From Puia dinghuensis (GTDB lineage Bacteria; Bacteroidota; Bacteroidia; Chitinophagales; Chitinophagaceae), in contig JAMFSL010000118.1 of the NCBI GenBank assembly GCA_026225275.1, positions 1 to 58,661 of the forward strand: 58,661 nucleotides of DNA, in the 5' to 3' direction. The position numbers and the translations under genes are program-made. The notes beneath the pieces are model-generated. The model had not been told where the DNA came from. It did no database searches and saw nothing but the letters and a program-made list of their open reading frames with translations. Shown piece after piece: positions 1 through 58,661 of the stretch; position 1 is the first letter of the stretch, and each line of letters starts with the position of its first letter.

Positions 1-138
1 CTCGGATACGTTCCTCGCTCTTCCTCGTTCCTATCCTTCGCCTTCGCTCGGATACGTTCCTCGCTCTTCCTCGTTCCTATCCTTCGCCTTCGCTCGGATA
101 CGTCCCTCGCTCCTCCTTGTTCGTAACCTTCGCTACGC
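1..138. repeat. 46-bp tandem repeat, three units, running off the left edge
   Basis: Units at 1-46 and 47-92 are identical; a third, diverged unit covers about 93-138. The plus strand is roughly 78% pyrimidine and built from short TTCCTCG and CCTTCG words. Each unit boundary can fold: TATCC (32-36) with GGATA (50-54), TATCC (78-82) with GGATA (96-100), and in the diverged copy GTAACC (123-128) with GGTTAC (141-146). It lies just downstream of the leftward gene ending at 143. The array is cut by the window edge, so its full length is unknown. Confidence 0.85.
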
Positions 139-146
139 TCGGTTAC
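123..146 (-). terminator. Hairpin over the stop codon of the SpmA/B-like gene
   Basis: GTAACC (123-128) pairs perfectly with GGTTAC (141-146) around a 12-nt loop, and the stop codon at 143-145 lies within the stem. No T-tract follows on the minus strand, so intrinsic termination is doubtful. It may instead protect the 3' end or simply be part of the repeat family. Confidence 0.3.
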
Positions 147-1420
147 ACCGAATGACCGAAAAACAAATAACATAAAAAGATTGAACTGACGATGCTCACG
201 AGGTCGGCCAGCAGCATGGCGCCGATGGAGTATCGTGTATTGCGGATCGCTACGGAGCCATAGTATACCGCGACGACATAAAACGTAGATTCGGACGATC
301 CCTGCAGGATAGCGGAAAGGCGGGCCGCAAAGCTATCCTTCCCCAGCGTATTCATCGTATCGACCAGCATGCCCCGGGCGCCTGCGCTCGTGAGCGGTTT
401 GATGAGCGCCGTCGGCAAACCATCGACGAAACGCGTGTCGGTGCCGATAGCTGTAAAGAAATGTTTCAGCCCGTCAATGATCACGCCGAAAGTACCACTG
501 GTCCGCAGCATACTAATGGCCACCAGCATACCCACTAGGTAAGGAATGATGCGGACTGCCGTTTCAAACCCGCCCTTGGCGCCCTGTACAAAGGCATCGA
601 AAATATTGACCTTCCGGTATAATGCCACCCCTACGATCAGCAGGAAAATAAAAAGAATGATGCCCCCGCTCAGCGCCCGGGAAAAGGATTGCACCCCATC
701 GGTGCTCAGCGTCCGGAGATAGAGCACCAGTACGGCGATCAGCAGGGAAAGACTGCCTATCCATAAGAGGATAACAGGCTGAAAAAGGTTGATCTTCTGC
801 CGCACCGCGACGATACTCATCGATGCCAGGGTCGTGATAAACGTGGCGATGACGATGGGAATGAAGACATCGGTAGGATCGGGAGCCTTGGCAGCCGCCC
901 GCAATGCAATGATACTGACCGGAATGATTTGCAGCCCGGACGCATGCAGGCAAAGGAACATAATCTGGCTGTTGGAGGCGGTCGCCTTATCCGGATTGAG
1001 CTCCTGCAAGCTCTCCATAGCCTTTAGCGCGAACGGCGTGGCCGCATTGTCCAGCCCCAACAGGTTGGCGGAGAAATTCATCACCATATGGCCCATGGCA
1101 GGGTGCCCTTTCGGCAGATCGGGAAAAAGCTTTGAGAAAAAAGGGGCGGTGATCCGGGCCAGAAAACGCATCCCCCCTGCCTGCTCGGCAATGCTGACCA
1201 GCCCCATAAACAGGGCCATAATGCCGATAAGACCCAGCGCAAGCGTGACGGCATGCGTACAGGTCTCGATGATGCCGTCGGCGCTCTGGCCGCCGTCCCC
1301 GGCCTTGCCGACGACCATATTACTGAAAATCTCTTTATCTGCGGGAACGAACGCATAACGAACTCCTGCGACCAGGATCGAGACCAGAATAAAAGCCGCC
1401 CATATTCTGCTTAAAGCCAT
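143..1420 (-). CDS. Nucleoside-recognition (Gate) domain membrane protein, SpmA-SpmB fusion type
   Basis: A polytopic inner-membrane protein of about 425 residues, with many hydrophobic segments and two Gate/nucleoside-recognition halves. The first half carries a conserved N-L-L-G-L-D-N-A-A-T-P stretch and the second a P-L-T-S-A-G-A-R-G stretch followed by Q-G-S-S-E-S-T-F. In Bacillus the two halves are separate spore-maturation proteins, SpmA and SpmB; in non-sporulating Bacteroidota they form one protein whose substrate is not established. I start at Met 1420 because a near-consensus -7 box (TTAATTTG) lies four bases upstream; an in-frame Met at 1435 adds five residues. The gene is divergent from ychF and followed by the tandem repeat. 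Confidence 0.85.
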   Translation of the reverse strand: MALSRIWAAFILVSILVAGVRYAFVPADKEIFSNMVVGKAGDGGQSADGIIETCTHAVTLALGLIGIMALFMGLVSIAEQAGGMRFLARITAPFFSKLFPDLPKGHPAMGHMVMNFSANLLGLDNAATPFALKAMESLQELNPDKATASNSQIMFLCLHASGLQIIPVSIIALRAAAKAPDPTDVFIPIVIATFITTLASMSIVAVRQKINLFQPVILLWIGSLSLLIAVLVLYLRTLSTDGVQSFSRALSGGIILFIFLLIVGVALYRKVNIFDAFVQGAKGGFETAVRIIPYLVGMLVAISMLRTSGTFGVIIDGLKHFFTAIGTDTRFVDGLPTALIKPLTSAGARGMLVDTMNTLGKDSFAARLSAILQGSSESTFYVVAVYYGSVAIRNTRYSIGAMLLADLVSIVSSIFLCYLFFGHSV

Positions 1421-1467
1421 GCCCCAAATTAACATTAATTGCCTAATTTCGCGGGCTCAAATCGCAC

Positions 1468-1486
1468 AATCCGCCTTCCGCGGATT
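1468..1486 (+). other. 7-bp inverted repeat upstream of ychF
   Basis: AATCCGC (1468-1474) and GCGGATT (1480-1486) are perfect complements around a 5-nt loop, ending 14 nt before the ychF start. It resembles the palindrome at 24571-24589 (both read ATCCGCCTT then a GCGGAT arm), so it may belong to a small family of intergenic palindromes. Function unknown. Confidence 0.4.
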
Positions 1487-1500
1487 ATAAAAGAATAATT

Positions 1501-2601
1501 ATGGCTTTACAAGCAGGTATTGTAGGATTGCCGAATGTGGGAAAATCGACCTTATTCAATGCGGTTAGCAACAGCGCCAAAGCGCAGGCCAGCAATTACC
1601 GCTTCTGCACGATCGAGCCCAATACCGGACTGGTGGACGTGCCGGACGAAAGACTCGACAAACTGGCCGCGCTCGTAAAACCTCAGCGTATCGTTCCTAC
1701 CCAGTTGCAGATCGTGGACATCGCCGGTCTGGTGAAAGGCGCCAGCAAAGGAGAAGGACTGGGCAACAAGTTCCTCGCCAATATCCGGGAAGTAGATGCG
1801 ATCGTACACGTGATCCGCTGCTTCGAAGACGAGAACATCCTTCGGGACGAAGGGGCGATCAATCCTGTCGGCGACAAGGAGATCATCGACACTGAACTAC
1901 AGTTGAAAGACCTGGAAAGCGTGGAAAAGAAGTTCAGCAAGACAGAAAAGATGCTGAAAACAGCCGATCCGAAGGTCAAGGCGGAATATGAAGTGTTGAA
2001 GCGCTGCAAGGAGCACCTCGAAAAAGGCCAAAGCATCCGCGCACTGGACCTGTCCAAAGAAGATCGGGCAGCCATTGCTGACCTGTTCCTCCTCACGGAA
2101 AAGCCGGTGCTATATGTAGCCAACGTTGATGAGGCATCCATGCACACGGGAAATAAGTATTCCGAGGCATTGAAGGCCGCCGTAGCCGGAGAACTGGCGG
2201 AGGTCATCGTGATGAATAATTCTATCGAGGCACAGATTTCCGAAATGGATGACCCCGCCGACCGCGAATTGTTCATGGAAGAATACAAGATGACGGAGCC
2301 GGCACTCAACAAACTGATCCGCACCACTTACAAGCTACTCAACCTGGCCACCTATTTCACCGCCGGCGAACAGGAAGTCAGGGCCTGGACGATCCACGAA
2401 GGCTGGAGGGCGCCACAGGCCGCCAGCGTGATCCATACGGATTTCGAAAAAGGCTTCATCAAAGCGGAGGTGATCGCCTACAAGGATTTCGTCCAGTTCG
2501 GATCCGAAGCCTCGGCACGCGAGAACGGCAAGCTGCGGATCGAAGGCAAGGAATACATCGTGAAAGACGGAGACGTCATGCACTTCAGGTTTAACGTATA
2601 A
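1501..2601 (+). CDS. ychF: Redox-regulated ATPase/GTPase YchF (OLA1 family)
   Basis: The 366-residue length is typical. The P-loop GLPNVGKST occupies residues 9-17, a switch-II D-I-A-G-L-V-K-G-A-S-K-G-E-G-L-G follows near residue 75, and the C-terminal TGS domain ends in H-F-R-F-N-V. YchF/OLA1 proteins bind the ribosome, prefer ATP to GTP and are linked to stress responses and translation quality control. It is a single-gene unit, divergent from the SpmA/B-like gene and closed by a strong terminator at 2633-2670. The Met at 1501 gives the standard N-terminus. Confidence 0.97.
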   Translation: MALQAGIVGLPNVGKSTLFNAVSNSAKAQASNYRFCTIEPNTGLVDVPDERLDKLAALVKPQRIVPTQLQIVDIAGLVKGASKGEGLGNKFLANIREVDAIVHVIRCFEDENILRDEGAINPVGDKEIIDTELQLKDLESVEKKFSKTEKMLKTADPKVKAEYEVLKRCKEHLEKGQSIRALDLSKEDRAAIADLFLLTEKPVLYVANVDEASMHTGNKYSEALKAAVAGELAEVIVMNNSIEAQISEMDDPADRELFMEEYKMTEPALNKLIRTTYKLLNLATYFTAGEQEVRAWTIHEGWRAPQAASVIHTDFEKGFIKAEVIAYKDFVQFGSEASARENGKLRIEGKEYIVKDGDVMHFRFNV

Positions 2602-2632
2602 AGATCTCTGTCTATCCATCCGAAATAATAAA

Positions 2633-2670
2633 AAAGGGCCTGTCCGGTAAACATACGGAACAGGCCCTTT
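2633..2670 (+). terminator. Bidirectional intrinsic terminator between ychF and the TonB-dependent receptor
   Basis: AAAGGGCCTGTCCG (2634-2647) pairs with CGGAACAGGCCCTTT (2656-2670) with one bulged base and an 8-nt loop. An A-run lies on the left and a T-run on the right, so it can end transcripts from either side. ychF and the receptor converge here. Confidence 0.85.
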
Positions 2671-2692
2671 GCCTTTACGGCTATGTGGTCGG

Positions 2693-5536
2693 TTAGAAGA
2701 TATTGTAGCCGAAGCTGATATAGTAAAGTCCGCCGATACGGGCATCGCCGATGGCATCGTTATAATATTTATTAAACAGATTGGAGGCGCCGATCTTGAC
2801 CAGACTATGAATGGAAGGGATCTTCCTGCTGATCTGCGCATCCAGCGTCCCGAACGCCGGTGTATTGCCGGTGATGAAAGAGGATTCATACACATAGGCC
2901 TGCTGCCAACGGTAAGTGATATTAAAGCCGTAGACCTTGGCAACGGTATAGTTCGCCAATGATAAGTTGAACTTATTCTTAGGCGTATTGAAATCCGTCT
3001 GCTGGTTTTCATCCTTGCTGTTGATATTGTTGTAGGCATAATTGCCGCTGACGACAAAACCTGCCGGCAGCGAATAGTCCAGCCCGATACCTGCACCGAC
3101 GGTATTGACTTTGGTAGGGCTGTTAGTGTAGATGCCGAACGTATTGGCCGCAGTCTGACCCAAAGTCAACGGGTCTTTCACCAGCACCGTCAACCCGATG
3201 AAGTTGGTGTATTGTGCATAAAAACCATAGACATCGATCAACAGTTTTTTGGCGATCAGCCCCTTATATCCCAATTCCCAGCTGGCCACGGATTCTGGCT
3301 TGAAGGTGGTATATTGATAGGGAGTCGGTGTCGCACCTGTGTTAAGGTATTTATTCAGTTGGGCAGTATCGTATGTCTGATTGTCATTCAGGCCGTAGAA
3401 AGTGATGAACTGCGGCAGACCGCCGATCAGCCTCGCCGAACCCGTCTGCAGGTTGATAAACTGGTTCTGCGTAGAGGGGAATCGATAGGCCGTCTGGAAA
3501 GAAGCGCGGATATAGTTGTCGGTCGCTACTTTGAACAGCGCCGTCGCCCGGGGCGTGAAGCGGCCCTTGAAGTTGGAATTCTTGTCATAGCGGCCGGATA
3601 CAGATATCTTCAGAAAATCGTCCCAGAAGCCCTTCTGTATTTGCGCAAACGCTCCGGTCTCGTTGATATCGATACGCCCTGCCGTATCGGCAAAGATGGT
3701 ACCATGCGAGTTCAGCACGAATTCCCGCGTAGAAGCGCCGACCGTGATATCCACAAATTTGATTTGATCCCCGAAATTATACATCGCATCCCCGACATAT
3801 AAATTCGTTTGGTCATTGAATTTGCCGCCCTGCGGTATCGGCAGTTTCTCGAGCGAATCGGCGGATTTATTGAAAGCCGCCGTCCCGGGCTGAAGCCTGT
3901 TGGCATCGGCATACGGTCGTGCTACATTACTGGCAACGGCATAAGCCGCCGCGGGAGACTGCCCGGCCTGGAGCGCCTGCCCGAAAGCCGCGGCATAGGC
4001 GCCAAGATAGTTGGGCGCCCAGGTGCTGGCCGTAGGCGCATATACTTCATTCAACAGCGTAGCCACAGCCACCATATCGTATGAGTTGCCCGCATTCTCC
4101 TGGGTCGTATAAGCCCGGACATAGAAATGTTTGCCCGCGACTTCGGCCTTGTACTGGCCGATCTTCACATCCTTCAGGGCATAACGATCGGTACCCTGGT
4201 AGACGGTGCTGGCTTTACCGAAATTGCCGATCAGGCTGAGGGTGGTTCCCGGCGTCAACTTGTAGTACAGCCCGCCATCCAGCTTGAGGTTATAGGCCTT
4301 ATAATTAGTCAGTGTATTCTCGGCATATCCCGTACGTGTGACATTCGAATTGGCGGGGGTCGCAGCGGCCAGCTGGCCGGTCTGGGTAGCCTCAGCCTGG
4401 TATTGGGCGGCGGCAGCGGCATATTGCTGGGCAGCTGCATTGTTTCCGGCGGCGGAGGCGGCCGCACTGGCCGCATTGGCTTGGTTGGCGCCGGCCTGGT
4501 ATTGGGCGGCGGCGGACTTCAGCTCGGTCTGCACGTTGAAATAGGCGCTCTCGTCGCCGTAAGTATTGATCCCGTCGTAAGAAGGCAGGCTGCGGTTGTC
4601 ATTCGTGATCTGGCCGGTGGAAGGCACATAATTGCGATAATCGGTCGCCATCCAGTCCTTGGCCTGCGTATAGTCGGCCACCACCTTAAAGGCAAATCTG
4701 TCATTGAATGCCTTAGCATAGCGACCCATCCAGTTGTAATACGGCGCGGCAGGGCTGTTGGGATCGTTCAGATGGTTGACACCCTGTTTGACCTGAGCGC
4801 TGAAACCCTGGTATTTGAAAGGATCCTTACTCGTCATCAGGATCGTGCCATTCATGCCGCCAGATCCGTACAATGCAGATGAAGCGCCAGGCAGTAATTC
4901 GACATTGTCCACATCCAGTTCACTAAGTCCGCAGATATTGCCGACGGAAAAATTGAGCCCCGGGGCCTGGTTGTCCATCCCATCCACCAGCTGATTCATC
5001 CTCGTATTGCCGCTGCCATTGAACCCGCGGGTGCCCATGCTCTTGAACATCAGCGAAGACGTTACGACATCCACCTCTTTAAGATTGGCAATAGCGTCAT
5101 AAAAGGAAGGACCGGCCACCTCATGGGCAGCCGTACTGCTCATCCTTTCAATGGAGACCGGTGATTGGAGACTCTGGATGGCCGAACGGGTGGCGGATAC
5201 CACCACTTCCCTGCCCAGCGTGGAGCTGGGTACAAAGGCTACTTCGACAGGCGTCGACGGATCGCTGACGGTCACCTCCTGGGTCTCGAAACCAATGGAG
5301 GAAATGATCAGCACGATGGGCGGCTTTGCAGCCGTCGTCAGCCTGAAATGGCCATGCTCGTCGGTATATGTTCCCGCAAAGGTGCCTTTCACGGCGATAC
5401 TGACGGCCGGAACGCTGATTTTTGTCTGCGTTTGCCTGACGGTACCGGTGATGGTGTACGATTGAGAAAGGGCCGGAAATGAAAAAGCACAGAAAAGAAG
5501 AATAATAATGATTTGTGGAATCAGGTACTGTCTCAT
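2693..5536 (-). CDS. TonB-dependent receptor with CarboxypepD_reg-like N-terminal domain
   Basis: A 947-residue outer-membrane beta-barrel transporter. A signal peptide covers about residues 1-25 (hydrophobic core, then ALSQS); a carboxypeptidase-regulatory-like beta-sandwich follows (about 28-105); the plug begins at GREVVVSATRS (about 108-118); the barrel runs to a C-terminal aromatic residue (GYNIF). The substrate cannot be named: there is no SusD partner, siderophore or vitamin gene nearby, and no B12 or Fe box that I can see. Residues about 340-400 are an Ala/Gln-rich insertion in the barrel with repeated A-A-Q-Y-Q-A words, probably an extracellular loop. The gene stands alone, divergent from purC. 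Confidence 0.93.
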   Translation of the reverse strand: MRQYLIPQIIIILLFCAFSFPALSQSYTITGTVRQTQTKISVPAVSIAVKGTFAGTYTDEHGHFRLTTAAKPPIVLIISSIGFETQEVTVSDPSTPVEVAFVPSSTLGREVVVSATRSAIQSLQSPVSIERMSSTAAHEVAGPSFYDAIANLKEVDVVTSSLMFKSMGTRGFNGSGNTRMNQLVDGMDNQAPGLNFSVGNICGLSELDVDNVELLPGASSALYGSGGMNGTILMTSKDPFKYQGFSAQVKQGVNHLNDPNSPAAPYYNWMGRYAKAFNDRFAFKVVADYTQAKDWMATDYRNYVPSTGQITNDNRSLPSYDGINTYGDESAYFNVQTELKSAAAQYQAGANQANAASAAASAAGNNAAAQQYAAAAAQYQAEATQTGQLAAATPANSNVTRTGYAENTLTNYKAYNLKLDGGLYYKLTPGTTLSLIGNFGKASTVYQGTDRYALKDVKIGQYKAEVAGKHFYVRAYTTQENAGNSYDMVAVATLLNEVYAPTASTWAPNYLGAYAAAFGQALQAGQSPAAAYAVASNVARPYADANRLQPGTAAFNKSADSLEKLPIPQGGKFNDQTNLYVGDAMYNFGDQIKFVDITVGASTREFVLNSHGTIFADTAGRIDINETGAFAQIQKGFWDDFLKISVSGRYDKNSNFKGRFTPRATALFKVATDNYIRASFQTAYRFPSTQNQFINLQTGSARLIGGLPQFITFYGLNDNQTYDTAQLNKYLNTGATPTPYQYTTFKPESVASWELGYKGLIAKKLLIDVYGFYAQYTNFIGLTVLVKDPLTLGQTAANTFGIYTNSPTKVNTVGAGIGLDYSLPAGFVVSGNYAYNNINSKDENQQTDFNTPKNKFNLSLANYTVAKVYGFNITYRWQQAYVYESSFITGNTPAFGTLDAQISRKIPSIHSLVKIGASNLFNKYYNDAIGDARIGGLYYISFGYNIF

Positions 5537-5564
5537 AGCGCAAGTTTTCGGTTAGATAAGTTTA

Positions 5565-5583
5565 ACGTATTACTAAAATACGT
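5565..5583. promoter_or_regulatory. Palindrome in the receptor/purC divergent promoter region
   Basis: ACGTATT (5565-5571), ACTAA, AATACGT (5577-5583) form a perfect 7-bp inverted repeat with a 5-bp centre. It sits between two divergent genes and about 30 bp upstream of the purC -7 box, a position suited to an operator for either gene. No regulator can be assigned. Confidence 0.4.
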
Positions 5584-5611
5584 ATTGTCATGCTGTCCTC
5601 GAAATTTAATT

Positions 5612-5619
5612 TATTTTTG
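5612..5619 (+). promoter_or_regulatory. -7 box of purC (TATTTTTG)
   Basis: A perfect match to the Bacteroidota -7 consensus TAnnTTTG, ending only 5 nt before the purC ATG at 5625. Transcription would begin at or almost at the start codon, so the mRNA is probably leaderless or nearly so. Confidence 0.7.
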
Positions 5620-5624
5620 CCGCC

Positions 5625-6557
5625 ATGAAGACATTGCAGTTTCCCCATCAGACAAAATTCTATCGTGGTAAGGTGAGAGATGTCTACACCATTGCCGATG
5701 AATGGCTGGTAATGGTTGCATCCGACCGCATTTCAGCCTTCGACGTGATCCTCCCGCGCCCCATTCCCTTCAAAGGCCAGGTGCTCAACCAGATTGCAGC
5801 TTATATGCTGAAAGCCACCAGCGATCTTTGCCCGAACTGGCTGCTGGATGTCCCTGCCCCGAATGTAGCGATCGGTCGCAAATGCATCCCTTTTCGGGTA
5901 GAGATGGTAGTAAGAGGCAACCTGACCGGGCATGCCTGGCGGACCTATCATTCCGGTAAAAGAGAACTGTGCGGAGTAGCATTGCCGGAAGGGATGAAAG
6001 AGAACGATTACTTCCCCTCCCCTATCATCACCCCTTCGACGAAGGCGGAAGTAGGGCACGATGAAGATATTTCCCGCAGCGAGATCATCCAACGGGGGAT
6101 TGTCGGTGAAAATGATTATGCCAAACTGGAGGAATATACGCTGGCCCTTTTTCAACGGGGTCGGGAAATAGCCGCCAAAAGAGGATTGATCCTCGTAGAT
6201 ACCAAATATGAGTTCGGCAAGATAGGCGATACCATTTACCTGATGGACGAAATCCATACCCCGGACTCATCGCGGTATTTCTATGCAGATGGCTTCGAAG
6301 ACCGGCAGGCCAAAGGTGAAAGACAGCTTCAGTTGAGCAAGGAATTCGTACGGGAATGGCTGATCGCCAACAATTTTATGGGTAAAGAAGGCCAGACAGT
6401 ACCGGAAATGAAGGATGATTGGGTCGGGACTATCAGCAAAAGATACATTGAACTATATGAGAAAGTGATTGGTGAACCTTTCCGGCCGCAGCCATTGAGT
6501 GATGAAGAGACCTATCAGCGGGTACTGTACTCACTCTCTACGCTTCATTCCGTTTAG
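5625..6557 (+). CDS. purC: Phosphoribosylaminoimidazole-succinocarboxamide synthase (SAICAR synthase)
   Basis: Catalyses ATP-dependent joining of CAIR and aspartate to SAICAR in de novo purine synthesis. The 310-residue length matches the longer bacterial/fungal-type PurC. Visible family signatures are YRGKVRDVY (about 13-21), [13 protein letters not shown], and [11 protein letters not shown] followed by [12 protein letters not shown]. purK and purE lie 41 kb away, so the pathway is not one operon. Its last 20 bases overlap the 3' end of the convergent histidine kinase gene. Confidence 0.96.
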
Positions 6558-7926
6558 GCAGGGTAAAAGAAAAGGTGCTTCCCTTCCCCGGCGTACTCTG
6601 GATACTCATCCGCCCGCCATTTTTGGTAAGGAATTCCTTGCAGAGCATCAGGCCCAGGCCTGTGCCTGCCTCACCTCCTGTCCCCCTCGTCGAATAGTAG
6701 TTCTCATCGAGGAGCCGCTGTAATCCTTCCTGGCTGATTCCGGTGCCGGTATCCTGCACGGAGATTTCGATACAGGATCTCAAATCTCTGGCTTCCACAC
6801 AGATAGAACCTTCTATAGGCGTAAATTTTATCGCGTTGGACAGCAGGTTGCGAAGGACAAGGTTGATCATGTCCTTGTCCGCATAGACGAAAATGGAGCT
6901 CTCGATCTTGCTGCTAATATAAATATTCTTGGCGTCAGCCTGCAGCCGCAGCAATTGCAACACCTCTTTGGCGATGCCGGCGACATCCAATAGCTGGAGT
7001 TTCACCGATTCCGCCTGCATCTGGCTCTTGGCCCACTGCAGCATATTTTCCATCAGACCCGTCGTATACGTCAACTCGTTGACGACTTCAGGCACCAGCA
7101 TTTTGATCTCTTCACCCGGCAGATCATAGATCTGTACGTTGCGGAAAAGGTTTCGCAGGGCATACAGGGGAGCCTTGAGGTCATGCGCGATAACAGAAAA
7201 AAGTTTGTTCTTCAGGGAATTCAGCTCGGTCAGCTGATTTGTCTGCTCTTCGAGCAGGGCGGATTTGCCGGTGATATCTGCCTTTTGCCGCAGGATCTTC
7301 AGGTTGCTGCGGCGCAGCTGCCAGTTCTTATCCCGCATCTGCTCCTGGTAGCGCGTATTCTCGTTTTTGATCAGCAGCAGGCCGATGAAGATAAAAAAGA
7401 TGGGAAGGACATGATTGAAGATATAAAAATAGTAATGGGCCTTCTCCAGGCTATAGTCATAATTTTTCCAGATCATGCAGACCAGCAGATAACAAGCCAT
7501 CGACAGGGTGAAGGAAAAGATGATGTTGTAGATCTTCTGCAGAAAGAATACCGACAGGACCCCGTACAGGACGAAAAAGAATTCTATCCCTACATCGATC
7601 CTCATGGCATAGACGAGACTGGTCATGACGGGATAAAGGGTGAAATAAAAGATCCGTGCGAGTTCGTATTGCTGCCGGGAATTGGTATACAGGACGAGCA
7701 GACTGATCAATGCGGGAGAGGAAGCTGCTATCCAGACGAGTGCCGGAAAATGATGATCGTTGAGAAGTCCCGCCACTGGGAGGATGACACCGAAGACAAG
7801 GCCCAGGAAATTCATGAAATTGAAGATGCCCAGTTTTCTCTTCTCATAGCTGCCAAGGGAAGCGCTGTACCCGATATTCCAGATATATCCCCGGAAACGG
7901 AAAAGACTTTTTTCAGCCTTATTCAT
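6538..7926 (-). CDS. Membrane-bound sensor histidine kinase, orphan
   Basis: 462 residues: an N-terminal membrane domain with about six segments (residues 35-187), a coiled-coil linker (about 190-235), HisKA with the phospho-acceptor His248 in IAHDLKAPL, and a HATPase domain with N364 (N box), DTGTGI (392-397) and GTGLGL (421-426). It should autophosphorylate and pass phosphate to a response regulator, but none is adjacent; the nearest is a lone receiver at 50079-50555. The signal is unknown, since the sensor part is purely membrane-embedded with no large periplasmic domain. It overlaps purC by 20 nt at the 3' end. Confidence 0.93.
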
Positions 7927-8034
7927 GATCAGAGCCTTGGTTTAGTTTTAAGGGTTGCCTTGTGTATTGCCGTAAGTGCTACTATGCTACTAAATGAAAC
8001 TAATAAACGTACGGAATACACTTTTTGTTGGATG

Positions 8035-8042
8035 TAAAAGTA
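8035..8042 (-). promoter_or_regulatory. Candidate -7 box for the histidine kinase (TACTTTTA)
   Basis: On the minus strand this reads TACTTTTA, one base off TAnnTTTG, about 108 nt upstream of the kinase start. No -33 TTTG lies at a suitable distance. The surrounding gap (7927-8140) otherwise holds no gene and no clear terminator for trhO. Confidence 0.3.
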
Positions 8043-8140
8043 GTTGATTTTCTTTTGTTGCGAGAAATAACTACATATAGGCATTTTATTGTAACTGAAT
8101 GTAAGTCAAGGGACAGGATAATGACTTTTCCGGTTATTTT

Positions 8141-9214
8141 TTAATCCTTTTCAGGTTGTTTATCGGATAAACGCATGCGCAGCCTCGACTTATTGAACAG
8201 ATGCGGAAGGCCTCCGCCGGCTATTTCACCGGCGGCTTTGGCGGCCGCCTGGCGGCGTTCCCTCTGTTGGTCCGCAGGTAGATTCAACGTATCGTGGCAC
8301 AGATCGCTGCAACAGCCCTCATAACGGGCTGTACAGTCGGCGCATTGGATGAACAATAAATGACAAGCGTCATTGCGGCAATTGGTATGGGTATCGGCGG
8401 GCCGGCCGCACTGATGACAGTGGGCGATAATTTCGCTGCTGATCCGCTCGCCCATCCGGTCGTCGAATACGAAATTCTTGCCCTTGAACTTATTCTCGAG
8501 CCCCTTTTCCTTCACCGTATTGGCATAATGAATGATCCCGCCTTCCAGGTGGTAAACGTTGGCAAATCCCTGGTGAAGCAGCCAGGCGCTGGCCTTTTCG
8601 CAGCGGATACCGCCGGTGCAATACATGATGATGGGGCTGTCCTTCTTATCTTTCAACAGGTCGGCGGATAAGGGCAGTTGCTCGCGGAAGGTGTCCGAAG
8701 GCACTTCGATGGCATTCTCGAAATGACCGACCTCGTACTCATAATGATTGCGCATATCCACAACGATAGTACCGGGATCTTCTGTCAGCCGGTTGAAAGC
8801 AACGGCGTCGACATAATGTCCTTTCTTCGCCATATCGAAGGTCGGATCGTCGATGCCATCGGCTACTATCTTCTCCCGGACCTTGATCTTCAGCACCCAA
8901 AAGGACTTCCCGTCATTATCCACGGCAATATTCAGCCGCAGCCCCTGCAGACCCGAGACTGTCTCCAGCCAGGATTCCAGGGCGCCGAAGGACGGCGTCG
9001 GTACGCTGATCTGCGCATTGATACCCTCAGTCGCCACATAGATACGGCCGAATACAGCCAGTCCATTAAGGCCCTGATAAAGTTCGTCACGGAATGCCCG
9101 GGGATCGTCGATAGGCACATAACGATAGAAAGAGAGGGTCGTGCGGGGCTCCGTCTCTTGCATCAAACGTTGCTTGAGCTCCTTTTGGGAGACGCGGTTG
9201 TGTAACACAGCCAT
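8141..9214 (-). CDS. trhO: tRNA uridine-5-hydroxylase TrhO (YceA), rhodanese family
   Basis: Oxygen-dependent 5-hydroxylation of U34 in tRNA, a step toward 5-methoxy- or 5-carboxymethoxyuridine. The N-terminal acylphosphatase-like domain carries [13 protein letters not shown], the rhodanese domain carries the catalytic Cys loop CTGGIRC, and the C-terminus has a Cys-rich, probably metal-binding tail ([14 protein letters not shown], then QCADC and CCSDLC). I start at Met 9214 (357 residues), not at the longer frame, because TATCTTTG lies 7 nt upstream; the 17 extra residues would be translated promoter DNA. Confidence 0.93.
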
Positions 9215-9221
9215 ACGGCCG

Positions 9222-9229
9222 CAAAGATA
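9222..9229 (-). promoter_or_regulatory. -7 box of trhO (TATCTTTG)
   Basis: Minus-strand TATCTTTG, a perfect TAnnTTTG, ending 7 nt upstream of the chosen ATG. It fixes the trhO start and shows that the gene has its own promoter despite lying close behind the DUF5686 gene. Confidence 0.7.
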
Positions 9230-9264
9230 GGAAATTTGGCCCGACCCGCCCCAATGGCCCTCCA

Positions 9265-11829
9265 TCAGCGCGGCCGCCGGCTCCCCCCCAACAGGCCATC
9301 CATCCCGATCCGGATGCCCGTCTGGTTATAATGCCCGTTCAGCCAGGACCCGACCATGTCGACCCTAAGGATCTTGAAGATATTCTCCAGTCCGCCGAAC
9401 ACCTCCGCATAGTTATTGTTACGGTTGACATCGAACGCATTGGCGCCTCCCACCAGATTCCAGTTCAGCTTGCGGAAAATCGGGATTTTATTAGTCAGCA
9501 GGCCATTGAAATGATGCTCGAGATGCCCTTCGGCATAGAAACGGGCAATCGTACTGTTAGCATAATAGGGCAACAACTGAAAACTGCTGAGATACTCACT
9601 GGCAACAATCGTCTGGTTACCATTAAAATGCTGGTAATCAGGAAACAATACAGAGGCGGTATTGAGAAATCCCCCGATGGTGAAGCGAAAGCGCAATAGC
9701 CCTCTCAACTTGAAATTGACATCGTCCCATACGGAGAACCGCCATTTGTCGAAGTTCTCGTCGCTCCCCAGGATATGATCCCACCCTTTCTCGTAATAGA
9801 ATTCCATCGTCGGATATTTGGAGCCGACGGAGATCTTCCGCTCGGGAAACTCGATATACTGCTGCCCGGGCTGGTATTGCACGTCGATACTGGTCAATGC
9901 GGCCTTGTTATGGACCGGAAAGGGCGTATAAAATGGTAAGACCGGGTAATTAGGGGTGAAAGCCCTGTTCGAGCCCTTAATCAGCGAATAATTGGTGGTA
10001 TTCTGAATCGGCGTCCGGTCTTCATAAAGACCCGTCACGTTCAGCCGAAGCCCGTCGTCAAAGCGCGTCGTCGAGCTCAGCTGCGCAAAATAATTCTCGT
10101 AGATCTTCATGTAATTCTGCCTGTCGAGCAGCGTATACAGCGAATTGAGCCACTCGGAAATGGGGTTATCGGGATTGTACTGCGAGACCCTTTTACCGCC
10201 TGACAGACTCCAGGTCTGCCGCGAAGACGTGGCATCATCCCCATTCCAGGCAAAGCTGCGTCGCCTCCAGATCAGCTCGCCCCAGGGATTGAACCGGGTG
10301 TTGTGAAAGCCATATCGGAGATGAGGAGAGAAAGTCAGCGTCCCCTTCCCGTTCTTCAACGTCCGGCTGACAGAGCCGGTCAGTTTCATGTTGATCCCCT
10401 CTACGGTATTGTATTCCACCGTAGGCAACAACCCTTCCAGCGAATAATGCAGGGGCCGCGGCTGACGGTAATCGGACCGGTCGAAGCCGGTGATGAGCAC
10501 CTGCCACGGGGTGACAGGACCCTGACGATGCAGTAGGGAGTCGCGGTTATGCCGTGTACCCATCGAGTCCCGGTTATATTGATAGATGCTGTCCCGGATG
10601 GTATAATTGACCTTTTCGTCCGGCTCCAGCGGCAGCGGCCTGATAGAGTCCCAGTACTCCCTGGTCTTCTTGTTGCCGGCGGTATCAAAGCGCATCAGGA
10701 CATTGTTGAAGAACTTCTTGTGAAACTTCGGAGCAGGATCATAATCGTTGTAAACATCCAGGAAATTGCCAACGGCATCGAATCCGAAGATATTGAAGGT
10801 AAAATAGACGACCTGGTCCTTGACCTGCCAGATATGCTGACCTGCCGCTGATGCCGAAGAGCCTGTGTCGATGGGAGCATGGATCTGGCGGATCTCCAAC
10901 GTATCGAGGATCTGCAATTGCGATGTCTTGAACAGGAACAGGTCAAGGCTATGGATCCGCCAATCCCCTTCCACGATCTCGATAGTGCCGGAGAAGAGCG
11001 GTTCGAATTTTCGGCGGGGAATGACCTGGATCTTGTTGATCTCCCTGCCATCCTCGAAATAAGAACCGAGGAACTTATACCGGTAGTAATTCAGCGCGCC
11101 CTCGGCAATGGGGCTGATGAATCCCCGGGGATTGAGCCGGTCCGCCAGCGCATTGACATTGTTATTATAGAAATTGATGAATACCGGGAAAGAAAAGCCG
11201 AAGCCCCCCGAACCGCTTTCCCGGCCGGATAACACTTCCAGCTTGAGCTTGTCAGGCCGTTTGAAGGCTACCTTGGTCAGGGACTCCGACAAATAGATGA
11301 TGCCCTTGCCGGCCGAATCGACGCCCATATCGCGTCTATCTTTGGGCTCGATCTTTTGCCCCAGGATCCTGTCCGGCACCTTGCGGGTCCGGATCAGCGT
11401 CTTGACATACGCCTCACAGGTGAAGGAGTCGAGAGGTGTTTCATAAACCTTTCGCTTTTTAATAGCATGCCGGATAATGGCATAAGCCGGGTCTTCACCG
11501 CCGGGCCGGACCACTACTTCGGCCATGGATAGTTGCTGGGGCGAAAGCCGGAAGTCGGCGATTTGGGCTTCGGCGCCTACCGTGATGGTCTTCTCCTGGC
11601 GGGTATATCCTACGTATTGGCAAACCAGGGTGTAAGTGCCCGGTACCAGGTCCAGGGCATATCGGCCATCATTACCTGCCGTTACACCCCTGGTGGTTCC
11701 TTTGACGAGAATAGACGCATATGCCAGCGCGTTGCCCTTATCATCGGTAACCTTGCCGGTGACCTTGATACCCAGTACCCGGATGCACAGTAGCAGGATC
11801 AGTAGAGATAAGATAAGGGTGCGGTGCAT
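9265..11829 (-). CDS. DUF5686 outer-membrane protein with CarboxypepD_reg-like domain
   Basis: 854 residues. A signal peptide (about 1-19) is followed by a carboxypeptidase-regulatory-like domain (about 22-100: [16 protein letters not shown], then [12 protein letters not shown]) and a long beta-rich DUF5686 domain likely to form an outer-membrane barrel. The function of the family is unknown. It is the last gene of a leftward operon, 15 nt after the small membrane protein and behind the penicillin-acylase gene. A second family member lies at 53759-56311. The C-terminus ends in an unusual basic GGSRRPR. Confidence 0.88.
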
Positions 11830-11844
11830 GAGCGGAAAGAAGTT

Positions 11845-12195
11845 TTAGTTGGCTTTTTTCAAAAATGCGGCCGTGAGAGCACTACCGCCGCCAACCAGTG
11901 CGCCGACGAGCCCGGTGACGATAACAATAGCATATGAAGACCCCCCCAGGGGCAGGATCGCGGCAACCTTGGCGGACAGGATGCTGCCATTGGCCAGGTC
12001 GATTGCCAGGGCCAGCCCTCCCCATAACAGTAAGAGCGCCAGGAAACCGGCCATAAAGGCCTGAAGGGGCCGCTGAGGGATCAGCAAACTCACAACAAAT
12101 GAAACAGGAGCAATGACCCACCATGGAAAGTAAAGGCCGCAGGCAAAGCTGAGCAGCGCAATGAGCAAAGTAGCAGCCAGGAATTTCAGTATCAT
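11845..12195 (-). CDS. Small four-helix membrane protein of unknown function
   Basis: 116 residues with about four hydrophobic segments (near 3-22, 25-38, 43-66 and 85-108) and a short basic C-terminus FLKKAN. I do not recognise a family. The start at 12195 is chosen because its ATG overlaps the TGA of the penicillin-acylase gene (ATGA), a sign of translational coupling; the longer frame from 12237 lies wholly inside that gene. It may assist the acylase or the following DUF5686 protein, but nothing in the sequence shows how. Confidence 0.8.
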   Translation of the reverse strand: MILKFLAATLLIALLSFACGLYFPWWVIAPVSFVVSLLIPQRPLQAFMAGFLALLLLWGGLALAIDLANGSILSAKVAAILPLGGSSYAIVIVTGLVGALVGGGSALTAAFLKKAN

Positions 12196-14666
12196 AGTTT
12201 TTCTGATGAGGGCATTGTTGAAAAATGCATGACCCATTTGACTCTCTTATCCATCGTCTCGCCGGGGTCCATCACCCACAAAGGCAGATAGGCACCTGAG
12301 GCCCAGCGATCGACAAAGGTATCATAATAAGGACTTCCGGGATTTCCGCTCTGTCCACCCGGATAGATCCCATACGCCTCGGTCTTATCGGTCAACTGTA
12401 CGATCATTCTCCAGCTGGGACCATGGAACTGCTTGGCGGCATTGATACAATGGGCGCCTCCGCCTATCGGCAGATGGGTGCGGCTCAGCGCCGGCAGCCG
12501 TAGCAGGTGACGGGCCCAGGTATCCTTGAAGACAGCCCAGGTAAGCAGCCCATCCTGACGGGCCTTAGCCATATCCTCGACCGTCTCCCGGAAAGCAGCA
12601 GTGATGACCTGCCGTAACGTCTCCTTTGCCGGCGTACCGATATTGTCGATAAAAGACCAACTGGTGTCTTTCAATAACGCTTCCAGCAAGGTGCTTTCCT
12701 GGGGATGCTGCATATGCAGCGGGGTTCTGGCAAACTCATCATCCAGGATATCATGATCCAGGTGGTTCCACCAGTAATAGAAGATGATCGGGCCTTCTTC
12801 GCCGGGGTCATTGCGGAGATTCCATGATTTGAAAATATTGAGGTATGACTTTGCCTCTTCACTGAGGCCAACCTCATTGATATGGTTCAGCAGAACCGGC
12901 CGTGCCATCTGGGCAAAGACATCGAAATTATCCGTCTGCAGCTTCATCATATCTGCCGGGGTGATGGAATTCATGGCGTCGAGCTGGCGGTTGATGATCA
13001 GTCCGCGGTAGATGGGAAAATCACTGCCGAGATAATAGGGATAGGTGGTGTCGACGGGCTCCTGATTGGCGCTGCTGACGAAACCGCGATCGGGATCGAT
13101 CATATAAGGGTTTTCTTCCTCACTGATCGAATGTTGCCACATGTAACTGCTATCCTCTCCGGGCATGACAAACAATCCCTGCTGTTTCCATTTCGCCGGG
13201 AATTGCCCCTGCTGCCAGATCGCGATCTGTCCCGCTTTATCCGCGAAAATAATATTCTGTCCTGGCGTCTGGAAGATGCCGATGGCTTGCTTATAATCGT
13301 CGTAGTTGTGAATGGACTGGAGATAATGGAAAGTCAGTAGTTCATCGGAAGAGTCTGCGGCCTTCCAGCGAACGGCATACGACCGGTTGCTGGCGATGTC
13401 AGAGTAGCCTGTAAAGCCGGGGTCATACATCACCGGACCAAAGACAGTAGTAGCAACGGTATCATAAAAAGGTTGAGCGTCCCTGATCCTGATCGTGTCG
13501 ACCCGCTGGTCCGCGGTTAGCCATTGTCCGTTGAACCAATATTCGCGGCGCGTATCGTCCTTGAATTTTATTGCATAATAATCGCGGACATCCCGTTCGG
13601 AATTGGTAATGCCCCATGCGCAGCTGTCGTTGAATCCGATGATGACAAAAGGAGCGCCGGGGAAGGAGACGCCGTATACATTATAGCCCGGGGTGTGGAT
13701 TTGCATCTGGTACCAGATGGAAGGCAGGTTGGTGCTGAGATGCGGATCGTTGCACAGGATGGGACTGCCGCTGAGCGTCTTCTTTCCGCTGACAGCCCAG
13801 TTATTGCTGCCGTTGCTCTTTTCCGGCTTAAGCTCTTCGTCGGTGACAGTGCTGTTGCTGTTGTAATAAAGACTATCTACTGTTGCCGGGGCCTTAGGCA
13901 TGAAAGAGGGAGGGAGGAAATTCGTCCCCTTGGGAATAATGGGGTCCACGCTATCCTGGATCATCGGATACAGTTTGGCAAAATCCTCTTTGCTGAAGAA
14001 ACTCTTCGCATTGGTCATTTCGAAATCGTTATCCCCGCCAGCCAGATCGTAAGCCATATACTTGATAAAAAGTGCCGTCTTGAGATTGCTCCACGGTTCG
14101 GGCTGATAGTTCAATAGCTTGTATTCCAGCGGCAGCGTACTGGCATTGAGTTGTCCGATATAAGTGTTAACCCCCGCCGTATATGCATCACAATCTCGTT
14201 TGATGACACTGTCTCTTTCCATGACGGCGAGTGCTGCCCTGGCTGCAGTGACCATTCCCAGCCGCCGCATGCTACGGTCATATTTTACATAGCTGTTATT
14301 CTCGCCGGGCCCCAGGAACTCACTCAGCCTGCCTGCCGCAGCGAAAGTTTGAAATTCCATCTGCCATAACCGAAACCGGGCATGCAGGTAGCCCTGGATA
14401 TAACAGGCGTCGGTCTCGCTGGCCGCCTCCACATGCGGGATGAGGTATTCATCGAAATAGACCACTCCCTTACCTTGCAGCCCCGGTAAAGCGATGCTTT
14501 CATTGAATCCCTTCTCCAGAGGCTCGGCATTCTGCCAAAACCCATGCTGCGGACTGAGAAACTGGCCCAGCAGCGGAGTCTTTTTAAGGCCTCCCCAGGA
14601 AGTATTCAGGCAGATAATGAGTCCGGTGGTCAGAAGCAGGGAAAGCAGAAAGGGGACAATTCTCAT
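12192..14666 (-). CDS. Penicillin acylase family Ntn-hydrolase, exported
   Basis: 824 residues with an N-terminal signal peptide or anchor (about 3-20). The family is made as a precursor that self-cleaves to expose an N-terminal Ser nucleophile; here the motif GSNNW places it at Ser287, after a spacer of the expected kind (E-E-L-K-P-E-K-S-N). Other family features include the oxyanion/substrate region N-D-P-H-L-S (about 310) and W-G-I-T-N-S-E. Such enzymes cleave amides, including beta-lactam side chains and acyl-homoserine lactones; the natural substrate cannot be told. It heads an operon with a small membrane protein and a DUF5686 protein. Confidence 0.93.
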   Translation of the reverse strand: MRIVPFLLSLLLTTGLIICLNTSWGGLKKTPLLGQFLSPQHGFWQNAEPLEKGFNESIALPGLQGKGVVYFDEYLIPHVEAASETDACYIQGYLHARFRLWQMEFQTFAAAGRLSEFLGPGENNSYVKYDRSMRRLGMVTAARAALAVMERDSVIKRDCDAYTAGVNTYIGQLNASTLPLEYKLLNYQPEPWSNLKTALFIKYMAYDLAGGDNDFEMTNAKSFFSKEDFAKLYPMIQDSVDPIIPKGTNFLPPSFMPKAPATVDSLYYNSNSTVTDEELKPEKSNGSNNWAVSGKKTLSGSPILCNDPHLSTNLPSIWYQMQIHTPGYNVYGVSFPGAPFVIIGFNDSCAWGITNSERDVRDYYAIKFKDDTRREYWFNGQWLTADQRVDTIRIRDAQPFYDTVATTVFGPVMYDPGFTGYSDIASNRSYAVRWKAADSSDELLTFHYLQSIHNYDDYKQAIGIFQTPGQNIIFADKAGQIAIWQQGQFPAKWKQQGLFVMPGEDSSYMWQHSISEEENPYMIDPDRGFVSSANQEPVDTTYPYYLGSDFPIYRGLIINRQLDAMNSITPADMMKLQTDNFDVFAQMARPVLLNHINEVGLSEEAKSYLNIFKSWNLRNDPGEEGPIIFYYWWNHLDHDILDDEFARTPLHMQHPQESTLLEALLKDTSWSFIDNIGTPAKETLRQVITAAFRETVEDMAKARQDGLLTWAVFKDTWARHLLRLPALSRTHLPIGGGAHCINAAKQFHGPSWRMIVQLTDKTEAYGIYPGGQSGNPGSPYYDTFVDRWASGAYLPLWVMDPGETMDKRVKWVMHFSTMPSSEKL

Positions 14667-14694
14667 ACCAGTGCTGATTTGGGTGATGGTAAGC

Positions 14695-14728
14695 TAAAAG
14701 TATGAAAAAATACCACAAATATGGTATT
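14695..14728 (-). promoter_or_regulatory. Promoter and palindromic site upstream of the penicillin-acylase operon
   Basis: Minus-strand TACTTTTA (14695-14702), one base off TAnnTTTG, lies 28 nt upstream of the start. Directly upstream, where a -33 element would be, is a perfect inverted repeat AATACCA (14709-14715), CAAATA, TGGTATT (14722-14728). No -33 TTTG has correct spacing, so the palindrome could bind an activator or a repressor. Confidence 0.45.
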
Positions 14729-14818
14729 GTCAGTCTGCGCGCTTTAAGCCAGCTTTGCATTATAGGATTGAGCGTACTCTTTTATTCAATTTAGTTCAGG
14801 TGGTTCAGATAGATACAA

Positions 14819-14849
14819 AGCCGGTCTCAGGGTTGAGCCGGCTTTTTTT
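14819..14849 (+). terminator. Intrinsic terminator overlapping the 3' end of the BioF-like gene
   Basis: AGCCGG (14819-14824) plus CTCA (14826-14829) pair with TGAG plus CCGGCT (14834-14843) around a GGGT loop with one bulged T, followed by a run of seven T on the plus strand (14843-14849). On the minus strand only three T follow, so it is a weaker terminator for the BioF-like gene, whose stop codon (14827-14829) is inside the stem. No plus-strand gene lies upstream. Confidence 0.65.
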
Positions 14850-15960
14850 GTAAAAGCGCCGTTAACCTGTCGAGCTCATCGGGTGTGTTGAAGGAATGGA
14901 TGACGATACGGAGACGCTCGCTGCCCCTGGGCACCGTAGGATACAGGATAGGCCGGATATCCAGCCCGGCATGCTGCAGGCGTTCACCTAACGCGCGGAC
15001 TTCGGCGTTACCGGGCACGATGACCACCTGAATGGGAGTACTGCTTTGCAACCGTTCGTAACCGATAGCGGCCTGTTGAAAACGATCGATCAGTTGCTGC
15101 AGCCTCCGCCGCTCATCGTGCAGATGCGGGAACAATTCATACGCTCGGGCGATGGCTTTGACACTGACGGGTGGAATAGCAGTCGTGTAGATAAAAGAGC
15201 GGGAGAAATTGATGAGATAGTCCCGGAGGCGTCCACTGCCCAGTACAATGGCGCCATGACAACCTACCGCCTTGCCGAAAGTGTGAATACGGGCAAGACA
15301 TTCTCCGTGCCATCCCCCGGCCTGCGCCAGTCCCTCTCCTGCCGGGCCGATGACGCCAGTGGCATGTGCTTCATCGAGGATCAGCTGCGCTTTGTAGCGT
15401 TGGCATAAGGCAACTATTTCATCCAACGGCGCCAGATCTCCATCCATGGAGAACACGGACTCGGTCACGACAAATATATTCCCCTGATTGACTTTTTCTT
15501 GTGCAGCTGCCAGCCTCTTTTCCAGGTCGGCGACATCGTTATGGACGAAGGAGAAAGCCGTGCCGAACGACAACCGGATGCCGTCGCGGATGGAGGCATG
15601 GCTGAGGCTATCATAGAAGATAAGATCCCCGCGTTGAGGGATGCAGCTCAATACGCCCAGATTGGCATCATAGCCTGAATTGAAAAGGAGCCCGGCCTCT
15701 GCCTGGTGGAAGGTGGCAAGAGTCCGCTCTGTCTCTTCGATCAGGGAGTAATTGCCGGCCAGCAACCGCGATCCGGTGCTGCCATGTGCGAGAGAACCCT
15801 CCGCAGCGTCCGAGCCTTCCTCAAGCAGCCCGTTGGTGGCGATTCCCAGGTAGTCGTTGGAGCAGAAATCGGTCTTTCCTTCAGGCAGCCGCAGTCGCCT
15901 GAAAGCATCCTGCCGGCGGCGTTCATTTAATTTATGATCCAGGAAACGATCGTCCACCAT
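14827..15960 (-). CDS. 8-amino-7-oxononanoate synthase-like alpha-oxoamine synthase
   Basis: 377 residues, PLP-dependent fold type I. Family signatures: D-F-C-S-N-D-Y-L-G, H-G-S-T-G-S-R-L-L-A-G-N, cofactor-binding D-E-A-H-A-T-G-V-I-G-P, and the Schiff-base Lys in TFGKAVG. The family condenses an acyl thioester with an amino acid; BioF uses pimeloyl-ACP and alanine, its relatives make aminoketobutyrate or 3-ketosphinganine. Length and the F-C-S-N-D-Y-L-G motif favour BioF, but no other biotin gene is adjacent. The gene has its own promoter (TACGTTTG 13 nt upstream) and is divergent from miaE. Confidence 0.82.
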   Translation of the reverse strand: MVDDRFLDHKLNERRRQDAFRRLRLPEGKTDFCSNDYLGIATNGLLEEGSDAAEGSLAHGSTGSRLLAGNYSLIEETERTLATFHQAEAGLLFNSGYDANLGVLSCIPQRGDLIFYDSLSHASIRDGIRLSFGTAFSFVHNDVADLEKRLAAAQEKVNQGNIFVVTESVFSMDGDLAPLDEIVALCQRYKAQLILDEAHATGVIGPAGEGLAQAGGWHGECLARIHTFGKAVGCHGAIVLGSGRLRDYLINFSRSFIYTTAIPPVSVKAIARAYELFPHLHDERRRLQQLIDRFQQAAIGYERLQSSTPIQVVIVPGNAEVRALGERLQHAGLDIRPILYPTVPRGSERLRIVIHSFNTPDELDRLTALLQKKPAQP

Positions 15961-15973
15961 GTCGATTTTCCGG

Positions 15974-15981
15974 CAAACGTA
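15974..15981 (-). promoter_or_regulatory. -7 box of the BioF-like gene (TACGTTTG)
   Basis: Minus-strand TACGTTTG, a perfect TAnnTTTG, 13 nt upstream of the start codon at 15960. Confidence 0.6.
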
Positions 15982-16042
15982 CAGAAATCCGGGGGAAAAG
16001 CCTTTCGGCTGTGGCGGACCCGCACCAGTGCAGGGAAATTCG

Positions 16043-16050
16043 TAGGTTTG
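16043..16050 (+). promoter_or_regulatory. -7 box of miaE (TAGGTTTG)
   Basis: A perfect TAnnTTTG ending 4 nt before the miaE ATG at 16055, which implies a leaderless or near-leaderless transcript. Confidence 0.65.
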
Positions 16051-16054
16051 CCGG

Positions 16055-16663
16055 ATGGAAACCGCTCCTGAACAGAAAAATATCCTGGGCCTTCAACTGC
16101 CGACGGACCCCCGCTGGGTAGATCTGGCCAGCCTCTCGCTGGAAGCTATCCTCACGGACCATGCCTGGTGCGAACAGAAGGCTGCCACCAGCTGCATCTC
16201 CCTGATCACCCGATATTCTTTCCACGAACGGCTCGTACAGGATCTATCCCCCATCGTTACCGAAGAATGGGGACACTTCAGGCTGGTGCTGGCTGAATTG
16301 CAGAAAAGAGGGCTTCGGCTGGGCCGCCAGCGGAAAGATGTCTATGTTAATCAATTGATAGCTTTTCAGCAAAAAGGCGGCAACGAAGAAGAACGTTTCC
16401 TTGACAAATTGCTCATCTTCGCGCTGATCGAAGCCCGTAGCTGTGAGCGATTCAAACGGTTGAGCGAAGGGTTGGAAGATGCTTACCTACGGCAGTTCTA
16501 TCGCCGGTTCATGGAAAGCGAGGCCGGTCATTATCATCTCTTTATTGAGCTCGCCGAGACCTATATCGACAAAGATACCGTCAGGCGGCGGTGGGCGGCA
16601 TGGCTGGATTATGAAGCAGGAGTGATGGAAACTACAGAGGTGAGAGGGGATCGGATCCATTAA
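16055..16663 (+). CDS. miaE: tRNA-(ms2io6A37)-hydroxylase MiaE
   Basis: A nonheme diiron, ferritin-like enzyme that hydroxylates the isopentenyl group of ms2i6A at tRNA position 37. The 202-residue length is normal. Metal-ligand candidates in two ExxH-type pairs are visible: Glu40 (D-H-A-W-C-E-Q), Glu71 and His74 (EEWGHF), Glu126 (E-A-R-S-C-E-R-F), Glu156 and His159 (E-S-E-A-G-H-Y). Its substrate depends on MiaA and MiaB, which are not in the window. The last 32 bases overlap the convergent AbrB-type gene. Confidence 0.93.
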   Translation: METAPEQKNILGLQLPTDPRWVDLASLSLEAILTDHAWCEQKAATSCISLITRYSFHERLVQDLSPIVTEEWGHFRLVLAELQKRGLRLGRQRKDVYVNQLIAFQQKGGNEEERFLDKLLIFALIEARSCERFKRLSEGLEDAYLRQFYRRFMESEAGHYHLFIELAETYIDKDTVRRRWAAWLDYEAGVMETTEVRGDRIH

Positions 16664-16895
16664 AGAATTCTTTATCCGGCAGATCACAGGCTTTTATAGC
16701 GGCCTTGAACTGATGATCCCAACTGGATAAATCTCTATTTACCTCTTTTTTAACTGTTACGGGGGAAATGAGTATCCCTTTATCCGATAAGCTGATCTCC
16801 ACTTCACTCCCTTCGACCAAATGAAGTTCCGAGAGCATTTTCCCGGATAATATTACTCCTAGCGAGTTACCCACCTTTCGAATAGATGTCCTCAT
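16632..16895 (-). CDS. AbrB/MazE-type DNA-binding protein without a toxin partner
   Basis: 87 residues starting at MRTSIRKVGNSLGVILS, the classic SpoVT/AbrB swapped-hairpin beginning of MazE antitoxins; a Met at 16919 would add eight residues. The C-terminal third (about 55-87, with W-D-H-Q-F-K-A-A-I-K-A) would be the toxin-binding segment. No PemK/MazF- or PIN-like gene is adjacent: downstream is the convergent miaE, upstream the DNA glycosylase. The gene body is about 40% GC and its upstream region 15-18% GC by hand count, lower than its neighbours, which suggests acquisition from elsewhere or a relic of a toxin-antitoxin pair. Confidence 0.8.
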   Translation of the reverse strand: MRTSIRKVGNSLGVILSGKMLSELHLVEGSEVEISLSDKGILISPVTVKKEVNRDLSSWDHQFKAAIKACDLPDKEFFNGSDPLSPL

Positions 16896-16939
16896 CGTAA
16901 GCTCAAAACCCTCTCTCATATCAATTTGATTTTAAAGCA

Positions 16940-16972
16940 TAAAGTTATACTTTTTATTTTCGTTATGACAAA
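16940..16972 (-). promoter_or_regulatory. Promoter of the AbrB/MazE-type gene
   Basis: On the minus strand TTTG (16969-16972) and TAACTTTA (16940-16947, one base off TAnnTTTG) are 21 bp apart, within the usual 17-23. The surrounding 80 bp is extremely AT-rich. Confidence 0.55.
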
Positions 16973-16998
16973 TCAAATATATTGCAACATATTGATTT

Positions 16999-17682
16999 TC
17001 AATTTTTTATATTTTTAACATATATTTCGATATAATCTTTGACCTTCTTACGCCGGTACTGCATGATCCACCGCGGGTGAGGCAGCGGGATGATGGTCTT
17101 AAAGAATCCGTGCTTTTCATTGATACGCTTGAAATATTTGTAGTTCTCCCCCTCGCCCAGGCAATAGCAAGTCTCGCGCGTGGGTATCGTTTCTAATTGC
17201 CTGCGGATGCACGCCAGCACAAAAGGTTCGACGTCCCGCATCAATTCCTTATCATCATAATAATTCAGGTTCTTGCCATCGCGTACATAACCCAACGGCG
17301 ATAACGCCGTAATATAATAATGCCCATAGAATGTCTCCACCCCGCCATACCCTTCTATCATTTCATATACGAACTGGGAAGACAACTCTGCCTGCCGTTT
17401 CAGGTCGTTGGGAATGCCACATTTTTCCGCAAGCCTGATCGGATCGGTAAAGGGCACCCCCGTAACGCCGCCGCCATGACGCCCCGGGTTGATGCCGAAG
17501 ATATACGTGCGGGGCTGGCTATCGCCATAGAACTTTTCATAAAACCGGCTGGCCAGGTCCCACGCAACTGAATCCTTATAAGGGTTCATGACTGAAATCC
17601 CTTCCCCTAAAGCAAAGCGGGGCTGGAGCTGACGGTAAAAATGCAGGATGGCTGCGGCTTGAGTATCGAATCCGGTCAACAT
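16999..17682 (-). CDS. SMUG2-type uracil-DNA glycosylase family protein (DUF4918)
   Basis: 227 residues of the uracil-DNA glycosylase superfamily. The active-site loop GINPGRHGGG lies at 63-72 and the DNA-intercalation/second motif PHPRW at 201-205 (compare G-x-N-P-G and H-P-S-P in other families). SMUG2-like enzymes act in base excision repair, removing deaminated bases such as uracil and xanthine. It is divergent from the TlpA-like gene, with 39 bp between the starts. No partner repair gene is adjacent. Confidence 0.87.
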   Translation of the reverse strand: MLTGFDTQAAAILHFYRQLQPRFALGEGISVMNPYKDSVAWDLASRFYEKFYGDSQPRTYIFGINPGRHGGGVTGVPFTDPIRLAEKCGIPNDLKRQAELSSQFVYEMIEGYGGVETFYGHYYITALSPLGYVRDGKNLNYYDDKELMRDVEPFVLACIRRQLETIPTRETCYCLGEGENYKYFKRINEKHGFFKTIIPLPHPRWIMQYRRKKVKDYIEIYVKNIKN

Positions 17683-17721
17683 AATCGCAAATTATGTAAC
17701 TTTCGGGTAAAGCCTAATGTT

Positions 17722-19080
17722 ATGAAAATATTGTCCTCATTCCTGCTGTTACTGGCCTTTACCGGCATTAAAGCCCAGTCACTCACCGTTGCTGTCGACG
17801 GATCGCATCGAATGACACCTGACAGCATAGGGTTGATTGGTCAGGAATTCGAGATCGGACGCGTCACCTTCTATCACTCTATACCCGTTCAGCCCGGAAA
17901 AACAACGGTTCGAACCTTCTCCATTCCGGCTCCGGCGCTGCTGGAATTGGGAGAAAAGGAATTCCTCGCAGGAGACCGCGATTCGATCCATGTGAGCTAT
18001 GACCGAAAGAATAAAAAATACCTCATCGATGGCGGCCGCTATCCGGACAACTACCTGCTGTACCCTACCCTGCAAGCTACCGTGTATCCGCGTAACCTGT
18101 TTCGGCCAGCAGATGACAATTACGAAGAATATGTCCGATCCGTCGATTCCATTTCCGACCAGGCCCTCTCGATGATCAGGCAAGACCGTGAAAGAGGAAG
18201 TCTTTCGCCGGATGCAGCAGATTACCTAATGGCTTTTGTCAAATATCGGCATCTCGCTCACCTGATGAGCCTTCCCTCAAAAACTATTCAAGCCCTCCTG
18301 CCTGCTACACACAGCAGATTATTCCCGACCGTTACTATCGAAGATTTCCGCCAAGACAAATACGCCGGAATGATGGATTATATTTTTTGCGCGAGGGTGT
18401 ATGCCAAGAGCCGGTTTCCCGACACGGAAGTGACTTCCGGTGATCGTATTACCCACACGATCAGCTATGCCGTCGACAGTTTGACTGGCCGGACGCGGGA
18501 ACGGGTACTTTACTCACTGATCGTTCCTACCGGCTATAAAGGTAACGGTGACAAAGATACGCTGACTGTCTTGTTCGACAGGATTAAGTCATTGAAGCTT
18601 TCGGCCTTCTTTGCCAACGCCATTGACCGGCAGTATAAAAAACGTATGCTCGAACAGCGCCCGCTTGACCCCGCCCTGCTGACGCAACGCCTGTTGAAGA
18701 CGCCTGGCGGCAAAGCTTTATCTCTAAAGTCAATTCTGGATACAAGCAGCCATGAAAAAGTATTCTTGGTTTTCCGGGACGGGATGGAAGTACAGTTCAG
18801 CGGCTGGATAGAGGGCGAAACAATAACGACGGAACAGCCGAAAGTCATCGCCCTTTACCTCGCTTCATCATTCCATAGCTGGCAGAGATACTGCGAAAAA
18901 AAGGGCATCGGGGCGGACGCCTACTACCTGGACGACGGACTGAATAATCCGCTGGCAGCCTATCTGCTGATTGGCAACCTCCCTACATGGGTTGCTTTGA
19001 ACAGATCGGGGAAGATCGAAAACATAGACCTTTCGCTACCGGATATGGTCCGCAACAACCTGACAAATATCAATAAATGA
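17722..19080 (+). CDS. Exported TlpA-like thioredoxin-fold protein lacking the CxxC motif
   Basis: 452 residues with a signal peptide (about 1-18, MKILSSFLLLLAFTGIKAQ). The layout resembles Bacteroidota periplasmic DUF4369/AhpC-TSA-TlpA proteins: a beta-rich N-terminal half, a helical middle, and a C-terminal domain from about residue 325 that reads like a thioredoxin fold (K-V-F-L-V-F-R-D near its start; P-T-W-V-A-L-N-R-S-G-K near its end). The active-site CxxC is missing, so redox activity is unlikely. I start at 17722 because the signal peptide begins there and TAACTTTC (17697-17704) is a plausible -7 box. Function unknown. Confidence 0.75.
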   Translation: MKILSSFLLLLAFTGIKAQSLTVAVDGSHRMTPDSIGLIGQEFEIGRVTFYHSIPVQPGKTTVRTFSIPAPALLELGEKEFLAGDRDSIHVSYDRKNKKYLIDGGRYPDNYLLYPTLQATVYPRNLFRPADDNYEEYVRSVDSISDQALSMIRQDRERGSLSPDAADYLMAFVKYRHLAHLMSLPSKTIQALLPATHSRLFPTVTIEDFRQDKYAGMMDYIFCARVYAKSRFPDTEVTSGDRITHTISYAVDSLTGRTRERVLYSLIVPTGYKGNGDKDTLTVLFDRIKSLKLSAFFANAIDRQYKKRMLEQRPLDPALLTQRLLKTPGGKALSLKSILDTSSHEKVFLVFRDGMEVQFSGWIEGETITTEQPKVIALYLASSFHSWQRYCEKKGIGADAYYLDDGLNNPLAAYLLIGNLPTWVALNRSGKIENIDLSLPDMVRNNLTNINK

Positions 19081-19090
19081 ATAGCTTCGG

Positions 19091-20122
19091 TCAGTGTGCC
19101 GTGCCGGCGACGCCACCTGAAAAGTAATTCAACTCTTCCGCGAGATCGAGAAAAGGATACTGCCTCGCCAGTTCGGCCGTCTTCTGACGGTAGTCTTCCA
19201 GGAAACGCCGGTGCGCCTGCGTCGTCGGCTGAAAAGGCTTGTGACGACGGGCAATGACGATCTTCTTCACTTCTTCCAGTAACCGCTGTCCGGGTTCATC
19301 TATGCAATGCTGAACAAATTTTCCCAGGACAAAAGCAGTAGCGGGATAATTCGGATGGACCATATCAATATCATAAAAGCGATAGTCGCGGAGGACATCG
19401 ATAACCAGCTCATAAGCGGGAAAATACCAGATCCGATCAAACTTATTCACCAGGTGATGCACAGCTTCGATCAGCCGGGCCTTGCTGCGATTATTATCCA
19501 CCACCCCGTCGCGGATATGCCGGACAGGACTCACTGTAAAAATCACCTTTAGATTTGGATTGAAATAAAAGAGCTGGTGCAGACAACTATCCAGCGAAGT
19601 GTTGATCTCCTCGATGGTCATCAGGTGCTTGTGAAAAGTCTGACCGGGTGCACGATGGCAGTTGGCGACTGTCGGAACATCGGTCGCGACACCCCTTCGC
19701 CAGTCCGGCGGAGTCTCCGCCGACAGCCGGTACGAAAAAGCGCTTCCCAGCGTGATGATCAGCCACCGGGCCTCCCGAAGAAACGCATGCGCTTTTTCCT
19801 GCGACGCATTGATCCCCTTGAGGCACTCTGTTACATCGACATGCGAAAATATACTGTGGTGCTGCCAGCTTTGCCAGAGTTCGCCGGCAAGGACCAGATC
19901 ATTCTCCGTATACCGCTGCGGCCGGATATAAGAAATAAGGCTGGCCGCGACACTGGCAGGATCGAACAGGATCCCGTTGGGGTTTTGCAGGGTATCGAAT
20001 TTCCAGTCCCGCAGGGCATTACCGATATGCTCGGTAAAACAGGATCCCGTCAGCAGGATCTTGTCCCCGTAACTGATAGGCTGCGGCAGCGAGGCAATAT
20101 GTATGGGTGATTGGAATTCCAT
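19091..20122 (-). CDS. GSCFA domain protein
   Basis: 343 residues; the diagnostic GSCF motif is at 26-29, followed by the SGNH-like core. A second block, L-I-I-T-L-G-S-A-F-S-Y, lies near residue 125 and a C-terminal D-M-V-H-P-N-Y-P-A-T-A (near 258) supplies the Asp-x-x-His pair. The family is probably an SGNH-type esterase or acyltransferase, but its substrate is unknown. Its ATG overlaps the stop of the HMG-CoA lyase gene by one base (TAATG), making it the last gene of a coupled operon. It converges on the TlpA-like gene with a 10-nt gap. Confidence 0.88.
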   Translation of the reverse strand: MEFQSPIHIASLPQPISYGDKILLTGSCFTEHIGNALRDWKFDTLQNPNGILFDPASVAASLISYIRPQRYTENDLVLAGELWQSWQHHSIFSHVDVTECLKGINASQEKAHAFLREARWLIITLGSAFSYRLSAETPPDWRRGVATDVPTVANCHRAPGQTFHKHLMTIEEINTSLDSCLHQLFYFNPNLKVIFTVSPVRHIRDGVVDNNRSKARLIEAVHHLVNKFDRIWYFPAYELVIDVLRDYRFYDIDMVHPNYPATAFVLGKFVQHCIDEPGQRLLEEVKKIVIARRHKPFQPTTQAHRRFLEDYRQKTAELARQYPFLDLAEELNYFSGGVAGTAH

Positions 20123-21048
20123 TATGCGAAGATTTCAGCCGCCAGCCGGCCGGCTTCCCGCAGCGCGTCTTCATCCAGCGGCGGTAAAAGCTGCTGCGCC
20201 CGGAAATGATCGATCATCCACTCGGTATCCATATTGCCCACCAGGTTGTCTCCCGCCATCGGACAGCCGCCAATGCCTTTGAGCGCGCCATCGAAACGGC
20301 GGCACCCCGCCTGCAGCGCAGCATCGATCTTCGCCTTGCGGTTGTGTGCAGTCGAATGCAGATGTACGCCGATAGTATGGCCAGGCAGTTCCCGAATTAA
20401 ATAATCGGTCACGGAAAAGACTTGTTCTGGTGTGGCCAGACCGACCGTGTCCGCCACGGATAGTGTCCGTACGCCCAGCTTGCTCAGCGCGGCAGCCCAT
20501 TCATAAACCACTTCCTCCGACCAGTGATCGCCATAGGGATTGCCAAAGCCCATCGAAAGGTAGACGACCAGCTCCTTTTCCGTCTTCGCACAGAGATCCT
20601 GCATCTCTTCCACCGTAGCGAAGGAGCCTTCAATGGTCTTATTGGTATTCCGCAGCTGAAAGGTCTCCGATACGGAAAATGGAAATCCCAGGTATTGTAT
20701 GGCCTCGTGAGCAGCCGCCTCTTCGGCCCCGCGAAAATTCGCGACGATCGCCAGCAGCCGCGTATCACTCCCTTCGGTATGGAGGCCGGCCAGTACTTCG
20801 GCAGTATCGGCCATCTGGGGAATGGCCTTGGGGGAAACGAAACTGCCGAAATCCAGGGTGTCGAAACCGACTTTTAGCAAGGCATTGAGATAATCGATCT
20901 TTCGCGCCGTCGGGATGATATGCGGCCAGCCCTGCATGGCATCACGTGGACATTCGATGAGAGTGACAGGCAGCCCTGCGCTGAACGGCAAATCCTTACC
21001 GCTCTGAGCTTTGGGCTGAGAAGGCCGTGGTCGGTGCAAAGGGCTCAT
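20122..21048 (-). CDS. Hydroxymethylglutaryl-CoA lyase
   Basis: Cleaves HMG-CoA to acetyl-CoA and acetoacetate, the last step of leucine breakdown. A DRE-TIM barrel with catalytic Arg-Asp in ECPRDAMQG (Arg35, Asp36), metal-binding H-L-H-S-T-A-H-N, and the conserved Cys loop GGCPMAGD. The 308-residue form has a proline-rich extension of about 25 residues before the core V-T-L-I-E-C. I keep this start because its ATG overlaps the rlmB stop (ATGA), which indicates translational coupling. Other leucine-catabolism genes are not seen nearby. Confidence 0.93.
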   Translation of the reverse strand: MSPLHRPRPSQPKAQSGKDLPFSAGLPVTLIECPRDAMQGWPHIIPTARKIDYLNALLKVGFDTLDFGSFVSPKAIPQMADTAEVLAGLHTEGSDTRLLAIVANFRGAEEAAAHEAIQYLGFPFSVSETFQLRNTNKTIEGSFATVEEMQDLCAKTEKELVVYLSMGFGNPYGDHWSEEVVYEWAAALSKLGVRTLSVADTVGLATPEQVFSVTDYLIRELPGHTIGVHLHSTAHNRKAKIDAALQAGCRRFDGALKGIGGCPMAGDNLVGNMDTEWMIDHFRAQQLLPPLDEDALREAGRLAAEIFA

Positions 21049-21782
21049 GGTAAACGATGTTTCATAGCTTCATATAAAATAATTCCCGCAGCGACAGAGA
21101 CATTGAATGAATCGAAGTCCCCGACCATGGGAATGGTAAAATGCTCGTCCGCTGCCTTGCGGATATAGGCCTGGACACCTTTGTCCTCGCTACCCATCAC
21201 TATACAACAAGGTTCGGCCAGGGGTAGTTCAAAAACTTTTTTGGGCGCATTCATTTCGCTGGTGAATGCTTTGATCCCGTTAAGATGCAAGGTGTCGACC
21301 GCCTTGAGCAGGCTGGCGACCCGGCAAACATGGATCAGTTCAAGGGCGCCGGCAGATGATTTCATCGCCTCTTCATTCAGAGCGCCGGTGCCTTTATCGG
21401 GAACGATCAGGGCCTGCGCACCGCAACACAGCGCCGAACGCGCGATCGCACCAATATTCCGGACGTCGGTGACTCCGTCCAGCATCATGAACAAAGGCGT
21501 ACCTCCCGCCCCGACTACGTGATCGATCACCTGCTGCAGGTCCATGTATTGCACCAGACCGGCAAAAGCTATTACCCCCTGGTGGTTGGCCCGGCTAAGA
21601 CTGTCCAGTTTCTCCCCCGGAACGACCTGTATGGGGATATTGTGTTCCCGCGCCAGATCCCGGATCTCCGCAATGGATTCCCCGGACGTATTCCTTTGCA
21701 GGAGTATCTTATCGACGGCACGACCGGCCCTGATGGCTTCCACCAAAGGCTGACGGCCAATAATGAGTTGACTTTTCTTCAT
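21045..21782 (-). CDS. rlmB: 23S rRNA (guanosine-2'-O-)-methyltransferase RlmB, SpoU/TrmH family
   Basis: 245 residues. An N-terminal substrate-binding domain (I-I-G-R-Q-P-L-V-E-A-I) precedes the knotted SPOUT domain with motif 1 (N-I-G-A-I-A-R-S-A), motif 2 (I-V-M-G-S-E-D-K-G-V) and motif 3 (F-N-V-S-V-A-A-G-I). It should methylate G2251 (E. coli numbering) in the peptidyl-transferase P-loop. It overlaps both the Nudix gene upstream and the HMG-CoA lyase gene downstream by 4 nt (ATGA at each end). Confidence 0.92.
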   Translation of the reverse strand: MKKSQLIIGRQPLVEAIRAGRAVDKILLQRNTSGESIAEIRDLAREHNIPIQVVPGEKLDSLSRANHQGVIAFAGLVQYMDLQQVIDHVVGAGGTPLFMMLDGVTDVRNIGAIARSALCCGAQALIVPDKGTGALNEEAMKSSAGALELIHVCRVASLLKAVDTLHLNGIKAFTSEMNAPKKVFELPLAEPCCIVMGSEDKGVQAYIRKAADEHFTIPMVGDFDSFNVSVAAGIILYEAMKHRLP

Positions 21783-22345
21783 GCAAATGACAATTGTCCT
21801 TGTAACAACATTAGTTTGACTTTCAATATGGACGCTACAGACATGGAATCGGTGATCTCTCCTCTTTCCACCATCCGATAGGCCTCTTCAAAGGGCAGCT
21901 TCCGGATGACCAGCTGTTCGGTTTCCTCCGGCTCGGGCTCCCGTTGTTCCAGCCCCATAGCAAGGAACATATATGCCTTTTCATCACTGACGGAATTGGA
22001 AAGGTGCATTTCCATCAGCGGCAGCCATTCGGCAGCCACCAGACCAGTCTCTTCCAGCAATTCCCGCCTGGCTGATTCGACCGGCGGCAAAGCCGGGTCC
22101 CCACCCCCCTCCGGGATCTCCCAGCTATAGGCATCCAGAGGGAATCGGTATTGCCCGACCAGCCAGGTATTGCCCTTTTCATCGATCGGTAATACGCCAA
22201 TAGCCAGGTTCTTAAATCGCACTTTCCCATAAATGCCCTTCCCGCCACCCGGCGTGATGACATCATATTCCGTCACGCCAATCCACTTGTTATCGTAAAT
22301 CACCTGTTCGCCAAGGATTGTCCACGGGTTATGCGTCTCATTCAT
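21779..22345 (-). CDS. Nudix hydrolase, ADP-ribose pyrophosphatase-like
   Basis: 188 residues. The Nudix box is visible as G-G-G-D-P-A-L-P-P-V-E-S-A-R-R-E-L-L-E-E-T-G-L with the core REx2EExG intact; the preceding G-Q-Y-R-F-P and W-E-I-P-E-G-G fit the ADP-ribose or sugar-nucleotide branch. I start at 22345 because TACTTTTA lies 4 nt upstream; the longer frame would run through the metK terminator. It is the first gene of the Nudix-rlmB-HMG-CoA lyase-GSCFA operon. The substrate cannot be fixed from sequence alone. Confidence 0.9.
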   Translation of the reverse strand: MNETHNPWTILGEQVIYDNKWIGVTEYDVITPGGGKGIYGKVRFKNLAIGVLPIDEKGNTWLVGQYRFPLDAYSWEIPEGGGDPALPPVESARRELLEETGLVAAEWLPLMEMHLSNSVSDEKAYMFLAMGLEQREPEPEETEQLVIRKLPFEEAYRMVERGEITDSMSVASILKVKLMLLQGQLSFA

Positions 22346-22349
22346 GCGG

Positions 22350-22357
22350 TAAAAGTA
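22350..22357 (-). promoter_or_regulatory. -7 box of the Nudix-rlmB operon (TACTTTTA)
   Basis: Minus-strand TACTTTTA, one base off TAnnTTTG, ending 4 nt before the ATG at 22345. It abuts the T-tract of the metK terminator, so one transcript ends where the next begins. Confidence 0.5.
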
Positions 22358-22383
22358 AAAAAAAACCTCCCGACAGGGAGGTT
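22357..22383 (-). terminator. Intrinsic terminator of metK
   Basis: On the minus strand AACCTCCC, TGTC, GGGAGGTT form a perfect 8-bp stem with a 4-nt loop, followed by a long T-run ending at 22357. It lies 21 nt after the metK stop. Confidence 0.9.
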
Positions 22384-22404
22384 TTATACTCAACATAGTT
22401 TCTT

Positions 22405-23658
22405 TTATTTAATGCCGAAGGCCTTCTTCACCTTGGGAACATAATCCAGCTTCTCCCAGGTAAACAGCTCGACCTTTCTGGTCACCGACTTACCATCGGG
22501 AGAGACGAAAGTCTTTTCGACGATCTGCGGTTGGCGACCCATATGACCATAGGCAGCGGTCTCGCTATAGATCGGATTACGCAGCTTGAGCCGGGTTTCG
22601 ATGAAATAAGGACGCATATCGAACAGTTCCGTGACCTTCTTGGCAATCTGGCTGTCGGTTAGCTTGACCTTCGCCGTACCGTAAGTATTGACGTTGATAC
22701 TCGTAGGCTGTGCGACGCCTATAGCATAAGAAACCTGCACCAGCACTTCGTCGGCAACACCGGCAGCTACGAGGTTCTTGGCAATATGACGGGTCGCGTA
22801 AGCCGCGGACCTGTCCAACTTGGATGGGTCTTTACCACTGAAAGCACCGCCTCCGTGGGCTCCTTTGCCGCCATAAGTGTCTACGATGATCTTGCGACCA
22901 GTGAGACCGGTATCGCCATGCGGACCACCGATCACAAACTTGCCGGTCGGGTTGATATGATATTTGATCTGGTCATTGAACAGCTTAGCGTATTTCTTGT
23001 ACTTGGCCTTGACACGGGGGATCAGGATCTCGATGATGTCTTTCTTGATCTTGGCCTGCATCTTGGTCTCCGTATCGAAATCGTCATGCTGCGTGGAAAC
23101 CACGATAGCATCGATCCGCACAGGTTTGTTGTTGTCGTCATATTCCAACGTGACCTGGCTCTTGGCATCGGGGCGGAGATATTTGATCTGCTTGTCTTCC
23201 CTTCTCAGTACAGCCAGTTCCAGCAGGATCTTGTGCGCCAGATCGAGTGCCAGCGGCATATAATCGTCGGTCTCATTGCTGGCGTAACCGAACATCATAC
23301 CCTGGTCACCGGCTCCTTGCTCTTCTTTCTTCTTCTTGTCTACACCCTGATTGATATCAGAGGATTGTTCGTGAATGGCGGAAAAGATACCGCAGGAATT
23401 GGCCTCGAACATATATTCACTCTTGGTATAGCCGATCTTGCGGATAACGCCGCGGGCAATCTCCTGCACATCGAGATAAGCCTTGGACTTTACTTCCCCC
23501 GCCAGAACCACCTGACCGGTGGTGACAAGGGTTTCGCAAGCTACTTTCGACTGGGGGTCAAAAGCAAGAAAATTGTCGATCAATGCATCGGAGATCTGGT
23601 CGGCCACTTTGTCTGGATGTCCTTCGGAAACACTCTCGGACGTGAATAAATAAGGCAT
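22405..23658 (-). CDS. metK: S-adenosylmethionine synthetase
   Basis: Makes SAM from methionine and ATP. 417 residues, as is usual for the longer Bacteroidota form. Visible motifs: GHPDKVADQ (13-21), the G-A-G-D-Q-G loop, [16 protein letters not shown], and the metal/ATP-binding [11 protein letters not shown] Lys-rich insertion (D-K-K-K-K-E-E-Q) precedes the GAGDQG loop. It is a single-gene unit with promoter TATATTTG at 23709-23716 and a strong terminator. The 70-bp upstream gap is too short for a SAM riboswitch. Confidence 0.97.
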
Positions 23659-23708
23659 TGTGGAAATAAGTATTTAATTGAAAGAAATGGGTTTTTGATT
23701 TACGCGTG

Positions 23709-23716
23709 CAAATATA
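23709..23716 (-). promoter_or_regulatory. -7 box of metK (TATATTTG)
   Basis: Minus-strand TATATTTG, a perfect TAnnTTTG, 50 nt upstream of the metK ATG. The -33 region would overlap the 3' end of the glycogen-synthase-like gene. Confidence 0.6.
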
Positions 23717-23728
23717 GCCCAAAAACAG

Positions 23729-24541
23729 TTATTTACTTAGATCAGTATACAACTGCAAATAATCTGTTAAATCCGATTCCGCGTTAAAGGAAAGCACCTT
23801 TTTGCCCCGGATCTTACCGAATTCTTCGACCAGCTTCTTGTCGACCTTTTCGGCCCCGAAAGTGATGGCATCGGCATAGGTAGCACCGCCACGGAACAAG
23901 CCCGTATTGTTAGCCTCTTTATAAGGTTCGAGGTCTTTCTCCTTGATATTGGCATGGATATTCGCCAGCTTCAGGAAGTCGGCCCCCAGCTTTTCTTTAA
24001 AGGTGGGCTGCCCGATGGTATAGACGCATTTGCTATGGGCAAAAACAGGCTCTTTTTTATAGACGGTCTTGAGGTACAAAGGAATGAGCCCGGTCATCCA
24101 GCCACTGCAATGGATGACGTCAGGGGGCCAGCCAAATTTCTTCACGGTCTCCAGAGCGCCCTTGCAATAGAAAACGGTACGCAAACCATTGTCTTCGAAC
24201 CATTTCTCCTGCTCATCATGAAAAACGAACTTCCGCTTGAAAAGGTCTTCATTATCGAGGAAATAAACCTGCAGACGCGCATTCGGCAGGGAGGCTACTT
24301 TAATTTGCAGGGGATAGTCGTCGTTGTCCACGGCAACATTAATGCCCGACAGACGAACAACCTCGTGCAGCCGATGCCTCCTTTCATTCACCGTTCCAAA
24401 TCGCGGCATGATACAACGCACTTCAAACCCACTGTCATTTGATTTAATTGCCAACTTATTAACGATCTCTGCAAATTCTGTCAGCTCTAAATATGGCGAC
24501 ATTTCGTTGGCAATAAATAAAATTCGCTTTTTTTGTAGCAT
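23729..24541 (-). CDS. Single-domain glycogen/starch synthase-like protein (GT5 N-terminal domain only)
   Basis: 270 residues that match only the N-terminal Rossmann domain of GlgA-type glycosyltransferases: I-L-F-I-A-N-E-M-S-P-Y at the start, F-Y-C-K-G-A-L-E-T, P-D-V-I-H-C-S-G-W-M-T-G-L-I-P-L-Y-L-K and Y-T-I-G. Full GlgA is about 480 residues; the whole C-terminal ADP-glucose domain is absent. The K-x-G-G-L loop that normally follows the first strand is replaced by L-E-L-T-E-F-A-E-I. Catalysis is therefore doubtful. It is divergent from panC and has a leader of about 130 nt with strong hairpins. Role unknown. Confidence 0.82.
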   Translation of the reverse strand: MLQKKRILFIANEMSPYLELTEFAEIVNKLAIKSNDSGFEVRCIMPRFGTVNERRHRLHEVVRLSGINVAVDNDDYPLQIKVASLPNARLQVYFLDNEDLFKRKFVFHDEQEKWFEDNGLRTVFYCKGALETVKKFGWPPDVIHCSGWMTGLIPLYLKTVYKKEPVFAHSKCVYTIGQPTFKEKLGADFLKLANIHANIKEKDLEPYKEANNTGLFRGGATYADAITFGAEKVDKKLVEEFGKIRGKKVLSFNAESDLTDYLQLYTDLSK

Positions 24542-24570
24542 TATTTTTACAATAATTGTTGAACGAACTT

Positions 24571-24600
24571 GATCCGCCTTAGGCGGATCGTCCGAAGGAC
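24571..24600 (-). other. Palindromes in the leader of the glycogen-synthase-like gene
   Basis: GATCCGCC (24571-24578), TTA, GGCGGATC (24582-24589) is a near-perfect palindrome, and GTCC-GAA-GGAC follows at 24590-24600. Both lie in the transcribed leader, 30-60 nt upstream of the start, and would fold as adjacent hairpins in the RNA. A related palindrome precedes ychF. Confidence 0.55.
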
Positions 24601-24614
24601 AAACATTAAACCTT

Positions 24615-24656
24615 TACCTGAAATGCACTAATTTCCGCACAAGGGCATTTCAGGTA
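24615..24656 (-). other. 12-bp stem in the leader of the glycogen-synthase-like gene
   Basis: TACCTGAAATGC (24615-24626) and GCATTTCAGGTA (24645-24656) are perfect complements over 12 bp around an 18-nt loop. It begins some 20 nt after the probable transcription start. It has no T-tract, so it is not a plain terminator; it may be a protein-binding or regulatory RNA element. Confidence 0.6.
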
Positions 24657-24676
24657 CATTAAAACGAAATAGTTTG

Positions 24677-24684
24677 CAAAGGTA
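24677..24684 (-). promoter_or_regulatory. -7 box of the glycogen-synthase-like gene (TACCTTTG)
   Basis: Minus-strand TACCTTTG, a perfect TAnnTTTG, 135 nt upstream of the start at 24541. It implies the longest leader in the window. Confidence 0.6.
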
Positions 24685-24743
24685 CGATTTTTATTGTAAA
24701 ATCGGCACTGTGGCCGCGTTTGACGCTTAAAACGGTAAAAATT

Positions 24744-25595
24744 ATGATTTTATTTAAAAGAGCCGGCGACCTGACCCGTTGGCTGGACCAGCAACAGCTT
24801 TCCGGAAAATCGATCGGTTTCGTTCCCACGTTGGGGGCTTTGCATGCAGGACATATATCACTTATTACTATATCAAAAAGATCGGCAGGAGTAACGGTTT
24901 GCAGCATATTTGTCAACCCTACTCAATTCAATGACCCCAAGGATTTCCAAAAATACCCCATTACCCTGGAAAAAGATATCGCCTTACTGGAGCAGTCGGG
25001 TACAGACGTTCTCTTCCTGCCAGAGGTAGAAGAGATTTATCCCGACGGCACCTCCGGGCTCGAACGCTACGATCTGGGCCGCATCGAATCACTGCTGGAA
25101 GGCAAATACCGGCCCGGACACTTCCAGGGTGTATGCCAGGTCATGCGCCGCCTGCTCGATGTGGTCCGACCCGATGATTTGTTTATGGGCAGCAAAGACT
25201 TTCAGCAGTGCATGGTCGTCCAACGGTTGATTGAACTCAGGGATATGCCCACACGACTGCACCGTTGCCCGATCCTCCGCGAGCCCGACGGCCTGGCGAT
25301 GAGCAGCCGCAACGTACGGCTGACACCGGAACAACGGCAGAAAGCTACCGCTATCTATCAGGCTCTGCTGGCCATAAAGCTGGGCTGGGAGATGGGCCAA
25401 CCCTCCGAAAAAGAGCTTACCGCCATGGCGATGAATATCCTGGAATCAGCGGATTTCCGGGTGGACTATGTGGAAATTGCCGATGCGAAGACGCTGGAAC
25501 CGGCAAAGGAGGGCGAAGGACCCGGATCCATTGCCCTCATCGCGGCCTTCCTGGGTGAAGTCAGGCTGATCGATAACATGATGCTACCAGATTAA
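24744..25595 (+). CDS. panC: Pantothenate synthetase
   Basis: Joins pantoate and beta-alanine with ATP. From the Met at 24744 the protein has 283 residues, the normal length; the reading frame extends eight residues further upstream but without family support. HIGH motif as H-A-G-H in T-L-G-A-L-H-A-G-H (about 22-30), V-N-P-T-Q-F-N-D-P-K-D, pantoate-binding G-K-Y-R-P-G-H-F-Q-G-V, and K-D-F-Q-Q and M-S-S-R-N-V (KMSKS-like). panD follows 53 nt later, giving both halves of the beta-alanine/pantothenate branch; panB is not in the window. Confidence 0.95.
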   Translation: MILFKRAGDLTRWLDQQQLSGKSIGFVPTLGALHAGHISLITISKRSAGVTVCSIFVNPTQFNDPKDFQKYPITLEKDIALLEQSGTDVLFLPEVEEIYPDGTSGLERYDLGRIESLLEGKYRPGHFQGVCQVMRRLLDVVRPDDLFMGSKDFQQCMVVQRLIELRDMPTRLHRCPILREPDGLAMSSRNVRLTPEQRQKATAIYQALLAIKLGWEMGQPSEKELTAMAMNILESADFRVDYVEIADAKTLEPAKEGEGPGSIALIAAFLGEVRLIDNMMLPD

Positions 25596-25618
25596 ACTTT
25601 CCATCTCCCGAATTTGTA

Positions 25619-25626
25619 TACTTTTG
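25619..25626 (+). promoter_or_regulatory. -7 box of panD (TACTTTTG)
   Basis: A perfect TAnnTTTG 22 nt upstream of the panD ATG, so panD can be transcribed apart from panC. Confidence 0.6.
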
Positions 25627-25648
25627 CCCCCATTTTTAAACGACAAGC

Positions 25649-25993
25649 ATGGACATAGAAATTCTGAAATCCAAAGTACACCGCGCCACCATCACGGAAG
25701 CGAATCTCAACTACGTTGGCAGCCTTACACTCGATGAAGACCTGATGGATGCGGCAAACATGATAGAGAATGAGAAAGTGCAGATCGTCAACGTCAATAA
25801 TGGCGCCCGCATCGAAACCTACCTGATCAAGGGCAAAAGAGGATCCGGCACCTGCTGCCTGAACGGTCCCGCTGCCAGGCAGGGTGCAGTGGGAGATATC
25901 GTTATTGTTATTTCTTACGCACACATGGATTTTGAAGAGGCTAAACGTTTCACCCCCCGGATCGTATTTCCAAAAGAAGGAAATAAACTGTAA
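25649..25993 (+). CDS. panD: Aspartate 1-decarboxylase
   Basis: A pyruvoyl enzyme making beta-alanine from aspartate for pantothenate. 114 residues. The self-cleavage site is Gly24-Ser25 in N-Y-V-G-S, with the conserved K9 (S-K-V-H-R-A-T), Y22, and R54-like Arg in N-N-G-A-R-I-E-T-Y, and the N-G-P-A-A-R block near residue 72. It stands between panC and a flippase-like membrane protein 11 nt downstream, with which it may be co-transcribed. Confidence 0.96.
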
Positions 25994-26004
25994 CTTGTAG
26001 CGCT

Positions 26005-27057
26005 ATGAAGAAAAAGTTCCTGACCGTGTTACAATATCTTTTTTTCGCTGCGCTGGCAGCGTTTTTTGTGTGGCTAAGCGTGAAAGATATGGACAGTCAG
26101 AAATGGGCCCAGTTGAAAGATGCCCTGGACCGGGCCAATTACTGGCTGCTCGTGCCTGTACTGGGGCTGCTCCTGATCAGTCACTGGCTCCGGGCCCTTC
26201 GTTGGAGACAATTGATCGAGCCTATGGGCTATGAACCTTCCAAAATCAATTGCTTTCTCGGTGTAATGATCGGGTATTTTGTCAATCTCGGCGCGCCCCG
26301 GTTGGGCGAAGTGGTCAAATGCACTATCCTCGCCCGGTATGAAAAAGTGCCGGTCGATAAACTGGTGGGGACCATTGTAGCCGAGCGCGCATTCGATGTC
26401 ATTTGCCTGGCTATCGTATTCGGATTGACATTTTTGTTCCAGTTCCACGTCATCCACTCGCTGACCGCCGACAAGACTGCCGCGTTATTTCAGGGCGCTA
26501 ACGGACATACCTCGATCCTGAAAATCGTGCTGGTGGTAGCAGTTCTGTTGGTAGCTTTTCTTCTTGTCCGCTGGGTACTCAGCCGCTGGGGACATATCAA
26601 TATCATCAAAAAGGCGAAGGCGGTCTTCATCAATATCTGGCACGGACTGACCAGTGTACGCGCACTGAAGAACAAACCGCTGTTCTTTGTTTACTCGATC
26701 GGCATTTGGTGCATGTACCTGCTAAGCACCTGGTTCGGCTTCTTCGCCATCAGCGCTACCAGCCACCTCACGATCACCGACGCCCTCAGCGTACTCGCCA
26801 TGGGCAGCGTAGGCATGATCGTTTCACCAGGCGGCATCGGCGCCTATGCCTTGCTGGTCCAGAAAACCGTTACTTTCTATGACGTGCCTGCTGTTCCCTA
26901 CGGACTGGCCCTCGGCTGGTTATTATGGTTCGGCCAGTTCCTAAGCTTTATCCTTTTCGGCACAGTCAGCTTTATTCTTCTGCCCATCATCAACAAACGG
27001 CGTATTGTAATCACTACCGATGAAATTACCTCAGATCATACCGCAAAAAATATTTGA
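26005..27057 (+). CDS. Lysylphosphatidylglycerol synthase TM-region/UPF0104 flippase-like membrane protein
   Basis: 350 residues with about eight membrane helices. Family signs: an N-terminal positive-inside K-K-K-F, L-R-A-L-R-W (near residue 69), G-Y-F-V-N-L-G-A-P-R-L-G-E-V-V-K (about 90-105), A-E-R-A-F-D-V-I, and the re-entrant G-S-V-G-M-I-V-S-P-G-G-I-G-A-Y. The family includes the flippase part of MprF without its synthase domain; here only the membrane part is present. It is thought to move lipids or lipid-linked sugars. Its last 38 bases overlap the rfaE2 start, so the two are likely translated together. Confidence 0.88.
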   Translation: MKKKFLTVLQYLFFAALAAFFVWLSVKDMDSQKWAQLKDALDRANYWLLVPVLGLLLISHWLRALRWRQLIEPMGYEPSKINCFLGVMIGYFVNLGAPRLGEVVKCTILARYEKVPVDKLVGTIVAERAFDVICLAIVFGLTFLFQFHVIHSLTADKTAALFQGANGHTSILKIVLVVAVLLVAFLLVRWVLSRWGHINIIKKAKAVFINIWHGLTSVRALKNKPLFFVYSIGIWCMYLLSTWFGFFAISATSHLTITDALSVLAMGSVGMIVSPGGIGAYALLVQKTVTFYDVPAVPYGLALGWLLWFGQFLSFILFGTVSFILLPIINKRRIVITTDEITSDHTAKNI

Positions 27058-27511
27058 TCTCTCCGGACTGCAGCATCAGTTGAGCCGTTGGAGATTACTT
27101 GGAAAGACCGTCGCTTTTACCAACGGTTGCTTTGACATTCTCCACCAGGGACATATCGCTTCTTTATCGGATGCAGCCCGGGAAGCGGATTTTCTGATCG
27201 TCGGACTGAATTCCGACGCATCGACATGCCGTCTGAAAGGGGAAAGCCGCCCTATCAACAACCAGCATGCCCGCGCAACGGTGATGGCAGCCTTACTGAT
27301 GGTCGATGCAGTCATCCTTTTCGAAGAGGACACACCGTTGAATCTCATCAACGCGATCCGGCCGGATGTATTGGTCAAAGGAGGAGATTATACGCTGGAA
27401 CAAATCGTCGGCGCTAAGGAGGTCATCGAAGCTGGTGGTCGTGTAGTCATTAACCCTATCGTCCCCGGATTCTCCACTAGCAGTATCATCGAAAAGATCC
27501 ACCGGCTCTGA
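27020..27511 (+). CDS. rfaE2: D-glycero-beta-D-manno-heptose-1-phosphate adenylyltransferase
   Basis: 163 residues, the cytidylyltransferase-like half of HldE. The nucleotide-binding T-N-G-C-F-D-I-L-H-Q-G-H is at about 32-43; V-G-L-N-S-D and I-S/T-like F-S-T-S-S-I-I-E-K-I at the C-terminus complete the family pattern. It makes ADP-heptose for the LPS core; the kinase half and GmhA/GmhB are not in the window. It starts 38 nt inside the preceding flippase-like gene. A hairpin covers its stop codon. Confidence 0.92.
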   Translation: MKLPQIIPQKIFDLSGLQHQLSRWRLLGKTVAFTNGCFDILHQGHIASLSDAAREADFLIVGLNSDASTCRLKGESRPINNQHARATVMAALLMVDAVILFEEDTPLNLINAIRPDVLVKGGDYTLEQIVGAKEVIEAGGRVVINPIVPGFSTSSIIEKIHRL

Positions 27512-27517
27512 GCCGGT
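27501..27517. terminator. Hairpin at the rfaE2/DUF4294 convergent junction
   Basis: ACCGGC (27501-27506) pairs with GCCGGT (27512-27517) around TCTGA, which includes the rfaE2 stop. There is no T-tract on either strand, so it is only a candidate terminator; the two genes end 7 nt apart. Confidence 0.35.
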
Positions 27518-27518
27518 T

Positions 27519-28193
27519 CTAGCTGTGATACATGCGCTCAATTTCCTGCACGATGGATTCGATCGCCTGGTCATCCCCTTTGGGATCGTAAGGCTGCTTT
27601 AGATTGCTGCTGAAGAAGAATGCTACGGTCTGATAAAACCGGGCAGAGAACCCACCCTTATATTCTTTGATGATATCGTAGCAGTTATTGCCCGTTTGCC
27701 TGTTGATGAGCTTCATCAAAATTTTCCCCTGATAAATCGACATCTGTTCCAGTGGCTGAGCGAATTGGGCCCGCAAGTCTTTTTCCCGCGACTGGAGATA
27801 AGCCTTCCGCTCGCTCTCCGTATTCAGCAAGGCCATCTTGGTATTCATCTCATTAATGATAATCCCCGCCTTCCGGGCATAGGGATAAGTAACATAGACA
27901 GCATTCCGCAGGCGCGTCCATTCTTCCAGTCTGCGCCGGCTGGCAGGCGTCATCGGTGCCCTGACCCAAGTATATTCAATCGTATTGGAAGGCAATAATT
28001 CCCCCTCATACACCTTGCCGGGAACAGTAATGGTATCATAAGGACCGTAAACAGGTCGGGGGATGTCGGGTGGTAAGATGGTGCTGTCGGCAGCGGAGGG
28101 CACCGGCTTGACCGGAGCCTGCGAATAGGCGGAGGCCGAAGCCAGGAAGGATACGGTTAATAACAACAGGTATTTTTGGACAACAACGCGCAT
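27519..28193 (-). CDS. DUF4294 exported protein
   Basis: 224 residues from Met 28193 (MRVVVQKYLLLL), with a signal peptide ending near A-S-A-Y-S-Q. The conserved body contains W-x-R-L-R-N-A-V-Y-V-T-Y-P-Y-A-R-K-A and G-K-I-L-M-K-L-I-N-R-Q-T-G-N-N-C-Y-D-I-I-K-E-Y-K-G-G, both typical of DUF4294. The family occurs in Bacteroidota and has no known function. A TAACTTTA box 9 nt upstream supports this start over the longer frame from 28247. It lies downstream of ccmF with a 69-nt gap. Confidence 0.85.
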   Translation of the reverse strand: MRVVVQKYLLLLTVSFLASASAYSQAPVKPVPSAADSTILPPDIPRPVYGPYDTITVPGKVYEGELLPSNTIEYTWVRAPMTPASRRRLEEWTRLRNAVYVTYPYARKAGIIINEMNTKMALLNTESERKAYLQSREKDLRAQFAQPLEQMSIYQGKILMKLINRQTGNNCYDIIKEYKGGFSARFYQTVAFFFSSNLKQPYDPKGDDQAIESIVQEIERMYHS

Positions 28194-28202
28194 ATTCGGT
28201 CT

Positions 28203-28210
28203 TAAAGTTA
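28203..28210 (-). promoter_or_regulatory. -7 box of the DUF4294 gene (TAACTTTA)
   Basis: Minus-strand TAACTTTA, one base off TAnnTTTG, 9 nt upstream of the start at 28193. Confidence 0.4.
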
Positions 28211-28262
28211 CTAAAACCTTTGCAATTAATACAGCGGGATGCGCCAAGGTAACCCTTACATA

Positions 28263-30713
28263 TTACGCTTTCGACAAGCTGGCCTGGCGGCGGCGCCATA
28301 GAATGCTGATTACGAAGCCAATGACCATGATAATCGTTCCGATCCATACCAGGCTGACCTGGGGGAATTCCAGCACCTTCAGGGCAATAAATGGCACCAT
28401 GGCTTCAGATTCCTTGATCCCCAGCTGGATCTTTTTGCCATCTACCACCTTATCGAACCGTAGGGCCAGGTTTTGCGCAAAGACGGTATCGTTGATAAAA
28501 TGCGGGATATTGTCTTTCACATAGAGGAGCGGGTAAGCGGTATACCGCATGCTGTCCTTGCCGAACACGATAACTTTCGCCATCAACGCAGTGTCGGTCT
28601 TGCTGAAATGGTATTTCCCATCATTAGGGTTGATGACGACGGAATCCAGAATGATCAATCCTTTGGAATAATAGGTCGTATCATGCAAAGCCATGGCTTC
28701 GGATGGTCTGAACTGGGCGGTATCTGCACTCTTATCCGGATTGTCGGTGGCATTCACATACCCGAAGATATCCTTGTCCCAGTAATGGTGTTTATCCGGA
28801 TTGGGGTTCGGCGCCCCCCCTCCCTTAGTGGCATACATGAAATTGGGGAACAGGTCGAATTGTTCGGTACTGCCCTTCTTCTCGAAATGGATGCGGAAAT
28901 AAGTGGTCTTACTGCGATCATCCACCGAATCATTGTTGATATAAGTAGCCGTATACGGCCCCATGTCGGTGGCCACGCCCTTTACCAGGGTGATATTTTC
29001 CATGGGATCCTGCTTGGATTCGGGACTGAAAGGCAGCAGGATGCCGGTCGTATTATAGGACAGTACGCCTTTTTTGGCCGAAGACAGGAGGATACCGACC
29101 AGCAGCACCCCAAAGCCTACGTGCGCAATGGAGGAGCCAGCCGCCCGCAGCTTACCCTTCAGACCGATACTGATATAGGATGCATTCGCAACCACGGAAT
29201 AGATGGCGGCAAACATCGCCAGGTGAATAGCGGCAAGAAAGCCTATCCCATATTTGTCATAGTGTATCCCCCCGAAAACGCTGACGAACACGGAGATCAC
29301 CAGCGCAATAGCCGTGGGCAGCCAGAGCTTCTTCAGCAGGTAATTCCGGCCGGTGCTTTTGTACTTCATGTATTGCGTCACGGCCGTGAAAAGCCCCAGT
29401 AGGATGGCGATAAAAATTTCGATGCGGTTATACGAGAATAAAGCATCGTCTCCCATGGCCACTTTCTTTTTGGCTACCAGGTTGAAAACCGGCAGCGAGG
29501 TCGATCCGATGATGAACATCGCCGACAAAAAAAGCACCAGCGAACCGATGAACATCCAGAACTCACGGGAATCCGTAGCCTCTTCCTTGACGATATGCGG
29601 AATCTGCCGATACCGGGCGATGAATAAAATATAAGCCGGAATCAGAAAGACAAAGACAAACAGGGCCAGCTGCACATTCATCCCGGAATCCACAAAAGCA
29701 TGCACGGAAGTATCACCCAGAATACCGCTGCGCGTCAGGAAGGTAGAATACAACACCAGGATGAACTGCGTGATCAGGAAAAAATAGGTTATCCGCAGCG
29801 AATGACCGGTAGCATTATAGACAACCATCGTATGCAGCGCAGCGACCATCACCAGCCAGGGAACCAGCGAAGTATTTTCCACGGGATCCCAGGCCCAGTA
29901 GCCCCCAAAACTCAACGCCTCATAGGCCCAGGCTGCCCCCATCATGATGCCCGTACCGAGTACACAGGCGGAAAAAAGGGTCCAGGGCAACGCCATCCGC
30001 GTCCAGTCCCCAAACTGCCGCTTCCACAGACCGGCGATGGCAAAAGCAAACGGAACGATGGTTGACGAAAAGCCCAGGAATAATATCGGTGGATGGATGA
30101 CCATCCAGTAATTCTGTAATGCCGCATTGAGCCCCTGGCCATCCTGCATCTGCGGAATGCTGAGATAATCGGGCCGGCTGAAGATCGGGGCATTCGCAGC
30201 GAAATCCATCTGCCGGACGAGAACAAAGGGATTGAAGCCTATCTTGTTGCCGAAGACGTAAAGACCCATGATCATCGTCGCAAGACATAATTGTGTAAAG
30301 GTGATCACGGTCATCACCGGGTTCTCCCATTTACCGGCCTTGCGTACCAGGATCATCCCCAGCACACAGACCCATAACGTCCACAGGAGGAAGCTCCCTT
30401 CCTGCGCCTCCCAGATACACGCCAGCAAATACTGCATCGGCATGGTCTTGCTGGAATGCTCCCAGGCGAAATTGTATTCAAAAAGATGGTTGGCAACGAT
30501 GTAAATGATGGTGGCATAAACGGCGAAAACGGAAAAAACATCGATCCGGAATGCCATCCGGGCCATTCGCCGCCAGCTACTCTCTTCTTCGGGTGTTTTG
30601 GCATTGGTCGCTTTGAAGTAGGCGATCAGGGCGACAAACGAGGCAGCGAAGGAAAGCAATGCAAAAAAATGCCCTATTTTCCCGGGCAGGAGATGTTCGC
30701 CGATGTATTCCAT
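28263..30713 (-). CDS. ccmF: CcmF/CcsA-type cytochrome c haem lyase subunit
   Basis: 816 residues, polytopic. It carries the tryptophan-rich haem-handling motif G-G-Y-W-A-W-D-P-V-E-N (WWD domain), conserved H-P-P-I-L-F-L-G-F and W-E-A-Q-E-G-S-F-L-L-W, and a long soluble periplasmic segment near the C-terminus (about 555-770). CcmF transfers haem from CcmE to apocytochrome c. It lies 9 nt after ccmE, so haem chaperone and lyase are one unit. CcmA, B, C and H are not in the window. Confidence 0.9.
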   Translation of the reverse strand: MEYIGEHLLPGKIGHFFALLSFAASFVALIAYFKATNAKTPEEESSWRRMARMAFRIDVFSVFAVYATIIYIVANHLFEYNFAWEHSSKTMPMQYLLACIWEAQEGSFLLWTLWVCVLGMILVRKAGKWENPVMTVITFTQLCLATMIMGLYVFGNKIGFNPFVLVRQMDFAANAPIFSRPDYLSIPQMQDGQGLNAALQNYWMVIHPPILFLGFSSTIVPFAFAIAGLWKRQFGDWTRMALPWTLFSACVLGTGIMMGAAWAYEALSFGGYWAWDPVENTSLVPWLVMVAALHTMVVYNATGHSLRITYFFLITQFILVLYSTFLTRSGILGDTSVHAFVDSGMNVQLALFVFVFLIPAYILFIARYRQIPHIVKEEATDSREFWMFIGSLVLFLSAMFIIGSTSLPVFNLVAKKKVAMGDDALFSYNRIEIFIAILLGLFTAVTQYMKYKSTGRNYLLKKLWLPTAIALVISVFVSVFGGIHYDKYGIGFLAAIHLAMFAAIYSVVANASYISIGLKGKLRAAGSSIAHVGFGVLLVGILLSSAKKGVLSYNTTGILLPFSPESKQDPMENITLVKGVATDMGPYTATYINNDSVDDRSKTTYFRIHFEKKGSTEQFDLFPNFMYATKGGGAPNPNPDKHHYWDKDIFGYVNATDNPDKSADTAQFRPSEAMALHDTTYYSKGLIILDSVVINPNDGKYHFSKTDTALMAKVIVFGKDSMRYTAYPLLYVKDNIPHFINDTVFAQNLALRFDKVVDGKKIQLGIKESEAMVPFIALKVLEFPQVSLVWIGTIIMVIGFVISILWRRRQASLSKA

Positions 30714-30722
30714 TGCCTGATA

Positions 30723-31136
30723 TTAATTTTGGCTTAGGGCCTTCTGGTTGTTATTCGGATCGTCCTTGTACTTGGAAGGACATTTCAGGAGTATACCGTC
30801 TTTCTGGGTGATGTCGAAGACATCGCCATTCATCTTCCCTTTGAGGGTGATCCGTTCGGCCTTTTCCAGGTCGTAAGGTTTCTCGAAATGGTAAGTCACC
30901 TTTGCGCTGTTACCCAGCGTATCACTGATATGGAAGCTGACGAAATTGGGATTTTTGGCCGGATCGTACTCTATGGGCTGCTTATTATCGATGTGGGCGA
31001 TAATAGTGACTGTCTTCCCTGGTTTCTGCCGGGCAGATGCAATCGTCTCATAGGTAGACAGATCGCCCATGAAGCTGACGAGAACGCCAATCGACACCGC
31101 GATGAGGATCAATATAACGATGTGTAGTTTCTTCAT
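30723..31136 (-). CDS. ccmE: Cytochrome c maturation haem chaperone CcmE, CxxxY type
   Basis: 137 residues: one N-terminal anchor (about 5-22) and an OB-fold periplasmic domain. In E. coli the haem-binding residue is a His in an HxxxY motif; here the same place holds Cys119 in LKCPSKY, giving CxxxY with Tyr123. CxxxY CcmE variants are known from some sulfate reducers and archaea and bind haem through Cys. There is no other His near the site. It lies between fabF (2-nt gap) and ccmF (9-nt gap). Confidence 0.88.
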   Translation of the reverse strand: MKKLHIVILILIAVSIGVLVSFMGDLSTYETIASARQKPGKTVTIIAHIDNKQPIEYDPAKNPNFVSFHISDTLGNSAKVTYHFEKPYDLEKAERITLKGKMNGDVFDITQKDGILLKCPSKYKDDPNNNQKALSQN

Positions 31137-31138
31137 AT

Positions 31139-32380
31139 CTATACCTTTTTAAATACGACAATACCGTTGTGGCCGCCGAATCCAAAGCTATTGCTCATGG
31201 CTACTTTCACCGGCCAGTCCCTCGCCTCTCCCAGCAGGATATTCAACCCCTTCGGAACGGCCGGGTCCAGTTCCCTGGTATTGATCGTCGGCGGGACCAC
31301 CCCGTCCCTGATGGCATACAGGCAGGCTATCGCCTCGATGGCGCCGGCCGCACCCAGCAAATGCCCCGTCATGGATTTAGTCGCACTAATGATCAGCCGT
31401 TCTGCGTTAGAGCCAAAGAGACTGTGGACTGCCGTGATCTCGCTGAGATCGCCGACCGGAGTAGAGGTAGCATGTACGTTCACATAATCCACGTCCTCCG
31501 GTTTGAGCCCCGCATCTTTCAGCGCATCCTGCATGGCCCGCAGCGCACCTTTGCCTTCCGGGTGGGTCGCCGTCATATGATAGGCGTCGGCGGTCATGGC
31601 GGCCCCGGCCAGTTCGGCATAGATCCTGGCGCCCCTGGCCTTGGCATGTTCATACTCTTCGAGGATCAGGCCGCCAGCTCCTTCGCCCATGACGAAACCT
31701 TCCCTGTCAACCGCAAAAGGACGGGAGGCGCCATGTGGGTCCTCATTGCGGGTCGACAACGCCTTCATGGAATTGAACCCTCCGATGGAAGCCTCGGTCA
31801 CCGGTGCTTCCGAGCCTCCGGCTACGATCACCTTGGCCTTACCCGCGCGGATATAGGTCAGGGCATCCATAAATGCCGTATTCGACGTCGAACAGGCGGC
31901 TACAGTCGTATAGTTGATGCCCATCAGGCCATATTTGATCGAGATCATGCCGGAAGCCATGTTGGCGATCAGCTTGGGTACAAAGAATGGACTGAAGCGC
32001 GGGGTCCCGTCACCGCCCGCATATTCTTCGACCTGCTGCTGGAAAGTCTCCATCCCTCCCTGGCCGCTGCCCCAGATCACTCCAATATCGAAGGGGTCCA
32101 TGGCTGCTAAGTCGAGACCGGAATCTTTAAGGGCCTGGTCGGCTGCGATAAGCGCATACTGCGTGAACAGATCGGTACGCTTGATCTCGTTGCGGTCCAA
32201 AAGGGGAGCCGGGTCGAAATTCTTCAGCTCACAGGCAAAACGCGTTTTGAAATGTTTCGAATCGAAATGTGTGATAGGTCCCGCACCGCTGTTACCGGCG
32301 ATCAGATTTTTCCAGAAAGTTACCGGATCGTTCCCAAGGGGAGTGACTGCGCCTATACCTGTTACGACTACTTTTTTCAT
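31139..32380 (-). CDS. fabF: Beta-ketoacyl-ACP synthase II
   Basis: 413 residues, the elongating condensing enzyme of fatty-acid synthesis. Catalytic triad Cys163 (A-A-C-S-T-S-N), His303 (V-N-V-H-A-T-S-T-P-V-G-D) and His340 (M-T-G-H-L-L-G-A-A-G), with Lys335; C-terminal N-S-F-G-F-G-G-H-N. It heads an operon with ccmE and ccmF. No acpP is adjacent, which is unlike the common fab cluster, and ACS in the active-site loop replaces the more frequent ACA. Confidence 0.95.
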   Translation of the reverse strand: MKKVVVTGIGAVTPLGNDPVTFWKNLIAGNSGAGPITHFDSKHFKTRFACELKNFDPAPLLDRNEIKRTDLFTQYALIAADQALKDSGLDLAAMDPFDIGVIWGSGQGGMETFQQQVEEYAGGDGTPRFSPFFVPKLIANMASGMISIKYGLMGINYTTVAACSTSNTAFMDALTYIRAGKAKVIVAGGSEAPVTEASIGGFNSMKALSTRNEDPHGASRPFAVDREGFVMGEGAGGLILEEYEHAKARGARIYAELAGAAMTADAYHMTATHPEGKGALRAMQDALKDAGLKPEDVDYVNVHATSTPVGDLSEITAVHSLFGSNAERLIISATKSMTGHLLGAAGAIEAIACLYAIRDGVVPPTINTRELDPAVPKGLNILLGEARDWPVKVAMSNSFGFGGHNGIVVFKKV

Positions 32381-32437
32381 ATTTTTTAGTTACCGTTCGC
32401 CAAAAGAACAATCTTTTACCCGGTTTCGTTCACCAGC

Positions 32438-32469
32438 GCAAGGTACTTACTTACCAGTTACGAGGCAAA
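32438..32469 (-). promoter_or_regulatory. Promoter of the fabF-ccmE-ccmF operon
   Basis: On the minus strand TTTG (32466-32469) and TACCTTGC (32438-32445) are separated by 20 bp. The -7 box departs from TAnnTTTG at the last two bases; the divergent ureohydrolase promoter has the same TTGC ending. The leader would be about 57 nt. Confidence 0.45.
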
Positions 32470-32497
32470 TTTTAACCGATTCACAGTCCCCTGGAAT

Positions 32498-32528
32498 TTT
32501 GAGATATGTACGCACTATGCTAACTTGC
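32498..32528 (+). promoter_or_regulatory. Promoter of the ureohydrolase gene
   Basis: TTTG (32498-32501) and TAACTTGC (32521-32528) are 19 bp apart. A true Shine-Dalgarno sequence, AAAGGAG (32543-32549), lies 10 nt before the ATG at 32560, which is rare in this window and decides the start. Confidence 0.5.
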
Positions 32529-32559
32529 GTTGCCTTTCATCAAAGGAGACTTTCACGTC

Positions 32560-33603
32560 ATGACAGACTTATCGACTTTCGACTCCAACGGACCCAGTAA
32601 CCCCAAAAAAAATATTTTCGGCCTGCCTTTTTCAGAAGAGGACGCCCGATTAGTGATCCTGCCCGTTCCCTGGGAGGTAACAGTCAGCTACGGCGCGGGC
32701 ACCTCCCGTGCGGCAGAACGGATATTCTACGCCAGCATGCAGGTCGACCTTTTCGATGCGGAAACGCACGATGCCTGGAAAAAAGGGATTTACATGCGCC
32801 AGCCCGATAAGAAGATCCTGATGAAAAGCGATTACCTCCGGAAGGAAGCTGAACTATACATCAACTACACCTCGAAGGGTGAGATGGTGGAAAAGAATAC
32901 CTTCATGTGTAAATCGCTGAAGGAGATCAATGAAGGTAGCGCCATTCTCAACAGGTGGGTCTACGAGCAGACGAAGTCCCTGCTCGATGACGGCAAACTG
33001 GTAGGCCTGCTGGGCGGCGATCACAGCACCCCTCTCGGCTATTACAAAGCCATCGCGGAGACGCATGGCGACTTCGGCATTCTGCAGATCGATGCACACT
33101 GCGATCTGCGCAAATCGTATGAAAATTTTGTCTACAGCCATGGCAGTATCATGTACAATACCCTGCAGGAGATCCCACAGCTCAAGCGCCTCGTACAGGT
33201 CGGCGTCCGTGATTATTGCCAGGAGGAGTGGGATTACATCCGGACCAGCAATGACCGGGTGGTCACCTGGCTCGATAAAGACATTAAAGAGCGGGGCTTC
33301 GAAGGACAAAGCTGGCAACAGATAGCCGGAGAGATCGTCAGTCAGCTGCCGGACAAAGTATATCTATCCTTTGATATCGATGGCCTGGATCCCAAACTAT
33401 GCCCGCACACCGGCACTCCGGTACCGGGCGGCTTCGAAGCCGAACAGATCTTCTATCTGATCCGGTTGATCATCGCCAGCGGACGGCGGCTCATCGGCTT
33501 TGACCTCGATGAAATCGGGGTGGGTGATACGGACTGGGATGCCAATGTCGGCGCCCGCATCTTATGGAAACTTTGTAATTTGCTGGTGGCAAACAATTCC
33601 TGA
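32560..33603 (+). CDS. Ureohydrolase (arginase/agmatinase/formiminoglutamase family)
   Basis: 347 residues. Binuclear manganese ligands are seen in GGDHS (His155), DAHCD (Asp178, His180, Asp182) and DIDGLDP (Asp272, Asp274). The C-terminal P-G-G-F and G-F-D-L-D-E-I-G-V-G-D complete the family. An N-terminal extension of about 100 residues before the core is longer than in E. coli agmatinase but common in Bacteroidota members. The substrate (arginine, agmatine or N-formimino-glutamate) cannot be told; no Hut or Spe gene is adjacent. Start chosen by the strong Shine-Dalgarno. Confidence 0.9.
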   Translation: MTDLSTFDSNGPSNPKKNIFGLPFSEEDARLVILPVPWEVTVSYGAGTSRAAERIFYASMQVDLFDAETHDAWKKGIYMRQPDKKILMKSDYLRKEAELYINYTSKGEMVEKNTFMCKSLKEINEGSAILNRWVYEQTKSLLDDGKLVGLLGGDHSTPLGYYKAIAETHGDFGILQIDAHCDLRKSYENFVYSHGSIMYNTLQEIPQLKRLVQVGVRDYCQEEWDYIRTSNDRVVTWLDKDIKERGFEGQSWQQIAGEIVSQLPDKVYLSFDIDGLDPKLCPHTGTPVPGGFEAEQIFYLIRLIIASGRRLIGFDLDEIGVGDTDWDANVGARILWKLCNLLVANNS

Positions 33604-33606
33604 TTC

Positions 33607-34230
33607 ATGCGCTATCAGTACGTGGTCATCCTTAAAAAGAACAGCGAGCGGGCAACCGATCTGCTTAGCATTCTGTTATGCTTCCTCTCTGCCGGCTGCT
33701 TTTTTCTAACCGCCCTCCGTTCTCTCGATTCGGCTCATTTTAAAGGCCTCGACGGCTGGGGTTCCCGCATCGGCGCCCCCGCCTCCGCTTATTTTATTAC
33801 TGCTATAGCGCTGATCCTATGGGCAGGATTGATCTTCAACCTCTTATCAAAAAGAGGAGATCATCGCGTCAGGGTACGGTACCGCTACTTGCTCGTCCTT
33901 GCGGCGATTGGCTGGATCAGCTCGACATCTTTGCCCTGGGTCGGGCTGCTATTCTTTGGGGTCGCTTTTCTCGAATACCAGACCAAACGTCCCCTCGAAA
34001 TCGGCTTTCACTATGATCGCATCGTCATTAATACCCTGATCCGGCAACGCCACGACTGGGCAGCCTTTAATAACATCGTGCTGAAAGACGGCCTGCTGAC
34101 CCTCGATTTTAAAAATAACCGGCTGATGCAGAAAGAAATAGCCGACGATGAGGAGGAAGACGACGCCGACGAAGAAGAATTCAATATCTGGTGCCGGGAC
34201 AGGCTGATCGCAGCTGATTATGGAAAATAA
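33607..34230 (+). CDS. Membrane protein with C-terminal PH-like domain (a)
   Basis: 207 residues: about four membrane segments (near 18-37, 60-80, 93-107 and 109-122) and a cytoplasmic tail (133-200) that reads like a bacterial PH-fold: H-Y-D-R-I-V-I-N, then A-A-F-N-N-I-V-L-K-D-G-L-L-T-L-D-F-K, then F-N-I-W-C-R. An acidic loop of about ten Asp/Glu precedes the last helix. The next gene has the same plan. It starts 3 nt after the ureohydrolase stop, so it is probably co-transcribed. Function unknown. Confidence 0.78.
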   Translation: MRYQYVVILKKNSERATDLLSILLCFLSAGCFFLTALRSLDSAHFKGLDGWGSRIGAPASAYFITAIALILWAGLIFNLLSKRGDHRVRVRYRYLLVLAAIGWISSTSLPWVGLLFFGVAFLEYQTKRPLEIGFHYDRIVINTLIRQRHDWAAFNNIVLKDGLLTLDFKNNRLMQKEIADDEEEDDADEEEFNIWCRDRLIAADYGK

Positions 34231-34261
34231 TCGCTTTTGAATCTTAGCCAAAACTGCGCTT

Positions 34262-34864
34262 ATGGATTCGATATCGCTTCCCGTCGTTCACCCCGCCTTC
34301 GAGCGGCTCAAACGTTCTGGTAATTGGCTGCATCTGACCGCCGGTGCACTCATCCTGGCTCATGCTATCAGTCATTTTTACAGCGAGGAATCACCAACCC
34401 TCTATTTTTGGTGTCTGTTACTCATGTCTTTCGACATCTTCCTCCTCGTGCTGGCCGGCAGGGATATTCTGCGACAGCTCCCCAGGATCAACCTCCTGGT
34501 CCGGCTGGCGGAGATCATTTTTTTTGGGGGGATCGGCCTCCTGATGTTCGTACAGGGTTATCGATGGACAGGAATCATTCATCTCTCACTCAGCGTAGTC
34601 TATAGCTACCTTTTCTATTGCGAGAAAAAATTCCATTCGGAAGAACTACTCTCGTTTCATCATACCGGCATTACCGTCCCGGGCCTGCCTGAAAGCCATT
34701 TCTTTCTCTGGACCCATATCAATCATATCGAGGCGGCTTTCGACGGCATTCATATCCGGACCTCAGAGGATAAAAATTTCACCTTTGACTGGCGAAAAAA
34801 TCTTGAATTCGCAGAACTGGAACAAATTCAGCAATTTTGCAGCTACTATGTCAAAGCTGAGTGA
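34262..34864 (+). CDS. Membrane protein with C-terminal PH-like domain (b)
   Basis: 200 residues with four hydrophobic segments (near 21-40, 46-66, 77-98 and 102-120) and a soluble tail (about 128-196): H-H-T-G-I-T-V-P, then W-T-H-I-N-H-I-E-A-A-F-D-G-I-H-I-R, then I-Q-Q-F-C-S-Y-Y. Order and spacing of these blocks match the tail of the preceding protein, so the two are likely diverged duplicates. It overlaps the start of the radical SAM gene by 17 nt. Function unknown. Confidence 0.78.
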   Translation: MDSISLPVVHPAFERLKRSGNWLHLTAGALILAHAISHFYSEESPTLYFWCLLLMSFDIFLLVLAGRDILRQLPRINLLVRLAEIIFFGGIGLLMFVQGYRWTGIIHLSLSVVYSYLFYCEKKFHSEELLSFHHTGITVPGLPESHFFLWTHINHIEAAFDGIHIRTSEDKNFTFDWRKNLEFAELEQIQQFCSYYVKAE

Positions 34865-36149
34865 ATCGCCGTACATCCTTTACTCCGACGGAAAAGGTAA
34901 TATTTTCGAAGATACTTCCCTGTATGTGACCGGCCGCAGCGGCTGGGATGCCTTGCCTGTCCCACCGGAAGACTGGATCGAATTGCCGGATGGAGGCTCT
35001 TTGTATGAACTGCCCGGGAGAAGGGGTATCGGGATCGATGTCGCCACCGGTGAGATGCGGCTTTGTCAAAAGGGATGGGCTGTGGCTGCTTTTATCCCCC
35101 CTGCTCATACAGGGCTGTACCTGGCAGCATACGAAACGGAGAAGGACGCCCCTACCCTGCCGCTGTTCTGCTATACCGCCGCCGGCTGGTGGGATTCCAG
35201 ATTCTATGTCCCTGCCGTCCGAATCGAACAGGATATCCGTCAGGACTGTAAGGGCTACGACTGGGATGTCATCAATGAAGGTGTCGATCATATCCTGAAG
35301 GCCTATCCGCAGAACCGGCTGATCCAGCACCTGGCCAATAACTGCTGTCTCACCTATCATTGTCCGGCCGCCCGGAATTATTTCATGGGCCGCTGGGAAT
35401 GTCCCGTGCCGACCTCCCCGGCCTGCAATGCCAATTGCATCGGCTGCATTTCGTTCCAGCCCCAGGAAGAGACGATTCCTTCGACCCAGGACCGGCTGAC
35501 TTTCAAGCCGTCCGCGGAAGAGATCGTCGAATTCACTGTGCCGCACCTGCAGACTGCGCCCTACCCGATCGTCAGCTTTGGACAAGGATGCGAAGGAGAA
35601 CCCCTGCTCATGTGGGAGACGATCAAACAAGCCATCCACGAAATGCGCAAACATACCAGCCGCGGCAGCATCAATATCAACACCAACGGCAGCAAGCCGG
35701 CGGCCGTACAGGCGCTGTGTGAAGCCGGCCTCGACTCCATCCGCGTGAGCCTTAATTCGGCCCGCGCCAACATCTACACGGCGTATTACCGGCCAAATAA
35801 TTACAGCTTTGCCGATATCGTCGACAGCCTGAAGGTGGTACGCAGCTATGGCGGCTGGGCATCGATCAACTATTTTGTCTTCCCCGGTATGACCGATAGC
35901 GTCGAAGAATATGAAGCGTTACGTCTGCTAATCCGTGAGACTGACCTGACGATGATCCAATGGAGGAACTTTAATATCGACCCGGACTGGTACCTGGGAA
36001 AGATCGGCGTGGCAGAAACAGGAGAATTCATGGGTGTCCGTCAGTTGATGGAGCTGATACAGGAAGAATTCCCGCAGGTAAAATTCGGCTACTTCAATCC
36101 CCCTATGGAGAGGATCCGGGGCAGGTATACGGCTGATTTCGCCCATTAA
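34848..36149 (+). CDS. Radical SAM protein of unknown substrate
   Basis: 433 residues from MSKLSESPYI. The iron-sulfur motif CxxxCxxC is Cys193, Cys197, Cys200 (C-N-A-N-C-I-G-C). Later blocks follow the radical SAM barrel: F-G-Q-G-C-E-G-E-P-L, I-N-I-N-T-N-G-S, S-I-R-V-S-L-N-S-A. About 190 residues precede the motif, an unusually long N-terminal part with extra cysteines (near 108, 134, 166, 167 and 172) that may be a substrate-binding or second-cluster domain. It overlaps the preceding membrane-protein gene by 17 nt. I cannot name the reaction. Confidence 0.85.
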   Translation: MSKLSESPYILYSDGKGNIFEDTSLYVTGRSGWDALPVPPEDWIELPDGGSLYELPGRRGIGIDVATGEMRLCQKGWAVAAFIPPAHTGLYLAAYETEKDAPTLPLFCYTAAGWWDSRFYVPAVRIEQDIRQDCKGYDWDVINEGVDHILKAYPQNRLIQHLANNCCLTYHCPAARNYFMGRWECPVPTSPACNANCIGCISFQPQEETIPSTQDRLTFKPSAEEIVEFTVPHLQTAPYPIVSFGQGCEGEPLLMWETIKQAIHEMRKHTSRGSININTNGSKPAAVQALCEAGLDSIRVSLNSARANIYTAYYRPNNYSFADIVDSLKVVRSYGGWASINYFVFPGMTDSVEEYEALRLLIRETDLTMIQWRNFNIDPDWYLGKIGVAETGEFMGVRQLMELIQEEFPQVKFGYFNPPMERIRGRYTADFAH

Positions 36150-36216
36150 AGCACGCTCCGCCCTTCGCGTGTCAAATATCCGGGATTCGGCTACCCACAT
36201 TTTCCTAAATTGCTGC

Positions 36217-36930
36217 ATGCAAAAGATCCTTATCATCGGCGCTACTTCAGGTATCGGCAGGGAATTGGGCCGCCAATACGCTGCCGCCGGTCACCTGGTC
36301 GGCGCCACCGGCCGCCGTCAGGAAATGCTGGACAGCCTGCAACAGGAATACCCCGACCGGATCATCACAGCATGTTACGATGCCACCGGCAGCCAGGCAA
36401 CGACCCACCTGGATGCCATGGTGCAGAAATTAGGCGGCCTGGACCTCCTGATCTATAATGCAGGCTGGGGCGAACCGATGGAAGCGCTCGATCCCGCCGT
36501 AAACCTCGCGACAACTGACATCAATGTCAACGCATTCCTGACGGCGATACTTTATGGCTGGCAGTATTTTGTCACCCAGGGACATGGCCACCTGGTCACC
36601 ATCTCCTCGATCGCCGGCAACCGCGGCAACCGGCATTCCCCCTCTTACAGCGCAGCAAAAGCTTTTCAAAGCATTTATTTCGAAGGACTCTATATCAAAG
36701 CCAAAAAAATGAAGATCCCGCTCTACATCACGGATATCCAACCCGGGTTCGTCGATACGAAGATGGCCAAAGGCCCGAAGTTCTGGGTGGCGCCTGTGGA
36801 AAAGGCAGCGCGGCAGATCATCAGGGCGATCGGACACAAACGACGCCTGGCCTACATCACCAGGCGATGGTGGCTCGTCGCCAAACTATTCCGCTGGATA
36901 CCCGGATGGATTTATTATCGGATCGGCTAA
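36217..36930 (+). CDS. Short-chain dehydrogenase/reductase
   Basis: 237 residues from MQKILIIG. Cofactor motif G-A-T-S-G-I-G (about 8-14), NAG as N-A-G-W-G, catalytic Ser in S-S-I-A-G, and the Tyr-Lys pair in Y-S-A-A-K. A-T-G-R-R after the second strand suggests NADP. The C-terminal end is hydrophobic and basic (W-W-L-V-A-K-L-F-R-W-I-P-G-W), as in membrane-associated SDRs. The longer frame from 36169 runs through the upstream gap and is not supported. Substrate unknown. Confidence 0.9.
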   Translation: MQKILIIGATSGIGRELGRQYAAAGHLVGATGRRQEMLDSLQQEYPDRIITACYDATGSQATTHLDAMVQKLGGLDLLIYNAGWGEPMEALDPAVNLATTDINVNAFLTAILYGWQYFVTQGHGHLVTISSIAGNRGNRHSPSYSAAKAFQSIYFEGLYIKAKKMKIPLYITDIQPGFVDTKMAKGPKFWVAPVEKAARQIIRAIGHKRRLAYITRRWWLVAKLFRWIPGWIYYRIG

Positions 36931-36975
36931 GGATTTGGCATTCCAATTGCAGCCTGATCACCAAAGTAGACCAGT

Positions 36976-37158
36976 ATGAAAAAGACACATCTCCTCGCGG
37001 TAACTGCCCTGACCGCTACGCTTGTCGGCCTCACTATTTTTCTCCTGAGAAAAGATAAACATAATAAAAAACATAAAAGAAGAATGACGGTCGCGGCCGA
37101 TGCAGGCTATGAGACAGCCTACGATATTCATTTTCCCGTCAAATACCGCCGCGGCTAA
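36976..37158 (+). CDS. Small one-helix membrane or exported protein
   Basis: 60 residues: MKKTH, a hydrophobic segment (about 6-24), then a strongly basic stretch (R-K-D-K-H-N-K-K-H-K-R-R) and a short tail. It starts 45 nt after the SDR stop. The basic patch just after the helix suggests an N-out/C-in membrane peptide. No family recognised; coding status rests on the signal-like N-terminus and the position. Confidence 0.5.
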   Translation: MKKTHLLAVTALTATLVGLTIFLLRKDKHNKKHKRRMTVAADAGYETAYDIHFPVKYRRG

Positions 37159-37280
37159 AGGTGGGCATCGCCCCGCCTGATCGGCCGAAATTTAACATTT
37201 TCGATGCAGCATATGGGTATGATTAGATCGTTGTTATGCCGTTATCCCCGATAAAGTGGTAAATTCGTGAACGGAATCAA

Positions 37281-38165
37281 ATGTCTATGGCAGATACATT
37301 CGAATCGCAAAAAAATTTGAAAGCAACAGGGTATACCGTCGGTATCTGCACTCTGCTGATGATCATTTTGCTTTATGTGAGCTGGACCCGGCCGGTCGAG
37401 CCGGTGCCTGTCACGGTGGACAGCATGGAAGTCAACCTCGGCAATAGCGATCAGGGCCTCGGTACCGATCAGCCCTATCTGCCGGGACAGCCGTCGGCCG
37501 AAGACAAAGAAAAGTATACTCCGCCTAAGCAGGCAGTCGTGGAGAAAGAACCGGTGAAGGACGTAGAGACAGATGACAACAATAAAGAAGATGCCCCCGT
37601 CGTGAAAAAAGCGGTCGTCACCAAACCCGACGCGACCAAAATCCCTGACAAAGAGATAGTGAAGAAAGCAGTGAAGCCTGTCAAACAGCCGGAGACCCTG
37701 CCCACTCCGCCCAAGCCCCGTCCCAAAGCGGTCTTCCACGGCGTGAATGGTACCGGCACCGGCGGGAATAACGCCGATGACTTCAAACCTGGCGGCAACC
37801 AGGGCGTCGCAGGCGGACATGGCGATCAGGGCGCACCGGGTGGTGATCCCAATGCAACGAACTATACCGGCGGCGCAGGACATGGGAATAGCGGAATAAT
37901 TATTTCTCGTGGCCTTGCGGGCAGGCATATCGTTAGCAATCCCACCTTTACAGGTGATTTTAATGAAAATGCCAAAGTTGCCATTGATATACATGTTGAT
38001 GCTAATGGCAATGTTACCAGCACAGATTATAACATGAGAGGATCCACTACTTCTGCCAGTAATTATGTTGCCATGGCCAAGGAGAAAGCCAGGCAAGTAA
38101 AATTAAATCCGGGAGACGATAACGCGTTCGGCACTCTTGTCTTTAATTTCAAGGTCAAGAATTAG
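37281..38165 (+). CDS. TonB-like energy transducer
   Basis: 294 residues: an N-terminal anchor (about 17-34), a Lys/Pro-rich periplasm-spanning linker (about 70-150), a Gly/Asn-rich stretch (about 152-205) and a C-terminal domain (about 207-294) like the TonB C-terminus (V-A-I-D-I-H-V-D-A-N-G-N-V, then F-N-F-K-V-K-N at the end). No exbB or exbD is adjacent. The DNA changes abruptly inside the gene: 62-67% GC per 60-base line at 37681-37860, but 37-47% at 37921-38100, with AT-ending codons. Confidence 0.82.
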   Translation: MSMADTFESQKNLKATGYTVGICTLLMIILLYVSWTRPVEPVPVTVDSMEVNLGNSDQGLGTDQPYLPGQPSAEDKEKYTPPKQAVVEKEPVKDVETDDNNKEDAPVVKKAVVTKPDATKIPDKEIVKKAVKPVKQPETLPTPPKPRPKAVFHGVNGTGTGGNNADDFKPGGNQGVAGGHGDQGAPGGDPNATNYTGGAGHGNSGIIISRGLAGRHIVSNPTFTGDFNENAKVAIDIHVDANGNVTSTDYNMRGSTTSASNYVAMAKEKARQVKLNPGDDNAFGTLVFNFKVKN

Positions 38166-38179
38166 GCCCCGGTTTTATT

Positions 38180-38187
38180 TATCTTTG
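38180..38187 (+). promoter_or_regulatory. -7 box of folC (TATCTTTG)
   Basis: A perfect TAnnTTTG, 7 nt upstream of the folC ATG. Confidence 0.65.
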
Positions 38188-38194
38188 CCCCCCT

Positions 38195-39484
38195 ATGGTG
38201 GACTATCAGCAAACGCTGGACTATCTTTTCAGCAAACTTCCGATGTATAGCCGTATCGGCGCCGCAGCTTATCGTGCAGACCTCGTCAATACGAACCTGC
38301 TCACCGAATTCGCCGGCCATCCCGAACAGAAATTCAAATCGATCCATGTGGCAGGCACCAATGGCAAGGGCTCGACCAGTCATATGCTGGCCGCTATCTT
38401 CCAGGCCGCCGGCTATAAAACAGGGCTTTACACCTCCCCCCACCTCCATGATTTCCGCGAACGCATCAAGGTCAATGGCAAAATGATCGACGAAGCCTTT
38501 GTCATGAACTTTGTTGAAAAGATCCGGCCCCTGGCCGACAGCATCGACCCTTCCTTCTTCGAAGTGACGGTCATCATGGCCTTCGACTATTTTGCACAGC
38601 AAGAGGTGGATATCGCCATCGTAGAGGTGGGTCTGGGCGGCCGGCTCGATAGTACGAATATCATCCTTCCCGAACTATCGGTCATCACTAACATCAGCTA
38701 TGATCATATGAACCTGCTGGGCGACACCCTGCCTGCTATCGCCGGGGAAAAAGCAGGCATCATCAAAAAAGGAGTGCCGGTCGTTATTGGCCAACACAAA
38801 CCGGAAACGGCGCCGGTATTCCTTCAAAAGGCCGAACAGGAAAACGCTCCGCTGACCTTCGCCGATCAGCAGCGCTATGTCACCGACTGGAAATACGGGC
38901 GGCATACCCTGGAGGTGGAAGTAGCCACCAGCCCTGTCGCCGCCGACGTTGCCTTCTATACGCTGGACCTGGCCGGTATTTACCAGACCCACAACCTGCT
39001 CACCGTGCTGGAGAGCGTACACCTGATGCGCAGCAAAGGATGGCACCTGGAGCCCGCCGTCGTCCTTCACGCCCTCCGGCAGGTAAAAAAACTAACCGGC
39101 CTGCATGGCCGCTGGGAGATCATCCATGAACATCCGGACATCGTTCTCGACGTAGCGCACAACGAGGACGGCATCCGCCAGTTATTGCGCCAGATCGAGC
39201 TGACAGACCACGAAGAATTGCATATCGTGCTGGGCATGGTGAATGACAAAGCCATCGACAAAGTGCTGGCACTCCTTCCCCGACAGGCCAGCTACTATTT
39301 TACCCGTGCACAGATCCCCCGGGCACTGCCGGAGGATGACCTGGCAAACCAGGCCGGAGCAGCGGGACTGAAAGGCCACGCCTACCCTACCGTTGCAGAA
39401 GCATTGCAGGTAGCCAAAGCTCATGCGAAATCCAAAGACCTTGTCGTCGTGTGTGGCAGCGTATTCGTCGTCGCAGAAGTATAG
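38195..39484 (+). CDS. folC: Bifunctional folylpolyglutamate/dihydrofolate synthase
   Basis: 429 residues of the Mur ligase superfamily. P-loop G-T-N-G-K-G-S-T (54-61), the folate-site S-P-H-L-H-D-F-R-E-R-I, V-G-L-G-G-R-L-D-S-T-N, and C-terminal D-V-A-H-N-E-D-G. It adds glutamate to dihydropteroate and to folates. It has its own promoter. Its stop (TAG, 39482-39484) directly abuts the stop of the convergent Nudix gene. Confidence 0.94.
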   Translation: MVDYQQTLDYLFSKLPMYSRIGAAAYRADLVNTNLLTEFAGHPEQKFKSIHVAGTNGKGSTSHMLAAIFQAAGYKTGLYTSPHLHDFRERIKVNGKMIDEAFVMNFVEKIRPLADSIDPSFFEVTVIMAFDYFAQQEVDIAIVEVGLGGRLDSTNIILPELSVITNISYDHMNLLGDTLPAIAGEKAGIIKKGVPVVIGQHKPETAPVFLQKAEQENAPLTFADQQRYVTDWKYGRHTLEVEVATSPVAADVAFYTLDLAGIYQTHNLLTVLESVHLMRSKGWHLEPAVVLHALRQVKKLTGLHGRWEIIHEHPDIVLDVAHNEDGIRQLLRQIELTDHEELHIVLGMVNDKAIDKVLALLPRQASYYFTRAQIPRALPEDDLANQAGAAGLKGHAYPTVAEALQVAKAHAKSKDLVVVCGSVFVVAEV

Positions 39485-40050
39485 TTACAGCGAGAAATAT
39501 CCCAACCGCTGAAAGGCATAAAAAAATGCCGTTACATGCATGCTTTGAACAATGCCGTTATCCCGCAGCAGCTGTTTTAACTCTTCGAACGTATACAGAT
39601 AGACTTCGATCTCCTCATTGGGATCGAGATGCTGCTCCTGCGTCAGCTTGCCCCCGGTAGCCAGGTAGATATGCGCCAAATTGTTGTTCGTGGACGGATT
39701 GGCTGACGTCTTGCACAGGAATTCCACGGTATCGAAAGTATAGCCCGTCTCTTCCAGCAGCTCCCGGCGGACAGCTACCTCCAGCGAGGGATCGGATTTC
39801 TCGACACAGCCTCCCGGCAGCTCGAAATTCGTTACCCCGAGAGCATGGCGATACTGTCTCTCTGGATGAATTTCCCGTCCTCCGTCAGAGCAACGGCAAT
39901 GACCCAGTCAGGGAATTCATATACATAATAAGGTGTAATGACCTTGCCTTCCTTCGTCTCACAGGTGTCTGCGCGAAGCGTGAACCAGGTATCTTTAAAC
40001 AAATATTCGGAGGACAGCGTTTTCCAGCTGAGATCTTTCATAGTCACCAT
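39485..40050 (-). pseudogene. Nudix hydrolase gene broken by one frameshift
   Basis: Two frames make one Nudix protein of about 188 residues. The N-terminal part (40050 to 39832) reads M-K-D-L-S-W-K-T-L and ends at G-K-F-I-Q-R-D-S-I-A-M-L-S-G-stop. Shifting frame near 39856-39864 restores R-Q-Y-R-H-A-L-G-V-T-N-F-E-L-P-G-G-C-V-E-K and the Nudix box R-R-E-L-L-E-E-T-G-Y, which then runs on to the end at 39485. The site is a short CT/GA dinucleotide tract, typical of slippage or sequencing error. It overlaps the YfiT-like gene upstream by 7 nt, or starts 2 nt after it if Met 40041 is used. Confidence 0.85.
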
Positions 40051-40580
40051 TTATTTCGGTCCCGGAGGGATGTAATATGTGCCACATGGTGTTTACCATG
40101 CCAGGCGTAGTTGCCGAGGAGATACCACAAGGTCATCTCCTTTTTCGCTTCAGGATGAAATACCGTCCGCTCCCAATCTTGTATCGTGAGATCGCCGATC
40201 AGCGAATACCAGCGTGTATGCAGCGCATACAGCAGTGTAAGAGAAATATTAATTGGAATTTTATCCGTATCGCTAAGCTTTGCCCAGGCCGCTTCATCAT
40301 ACGGCCGGATGGTCGGGTTGTCTTCGGTAAGCCCCAGCTTGAACCGGCAATAAGCATTGATATGACTATCCGCCACATGATGCACTACCTGCTGGATAGT
40401 CCAGCCTCCATCACGGTAAGGTGTCTGCAGCTGGGACTCATCCAGGTTGATGACGGTATTCTCCAGCAGTTGGGGCAGGAACTTGATGTCGTTGAGCCAT
40501 TCTTCCTTTTGCTGCTGGGAAAATGGCCGGGGTTCATACTTTCCAATCGGGTAGCGCAGGTCAGTGATAGCGGTATTCAT
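40044..40580 (-). CDS. YfiT/DinB-like putative metal-dependent hydrolase
   Basis: 178 residues of the DinB/YfiT four-helix family. Three metal-binding His are expected from V-V-H-H-V-A-D-S-H and from W-H-G-K-H-H-V-A-H-I near the C-terminus; both are present. Opening R-Y-P-I-G-K-Y and G-G-W-T-I-Q-Q-V-V-H-H are family hallmarks. Related Firmicutes enzymes are thiol-S-transferases; the substrate here is unknown. It follows the ABC ATPase gene by 5 nt and overlaps the broken Nudix gene, so all three are one operon. Confidence 0.88.
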   Translation of the reverse strand: MNTAITDLRYPIGKYEPRPFSQQQKEEWLNDIKFLPQLLENTVINLDESQLQTPYRDGGWTIQQVVHHVADSHINAYCRFKLGLTEDNPTIRPYDEAAWAKLSDTDKIPINISLTLLYALHTRWYSLIGDLTIQDWERTVFHPEAKKEMTLWYLLGNYAWHGKHHVAHITSLRDRNKW

Positions 40581-40585
40581 AAGCT

Positions 40586-41353
40586 TTAATTTTCTGGGCG
40601 TAAAGTATGCCCGGTCAGATGAATGAATACATCTTCCAGGTTAGCCTGCTTCACCTCTTTCGGCCGTTCGAAACCGGTAGCGACCAGCCGGTCGATCAGC
40701 TTGTCCGGAGATTCCATGGCAATGATCTTACCCGAATCGATGATGGCGACACGATCACATAACACCTCTGCCTCATCCATATAGTGGGTCGTAATAATGA
40801 CGGTAGTCCCCTTGTCCCGGATCGTCCTGATCAGATCCCAGAGGTTGCGTCGCGCCTGGGGGTCGAGCCCCGTGGTCGGCTCATCCAGGAAAATGATCCG
40901 CGGCTGGTTGATCAGGGTCGTGGCGATCGAAAATCGCTGCTTCTGGCCGCCGCTAAGCTCCTTGTATTTTGCCTTGGCTTTGTCCCGCAGATTGACAGTA
41001 TCCAGCAATTCCAACGGTTTGACCGTCTGGTTGTACAAGCCACCGAAAAGTTCGATCAACTCGGTCAGGTTGAGGCCGGGATAATAACCGGAAGTCTGCA
41101 ACTGGACGCCGATGATCTTTTTGATCTCGCCAGGGTTCTTGTCCAGGTTGAAACCGTCGACGGTTACCTGGCCCCCGGTCTTTTCCCGCAACGTCTCGAT
41201 GATCTCAAGGGTAGTGGATTTGCCGGCGCCATTGGGGCCTAGCAGACCGAAGATCTCGCCTTCCCTCACCTCAAAACTGATGCCTTTCACAGCTTCGAAA
41301 TGGCCATAGTTCTTGGTCAGGTTATTGACGGAAATAATGATCTTATCTGTCAT
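40586..41353 (-). CDS. ABC transporter ATP-binding protein without an adjacent permease
   Basis: 255 residues of the CcmA/DrrA class: Walker A G-P-N-G-A-G-K-S-T, Q loop G-V-Q-L-Q-T, signature L-S-G-G-Q-K-Q-R, Walker B I-I-F-L-D-E-P-T-T-G-L-D, H loop T-T-H-Y-M-D-E-A-E. The C-terminal extension (L-E-D-V-F-I-H-L-T-G-H) is typical of drug or lipid exporters. No membrane subunit lies in the operon; the neighbours are YfiT-like and Nudix genes. The partner must be encoded elsewhere. Confidence 0.92.
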   Translation of the reverse strand: MTDKIIISVNNLTKNYGHFEAVKGISFEVREGEIFGLLGPNGAGKSTTLEIIETLREKTGGQVTVDGFNLDKNPGEIKKIIGVQLQTSGYYPGLNLTELIELFGGLYNQTVKPLELLDTVNLRDKAKAKYKELSGGQKQRFSIATTLINQPRIIFLDEPTTGLDPQARRNLWDLIRTIRDKGTTVIITTHYMDEAEVLCDRVAIIDSGKIIAMESPDKLIDRLVATGFERPKEVKQANLEDVFIHLTGHTLRPEN

Positions 41354-41357
41354 GCCC

Positions 41358-41365
41358 TAAAATTA
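41358..41365 (-). promoter_or_regulatory. -7 box of the ABC-YfiT-Nudix operon (TAATTTTA)
   Basis: Minus-strand TAATTTTA, one base off TAnnTTTG, 4 nt upstream of the ATG at 41353. Confidence 0.45.
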
Positions 41366-41440
41366 CGGAAAAGGCAGGTTGGCCGGTACACAAATATGCA
41401 CGTTCAACGCACAATCAGCGCTCGCCGCACGAAAACGTGC

Positions 41441-41899
41441 TCAACGCACAAATATCTGGGTAAAGTAGACCATCCCATCGGAACGCGCCGCTACGCCGAT
41501 CCCCGTTAGCCGGAAATCCCCTTCGATATTGCGGCGATGACCCGGACTGTGCAGCCAGCCGTCCACCACTTCGCGGGCTCCCATCGGTCCGTCGGCGACA
41601 TTTTCAGCCGCCACATGCAGCTTGCCCAGCCGCCCGCTGATCGTGTTGATCCGATCCCGAAAACCGTCATGCCCAAACGGGCTCTTGCCCGTTAGCATGT
41701 CCCTGCTATGGCCGAGCGCCACAGACGAAATGAAAGAATTGGGCTGCAGCGCCGGAAGGCCTTTCGACCGGCGGTATTCATTGACAAAGACCAGTATTTG
41801 CTTAGAAATAGAAGCAGGCGGCCGGACCGGCGTACTCCCGGCCGCGTGAGACGTCACCAGCAGGATAAGGATGCCGGCAAAAATGCGCGCCCGCATCAT
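41441..41899 (-). CDS. Exported CAP (SCP/PR-1) domain protein
   Basis: 152 residues: signal peptide (about 1-21), then a CAP domain with V-N-E-Y-R-R-S-K-G-L-P-A-L, A-L-G-H-S-R-D-M (His), G-H-D-G-F, A-A-E-N-V-A (Glu) and W-L-H-S-P-G-H-R-R-N-I (second His). The two His and the Glu form the usual CAP cavity. Bacterial members are secreted or periplasmic and poorly understood. Its start overlaps the fbp stop (ATGA), so it is translated with fructose-bisphosphatase, an odd pairing. Confidence 0.9.
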   Translation of the reverse strand: MMRARIFAGILILLVTSHAAGSTPVRPPASISKQILVFVNEYRRSKGLPALQPNSFISSVALGHSRDMLTGKSPFGHDGFRDRINTISGRLGKLHVAAENVADGPMGAREVVDGWLHSPGHRRNIEGDFRLTGIGVAARSDGMVYFTQIFVR

Positions 41900-42909
41900 C
41901 CCTTGTTGAGATAAGTTTCCAACTCCTCCATCATCAACCGGCTGCCGATGAAAAAGGGCGATCGCTGATGCAGCTCCGTCGGCTGAATATCCAGGATCCG
42001 CTGCCGGCCGTCGGTGGCCTTGCCGCCGGCTACCTCTGCAATAAAAGCAAACGGATTACACTCATACAGCAAACGCAGCTTGCCATTCGGCCGGCTTGTC
42101 GTGGCAGGGTACATGAAGATCCCGCCCTTGATCAGGTTGCGGTGTACATCTGACACCATGCTGCCGATATAGCGCTGGGTATAGGGACCGCCATTGTCCT
42201 TGTTCTTTCGCTGACAAGTATCGATATAGGCCTGGACGGGTTTGTCGTACTGAAAGAAGAATCCATGGTTGACCGAATAGATCTTCCCATTCTCCGGACA
42301 TTTGATATTCGGATGGCTCAGCGTGAATTCGCCAATGGACGGGTCCAGCGTAAAACCATTGACACCCCTGCGGGTCGCATACACCATCATGGTAGACGAG
42401 CCATAAATGATATAACCCGCGGCTACCTGCTTGTTCCCCGGCTGGAGAAAGTCGGCCTTGGTGCAGGGTTTGCCGCGTTCACTGACACGCCGGTAAACCC
42501 CGAAGATCGTGCCGATGGAGACATTGACATCGATATTGCCGCTGCCGTCCAGCGGATCGAAGAGGCAAATATACTTGGAGTTGTTACTGATCTCATCATT
42601 GAAGACGACGAAATCATCCAGCTCTTCGCTGCCGATACCTGCACAGCTGATACCATGACGCAACACCCCCATCAGCTGGTTATTGGCGAAGATGTCCAGC
42701 TTCTTCACGTCTTCCCCCTGCACATTGACAGATCCCGCATCGCCCAGTATATCGACCAGACCGGCCTTGTTGACTTCTACATTGACCCGCTTGGCAGCCA
42801 GGCCGATGTCCCGCAAAAGATTACTGAGCTCGCCCGTGGCGTTAGGAAAGTTGCGGAGCTGTTGAAGAGTAAATTCGTCGAGCGTGAGGACTTTTCTGTT
42901 GACGTTCAT
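41896..42909 (-). CDS. fbp: Class I fructose-1,6-bisphosphatase
   Basis: 337 residues; gluconeogenic hydrolysis of fructose-1,6-bisphosphate. Metal/active-site F-D-P-L-D-G-S-G-N-I-D (in place of the more common S-S-N), S-E-E-L-D, phosphate-binding Y-I-G-S-M-V-S-D-V-H-R and K-G-G-I-F-M-Y-P, and C-terminal N-P-F-A-F-I. I start at 42909 because TACTTTTG lies 18 nt upstream; the longer frame (to 43008) would cross the divergent promoter of the aspartate kinase gene. Confidence 0.95.
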   Translation of the reverse strand: MNVNRKVLTLDEFTLQQLRNFPNATGELSNLLRDIGLAAKRVNVEVNKAGLVDILGDAGSVNVQGEDVKKLDIFANNQLMGVLRHGISCAGIGSEELDDFVVFNDEISNNSKYICLFDPLDGSGNIDVNVSIGTIFGVYRRVSERGKPCTKADFLQPGNKQVAAGYIIYGSSTMMVYATRRGVNGFTLDPSIGEFTLSHPNIKCPENGKIYSVNHGFFFQYDKPVQAYIDTCQRKNKDNGGPYTQRYIGSMVSDVHRNLIKGGIFMYPATTSRPNGKLRLLYECNPFAFIAEVAGGKATDGRQRILDIQPTELHQRSPFFIGSRLMMEELETYLNKG

Positions 42910-42927
42910 GAGGCTCGTGTTTATCCG

Positions 42928-42935
42928 CAAAAGTA
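42928..42935 (-). promoter_or_regulatory. -7 box of fbp (TACTTTTG)
   Basis: Minus-strand TACTTTTG, a perfect TAnnTTTG, 18 nt upstream of the fbp ATG. Confidence 0.65.
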
Positions 42936-43008
42936 AGGGGGGCAATCGATATTTAGCGTGTTTTAGCAAATTTGGCGCACGGAATCTACGACAACGATGC
43001 CGGTCCAT

Positions 43009-43016
43009 TATATTTG
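43009..43016 (+). promoter_or_regulatory. -7 box of the aspartate kinase gene (TATATTTG)
   Basis: A perfect TAnnTTTG ending 4 nt before the ATG at 43021; transcription would begin at or just before the start codon. Confidence 0.65.
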
Positions 43017-43020
43017 CGCC

Positions 43021-44283
43021 ATGAAAATTTTCAAATTCGGTGGCGCCAGTACAGGCAGCGTAGAGCGTATCCAGCAGCTACCCGCCATCCTCCGTACCTA
43101 CCGGGAAGAACAGCTGCTCGTAGTGGTGTCGGCCATGGGGAAAACGACGAATGCCCTCGAAAAAGTGGCCACCGCTTTTTACTCCGGTGCCCGTGAAGAA
43201 GCATTGCAGTTGTTCCAGCAGATCAAAGATCACCACCTGACGACCGCCAAATACCTGTTGGTACAGAATTACCTCGCCGCAGAGGCCCATCTCCGGGATT
43301 TCTTTACGGAAGTCGAATGGCTATTGCACGACAAACCGGTACGGGAGTATGACTATTATTACGACCAGATCGTCTGTATCGGCGAGCTGCTGTCTACCTC
43401 CATTGTCAGCGCCTACCTGGCGGAATCAGGCATCGGTAACCAGTGGATCGATGTCCGGGATGTTTTCCGTACCGATGGGAATTTCCGGGACGCAGCCATC
43501 GACTGGACCTGGTCGGAACAGCAGGTCCGCAAAGACATACAGCCCTTATTCAGCCAGGAGAACATGGTAGTGACACAAGGCTTTATCGGCGCAACGTCGG
43601 ACAACGAGAGCACCACCCTGGGCCGGGAAGGGAGCGATTATACGGCGGCGATCTTTGCCTCCATGCTGGATGCCGATAGCCTGACGATCTGGAAAGATGT
43701 CGAAGGTGTTATGAACGCCGATCCGAAGCAATTCCCCGAGGCCACCATCCTGCACGAACTCAGCTATGACGAGGTGATCGAAATGGCCTATTACGGAGCA
43801 CAGGTCATCCATCCCAAGACGATCAAGCCATTACAGAATAAAGGCATTCCGCTATACGTCAAATGTTTCCTCGACCCCGCCCTTCCCGGCACTGTGATCA
43901 GCAAAAAATCGGTGAAAGGACTGCCGCCCATTATCGTATTGAAACCCGGGCAGGTACTGGTCCATCTGCATTCGAAAGACTTTTCCTTTGTCGGCGAAAC
44001 AGGCACAGAGCGGCTTTATCACCTCTTTAACCAGATCCGGGTCAAGCCTAACCTGATGCAGAACGGCGCCGTCAGTTTGCAGATATGCCTTGACGACCGG
44101 CCCGACAAGATCGACAAGCTGGCACTGGCTGCTGCGGAATTATTCGATGTACAGATAGAAAGGGGGCTGACACTGCTGACGATACGGCATTACGACGCGG
44201 AGGTATTGAAGCAGCTAATGGAAGGCCGCAGCGAAGTGCTGCGCCAGCAAACGGCGGAGACGGTTCAAATATTAATGCGTTAA
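43021..44283 (+). CDS. lysC: Aspartate kinase, monofunctional
   Basis: 420 residues from MKIFKFGGAS. The kinase core shows K-F-G-G-A-S (5-10), V-V-S-A-M-G-K-T-T-N, T-T-L-G-R-E-G-S-D-Y-T-A and W-K-D-V-E-G-V-M-N-A-D-P. The C-terminal third holds ACT-type regulatory sequence. It phosphorylates aspartate at the head of the lysine/threonine/methionine pathway. It is not fused to homoserine dehydrogenase. The symbol is by similarity; which end product regulates it is not visible. Its TAA stop shares the palindrome TTAA with the convergent gene. Confidence 0.92.
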   Translation: MKIFKFGGASTGSVERIQQLPAILRTYREEQLLVVVSAMGKTTNALEKVATAFYSGAREEALQLFQQIKDHHLTTAKYLLVQNYLAAEAHLRDFFTEVEWLLHDKPVREYDYYYDQIVCIGELLSTSIVSAYLAESGIGNQWIDVRDVFRTDGNFRDAAIDWTWSEQQVRKDIQPLFSQENMVVTQGFIGATSDNESTTLGREGSDYTAAIFASMLDADSLTIWKDVEGVMNADPKQFPEATILHELSYDEVIEMAYYGAQVIHPKTIKPLQNKGIPLYVKCFLDPALPGTVISKKSVKGLPPIIVLKPGQVLVHLHSKDFSFVGETGTERLYHLFNQIRVKPNLMQNGAVSLQICLDDRPDKIDKLALAAAELFDVQIERGLTLLTIRHYDAEVLKQLMEGRSEVLRQQTAETVQILMR

Positions 44284-45497
44284 TTATCTCCTATCATCAC
44301 CGTCTGCTTGAGCTTAATCGCAACATGCGCACCGCTATGGGTCGCAGGCGACCATTGGGGCATCCCGAGAAAAGCATTTTCGATTTTTTCATTCATCGTG
44401 TCATTTCCGCCCCGGATCACCTTGGCATATACCGTTTTACCGGTCGAATCGATGATATATTCCACCATTACGAAGGCCTTTGACTGCCCGTCGAGATCTT
44501 TCAGGCTTTCCTTACTGACCTTATTCAGAAATTCCGAGAAGGCCGGATTGCCACCGGGATAATCGGGCAGCTTGTCTACCACCTTGGCCAGATCGTCTTC
44601 CGGGATCGGATTGACCCGCTCGGCCCGCACATGGGTCGGCTTCTTTTTAACCGGCCCTGCCACCGGTTCGAGATTGGGTACTTTCACCAGCGCTTCGGCA
44701 GGCGCAACATCTTCCGTTACATATTCTCCCTTGCCATTGACCATGACGAAAGGCACTTCCCGGTATTTTTCAAAATAATAAAAGGCGCTACGCATACTTT
44801 TGGCAAAGGGCGTATATTCCGAAAAGGTCTGCAGGTATTTGTTGAGATAGTCTACACTGCGGGGATTGTTGAAATTGACCGGGAAAATATGCACCGGGAT
44901 GAAATCTTCCCCCATATCCTTGGCATAAGCCGCCAGGATATACAATTCTTCTATCTGCGCATCGGTGATCGGGATACAGCCTGTCGTGACACAACTGCCA
45001 TGGATATAAATATCGCCGCCCGGCTGCAGCGAATCGCTGAGAATACGATCGGACGCATTCGGATAGTTAAGTCCGAGGGACAGATGGTATTCGCTCCGGG
45101 GATTGAATTCGTTGATGTAGTAGAAACCTTCCGGCACCTGGTAATCGCCAGCCATACGCTTGGGTCCGAGGGTGCCCGCCATAGCACATATTTTGTACGT
45201 CTTGAACAGCTTATATTTCTCTTCCTTTGTATTCTTCACCCAGACTTCCATCTGGCTGTCATACTTGAATGACCGGATATACAAATACCGCGCCGGCCAG
45301 GAGAGCCCCTTTTCCTGGAACTGCTTCATGAGAGTATCCTCCTTGCGGTTCAGCAGGTCCATCACCTTGGGAATAGATCGTTGATAATCGATAAAATGAA
45401 CGGAAGTACCGGCGCTTTGAGCCGAAAGTGTACCGGCAGACAGAATGCCCGCAAGGGTCAAAAGCAACAGAGCGGGGAAAGAATTTTTAACAACCAT
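44280..45497 (-). CDS. L,D-transpeptidase-like (YkuD/YafK) protein fused to a TonB C-terminal domain
   Basis: 405 residues from Met 45497, which gives a clean signal peptide (about 1-27); the longer frame crosses the hppD terminator. The catalytic domain (about 70-225) has H-G-S-C-V-T-T-G-C-I with His166 and Cys174, the YkuD signature; the wording resembles the YafK/DpaA group, which cuts meso-DAP links. Residues about 300-405 read as a TonB C-terminal domain (Y-P-G-G-N-P-A-F, then F-V-M-V-E-Y-I-I-D-S-T-G-K-T-V and M-P-Q-W-S-P-A). The pair suggests a wall enzyme tied to an envelope partner. Confidence 0.87.
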   Translation of the reverse strand: MVVKNSFPALLLLTLAGILSAGTLSAQSAGTSVHFIDYQRSIPKVMDLLNRKEDTLMKQFQEKGLSWPARYLYIRSFKYDSQMEVWVKNTKEEKYKLFKTYKICAMAGTLGPKRMAGDYQVPEGFYYINEFNPRSEYHLSLGLNYPNASDRILSDSLQPGGDIYIHGSCVTTGCIPITDAQIEELYILAAYAKDMGEDFIPVHIFPVNFNNPRSVDYLNKYLQTFSEYTPFAKSMRSAFYYFEKYREVPFVMVNGKGEYVTEDVAPAEALVKVPNLEPVAGPVKKKPTHVRAERVNPIPEDDLAKVVDKLPDYPGGNPAFSEFLNKVSKESLKDLDGQSKAFVMVEYIIDSTGKTVYAKVIRGGNDTMNEKIENAFLGMPQWSPATHSGAHVAIKLKQTVMIGDN

Positions 45498-45518
45498 ACT
45501 AGGGTTATACAAATAAAC

Positions 45519-45551
45519 AAAAAACCTGCCATAATTATTACATATGACAGG
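45519..45551 (-). terminator. Intrinsic terminator of hppD
   Basis: On the minus strand CCTGTCATA and TATGGCAGG form a 9-bp stem with one G-U pair and a 9-nt loop, followed by TTTTTT (45524-45519). It lies between hppD and the transpeptidase gene. Confidence 0.8.
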
Positions 45552-45588
45552 CTTTATCAAACTTTATCACAAAACTTTGGCTGATTAA

Positions 45589-46725
45589 CTACAGATTTCC
45601 TCTTGAGTCCTGCTCCAGCTCTATGGCCTCGAACAGCGCCTTGAAATTACCCTTCCCGAAACTCTGCGCCCCTTTGCGCTGGATGATCTCGAAAAAAACG
45701 GTCGGCCGGTCCTCGACAGGCTTGGTAAAAATTTGCAAAAGATAGCCCTCATCGTCGCGGTCGACGAGGATACCCAGCTCTTCGAGCGGAGCGAGATCTT
45801 CATCAATATGACCGACCCGGCTGAGCAGATCCCTGTAATACGAAGAAGGGATGGTAAGAAATTCCACACCCCTGTCCCGGAGTTGAGTGACGGTCCCGAC
45901 AATATCGTTAGTCGCCAGCGCCACATGCTGTACTCCTTCGCCCCGATAAAAATCAAGGAACTCTTCCACCTGGGATTTCTTTTTGCCTTCTGCCGGCTCA
46001 TTAATCGGGAATTTCACAAAACCATTGCCATTGCTCATCACCTTGCTCATCAAAGCGGAATATTCGGTGGAAATATCTTTGTCATCGAAGGAAAGGATAT
46101 TCCGGAACCCCATCACGTCCTGGTAAAAGCCAACCCATGGATTCATCTGGTGCCAGCCCACATTACCCACGCTGTGGTCTACATACAGCAAGCCGGTAGA
46201 AGGAGGGTTATATGCTGTTTTCCACTCCCGGAAGCCGGGTAAAAATGGCCCCTGGTAGTCTTTTCTTTCGACAAAGAGGTGCACGGTTTCTCCATAGGTA
46301 TGAATACCGCTCAGCGTAACCTCTCCCCATTGATCGCATAGCATGGTCGGCTCCTTATAGCTTCTCCCGCCCCGGGCAGTCGTCTCCTTCCAGGCCGAAG
46401 CAGCGTCATCGACGCGAAGCGCCAGCACCTTTACTCCATCCCCATGCAGGTGGACATGCGCAGCCACGGGATGATCGGGCCGAAGGGCCGTGGTGAAGAC
46501 GAACGTCAGCTTATTCTGGCGTACGACATAGCTGACCGTCTCCCGGTTGCCCGTTTCCGGACCGGAGTAGGCGAGAGACTGGAATCCAAAAGCTGATTTA
46601 TAATAATGGGCGGCCTGTTTGGCATTCCCTACATAAAACTCTACGTAATCTGTCCCCTGTAAGGGAAGGAAGTCGATAATGGCGGCTGATCGTTCACGCG
46701 CATCAGTAGCAGCTGCTATAGGCAT
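45589..46725 (-). CDS. hppD: 4-hydroxyphenylpyruvate dioxygenase
   Basis: 378 residues; converts 4-hydroxyphenylpyruvate to homogentisate in tyrosine breakdown. Iron ligands His184 (Y-V-D-H-S-V-G-N), His267 (V-Q-H-V-A-L-A-T) and Glu346 (F-F-E-I-I-Q-R), and the C-terminal G-K-G-N-F-K-A-L-F-E-A-I-E. Homogentisate dioxygenase and other tyrosine genes are not adjacent. It is a single-gene unit with a clear terminator. The promoter is uncertain; a candidate lies 190 nt upstream. Confidence 0.96.
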   Translation of the reverse strand: MPIAAATDARERSAAIIDFLPLQGTDYVEFYVGNAKQAAHYYKSAFGFQSLAYSGPETGNRETVSYVVRQNKLTFVFTTALRPDHPVAAHVHLHGDGVKVLALRVDDAASAWKETTARGGRSYKEPTMLCDQWGEVTLSGIHTYGETVHLFVERKDYQGPFLPGFREWKTAYNPPSTGLLYVDHSVGNVGWHQMNPWVGFYQDVMGFRNILSFDDKDISTEYSALMSKVMSNGNGFVKFPINEPAEGKKKSQVEEFLDFYRGEGVQHVALATNDIVGTVTQLRDRGVEFLTIPSSYYRDLLSRVGHIDEDLAPLEELGILVDRDDEGYLLQIFTKPVEDRPTVFFEIIQRKGAQSFGKGNFKALFEAIELEQDSRGNL

Positions 46726-46921
46726 AAAATCATTATTTAGGTTTAAAAAACAGAAATGCTGATCGTGCAGAATAAAATCGGGTCATGAAGACCATGAAGA
46801 AAATCAGGCGACCGCCACACCCCTGGCGAGAGCCTCCAGGAAGAAAAAACGATGCAATCGCTTGTCATCGAAAATTTTATGAGAGTAATCTGGACGCATG
46901 TATTTACAGGAAAAACCACGA

Positions 46922-46952
46922 TAAAGGTAGCCATTATTTTGAAAAAGTCCAA
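46922..46952 (-). promoter_or_regulatory. Candidate promoter of hppD
   Basis: On the minus strand TTG (46950-46952) and TACCTTTA (46922-46929, one base off TAnnTTTG) are 20 bp apart. It would give a 190-nt leader. The 46726-46992 gap otherwise shows no gene, repeat or strong hairpin. Confidence 0.35.
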
Positions 46953-46992
46953 TGGAAATTGAGTTTTGTCTATCTTCGGCGAAATAAACTAC

Positions 46993-48117
46993 ATGGTAAA
47001 AGCAGGCATTTTAGGTGGCGGACAATTAGGGAGAATGTTACTGCAGGCAGCGGCCAACTATCCTGTCGAAACCTACGTAATGGAAGATGATGAAGAGAGT
47101 CCTGCCGCTCACCTGTGCCATCATTTTATCAAAGGGGATATCCGGAATTTCGATGACGTCTATCAATTCGGAAAAAACCTGCAGGCCCTGACGATCGAAA
47201 TAGAATCCGTCAACGAAGAGGCTCTCGAAAGGCTGGAGGCCGAAGGGGTAAAGATCTTCCCGAAACCTGCTGCCCTGCGCACGATCAAGAATAAAATACT
47301 CCAAAAGCAATTTTATACCGAACACAGTATTCCCACGGCGGAATATTTTGTCACGGCCGATCTGGCGGCCGTCCGCAGCCGGGCGGATTTTCTCCCCGCC
47401 GTTCATAAGATCGGCACCGGGGGATACGATGGCCGCGGCGTACAGATCCTGCGGACCCCAGCCGAGATCGAAAAAGGATTCGATGCTCCGGGCGTACTGG
47501 AGAAACTGGTGAACATAGACAAGGAGATCGCCCAGATCATTGCCGTCAACGAACGCGGGGAGATCGCCATCTATCCCCCGGTGGATATGGTATTCGATTC
47601 CCGGCTCAACCTGCTGGATTATCAGATCAGCCCCGCCGATCTTCCGCAGAATATCCTGTGGAAGATCGAGGCCATTTCCCTGCGGGTTGTCAAAGAACTG
47701 AAGAGTCCCGGCATCTTTGCAGTAGAGATGTTTGTCACCCGGCAGGGAGAAGTCTTTGTCAATGAAACTGCCCCCAGGGTACACAACAGCGGTCACCATA
47801 CCATCGAAGCCAATTACAGCTCGCAATTCGATATGCTTTGGCGCGTGATCCTCGGCTATCCCCTGGGCAATACAGAAGTGATCCTGCCCGGAGCGATCGT
47901 CAACCTGCTGGGATCGGAAGGTTGCGAAGGCGAGGCGCATTATGAAGGACTTGACGAAGTCCTGCAGATGGATAATGTATTCGTGCATATCTACGGTAAG
48001 AAGGAGACAAAGGCAGGCCGGAAGATGGGGCATGTGACGATCATCAGCCGGGAAAAACAGGACCTTGTCCATAAGGCGCACAAAATCAGGAACACGTTGA
48101 AAGTAGTGAGCAAATAA
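46993..48117 (+). CDS. purK: N5-carboxyaminoimidazole ribonucleotide synthase
   Basis: 374 residues from MVKAGILGGGQLGRML. ATP-grasp enzyme converting AIR, bicarbonate and ATP to N5-CAIR. Visible: G-G-G-Q-L-G-R-M-L, H-K-I-G-T-G-G-Y-D-G-R-G-V-Q, F-V-N-E-T-A-P-R-V-H-N-S-G-H-H-T. It is followed 39 nt later by purE, the next step. TATCTTCG (46971-46978) upstream could be a weak -7 box. The longer frame adds nine residues without support. Confidence 0.95.
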   Translation: MVKAGILGGGQLGRMLLQAAANYPVETYVMEDDEESPAAHLCHHFIKGDIRNFDDVYQFGKNLQALTIEIESVNEEALERLEAEGVKIFPKPAALRTIKNKILQKQFYTEHSIPTAEYFVTADLAAVRSRADFLPAVHKIGTGGYDGRGVQILRTPAEIEKGFDAPGVLEKLVNIDKEIAQIIAVNERGEIAIYPPVDMVFDSRLNLLDYQISPADLPQNILWKIEAISLRVVKELKSPGIFAVEMFVTRQGEVFVNETAPRVHNSGHHTIEANYSSQFDMLWRVILGYPLGNTEVILPGAIVNLLGSEGCEGEAHYEGLDEVLQMDNVFVHIYGKKETKAGRKMGHVTIISREKQDLVHKAHKIRNTLKVVSK

Positions 48118-48156
48118 CCTGGCCGACGCCGGACGGCCCGTATTAAAAAGGATTCT

Positions 48157-48675
48157 ATGAGCACAGCTTTGGTAGGAATTATTATGGGCAGCGATAGCGA
48201 CCTCACTATTATGAAGGCCGCCGCAGAAATGCTGGAAGAACTGGAAGTCCCCTTCGAACTGACCGTCGTGTCAGCTCACCGGACCCCGCTTAGAATGGTT
48301 GACTATGCCAGCCGCGCGGCAGAGCGTGGTCTAAAGGTCATCATTGCCGGCGCCGGCGGCGCCGCCCACTTACCAGGGATGGTTGCCTCGATCACTACCC
48401 TGCCGGTGATTGGCGTACCGGTAAAGTCCTCTAATTCTATCGACGGCTGGGACTCCATGCTATCTATCCTGCAGATGCCGGGTGGAGTACCCGTTGCCAC
48501 CATGGCGATCAATGGAGCTAAGAATGCGGGCATCATGGCAGCGCTGATCATCGGAGCCTTCAATCCGGAATTGAGTAAGCGTCTCGCTGTCTTCAAGCAA
48601 AAAATGTCCGAGGAAGTACTCCGCAAAGTAGGAACCCTGCGTGAAGAAGGTTGGGCTAACGGGTATGATGCGTAA
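48157..48675 (+). CDS. purE: N5-carboxyaminoimidazole ribonucleotide mutase
   Basis: 172 residues, class I PurE. I-M-G-S-D-S-D (9-15), V-V-S-A-H-R-T-P (37-44, active-site His), [14 protein letters not shown] and G-V-P-V-K-S are all present. It rearranges N5-CAIR, the product of PurK, to CAIR, the substrate of PurC. Co-transcription with purK is likely. Confidence 0.96.
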
Positions 48676-48743
48676 TAGCAGAACCGTAAATGCTCATTTA
48701 AAAAAATTATCCTAAATTGAACATTCATTTCAATTCTACTACT

Positions 48744-49547
48744 ATGCAATCATTTGCTTGTCGATCTTTCCAACGCGTTCTTTTTCTTTCGTCCTTCAGC
48801 CTCCTGACCGGTGCCACAATAGCCCGGGCACAGCAACAATATGATTCCACCGATCACCGCGCGACCGAGATCTATACGCCCGTTCCGCCGGTCGTGACGC
48901 CGGGAGAAAAATGGAGCAATGCCGCCTCCGACGCTATCATCCTTTTTGACGGCAAAAACGAAGACGAGTGGGTAAAGGTCTCCGATGGAACTCCCGCCAC
49001 CTGGAAAGTCTCTCATGGAATATTGACGGTCGACAAGGCTACAGGCAGTATTCAGACTAAACGCACTTTCACCAATTACCAGCTGCATCTCGAATACCGG
49101 ATCCCTTCCAATATCACCGGCGAAGACCAGGCAAGAGGCAACAGCGGTGTTTTCCTGGCGTCTACCGGCAAGGGAGATGGCGGCTACGAATTACAGGTCC
49201 TGGATAACTACAACAATAAGACCTATACCAACGGCATGGTAGGCAGTATCTACAAGCAAGCTGTACCTCTCGCCAATCCCTGCCGCAAGCCCGGCGAATG
49301 GCAGAGTTACGATATCGTGTGGACGGCGCCGGTATTCAATACCGATAGCAGCCTCGCCTCGCCGGCGCGGGTGACGGTATTCCTCAATGGGGTATTAGTC
49401 GAGAATAATTTCATCCTGCTGGGACAAACCCGTTATGTCGGCAAACCCTTCTACTCGGCTCACGGCCCTTGCCCCATCAAATTACAGGCGCATGGCGATA
49501 AAAGCGAGCCGATCAGCTTCCGGAATATCTGGGTGCGGCCTTTATAG
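48744..49547 (+). CDS. DUF1080 (3-keto-disaccharide hydrolase-like) exported protein
   Basis: 267 residues with a signal peptide (about 1-29, ending A-R-A-Q). A concanavalin-like DUF1080 domain follows: A-I-I-L-F-D-G-K-N-E-D-E-W-V-K, L-H-L-E-Y-R-I-P, G-N-S-G-V-F-L, Y-E-L-Q-V-L-D-N-Y-N-N-K-T-Y, P-C-R-K-P-G-E-W-Q-S-Y-D-I-V, C-terminal F-R-N-I-W-V-R-P-L. Some family members act on 3-keto-glycosides. The upstream gap has TAAATTGA, a weak -7 box. No oxidoreductase partner is adjacent. Confidence 0.88.
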   Translation: MQSFACRSFQRVLFLSSFSLLTGATIARAQQQYDSTDHRATEIYTPVPPVVTPGEKWSNAASDAIILFDGKNEDEWVKVSDGTPATWKVSHGILTVDKATGSIQTKRTFTNYQLHLEYRIPSNITGEDQARGNSGVFLASTGKGDGGYELQVLDNYNNKTYTNGMVGSIYKQAVPLANPCRKPGEWQSYDIVWTAPVFNTDSSLASPARVTVFLNGVLVENNFILLGQTRYVGKPFYSAHGPCPIKLQAHGDKSEPISFRNIWVRPL

Positions 49548-49647
49548 GCCTCGCTTGCGTACAGTCTGTTTGGGGATAAATTGTTAGGGATTGAAGGAAA
49601 AATGATGTAAATTGTAGAAAGCGATTCCCTCACCAAATACAGGCTGT

Positions 49648-50082
49648 ATGAAAAAAGTATCACACATTCTTTCGCACAAGGGAAGCAGGATTACATCTGT
49701 GACCCCCGAAACAACTGTCCTGGAAGCCTTGCAGATCATGGCCGATCAAAATATCGGATCAGTGATGGTGATGGAAGGAACCCACTACCTGGGTATCATG
49801 ACGGAAAGAGACTATTCCCGTAAGGTCATCCTGAAAGGAAAATCCTCTACCGACACCCAGGTATCGGAGATCATGTCCAGGGATTTTCCCGCAATAACCC
49901 CCAATGATACCGTCGAATTTTGCATGCAATTGATGTCCGACAAAAACATTCGTTATCTGCCGGTATTCGAAGGCAATTCGCTGTGTGGCATTGTCAGCAT
50001 CAATGACGTAGTGCGGGAAACCATCCTCACGCATGAAGAGACGATCACTCATTTGAAAGATTATCTGCATTCCGGGATTTAA
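49648..50082 (+). CDS. CBS-domain pair protein
   Basis: 144 residues made of two CBS motifs (about 8-60 and 75-135): S-V-M-V-M-E-G-T-H-Y-L-G-I-M-T-E-R-D-Y-S in the first, Y-L-P-V-F-E-G-N-S-L-C-G-I-V-S-I-N-D-V-V in the second. CBS pairs bind adenine nucleotides and sense energy state; without an effector domain this protein must act on another one. Its TAA stop is in the palindrome TTAA shared with the convergent response regulator. Confidence 0.9.
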   Translation: MKKVSHILSHKGSRITSVTPETTVLEALQIMADQNIGSVMVMEGTHYLGIMTERDYSRKVILKGKSSTDTQVSEIMSRDFPAITPNDTVEFCMQLMSDKNIRYLPVFEGNSLCGIVSINDVVRETILTHEETITHLKDYLHSGI

Positions 50083-50555
50083 GGCTCCTCTCCGTTGAAA
50101 TACTTTCCCAGCAGTCGCTCAAGCCTGGTCTGATTCAGCGGTTTATTTTCGAACCCCGATATCTCGGGGATCGCGTGAGTCCTTTTTTCATCATCGGGAT
50201 TGAGGGAAGTGGTCAGCATGATCAGCACGGTATCGGCCTTCTTCCCCTTTGGCAGGGTCCTGTACTGTGTCAGGAATTCCCATCCATCCATGGCTGGCAT
50301 ATTGATGTCCAGAAAGATCAGATCGGGCCGCAGACAACTCTCGTCATCATCAGGTTGGCTGCCATTGCCACCCTCCTCACCCTGGTCGCTGCCCGGTAAT
50401 TCACTACCCACCCCACGGAGGTAATCCAATGCCGCCTGCCCGCTCTGCGCAATACGGATATGCCGGGCACAGCCAGACTGCTCCAGCGTCATCTTATTCA
50501 GAAAATTAGTGGGTTCATCGTCATCGATGAGAAGAATACAATTAAGTTGTTTCAT
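50079..50555 (-). CDS. Single-domain response regulator
   Basis: 158 residues, a CheY-like receiver with no output domain. Acidic pocket D11-D12-D13, phospho-Asp83 (F-L-D-I-N-M-P-A-M-D-G-W), Thr116-like switch (M-L-T-T-S) and Lys138 (F-E-N-K-P-L). An acidic Gly-rich insertion (about 50-76) enlarges the beta2/3 loop, a trait of the Rcp1-like group often served by phytochrome or hybrid kinases. No kinase is adjacent. A Shine-Dalgarno-like AAAGGAG lies 3-4 nt before the ATG. Confidence 0.9.
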   Translation of the reverse strand: MKQLNCILLIDDDEPTNFLNKMTLEQSGCARHIRIAQSGQAALDYLRGVGSELPGSDQGEEGGNGSQPDDDESCLRPDLIFLDINMPAMDGWEFLTQYRTLPKGKKADTVLIMLTTSLNPDDEKRTHAIPEISGFENKPLNQTRLERLLGKYFNGEEP

Positions 50556-50610
50556 GGTCTCCTTTTTTCATAAAGAGCCTCAACGGGAAGTAAGCAAGGA
50601 ATGTCGGCCA

Positions 50611-50641
50611 CAAATGTATAAATAGTCCTCCAGAGATACAA
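50611..50641 (-). promoter_or_regulatory. Promoter of the response regulator gene
   Basis: On the minus strand TTG (50639-50641) and TACATTTG (50611-50618, a perfect TAnnTTTG) are 20 bp apart. The leader is about 50 nt. Confidence 0.6.
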
Positions 50642-50663
50642 GATTCACGAAGGATTAACCGAA

Positions 50664-50689
50664 TTTGGGGCGGAAAACATGTAAATTTG
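50664..50689 (+). promoter_or_regulatory. Promoter of the TetR-family gene
   Basis: TAAATTTG (50682-50689) is a perfect -7 box; TTTG at 50664-50667 is only 14 bp upstream, shorter than usual. The start at 50713 follows 23 nt later. Confidence 0.5.
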
Positions 50690-50712
50690 AGACTATAACC
50701 GTTTATTCAGGT

Positions 50713-51324
50713 ATGACTGAAACGCTTCAAAGAGACGAGATTATAGTAAGGGATATCGTTGAAACCGCCAGGGTGCTGTTTAAGCAATCCGGGTTTAAAA
50801 AGACGACAATGGGCGATATTGCCCGCAGCCTCGGTAAGGCTAAGAGCTCATTGTATTATTACTATCCGAGTAAAGAAGATATTTTCGAGGCCGTTCTGCA
50901 TGCCGAAATGGACGAATTGCTGGATCAGATCCACCAATCCATCCTGCATGCCACATCTTCTAAAGAAAAGCTGACGATCTATTGCCGGTGCAGGCTTATC
51001 AAACTGAACGAATTGTGTAATCTCAGCGACGCTTTGAAAAGCGATATCGGCGAACTTCACGACCTGCATTGCATTATGACTGAACTGAAACATCAGTTCG
51101 ATACCACCCATGTCGGGCTGGTCCGCGAGATCCTGGAAGAGGGCGTCAGCAACGGAGAATTCAAAAAGATCAATAAGGATAATATAGAATTGGTCGCCTA
51201 CCTGATGGTCAGCAGCTTCAGAGGACTGGCAGTCCCTTTGATGGTCTCCCAAAGCCTCAGCCCAAGGCTGGACCTGCAGATCGACTCTATCGTGGATATC
51301 ATGGTTGAGGGGATCGGGCGCTAA
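50713..51324 (+). CDS. TetR/AcrR family transcriptional regulator
   Basis: 203 residues from MTETLQRDEI. The N-terminal helix-turn-helix is clear: A-R-V-L-F-K-Q-S-G-F-K-K-T-T-M-G-D-I-A-R-S-L-G followed by S-L-Y-Y-Y-Y-P-S-K-E-D-I. The ligand-binding part is generic, with several Cys in the middle (near 94, 96 and 105). It lies next to the inositol-lipid genes but converges on them, so control of that cluster is possible, not shown. It overlaps the PAP2 gene by 4 nt (CTAA). Confidence 0.9.
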   Translation: MTETLQRDEIIVRDIVETARVLFKQSGFKKTTMGDIARSLGKAKSSLYYYYPSKEDIFEAVLHAEMDELLDQIHQSILHATSSKEKLTIYCRCRLIKLNELCNLSDALKSDIGELHDLHCIMTELKHQFDTTHVGLVREILEEGVSNGEFKKINKDNIELVAYLMVSSFRGLAVPLMVSQSLSPRLDLQIDSIVDIMVEGIGR

Positions 51325-52247
51325 CGGCCGGTCATCGGCGCTTCCAGTGCCGCTATCCACTTTTTCACACCCTCCCTAAACCACCCCACATGGCCATATA
51401 AATAATTGAACAACGCTATCCCCGTCAACCCGCACGTGATCCCCGCCAGTACATCCAGCACATAGTGATGCCCGCTGTACACTGCCGCAAACCAGATACC
51501 GCACATGATCAGGGCAAACAAAGCGTTAACCCAACGGAACCGCAATTTTATCCCATAATAAAGGACGGTCAGCGGATACGAAGCGTGCAGCGAAGGCATG
51601 GCGGCAAATACGTTGGAGCTCTTGGCATAGAGACCGGAGAAGATGGACACATGGAAGAACTGATCGAAACGTCCCAATCCCGCGGTATTGCCTGGGGTAT
51701 GAGGATTGAATCCGAAGCCGTATTGCTGGACATACCAGGGCGGAGCGGCAGGATAGACGTAATAGATGACGAAGCCCAGCAGGTTGACGAGCAGGAAAGT
51801 CAGGGTATAACGGGCGAACCACTCCTTGTTCTTGAAAAAGAGATAGGCCGAAAAAGCCAGGGGCAGTGGTATCCAGCATAAATAGAACAATCCTGACAAA
51901 ATATCCAGAAGGGTCTGCTGATGGGCTAGCCAATACTCGTTGGGAGTGAGGACCAAGCCCCCCGGAACGGAGATCCCGAACAGGTGTTTCTCGGCCCGGT
52001 ACACACTTTCGATATGCACCGTATTATACCGGTAATTGGGAAATGCCTTCATGGAATCAAAAAGGATCCAGAAAACGATAAAAACTGAAAAACCCAGGAT
52101 AAAACGGCGGGTGGCGCCGGAAAGATAATAAAGGCTGTTGAACAGAACGACCAGGAACAACTGATCGGTTTTGAACCCAATGAGCCAGGCCGAAAGGATC
52201 AGGTAAAGCGCCGAGATCGCTGTAACTGTCAGTACCTTCCGCATCAT
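51321..52247 (-). CDS. PAP2-family, inositol phosphoceramide synthase-like membrane enzyme
   Basis: 308 residues with about six to eight helices. The PAP2/AUR1 catalytic motifs are AMPSLHASYP (216-225) and SGHHYVLD (258-265), giving the His-His-Asp set of lipid phosphotransferases. In this context the likely reaction is transfer of phosphoinositol from phosphatidylinositol to ceramide; simple lipid phosphatase activity is the alternative. Its ATG overlaps the stop of the CDP-alcohol transferase gene (ATGA), so the two are translationally coupled. It is the last gene of the leftward cluster. Confidence 0.83.
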   Translation of the reverse strand: MMRKVLTVTAISALYLILSAWLIGFKTDQLFLVVLFNSLYYLSGATRRFILGFSVFIVFWILFDSMKAFPNYRYNTVHIESVYRAEKHLFGISVPGGLVLTPNEYWLAHQQTLLDILSGLFYLCWIPLPLAFSAYLFFKNKEWFARYTLTFLLVNLLGFVIYYVYPAAPPWYVQQYGFGFNPHTPGNTAGLGRFDQFFHVSIFSGLYAKSSNVFAAMPSLHASYPLTVLYYGIKLRFRWVNALFALIMCGIWFAAVYSGHHYVLDVLAGITCGLTGIALFNYLYGHVGWFREGVKKWIAALEAPMTGR

Positions 52248-53659
52248 ACCTTGAACCGTTGGGTGAGCTCCTTCCCATTGCCGGTATCAACACCTTTCAA
52301 TTCCAGGTATTCGACATTCGGAGACCAGAAAGTGCCTCCGGGGTTGATCTTGACGTAGATCCGGTTGAGGATCGCCTGTCTGCCGGTGATGGTGGCAAAG
52401 ACATGAGGCCGGTTGTCGACGGGCGATTTCATCAGATAGAATAGTATCTTCTTGTAAGAAACAAAATGTAGTTCATATACATTGTTGCCAAGATCTTTTT
52501 CCTTCAGCCCATACGCAAAATGACGCTGAATGAAGGTCAATTCCTCCCGTTGCTTCTGCTCGGCATACCGTATCCAAAACACGTGCACGGGTTCGTCTTT
52601 ATCCAGTTGCCCATCCTTTTCGTTCAATTCGCAAATGATGGTATTGGTATTCGGTGTGCGTTGCAGATAAAATAGAGAATTGGCATTGCGTGGAGGAACT
52701 GGAAAAGTATCTACCGCTTCTTTGATAGTGGCTGACACATGACTGGCGGGGGCCGTTGACGACTGACTCGTTGACAACTGAGTCGTGGACAACTGAGTCG
52801 TGGACAACTGAGTCGTGGACGACTGAGCCCTGGGCGTAAACCCGGAAAGGGCGGCATGCAAACAGATCAGCAACAGCAATGCGCCAGGTAGGGACTTCCT
52901 GGGGTTCACCCCCGGCACAGTGACGCCTGAAGCCTTGTCAGCCTCCGAAGAGGTGGCGGCAGTTTCCCTGGCCTGCAGCGTTCGCCGGGCATCCCGAAGC
53001 CTGCCTATGGCAGTCCAGTTCGCGAGGAAAGCCATAACGGTGACAGGTATGGTGAAAATCGAAATCGTTTCGAAAACAGGAAAGGTACTATCGGGCCATG
53101 AGATCTTGAAATTACCACCCAACCAGCCCGAAGCAATACCGCAGGCCAGCGCGGATACCCCGACGATGATCACCCGTTCCGGCCGTTGCATCAACCCATC
53201 CTTGCATTCGATGCCCAACCCTTCCGCCCTTGCCCTGGTATAACTGACCATCATGCTGCCGATCAGCCCGATAAAGGCAAAAAGAGAACTTAAAAAATAG
53301 TGATGAGCCACCAGATAATAACAGATGCCCAGAAAGAGGATCAACTCGCTATAACGGTCAAGCACCGAATCATAAAGGGCCCCGAAAGGCGAACTCATAT
53401 TGCCTAACCGGGCCACCTGCCCGTCCAGCATATCAAAGAGCCCGGCAAAAAGGATCAGTGCTCCCGCCCATCCTACATAGCGAAGATCCCCCCTTTTGCC
53501 TTCTTCGGCGCCAGAGATGAAGATGATCGCTACACCGATATTCAACACCAGCCCGATCGTCGTGACCATATTTGGCGTAAGTCCGGCTTTGATCAGCAAT
53601 CTTACCAAAGGGTTGATGATCTTATAAATACCCAGCTGTAGTTTTTTCCGATTGGTCAT
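52244..53659 (-). CDS. CDP-alcohol phosphatidyltransferase (PI-phosphate synthase-like) fused to DUF4833
   Basis: 471 residues in two parts. Residues 1-225 are a six-helix CDP-alcohol phosphatidyltransferase with the full DxxDGxxARx8GxxxDxxxD motif (Asp76-Asp101); the likely acceptor is inositol-1-phosphate, giving phosphatidylinositol phosphate. Residues 255-280 look like a signal peptide (R-K-S-L-P-G-A-L-L-L-L-I-C-L, ending R-A-Q-S). A STTQL repeat linker follows (about 280-303), and then a DUF4833-like domain (about 310-471: H-V-F-W-I-R-Y, G-L-K-E-K-D-L-G-N-N-V-Y). The second part would lie outside the inner membrane. It has its own promoter (TATCTTTG 30 nt upstream). Confidence 0.85.
   Translation of the reverse strand: MTNRKKLQLGIYKIINPLVRLLIKAGLTPNMVTTIGLVLNIGVAIIFISGAEEGKRGDLRYVGWAGALILFAGLFDMLDGQVARLGNMSSPFGALYDSVLDRYSELILFLGICYYLVAHHYFLSSLFAFIGLIGSMMVSYTRARAEGLGIECKDGLMQRPERVIIVGVSALACGIASGWLGGNFKISWPDSTFPVFETISIFTIPVTVMAFLANWTAIGRLRDARRTLQARETAATSSEADKASGVTVPGVNPRKSLPGALLLLICLHAALSGFTPRAQSSTTQLSTTQLSTTQLSTSQSSTAPASHVSATIKEAVDTFPVPPRNANSLFYLQRTPNTNTIICELNEKDGQLDKDEPVHVFWIRYAEQKQREELTFIQRHFAYGLKEKDLGNNVYELHFVSYKKILFYLMKSPVDNRPHVFATITGRQAILNRIYVKINPGGTFWSPNVEYLELKGVDTGNGKELTQRFKV
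52756..52830. repeat. Five 15-bp tandem repeats encoding the STTQL linker
   Basis: Units at 52756, 52771, 52786, 52801 and 52816. The units at 52786 and 52801 are identical (TGGACAACTGAGTCG) and 52771 differs from them by one base. Read on the minus strand they encode Ser-Thr-Thr-Gln-Leu repeats between the membrane enzyme and the DUF4833 domain. Such arrays change length easily by slippage, and being in multiples of three bases they keep frame. Confidence 0.92.
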
Positions 53660-53689
53660 TGGTCAGTACTCTCCATGTTTGACAATCTC

Positions 53690-53697
53690 CAAAGATA
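53690..53697 (-). promoter_or_regulatory. -7 box of the CDP-alcohol transferase gene (TATCTTTG)
   Basis: Minus-strand TATCTTTG, a perfect TAnnTTTG, 30 nt upstream of the start at 53659. The 99-bp gap after the DUF5686 gene has no clear terminator. Confidence 0.6.
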
Positions 53698-53758
53698 CTA
53701 TGTTCATTCTGAATTTACAGGTTAAATAATAACTTATTCGGCCCGGCCACCACCCCCT

Positions 53759-56311
53759 TTAAAAGTCAAAATGGGCGCGGAACCGGATCCCGTATTTCGG
53801 AATGTCCGGATGATCCAGATACGTAAATCGCTTGATAAAGTCGATCCTTATCAGCTTGAATATATTGGCAATTGCAAAACCGCCTTCGACATAGGGCGTC
53901 CGGTTCAGGGCAAACGTCTCCAGTTGACCGTTGGTGAACGGGAATTTCACCTGATCGGGGTTCTTCGCCGGGTTGTTCTCATCTCTCAGCCCGCCAAATA
54001 GTACCTTCGCCTCGATGACCTCCCGCCATTTCAGCTTCTTCAGCAGCGGGACCTTATTGAAAAAGAAGCCGTTGAAATAATGATCGACATAGGCTGTAGC
54101 ATAGTGGTCGCTGACGAATTCAAGAAAATTCATCATGTTATAGGATTGCAGCTGATAAGCATAGGTTTGGTTGGCATGGTGAATATAGGCCAGGGCAAAA
54201 GGTACTTTGCCGATAAGATAGCCGAAATCAGCCGTTATATCGGTATAGCCCAACTGTGACTCGTAGACCCGTTTGAAAACATTGAAATCGAGATTGTGAT
54301 AATTGTATTGGCCGCCGAACAGTCCTTTGATACCTACGATATAACGAAAGTCAAAAATAGGATATTTGTTGAAAATAGGCGTCCGGTAGAGCTTCCCGAT
54401 ATAAAACTGTTCGTTCGGCGCCCAGCGGAGTTCGAGGGATCCTTCGGTGGTCGTTATAGCTTGCAGCGAATCGTCGCCGTTAATATCGGACTTCACATAG
54501 GCAATGGAGCCCGCCGGTGACTGCTGCCAGTATTTGAACCCGATATTATAGGAGAAATGGTTGCCCAGTTCCTTCACATACTGCAGCTTGAAAATGTTAT
54601 TGTAGAGCCATTTGTCGTTGGGACCGCGTTTGAAGGACAACAGGAAGTTATCTTCCTGCACGAACTGTAATTCCTCGCCGGGTATCTTGGTGTCTTTCTG
54701 ATAGGAGGCGCGGATGAAATGCTGCGGATAACTGTAAACGGATTTATTGTTCAGCGAATAAGTGCCGCTCAGGAAATATTTCCATTTCTGGTCCCCAAAA
54801 CCATAGGCAGCATACGCCTCGGAATAATACCGGGTACTCAGGTGGGTCGTGGTCCTGCCGCCGAAACGCAACCGGAATCCTTCCACAGGATTGAAACTGT
54901 AGAAGGCGCTCGCAGGACCTATTTCAAAAGGGCCGGCCTGCTTGTAACCTGCCAGTAACAGTGTACCCCAGTCCATCAGCCGCCTGTAGGATTTCATATG
55001 CTGCAGGCTGTCTATATTGGCATAGACCTTCGACTCCGAACGGGTCAGGGTATCATGCCGCGAATTGACCCAGAAGCTGTCGCTATGATTTTCTGCGCTG
55101 TCCGGCATCACCAGCGGCGAGCCCTTAAATACACTGTCCGGAATCGGTCGGCCGATAGTGAATTTCTTATAGGAAACGGTTCGCTCCCCAAACAGACCCA
55201 GTCCTTTCGGGCTGAGGCCAAAATCGGCCAATACATCGCTTTTGACGAGCAGGAATCTTCCATTAGGCATTTTTTCAAAATCCTGGTCGATCTTTAGTTC
55301 CCGCACCAGGTTCATGTTGATGCTCTTGCTCACGAGCAGGCGTAGCTTCTGAATGGCATAATTGCCGTCGAGGGTGATCCACAGCGTTCCCCGGAAAAGA
55401 AAATCGTTGGGGTTCCGTGGTCTGAAAGACAGCCGGACCAGTTTCTGACTATCCAGCATGACGGTATCCTCAATATAGTACATGTAGAAAGTAGGACCCG
55501 CATCGGCAATAGGACTCAGAAAAACATTGGTGAACACGGAAATATTATTGTCATAGACGTTGAAGTCCTGGTATAGCCGGTTCAGGAAACCAGAGATACC
55601 CTGCATATCGACAAACTCCCCGAAATCGACCTTCTTTTTGCCGAGAACGATGGTCTTCGTCTTTTCAGGATCTTTGCGGTAATAGACATCCGACAATGTC
55701 TCTTCGAGGTAAACCGGACTGAGCGTCCGCCCCTCCATTTTGCTGGTATCCCCGTTCTCTACAAGGAAATGATAGGGCTTGAGCAACTTCGTTTTTGCAG
55801 CCTTGGTATCGGTGGCTTTGTCGACGGAGGCCTGCAATTTCTCATATTTCTCATACGAGGCGTAGGTAAAGGCTTCCATCCTGTTTTTCGACTTATTCTC
55901 TATCACTTTCCGGATCAATTCTACCGCCGGATTATCCTTGTTACGGTACTTCTGTTTTTTATTCACGACCGTCACATTGCGTAGCTCCCGGAACTGAGGG
56001 GTAAGACCGATCACTACTTCCTGCCGCGGCACCGAGTCCAGGTGCAGGGTCAATGTGTTATACCCTACACTGGAAATGACAAGATCCACGGCATGCTGGC
56101 CGGTAGGGATGCGAAATTTTCCCTCTGCGTTGGTGCGTGCTCCTCCGTGTAGCCCTTTTACCGCAATACTGGCGTTGGATATCGACACCCGTGTAGCGGA
56201 GTCCCTTACCCATCCATGTAATACTATGTCCTGCCCCCTGCCGGCGTAACCGGCCACCATCATCCAGAGTAATAACACTCCGGTTTTCGTTCTACTGCCT
56301 GTCTGTTGCAT
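53759..56311 (-). CDS. DUF5686 outer-membrane protein with CarboxypepD_reg-like domain (inositol-lipid locus)
   Basis: 850 residues from Met 56311 (MQQTGSRTKTG, signal peptide ending A-G-R-G-Q); a Met at 56332 would overlap gtrA by 14 nt. The regulatory-like beta-sandwich (about 28-105: V-R-D-S-A-T-R-V-S-I-S-N-A-S-I) precedes a long DUF5686 barrel ending in R-F-R-A-H-F-D-F, with the terminal Phe typical of outer-membrane barrels. Overall plan equals that of the protein at 9265-11829. It lies between gtrA (7-nt gap) and the CDP-alcohol transferase, so a role in moving or anchoring the inositol lipid is conceivable. Function unknown. Confidence 0.87.
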   Translation of the reverse strand: MQQTGSRTKTGVLLLWMMVAGYAGRGQDIVLHGWVRDSATRVSISNASIAVKGLHGGARTNAEGKFRIPTGQHAVDLVISSVGYNTLTLHLDSVPRQEVVIGLTPQFRELRNVTVVNKKQKYRNKDNPAVELIRKVIENKSKNRMEAFTYASYEKYEKLQASVDKATDTKAAKTKLLKPYHFLVENGDTSKMEGRTLSPVYLEETLSDVYYRKDPEKTKTIVLGKKKVDFGEFVDMQGISGFLNRLYQDFNVYDNNISVFTNVFLSPIADAGPTFYMYYIEDTVMLDSQKLVRLSFRPRNPNDFLFRGTLWITLDGNYAIQKLRLLVSKSINMNLVRELKIDQDFEKMPNGRFLLVKSDVLADFGLSPKGLGLFGERTVSYKKFTIGRPIPDSVFKGSPLVMPDSAENHSDSFWVNSRHDTLTRSESKVYANIDSLQHMKSYRRLMDWGTLLLAGYKQAGPFEIGPASAFYSFNPVEGFRLRFGGRTTTHLSTRYYSEAYAAYGFGDQKWKYFLSGTYSLNNKSVYSYPQHFIRASYQKDTKIPGEELQFVQEDNFLLSFKRGPNDKWLYNNIFKLQYVKELGNHFSYNIGFKYWQQSPAGSIAYVKSDINGDDSLQAITTTEGSLELRWAPNEQFYIGKLYRTPIFNKYPIFDFRYIVGIKGLFGGQYNYHNLDFNVFKRVYESQLGYTDITADFGYLIGKVPFALAYIHHANQTYAYQLQSYNMMNFLEFVSDHYATAYVDHYFNGFFFNKVPLLKKLKWREVIEAKVLFGGLRDENNPAKNPDQVKFPFTNGQLETFALNRTPYVEGGFAIANIFKLIRIDFIKRFTYLDHPDIPKYGIRFRAHFDF

Positions 56312-56318
56312 CTTAGGT

Positions 56319-56711
56319 TCATTTAAAAACAAATCTCTTCTGTAGTGGATAATTATAGAAAACGGCGACTAATGTAGCGGTGATGACCTTGGCCCACATG
56401 GGCTGAATACCGGTGTACCGGGTCAGCAGGTAAAGCCCGGACGCATTGAGCACCAGGTTGCCGATCCAGACCGGCACATAGCGGTTGATCTGGGCCATCC
56501 ATTTTTTTTCCTGGGCATTGAACACCCAGTTACGACCAAGCATGAAATAAGTAAAGCCACCGCAGAGAGTACCGGTGACACCATAGAAGGTCACCCTGGC
56601 GCTGGCGGCTACAGGAGGAACACCGGCCCATTTGAGCAACACGGAGAAGACCAGAAAGTCGACCCCGGTCGCAATCAGGGAAGCCAGTTGGGCTTTGGTA
56701 AAAGTAATCAT
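56319..56711 (-). CDS. GtrA-family membrane protein
   Basis: 130 residues with four helices, the GtrA/DPMS hallmark; opening F-T-K-A-Q-L-A-S-L-I-A-T-G-V-D-F and G-G-F-T-Y-F-M-L-G-R-N-W-V-F are typical, as is the C-terminal Y-P-L-Q-K-R-F-V-F. GtrA proteins are linked to the flipping of polyprenyl-linked sugars or to glycosyltransferases. It lies 7 nt after the PgpA-like gene, inside the inositol-lipid cluster, where it may help glycosylate or flip the lipid. Confidence 0.88.
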   Translation of the reverse strand: MITFTKAQLASLIATGVDFLVFSVLLKWAGVPPVAASARVTFYGVTGTLCGGFTYFMLGRNWVFNAQEKKWMAQINRYVPVWIGNLVLNASGLYLLTRYTGIQPMWAKVITATLVAVFYNYPLQKRFVFK

Positions 56712-56718
56712 GGTGTTT

Positions 56719-57192
56719 TTACAAAGGCTTAACGAGGACGATGATTTGCAGGATCACATTGGCGTACACCCCTGCCAGCACATCATCCATCATGACGCCC
56801 CAACCGCCATCCAGCAATTCCATTTTCCGGATGTACAACGGTTTGGCAATATCGAAAAATCTAAATAACACAAGCCCAATCAATACGTAAGGCCACTTCA
56901 CTGGAACGAACAACAGCGTTATACACATGCCCGCCACCTCATCGATCACGACCCGGTAGCTGTCTTCGCCCCACCCCGCTTCCACTTTCCCTGCACTCCA
57001 GATACCAACCACAAGAAAAACTGCTGTCACCACGATGGGTGCCCAAAAATGACCGTTTCCACCCTTCCAGGAAAAATACCAGGCTATACAACAGGCCAGG
57101 GCAGCCACGGTGCCCCCACCCTTTCGTATATACCCGAGTCCCAGACAGGTGGAAACCAGGCGATGGAAACCCAATAAACCAATTGGCCTCAT
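56719..57192 (-). CDS. PgpA-like phosphatase, probably phosphatidylinositol-phosphate phosphatase
   Basis: 157 residues of the phosphatidylglycerophosphatase A family: V-I-D-E-V-A-G-M (Asp84, Glu85), R-F-F-D-I-A-K-P (Asp114) and M-M-D-D-V-L-A-G (Asp136, Asp137) supply the acidic site. E. coli PgpA dephosphorylates PG-phosphate. Sitting directly after inositol-phosphate synthase and before a CDP-alcohol transferase, it most likely removes phosphate from phosphatidylinositol phosphate. Its ATG overlaps the preceding stop by one base (TGATG). Confidence 0.85.
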   Translation of the reverse strand: MRPIGLLGFHRLVSTCLGLGYIRKGGGTVAALACCIAWYFSWKGGNGHFWAPIVVTAVFLVVGIWSAGKVEAGWGEDSYRVVIDEVAGMCITLLFVPVKWPYVLIGLVLFRFFDIAKPLYIRKMELLDGGWGVMMDDVLAGVYANVILQIIVLVKPL

Positions 57193-58511
57193 CAGGCGGT
57201 TATTTCTTCCTCTGCTGCAAAGGCAAGCCCTTCCGGATTCACGAGCTCTTCACCCATCAACTTGCGGAGTGCGTTCTGCAAAACGGTCAGTTGTTTAAAT
57301 ATATCGTGCTCGGGCCTGAAACCAGGTGCGTGCTGAGGAGATTTAAAGTAAAACGACAACCAGTCCTGAATACCGCTCAAACCGGCTCTCTTGGCCAGAT
57401 CGCCGAAAAGGGCAAGGTCGAGCACCAGCGGAGCAGCGAGGATGGAATCCCGGCAGAGGAAATTGATCTTGATCTGCATGGAATAGCCCAGCCAGCCGAA
57501 AATATCGATGTTATCCCAGCTCTCCTTATTATCGCCGTGAGGAGGATAATAATTGATGCGGATCTTATGATACAACTCTCCATAGAGCTCGGGGCTCAGG
57601 TCAGGACGAAGGATATCTTCCAGCACACTGAGCTTGGAAACCTCCTTGGTCCGGAAATTTTCCGGGTCATCCAGCACATAGCCGTCCCGATTGCCTAATA
57701 TATTGGTCGAGAACCAACCTTTCACACCCAGCGCACGGGCCTGGAGGCCGGGGGCAAGGATAGTCTTCATCAGGGTCTGCCCGGTTTTGAAGTCCTTGCC
57801 GCCGACAGGTGTTTGGGTTTGTTTGGCCAAGTCGGTCAGCGCTGGAATATCCACTGTAAGGTTTGGAGCACCATTCAGGAAGGGAATACCCATCTTGAGG
57901 GCCGCATACGCATAGATCATGCTCGGAGCGATACGCGGATCGTTATCCCGCAGGCCTTTTTCAAAGGCACTCAGGCTTTCGTGCACATCACCTATCTCGA
58001 TATATTTTTCCGTAGAGCCACACCATACGATGACCAGGCGGTCGCAGTCGCGGGTCTCCTGGAATTGCGAAATGTCCTCCATCAAAGCCTCAGCCAAAGC
58101 GTATTTCGTCGCAGCCTCTTTCACATGGGTACCATCCAGATTCTTGATATAGCTTTTGTCAAAAACCGCTTTCATGGGTTTCAAAGCTTCCAGCTGCGGG
58201 CGCAATGTTTCCAGCGTGTGCTGTTCCAATACCTTCGCCCTGCTTGCCGCGGTATATACATTATCCTCATACACATCCCAGCCGCCGAAAACGATGTCTT
58301 CCAGATTGGCCAGGGGGACGAAGTCCTTAATTTTTGGATAATTATTTCCCTTCTTCCGGTTCAGATGGATATTACCCATCTGGGTGAGGGATCCTATCGG
58401 TTGAGCAATGCCTTTCTTTACAGCTTCTACACCCGCAATGAGCGTAGTCGCCACCGCGCCAAGTCCGGGGATCAATATGCCCAGTCTGCCAGTCGCTTCT
58501 TTTACTTCCAT
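57192..58511 (-). CDS. Myo-inositol-1-phosphate synthase
   Basis: 439 residues from MEVKEATGRL. Converts glucose-6-phosphate to 1L-myo-inositol-1-phosphate with NAD. Rossmann start I-P-G-L-G-A-V-A-T-T (14-23), W-C-G-S-T-E, N-G-A-P-N-L-T-V-D-I-P-A-L, the catalytic G-G-K-D-F-K-T-G-Q-T, and D-D-P-E-N-F-R-T-K-E-V-S-K are all in order. It is the first gene of the inositol-lipid cluster and is preceded by a well-formed promoter. The longer frame to 58589 crosses that promoter and is rejected. Confidence 0.94.
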   Translation of the reverse strand: MEVKEATGRLGILIPGLGAVATTLIAGVEAVKKGIAQPIGSLTQMGNIHLNRKKGNNYPKIKDFVPLANLEDIVFGGWDVYEDNVYTAASRAKVLEQHTLETLRPQLEALKPMKAVFDKSYIKNLDGTHVKEAATKYALAEALMEDISQFQETRDCDRLVIVWCGSTEKYIEIGDVHESLSAFEKGLRDNDPRIAPSMIYAYAALKMGIPFLNGAPNLTVDIPALTDLAKQTQTPVGGKDFKTGQTLMKTILAPGLQARALGVKGWFSTNILGNRDGYVLDDPENFRTKEVSKLSVLEDILRPDLSPELYGELYHKIRINYYPPHGDNKESWDNIDIFGWLGYSMQIKINFLCRDSILAAPLVLDLALFGDLAKRAGLSGIQDWLSFYFKSPQHAPGFRPEHDIFKQLTVLQNALRKLMGEELVNPEGLAFAAEEEITA

Positions 58512-58568
58512 GATCAATTTTTTTTGGTTGAATAATATACCGGGCGTCCTTTCTCCCCCGTGACCCAA

Positions 58569-58601
58569 CAAAATTATTGAATTATTCATTATTCGAACAA
58601 A
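58569..58601 (-). promoter_or_regulatory. Promoter of the inositol-lipid operon
   Basis: On the minus strand TTTG (58598-58601) and TAATTTTG (58569-58576, a perfect TAnnTTTG) are exactly 21 bp apart, the best promoter in the window. It lies 57 nt upstream of the synthase start. Further out is a perfect palindrome AAATTGCAATTT (58646-58657), which could be an operator or belong to the next gene. Confidence 0.7.
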
Positions 58602-58661
58602 ATTGCTTTTTGGTCGAAAAATATTACATACCTATGACAATGAACAAATTGCAATTTACTC

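Follow-up and report, generated by a model that had tools for sequence, protein, structure and literature searches.

The window analyzed here, a stretch of 58,661 nucleotides, is one entire contig (C212). A gene cluster runs wholly along its minus strand from 58589 to 51321, in the order MIPS, PgpA, GtrA, DUF5686 protein, PIP synthase-DUF4833 fusion and AUR1-like PAP2 protein:

57192..58589, minus strand: myo-inositol-phosphate synthase (MIPS), 465 aa; PF07994 339.6 bits and PF01658 112.5 bits, both above cut-off
56719..57192, minus strand: PgpA-family phosphatase, predicted PIP-DAG phosphatase, 157 aa; PF04608 131.7 bits
56319..56711, minus strand: GtrA family membrane protein, 130 aa, in the position of BT_1524; PF04138 60.8 bits
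53759..56311, minus strand: DUF5686 protein with a CarboxypepD_reg-like N-terminus, from ATG (a TTG start at 56332 is also possible); PF18939 191 bits
53659-52244, minus strand: CDP-alcohol phosphatidyltransferase ORF, a 471-aa two-domain fusion; CDP-alcohol phosphatidyltransferase match 63.5 bits
52955..53659, minus strand: PIP-DAG synthase domain, residues 1-235 of the fusion; NF052561 and motif
52244..52702, minus strand: DUF4833 domain, the part of the fusion from residue 320 on; PF16117 146.7 bits, residues 330-468
51321..52247, minus strand: AUR1-like PAP2 protein, 308 aa; PAP2_3 85.5 bits; H221, H260, D265
50665..51324, plus strand: TetR-family regulator, 219 aa from TTG, convergent to the cluster; PF00440 56.1 bits

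The first-pass annotation had named a synthase, a phosphatase, a transferase and a PAP2 gene, and Pfam scores and ORF coordinates put all four on the minus strand in the order and place given. The start/stop overlaps it described are also present: TGATG joins MIPS and PgpA with one shared base, and ATGA joins the transferase and PAP2 genes with four. Absent from it were GtrA, the DUF5686 protein and the two-domain nature of the transferase ORF; its end of the locus, 58601, lies 12 bases past the MIPS start codon. Upstream of MIPS, 72 bases remain before the contig ends. The Chitinophagaceae-type genome it had supposed agrees with DUF4833, for which the nearest named relative is Puia dinghuensis. 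A TetR homologue is found on the opposite strand directly downstream of PAP2 in L136, L138-L142, L144 and L166 as well, and the TetR protein is a possible regulator of the cluster.

The gene order matches that of the comparable Bacteroides thetaiotaomicron set BT_1522-BT_1526, a parallel that the first-pass annotation had drawn. As described in the available parts of the reports on that system (PMC9246714, PMC8791184), its order is likewise MIPS, PIPPh (PgpA), GtrA, PIPS and PI-dihydroceramide synthase, and the likeness extends to the PIPS motif and the AUR1-like last enzyme. The window differs in having PIPS fused to DUF4833 and a DUF5686 gene before PIPS, and in belonging to a genome in which no serine palmitoyltransferase (SPT) was found.

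Several observations bear on the phosphatidylinositol (PI) branch. The best solved relative of MIPS is 7nwr, 'Inositol-3-phosphate synthase' (568 bits, versus 225 bits for the second-best), and MIPS is the sole PF01658 match in the genome. The PIP synthase scores 384.2 bits on the NCBIfam equivalog NF052561 (PIPSynBT1523; cut-off 350) and carries, at residues 76-101, D-x2-DG-x2-AR...G-x3-D-x3-D, which is the published motif. The transferase thus falls with BT_1523 and not with the phosphatidylglycerol-phosphate families. Since it passes this model and has the motif, PI synthesis by the cluster is well supported. The suggested path from glucose-6-phosphate to PI by the BT_1526/1523/1525 route is supported too. 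The cluster's PgpA is the only PgpA match across the genome, no PgsA-type transferase was found there, and the sole other CDP-alcohol transferase found is PssA-like, a context that favors the PgpA protein being the PIP-DAG phosphatase. MIPS would supply inositol-3-phosphate, the PIP synthase would couple it to CDP-diacylglycerol, and the PgpA protein would take off the phosphate, each of these steps having sequence support; GtrA would then aid PI passage over the inner membrane. A B. thetaiotaomicron BT1524 (GtrA) mutant is described, in the available part of one study, as having total membranes lower in inositol phosphoceramide and higher in PI, and, in that of another, as unchanged by TLC. 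Judged by its sequence, then, the cluster is a known gene set for PI, in a variant with its key enzyme fused to an unstudied domain, DUF4833.

DUF4833 forms the C-terminal third of the transferase ORF. A hydrophobic segment (residues 257-275 of the fusion, by hydropathy) precedes it, so the domain is probably periplasmic. A frameshift artefact is ruled out, as the fusion recurs in 41 of the 72 PIPS-bearing named loci. In a class sample of 395 genomes, 27 of which bear the cluster, DUF4833 adjoins or is fused to PIPS in 22 of the 27, the clusters without it being L048, L050, L055, L058 and L059. It is not a partner of inositol lipid genes only: among the 43 DUF4833 genomes of this sample it is PIPS-associated in 22 and near another CDP-alcohol transferase in four (G242, G065, G101, G175), and in 17, as for several second copies, no cluster-profile match lies alongside save weak DUF5686-type ones. 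One genome of the sample, L070, has DUF4833 and a DUF5686 homologue inside a cluster of the Bacteroides vulgatus type, an alternative with NTP transferase, CDP-alcohol transferase and HAD hydrolase for which the available part of PMC9246714 proposes different chemistry; the L070 CDP-alcohol transferase, at 26.7 bits, is not of BT_1523 type. A DUF5686 homologue scores above 1200 bits, on a profile built here, in 18/27 class-sample clusters (window counted) and above 500 bits in 69/72 PIPS-bearing named loci; the protein probably resides at the outer membrane. The DUF4833 profile gave a single match to solved structures, at E 1.6, and the literature searched contained no paper on DUF4833 or DUF5686. 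DUF4833, tethered to the PIP synthase by the extra hydrophobic segment, and the DUF5686 protein would take charge of PI in the periplasm and at the outer membrane.

The first-pass annotation carried the pathway on to inositol phosphoceramide, and here the genome, which is 99.9% complete, did not bear it out. The search for SPT elsewhere in the genome that it had advised was negative, all 13 candidates having been scored. It identified three alpha-oxoamine synthases: a glycine C-acetyltransferase (685 bits against a cut-off of 493), a BioF-like protein and a SulA-like cysteate acyltransferase. This last enzyme, on C240, scores 610 bits against A. finegoldii SulA (7u7h) and has Lys at residue 281 (SulA position 281), a position that is Lys in 22/22 SulA-type entries, the C240 protein included, and Ala in 8/8 SPT entries; its best solved relatives and this diagnostic lysine rule it out as an SPT. 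According to the available part of the SulA paper, the lysine separates SulA from SPT and the enzyme is specific for cysteate. Nor did searches of the genome find a close homologue of the ceramide-synthase-like acyltransferase of relatives (best match 96 bits, 30% identity, versus 140-164 bits for the same query in divergent SPT-linked cassettes) or of their reductase (best match 48 bits; 188-264 bits in those cassettes, with a different query). The ceramide-synthase and 3-ketosphinganine reductase roles of the relatives' genes are assigned from position and family, and this genome may still encode more distant enzymes of these kinds. The window ends in 127 bases that also begin contig C346. 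The gene that C346 opens with there is the same racemase-like one (named by eye) that is found upstream of MIPS in relatives with no linked SPT, L139, L142 and L144 among them. This overlap rules out an SPT hidden at the contig end beside MIPS, so the break conceals nothing. With the ceramide half not found, inositol phosphoceramide is not supported here.

Ceramide genes adjoin the cluster in many relatives; other relatives, like the window, are without them. The ceramide-linked clusters, in Mucilaginibacter, Segetibacter, Ferruginibacter, Terrimonas and others, share MIPS, PgpA, DUF5686, PIPS, DUF4833 and PAP2 with the window, and also GtrA, though it is missing in several. Upstream they add genes for SPT, a GNAT-type acyltransferase and an epimerase-type reductase, and a PF04116 fatty acid hydroxylase gene separates DUF4833 from PAP2; the window cluster lacks all four. 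Chitinophaga L198 and L199 are examples of intermediates, with SPT alongside, yet with PIPS and DUF4833 fused and no hydroxylase seen. SPT occurs in 14 of the 27 cluster genomes of the class sample versus 23 of the 368 others (Fisher p 3e-9, kinship ignored), the pattern that a usual dependence of the last enzyme on ceramide would predict. The whole-genome SPT search covered 43 of the 80 named loci, hand-picked to include fused, separate and isolate genomes, and scored all candidates; class-sample negatives are weaker, since at most four candidates per genome were scored among those shown there (4 of 13 for this genome, all 13 being scored in a separate search). SulA was sought in the 27 cluster genomes. 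Among the 43 named genomes no separate (unfused) cluster is SPT-less; the fusion is not a strict sign of SPT-less genomes, as nine separate clusters of the class sample lack SPT. Puia dinghuensis and Sediminibacterium goheungense have the fusion and were scored as SPT-less; Segetibacter koreensis carries SPT. The literature searched yielded no lipid paper on Sediminibacterium, and among the matches listed there was nothing relevant to Chitinophagaceae inositol lipids.

The PAP2 protein, for which a grouping with general phosphatases had been raised as a contrary outcome, has as its significant solved relatives two AUR1 inositol phosphorylceramide synthase sequences (PDB 9vj3 and 9ivc, at 5e-17 and 7e-17; the 9vj3 match spans residues 35-282), in a genome where no ceramide-entry enzyme was found. 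H221, H260 and D265 correspond to the H, H and D that we take to be the AUR1/PAP2 catalytic residues, kept in 65/65 aligned PAP2 proteins and in 33/33 of those from genomes scored SPT-less. PAP2 stands beside the cluster in 33 of the 35 cluster genomes so scored (23/23 named, 10/12 class sample, window counted). Of six SPT-less pairs tried, three gave finite dS, with PAP2 dN/dS of 0.055, 0.060 and 0.074 at dS of 1.57, 1.46 and 0.64, only the last well below saturation; dS was saturated for window-L136, window-L142 and L191-L212. These low ratios exceed those of MIPS in 3/3 usable pairs and of PIPS in 2/3. The alignment agrees at 90% in 74 of 308 columns, and at that level no column tells genomes with SPT from those without. 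The PAP2 tree requires no fewer than 10 changes in SPT presence, and the window PAP2 is 77% identical to that of L140, whose genome carries SPT. An independent-pairs test of SPT against the hydroxylase gene, sought in fetched stretches around the loci, yielded three pairs on starred branches, with p = 1. The lack of a separating column and the repeated changes on the tree mean that no change of acceptor can be read from the sequence.

On balance, we lean toward a Bacteroides-type PI operon in an organism without recognizable de novo ceramide synthesis, whose products would be PI and another inositol lipid, not inositol phosphoceramide. The AUR1-like PAP2 protein would use PI as phosphoinositol donor for a hydroxylated lipid acceptor not derived from SPT; an acceptor other than ceramide appears likeliest, with no sequence sign of changed specificity. 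A less probable reading, though one to be taken seriously, is that the strain does make inositol phosphoceramide, from ceramide taken up or made by an unrecognized enzyme (the cysteate acyltransferase acting on serine, for instance). It draws on a PAP2 protein that is AUR1-like, catalytically intact and inseparable from those of SPT-bearing genomes, on the SPT, acyltransferase and reductase genes that directly adjoin the cluster in many relatives, and on the co-occurrence of cluster and SPT; it has to contend with the missing SPT, the cysteate-type lysine and the weak acyltransferase and reductase matches.

It is rather improbable that PAP2 transfers nothing to a second lipid and instead hydrolyzes PI or a lipid phosphate, regulating the PI level or supplying diacylglycerol. 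The PAP2 superfamily does include phosphatases, and the window protein scores 329.9 bits on the PI-dihydroceramide synthase equivalog NF052609, under its cut-off of 480. However, the PAP2 protein of the SPT-linked cluster L049 also fails, at 350.0 bits, so this cut-off does not discriminate (that of L059, from a cluster without DUF4833, passes at 570.8 bits), and the closest solved relatives are AUR1. That the set serves phosphatidylglycerol, with PgpA as PGP phosphatase and the transferase as PGP synthase, fits the PgpA family name and the annotation of BT_1525 in the available text, but is highly implausible for a transferase that passes the PIP-synthase model and reaches only 31 bits on the pgsA model (cut-off 109), and for a phosphatase gene overlapped by MIPS.

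The reading of a PI operon without ceramide synthesis can be extended, speculatively. It is conceivable, though we would not count it probable, both that many Bacteroidota have an AUR1-family enzyme without sphingolipids, which passes phosphoinositol to a non-sphingoid acceptor and yields an undescribed inositol lipid, and that DUF4833 and DUF5686 form a dedicated periplasm-to-outer-membrane inositol-lipid path, coupled to synthesis through the PIP synthase-DUF4833 fusion. The tie to inositol lipids offers a first testable role for both DUF4833 and DUF5686. What is established about bacterial inositol lipids comes from gut Bacteroides, whose last enzyme produces an inositol ceramide; a widespread environmental variant that retains this enzyme without the entry step to ceramide would mean either a new inositol lipid or a wider acceptor range of AUR1-type enzymes.

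The myo-inositol-phosphate synthase (MIPS), PgpA-like phosphatase, CDP-alcohol phosphatidyltransferase and PAP2 genes noted in the first-pass annotation are present in one direction, all on the minus strand, and both reported overlaps are confirmed in the sequence, one base between synthase and phosphatase (TGATG) and four between transferase and PAP2 (ATGA).

Features of the cluster, in window coordinates
58589-57192, minus strand, MIPS, outermost, on the contig-end side
57192-56719, minus strand, PgpA (predicted PIP-DAG phosphatase), after MIPS
56711-56319, minus strand, GtrA, after PgpA
56311 or 56332 (two possible starts) to 53759, minus strand, DUF5686 protein
53659-52244, minus strand, PIP-DAG synthase (PIPS)-DUF4833 fusion of 471 aa (PIP synthase match, residues 4-233; DUF4833 match, residues 330-468)
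52247-51321, minus strand, AUR1-like PAP2 protein, last in the row
50665-51324, plus strand, TetR gene, convergent, past PAP2

The DUF5686 ATG lies seven bases on from the GtrA stop, and a DUF5686 paralogue is found at 9265-11829 (419 bits to the DUF5686 profile built here). The TetR gene is also convergent with the cluster in other loci of the Puia-like group (L136, L138-L142, L144, L166), and in the Sediminibacterium loci L151 and L160 TetR-like genes, judged by eye, lie upstream of MIPS. The host genome (6.59 Mb, 365 contigs, of which the window is contig C212) is rated 99.9% complete; its closest named relative, judged on DUF4833 in a search that may omit records of this genome itself, is Puia dinghuensis (77% identical).

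The proposed route to phosphatidylinositol is supported. The transferase exceeds the NCBIfam BT_1523 equivalog cut-off (384.2 vs 350) and, when its sequence was tested, carried the motif given for BT_1523 in the available text of PMC9246714. The best match of MIPS among solved proteins is 7nwr (568 bits; runner-up 225), and the gene order is identical to that of Bacteroides thetaiotaomicron BT_1526-BT_1522, a pathway demonstrated by knock-outs according to the accessible parts of two papers (PMC9246714; PMC8791184). PgpA is the single one found in the genome. Apart from PIPS, the search turned up one CDP-alcohol transferase, which is PssA-like (106.1 bits, a little short of the cut-off of 107), and this would leave a PGP phosphatase without a visible source of substrate. 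Overall the phosphatidylinositol cluster is well supported; its type is known, its setting unusual.

The claimed continuation to inositol phosphoceramide found no support, as the ceramide half did not turn up in our searches. An alpha-oxoamine synthase subfamily model, with all 13 candidates in the genome scored, gave three real matches and one at 19 bits, and none was the serine palmitoyltransferase (SPT, ceramide entry) that the first-pass annotation had suggested seeking elsewhere in the genome. Of the three, one is a glycine C-acetyltransferase (685 bits against a cut-off of 493), another resembles BioF (window 14827-15960; 358.7 bits, under the bioF equivalog cut-off of 426) and the third is an enzyme on contig C240 resembling the cysteate acyltransferase SulA. 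The last was rejected as an SPT, being far closer to 7u7h (610 bits) than to SPT 3a2b (239 bits), with 577 bits to 'cysteate-C-fatty acyltransferase', and having Lys281, which the available text of PMC9304779 names as the residue telling SulA from SPT. Lysine occupies this position in 22/22 SulA-type rows, the C240 enzyme included, and alanine in 8/8 SPT rows. With the SPT model, for which 4 of this genome's 13 candidates were scored, no match reached E 1e-150. With proteins of relatives as queries, the best matches in the genome were only 30% identity and 96 bits for the GNAT-type acyltransferase and 48 bits for the epimerase-type reductase, the putative ceramide synthase and reductase to judge from their position beside SPT and from work on Caulobacter. 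A more distant ceramide synthase is possible in this genome.

Many relatives carry SPT a short way upstream of MIPS, which is where the window stops, so the contig break was examined. Contig C346 of the same genome opens with the final 127 bases of the window, and its next gene is racemase-like (named by eye), as in locus L139, ruling out an SPT hidden by the break. Assembly gaps are also unlikely as a general cause, because several SPT-less members are listed as isolates: Puia dinghuensis, Flavitalea sp. BT771, four Sediminibacterium species and Hymenobacter terrenus.

Named loci were fetched by DUF4833 similarity. Among the best 80 of 438, PIPS was found in 72, fused to DUF4833 in 41 of these and accompanied by a DUF5686 gene in 69; a homologue of the window's TetR was seen in 12/41 fused vs 1/31 separate loci. 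Two kinds of cluster recur. In one, SPT, acyltransferase and reductase lie upstream, and a PF04116 fatty acid hydroxylase separates DUF4833 from PAP2 (for example L172:10546-11196, and likewise in further SPT-linked clusters). The second, to which the window belongs, lacks these four genes, and its fusion directly adjoins PAP2. Intermediates are fused with SPT and hydroxylase (L148, L214), or have SPT adjoining the fusion and no hydroxylase (L198, L199). Whole-genome searches, with all candidates scored, placed SPT over the cut-off in 20 of 43 named genomes, with bimodal scores (at least 651 bits or at most 365). These divide into fused/SPT-less (23), fused/SPT (10), separate/SPT (10) and separate/SPT-less (0) (Fisher p 1e-4, kinship uncorrected). 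Five genomes with fused clusters carry unlinked three-gene cassettes of SPT, acyltransferase and reductase (L221-L225). In the fetched stretches the hydroxylase lies between DUF4833 and PAP2 in 13/20 SPT-bearing vs 0/23 SPT-less genomes, which suggests that ceramide hydroxylation belongs to the SPT-linked cluster.

In a class sample of 395 genomes, PIPS reached at least 336 bits in 27 (25 passed the cut-off of 350 and two fell short of it), the remainder scoring at most 41. SPT was over the cut-off in 14 of the 27, borderline in G022 (505 bits) and not found in 12. Nine clusters were both separate and SPT-less; loss of SPT is therefore not marked by fusion in general. SulA-type enzymes (at least 567 bits) occur in 22/27, including 11/12 SPT-less and 10/14 SPT-bearing genomes; in G195 neither enzyme was found.

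The window's PIPS is fused to an unstudied domain; the literature searched yielded no publication mentioning 'DUF4833' or 'DUF5686'. DUF4833 adjoins or is fused with PIPS in 22/27 class-sample PIPS genomes (5 fused). It also occurs in an alternative-type cluster (L070: NTP transferase, CDP-alcohol transferase, LPG-synthase-like protein, HAD hydrolase, PfkB) that holds a DUF5686 homologue (1320 bits), and in three more loci, where it follows GtrA and a different CDP-alcohol transferase. The combination of SDR, PhyH-like, CDP-alcohol transferase, GtrA and DUF4833 recurs in L072, L073 and L087 (family scans covered SDR and PhyH on L095, the transferase on L073 and GtrA on L072) and is possibly another phospholipid headgroup pathway. 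A second DUF4833 gene of this genome lies at G000:C13:41884-42294 (L084:9771-10316); the 19 kb fetched around it gave no match to the window's cluster profiles. Hydrophobic stretches at the N-terminus of 35/36 separate proteins (15-residue window) and between the domains of 32/39 fused ones (19-residue window; two of the 41 lack the anchor motif) fit a domain that is exported and, in the fused proteins, tethered. The available text of PMC9246714 places BT_1527, 'carboxypeptidase-regulatory-like', beside both cluster types; BT_1527 may be the counterpart of DUF5686. For DUF4833 and DUF5686 we would infer a role in transport.

Except for L068 and L069, every genome scored SPT-less has PAP2 adjoining the cluster, 33 of the 35 in all (the window counted, duplicate L172 removed; unnamed and named sets may otherwise overlap), and H, H and D are retained in 65/65 PAP2 proteins. 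Six SPT-less pairs were tried for dN/dS, and the three whose dS was finite gave 0.055, 0.060 and 0.074 for PAP2 (dS 1.57, 1.46 and 0.64). These values are low, as selection on the gene would make them, though they exceed those of MIPS in 3/3 and of PIPS in 2/3. Speaking against a changed acceptor, no alignment column splits the SPT-bearing from the SPT-less group, and SPT presence changes at least 10 times on the PAP2 tree, a quick build with long branches flagged. Judging from these comparisons of sequence, we would read PAP2 as having a use independent of SPT, one that possibly extends to SPT-bearing members of the clade too.
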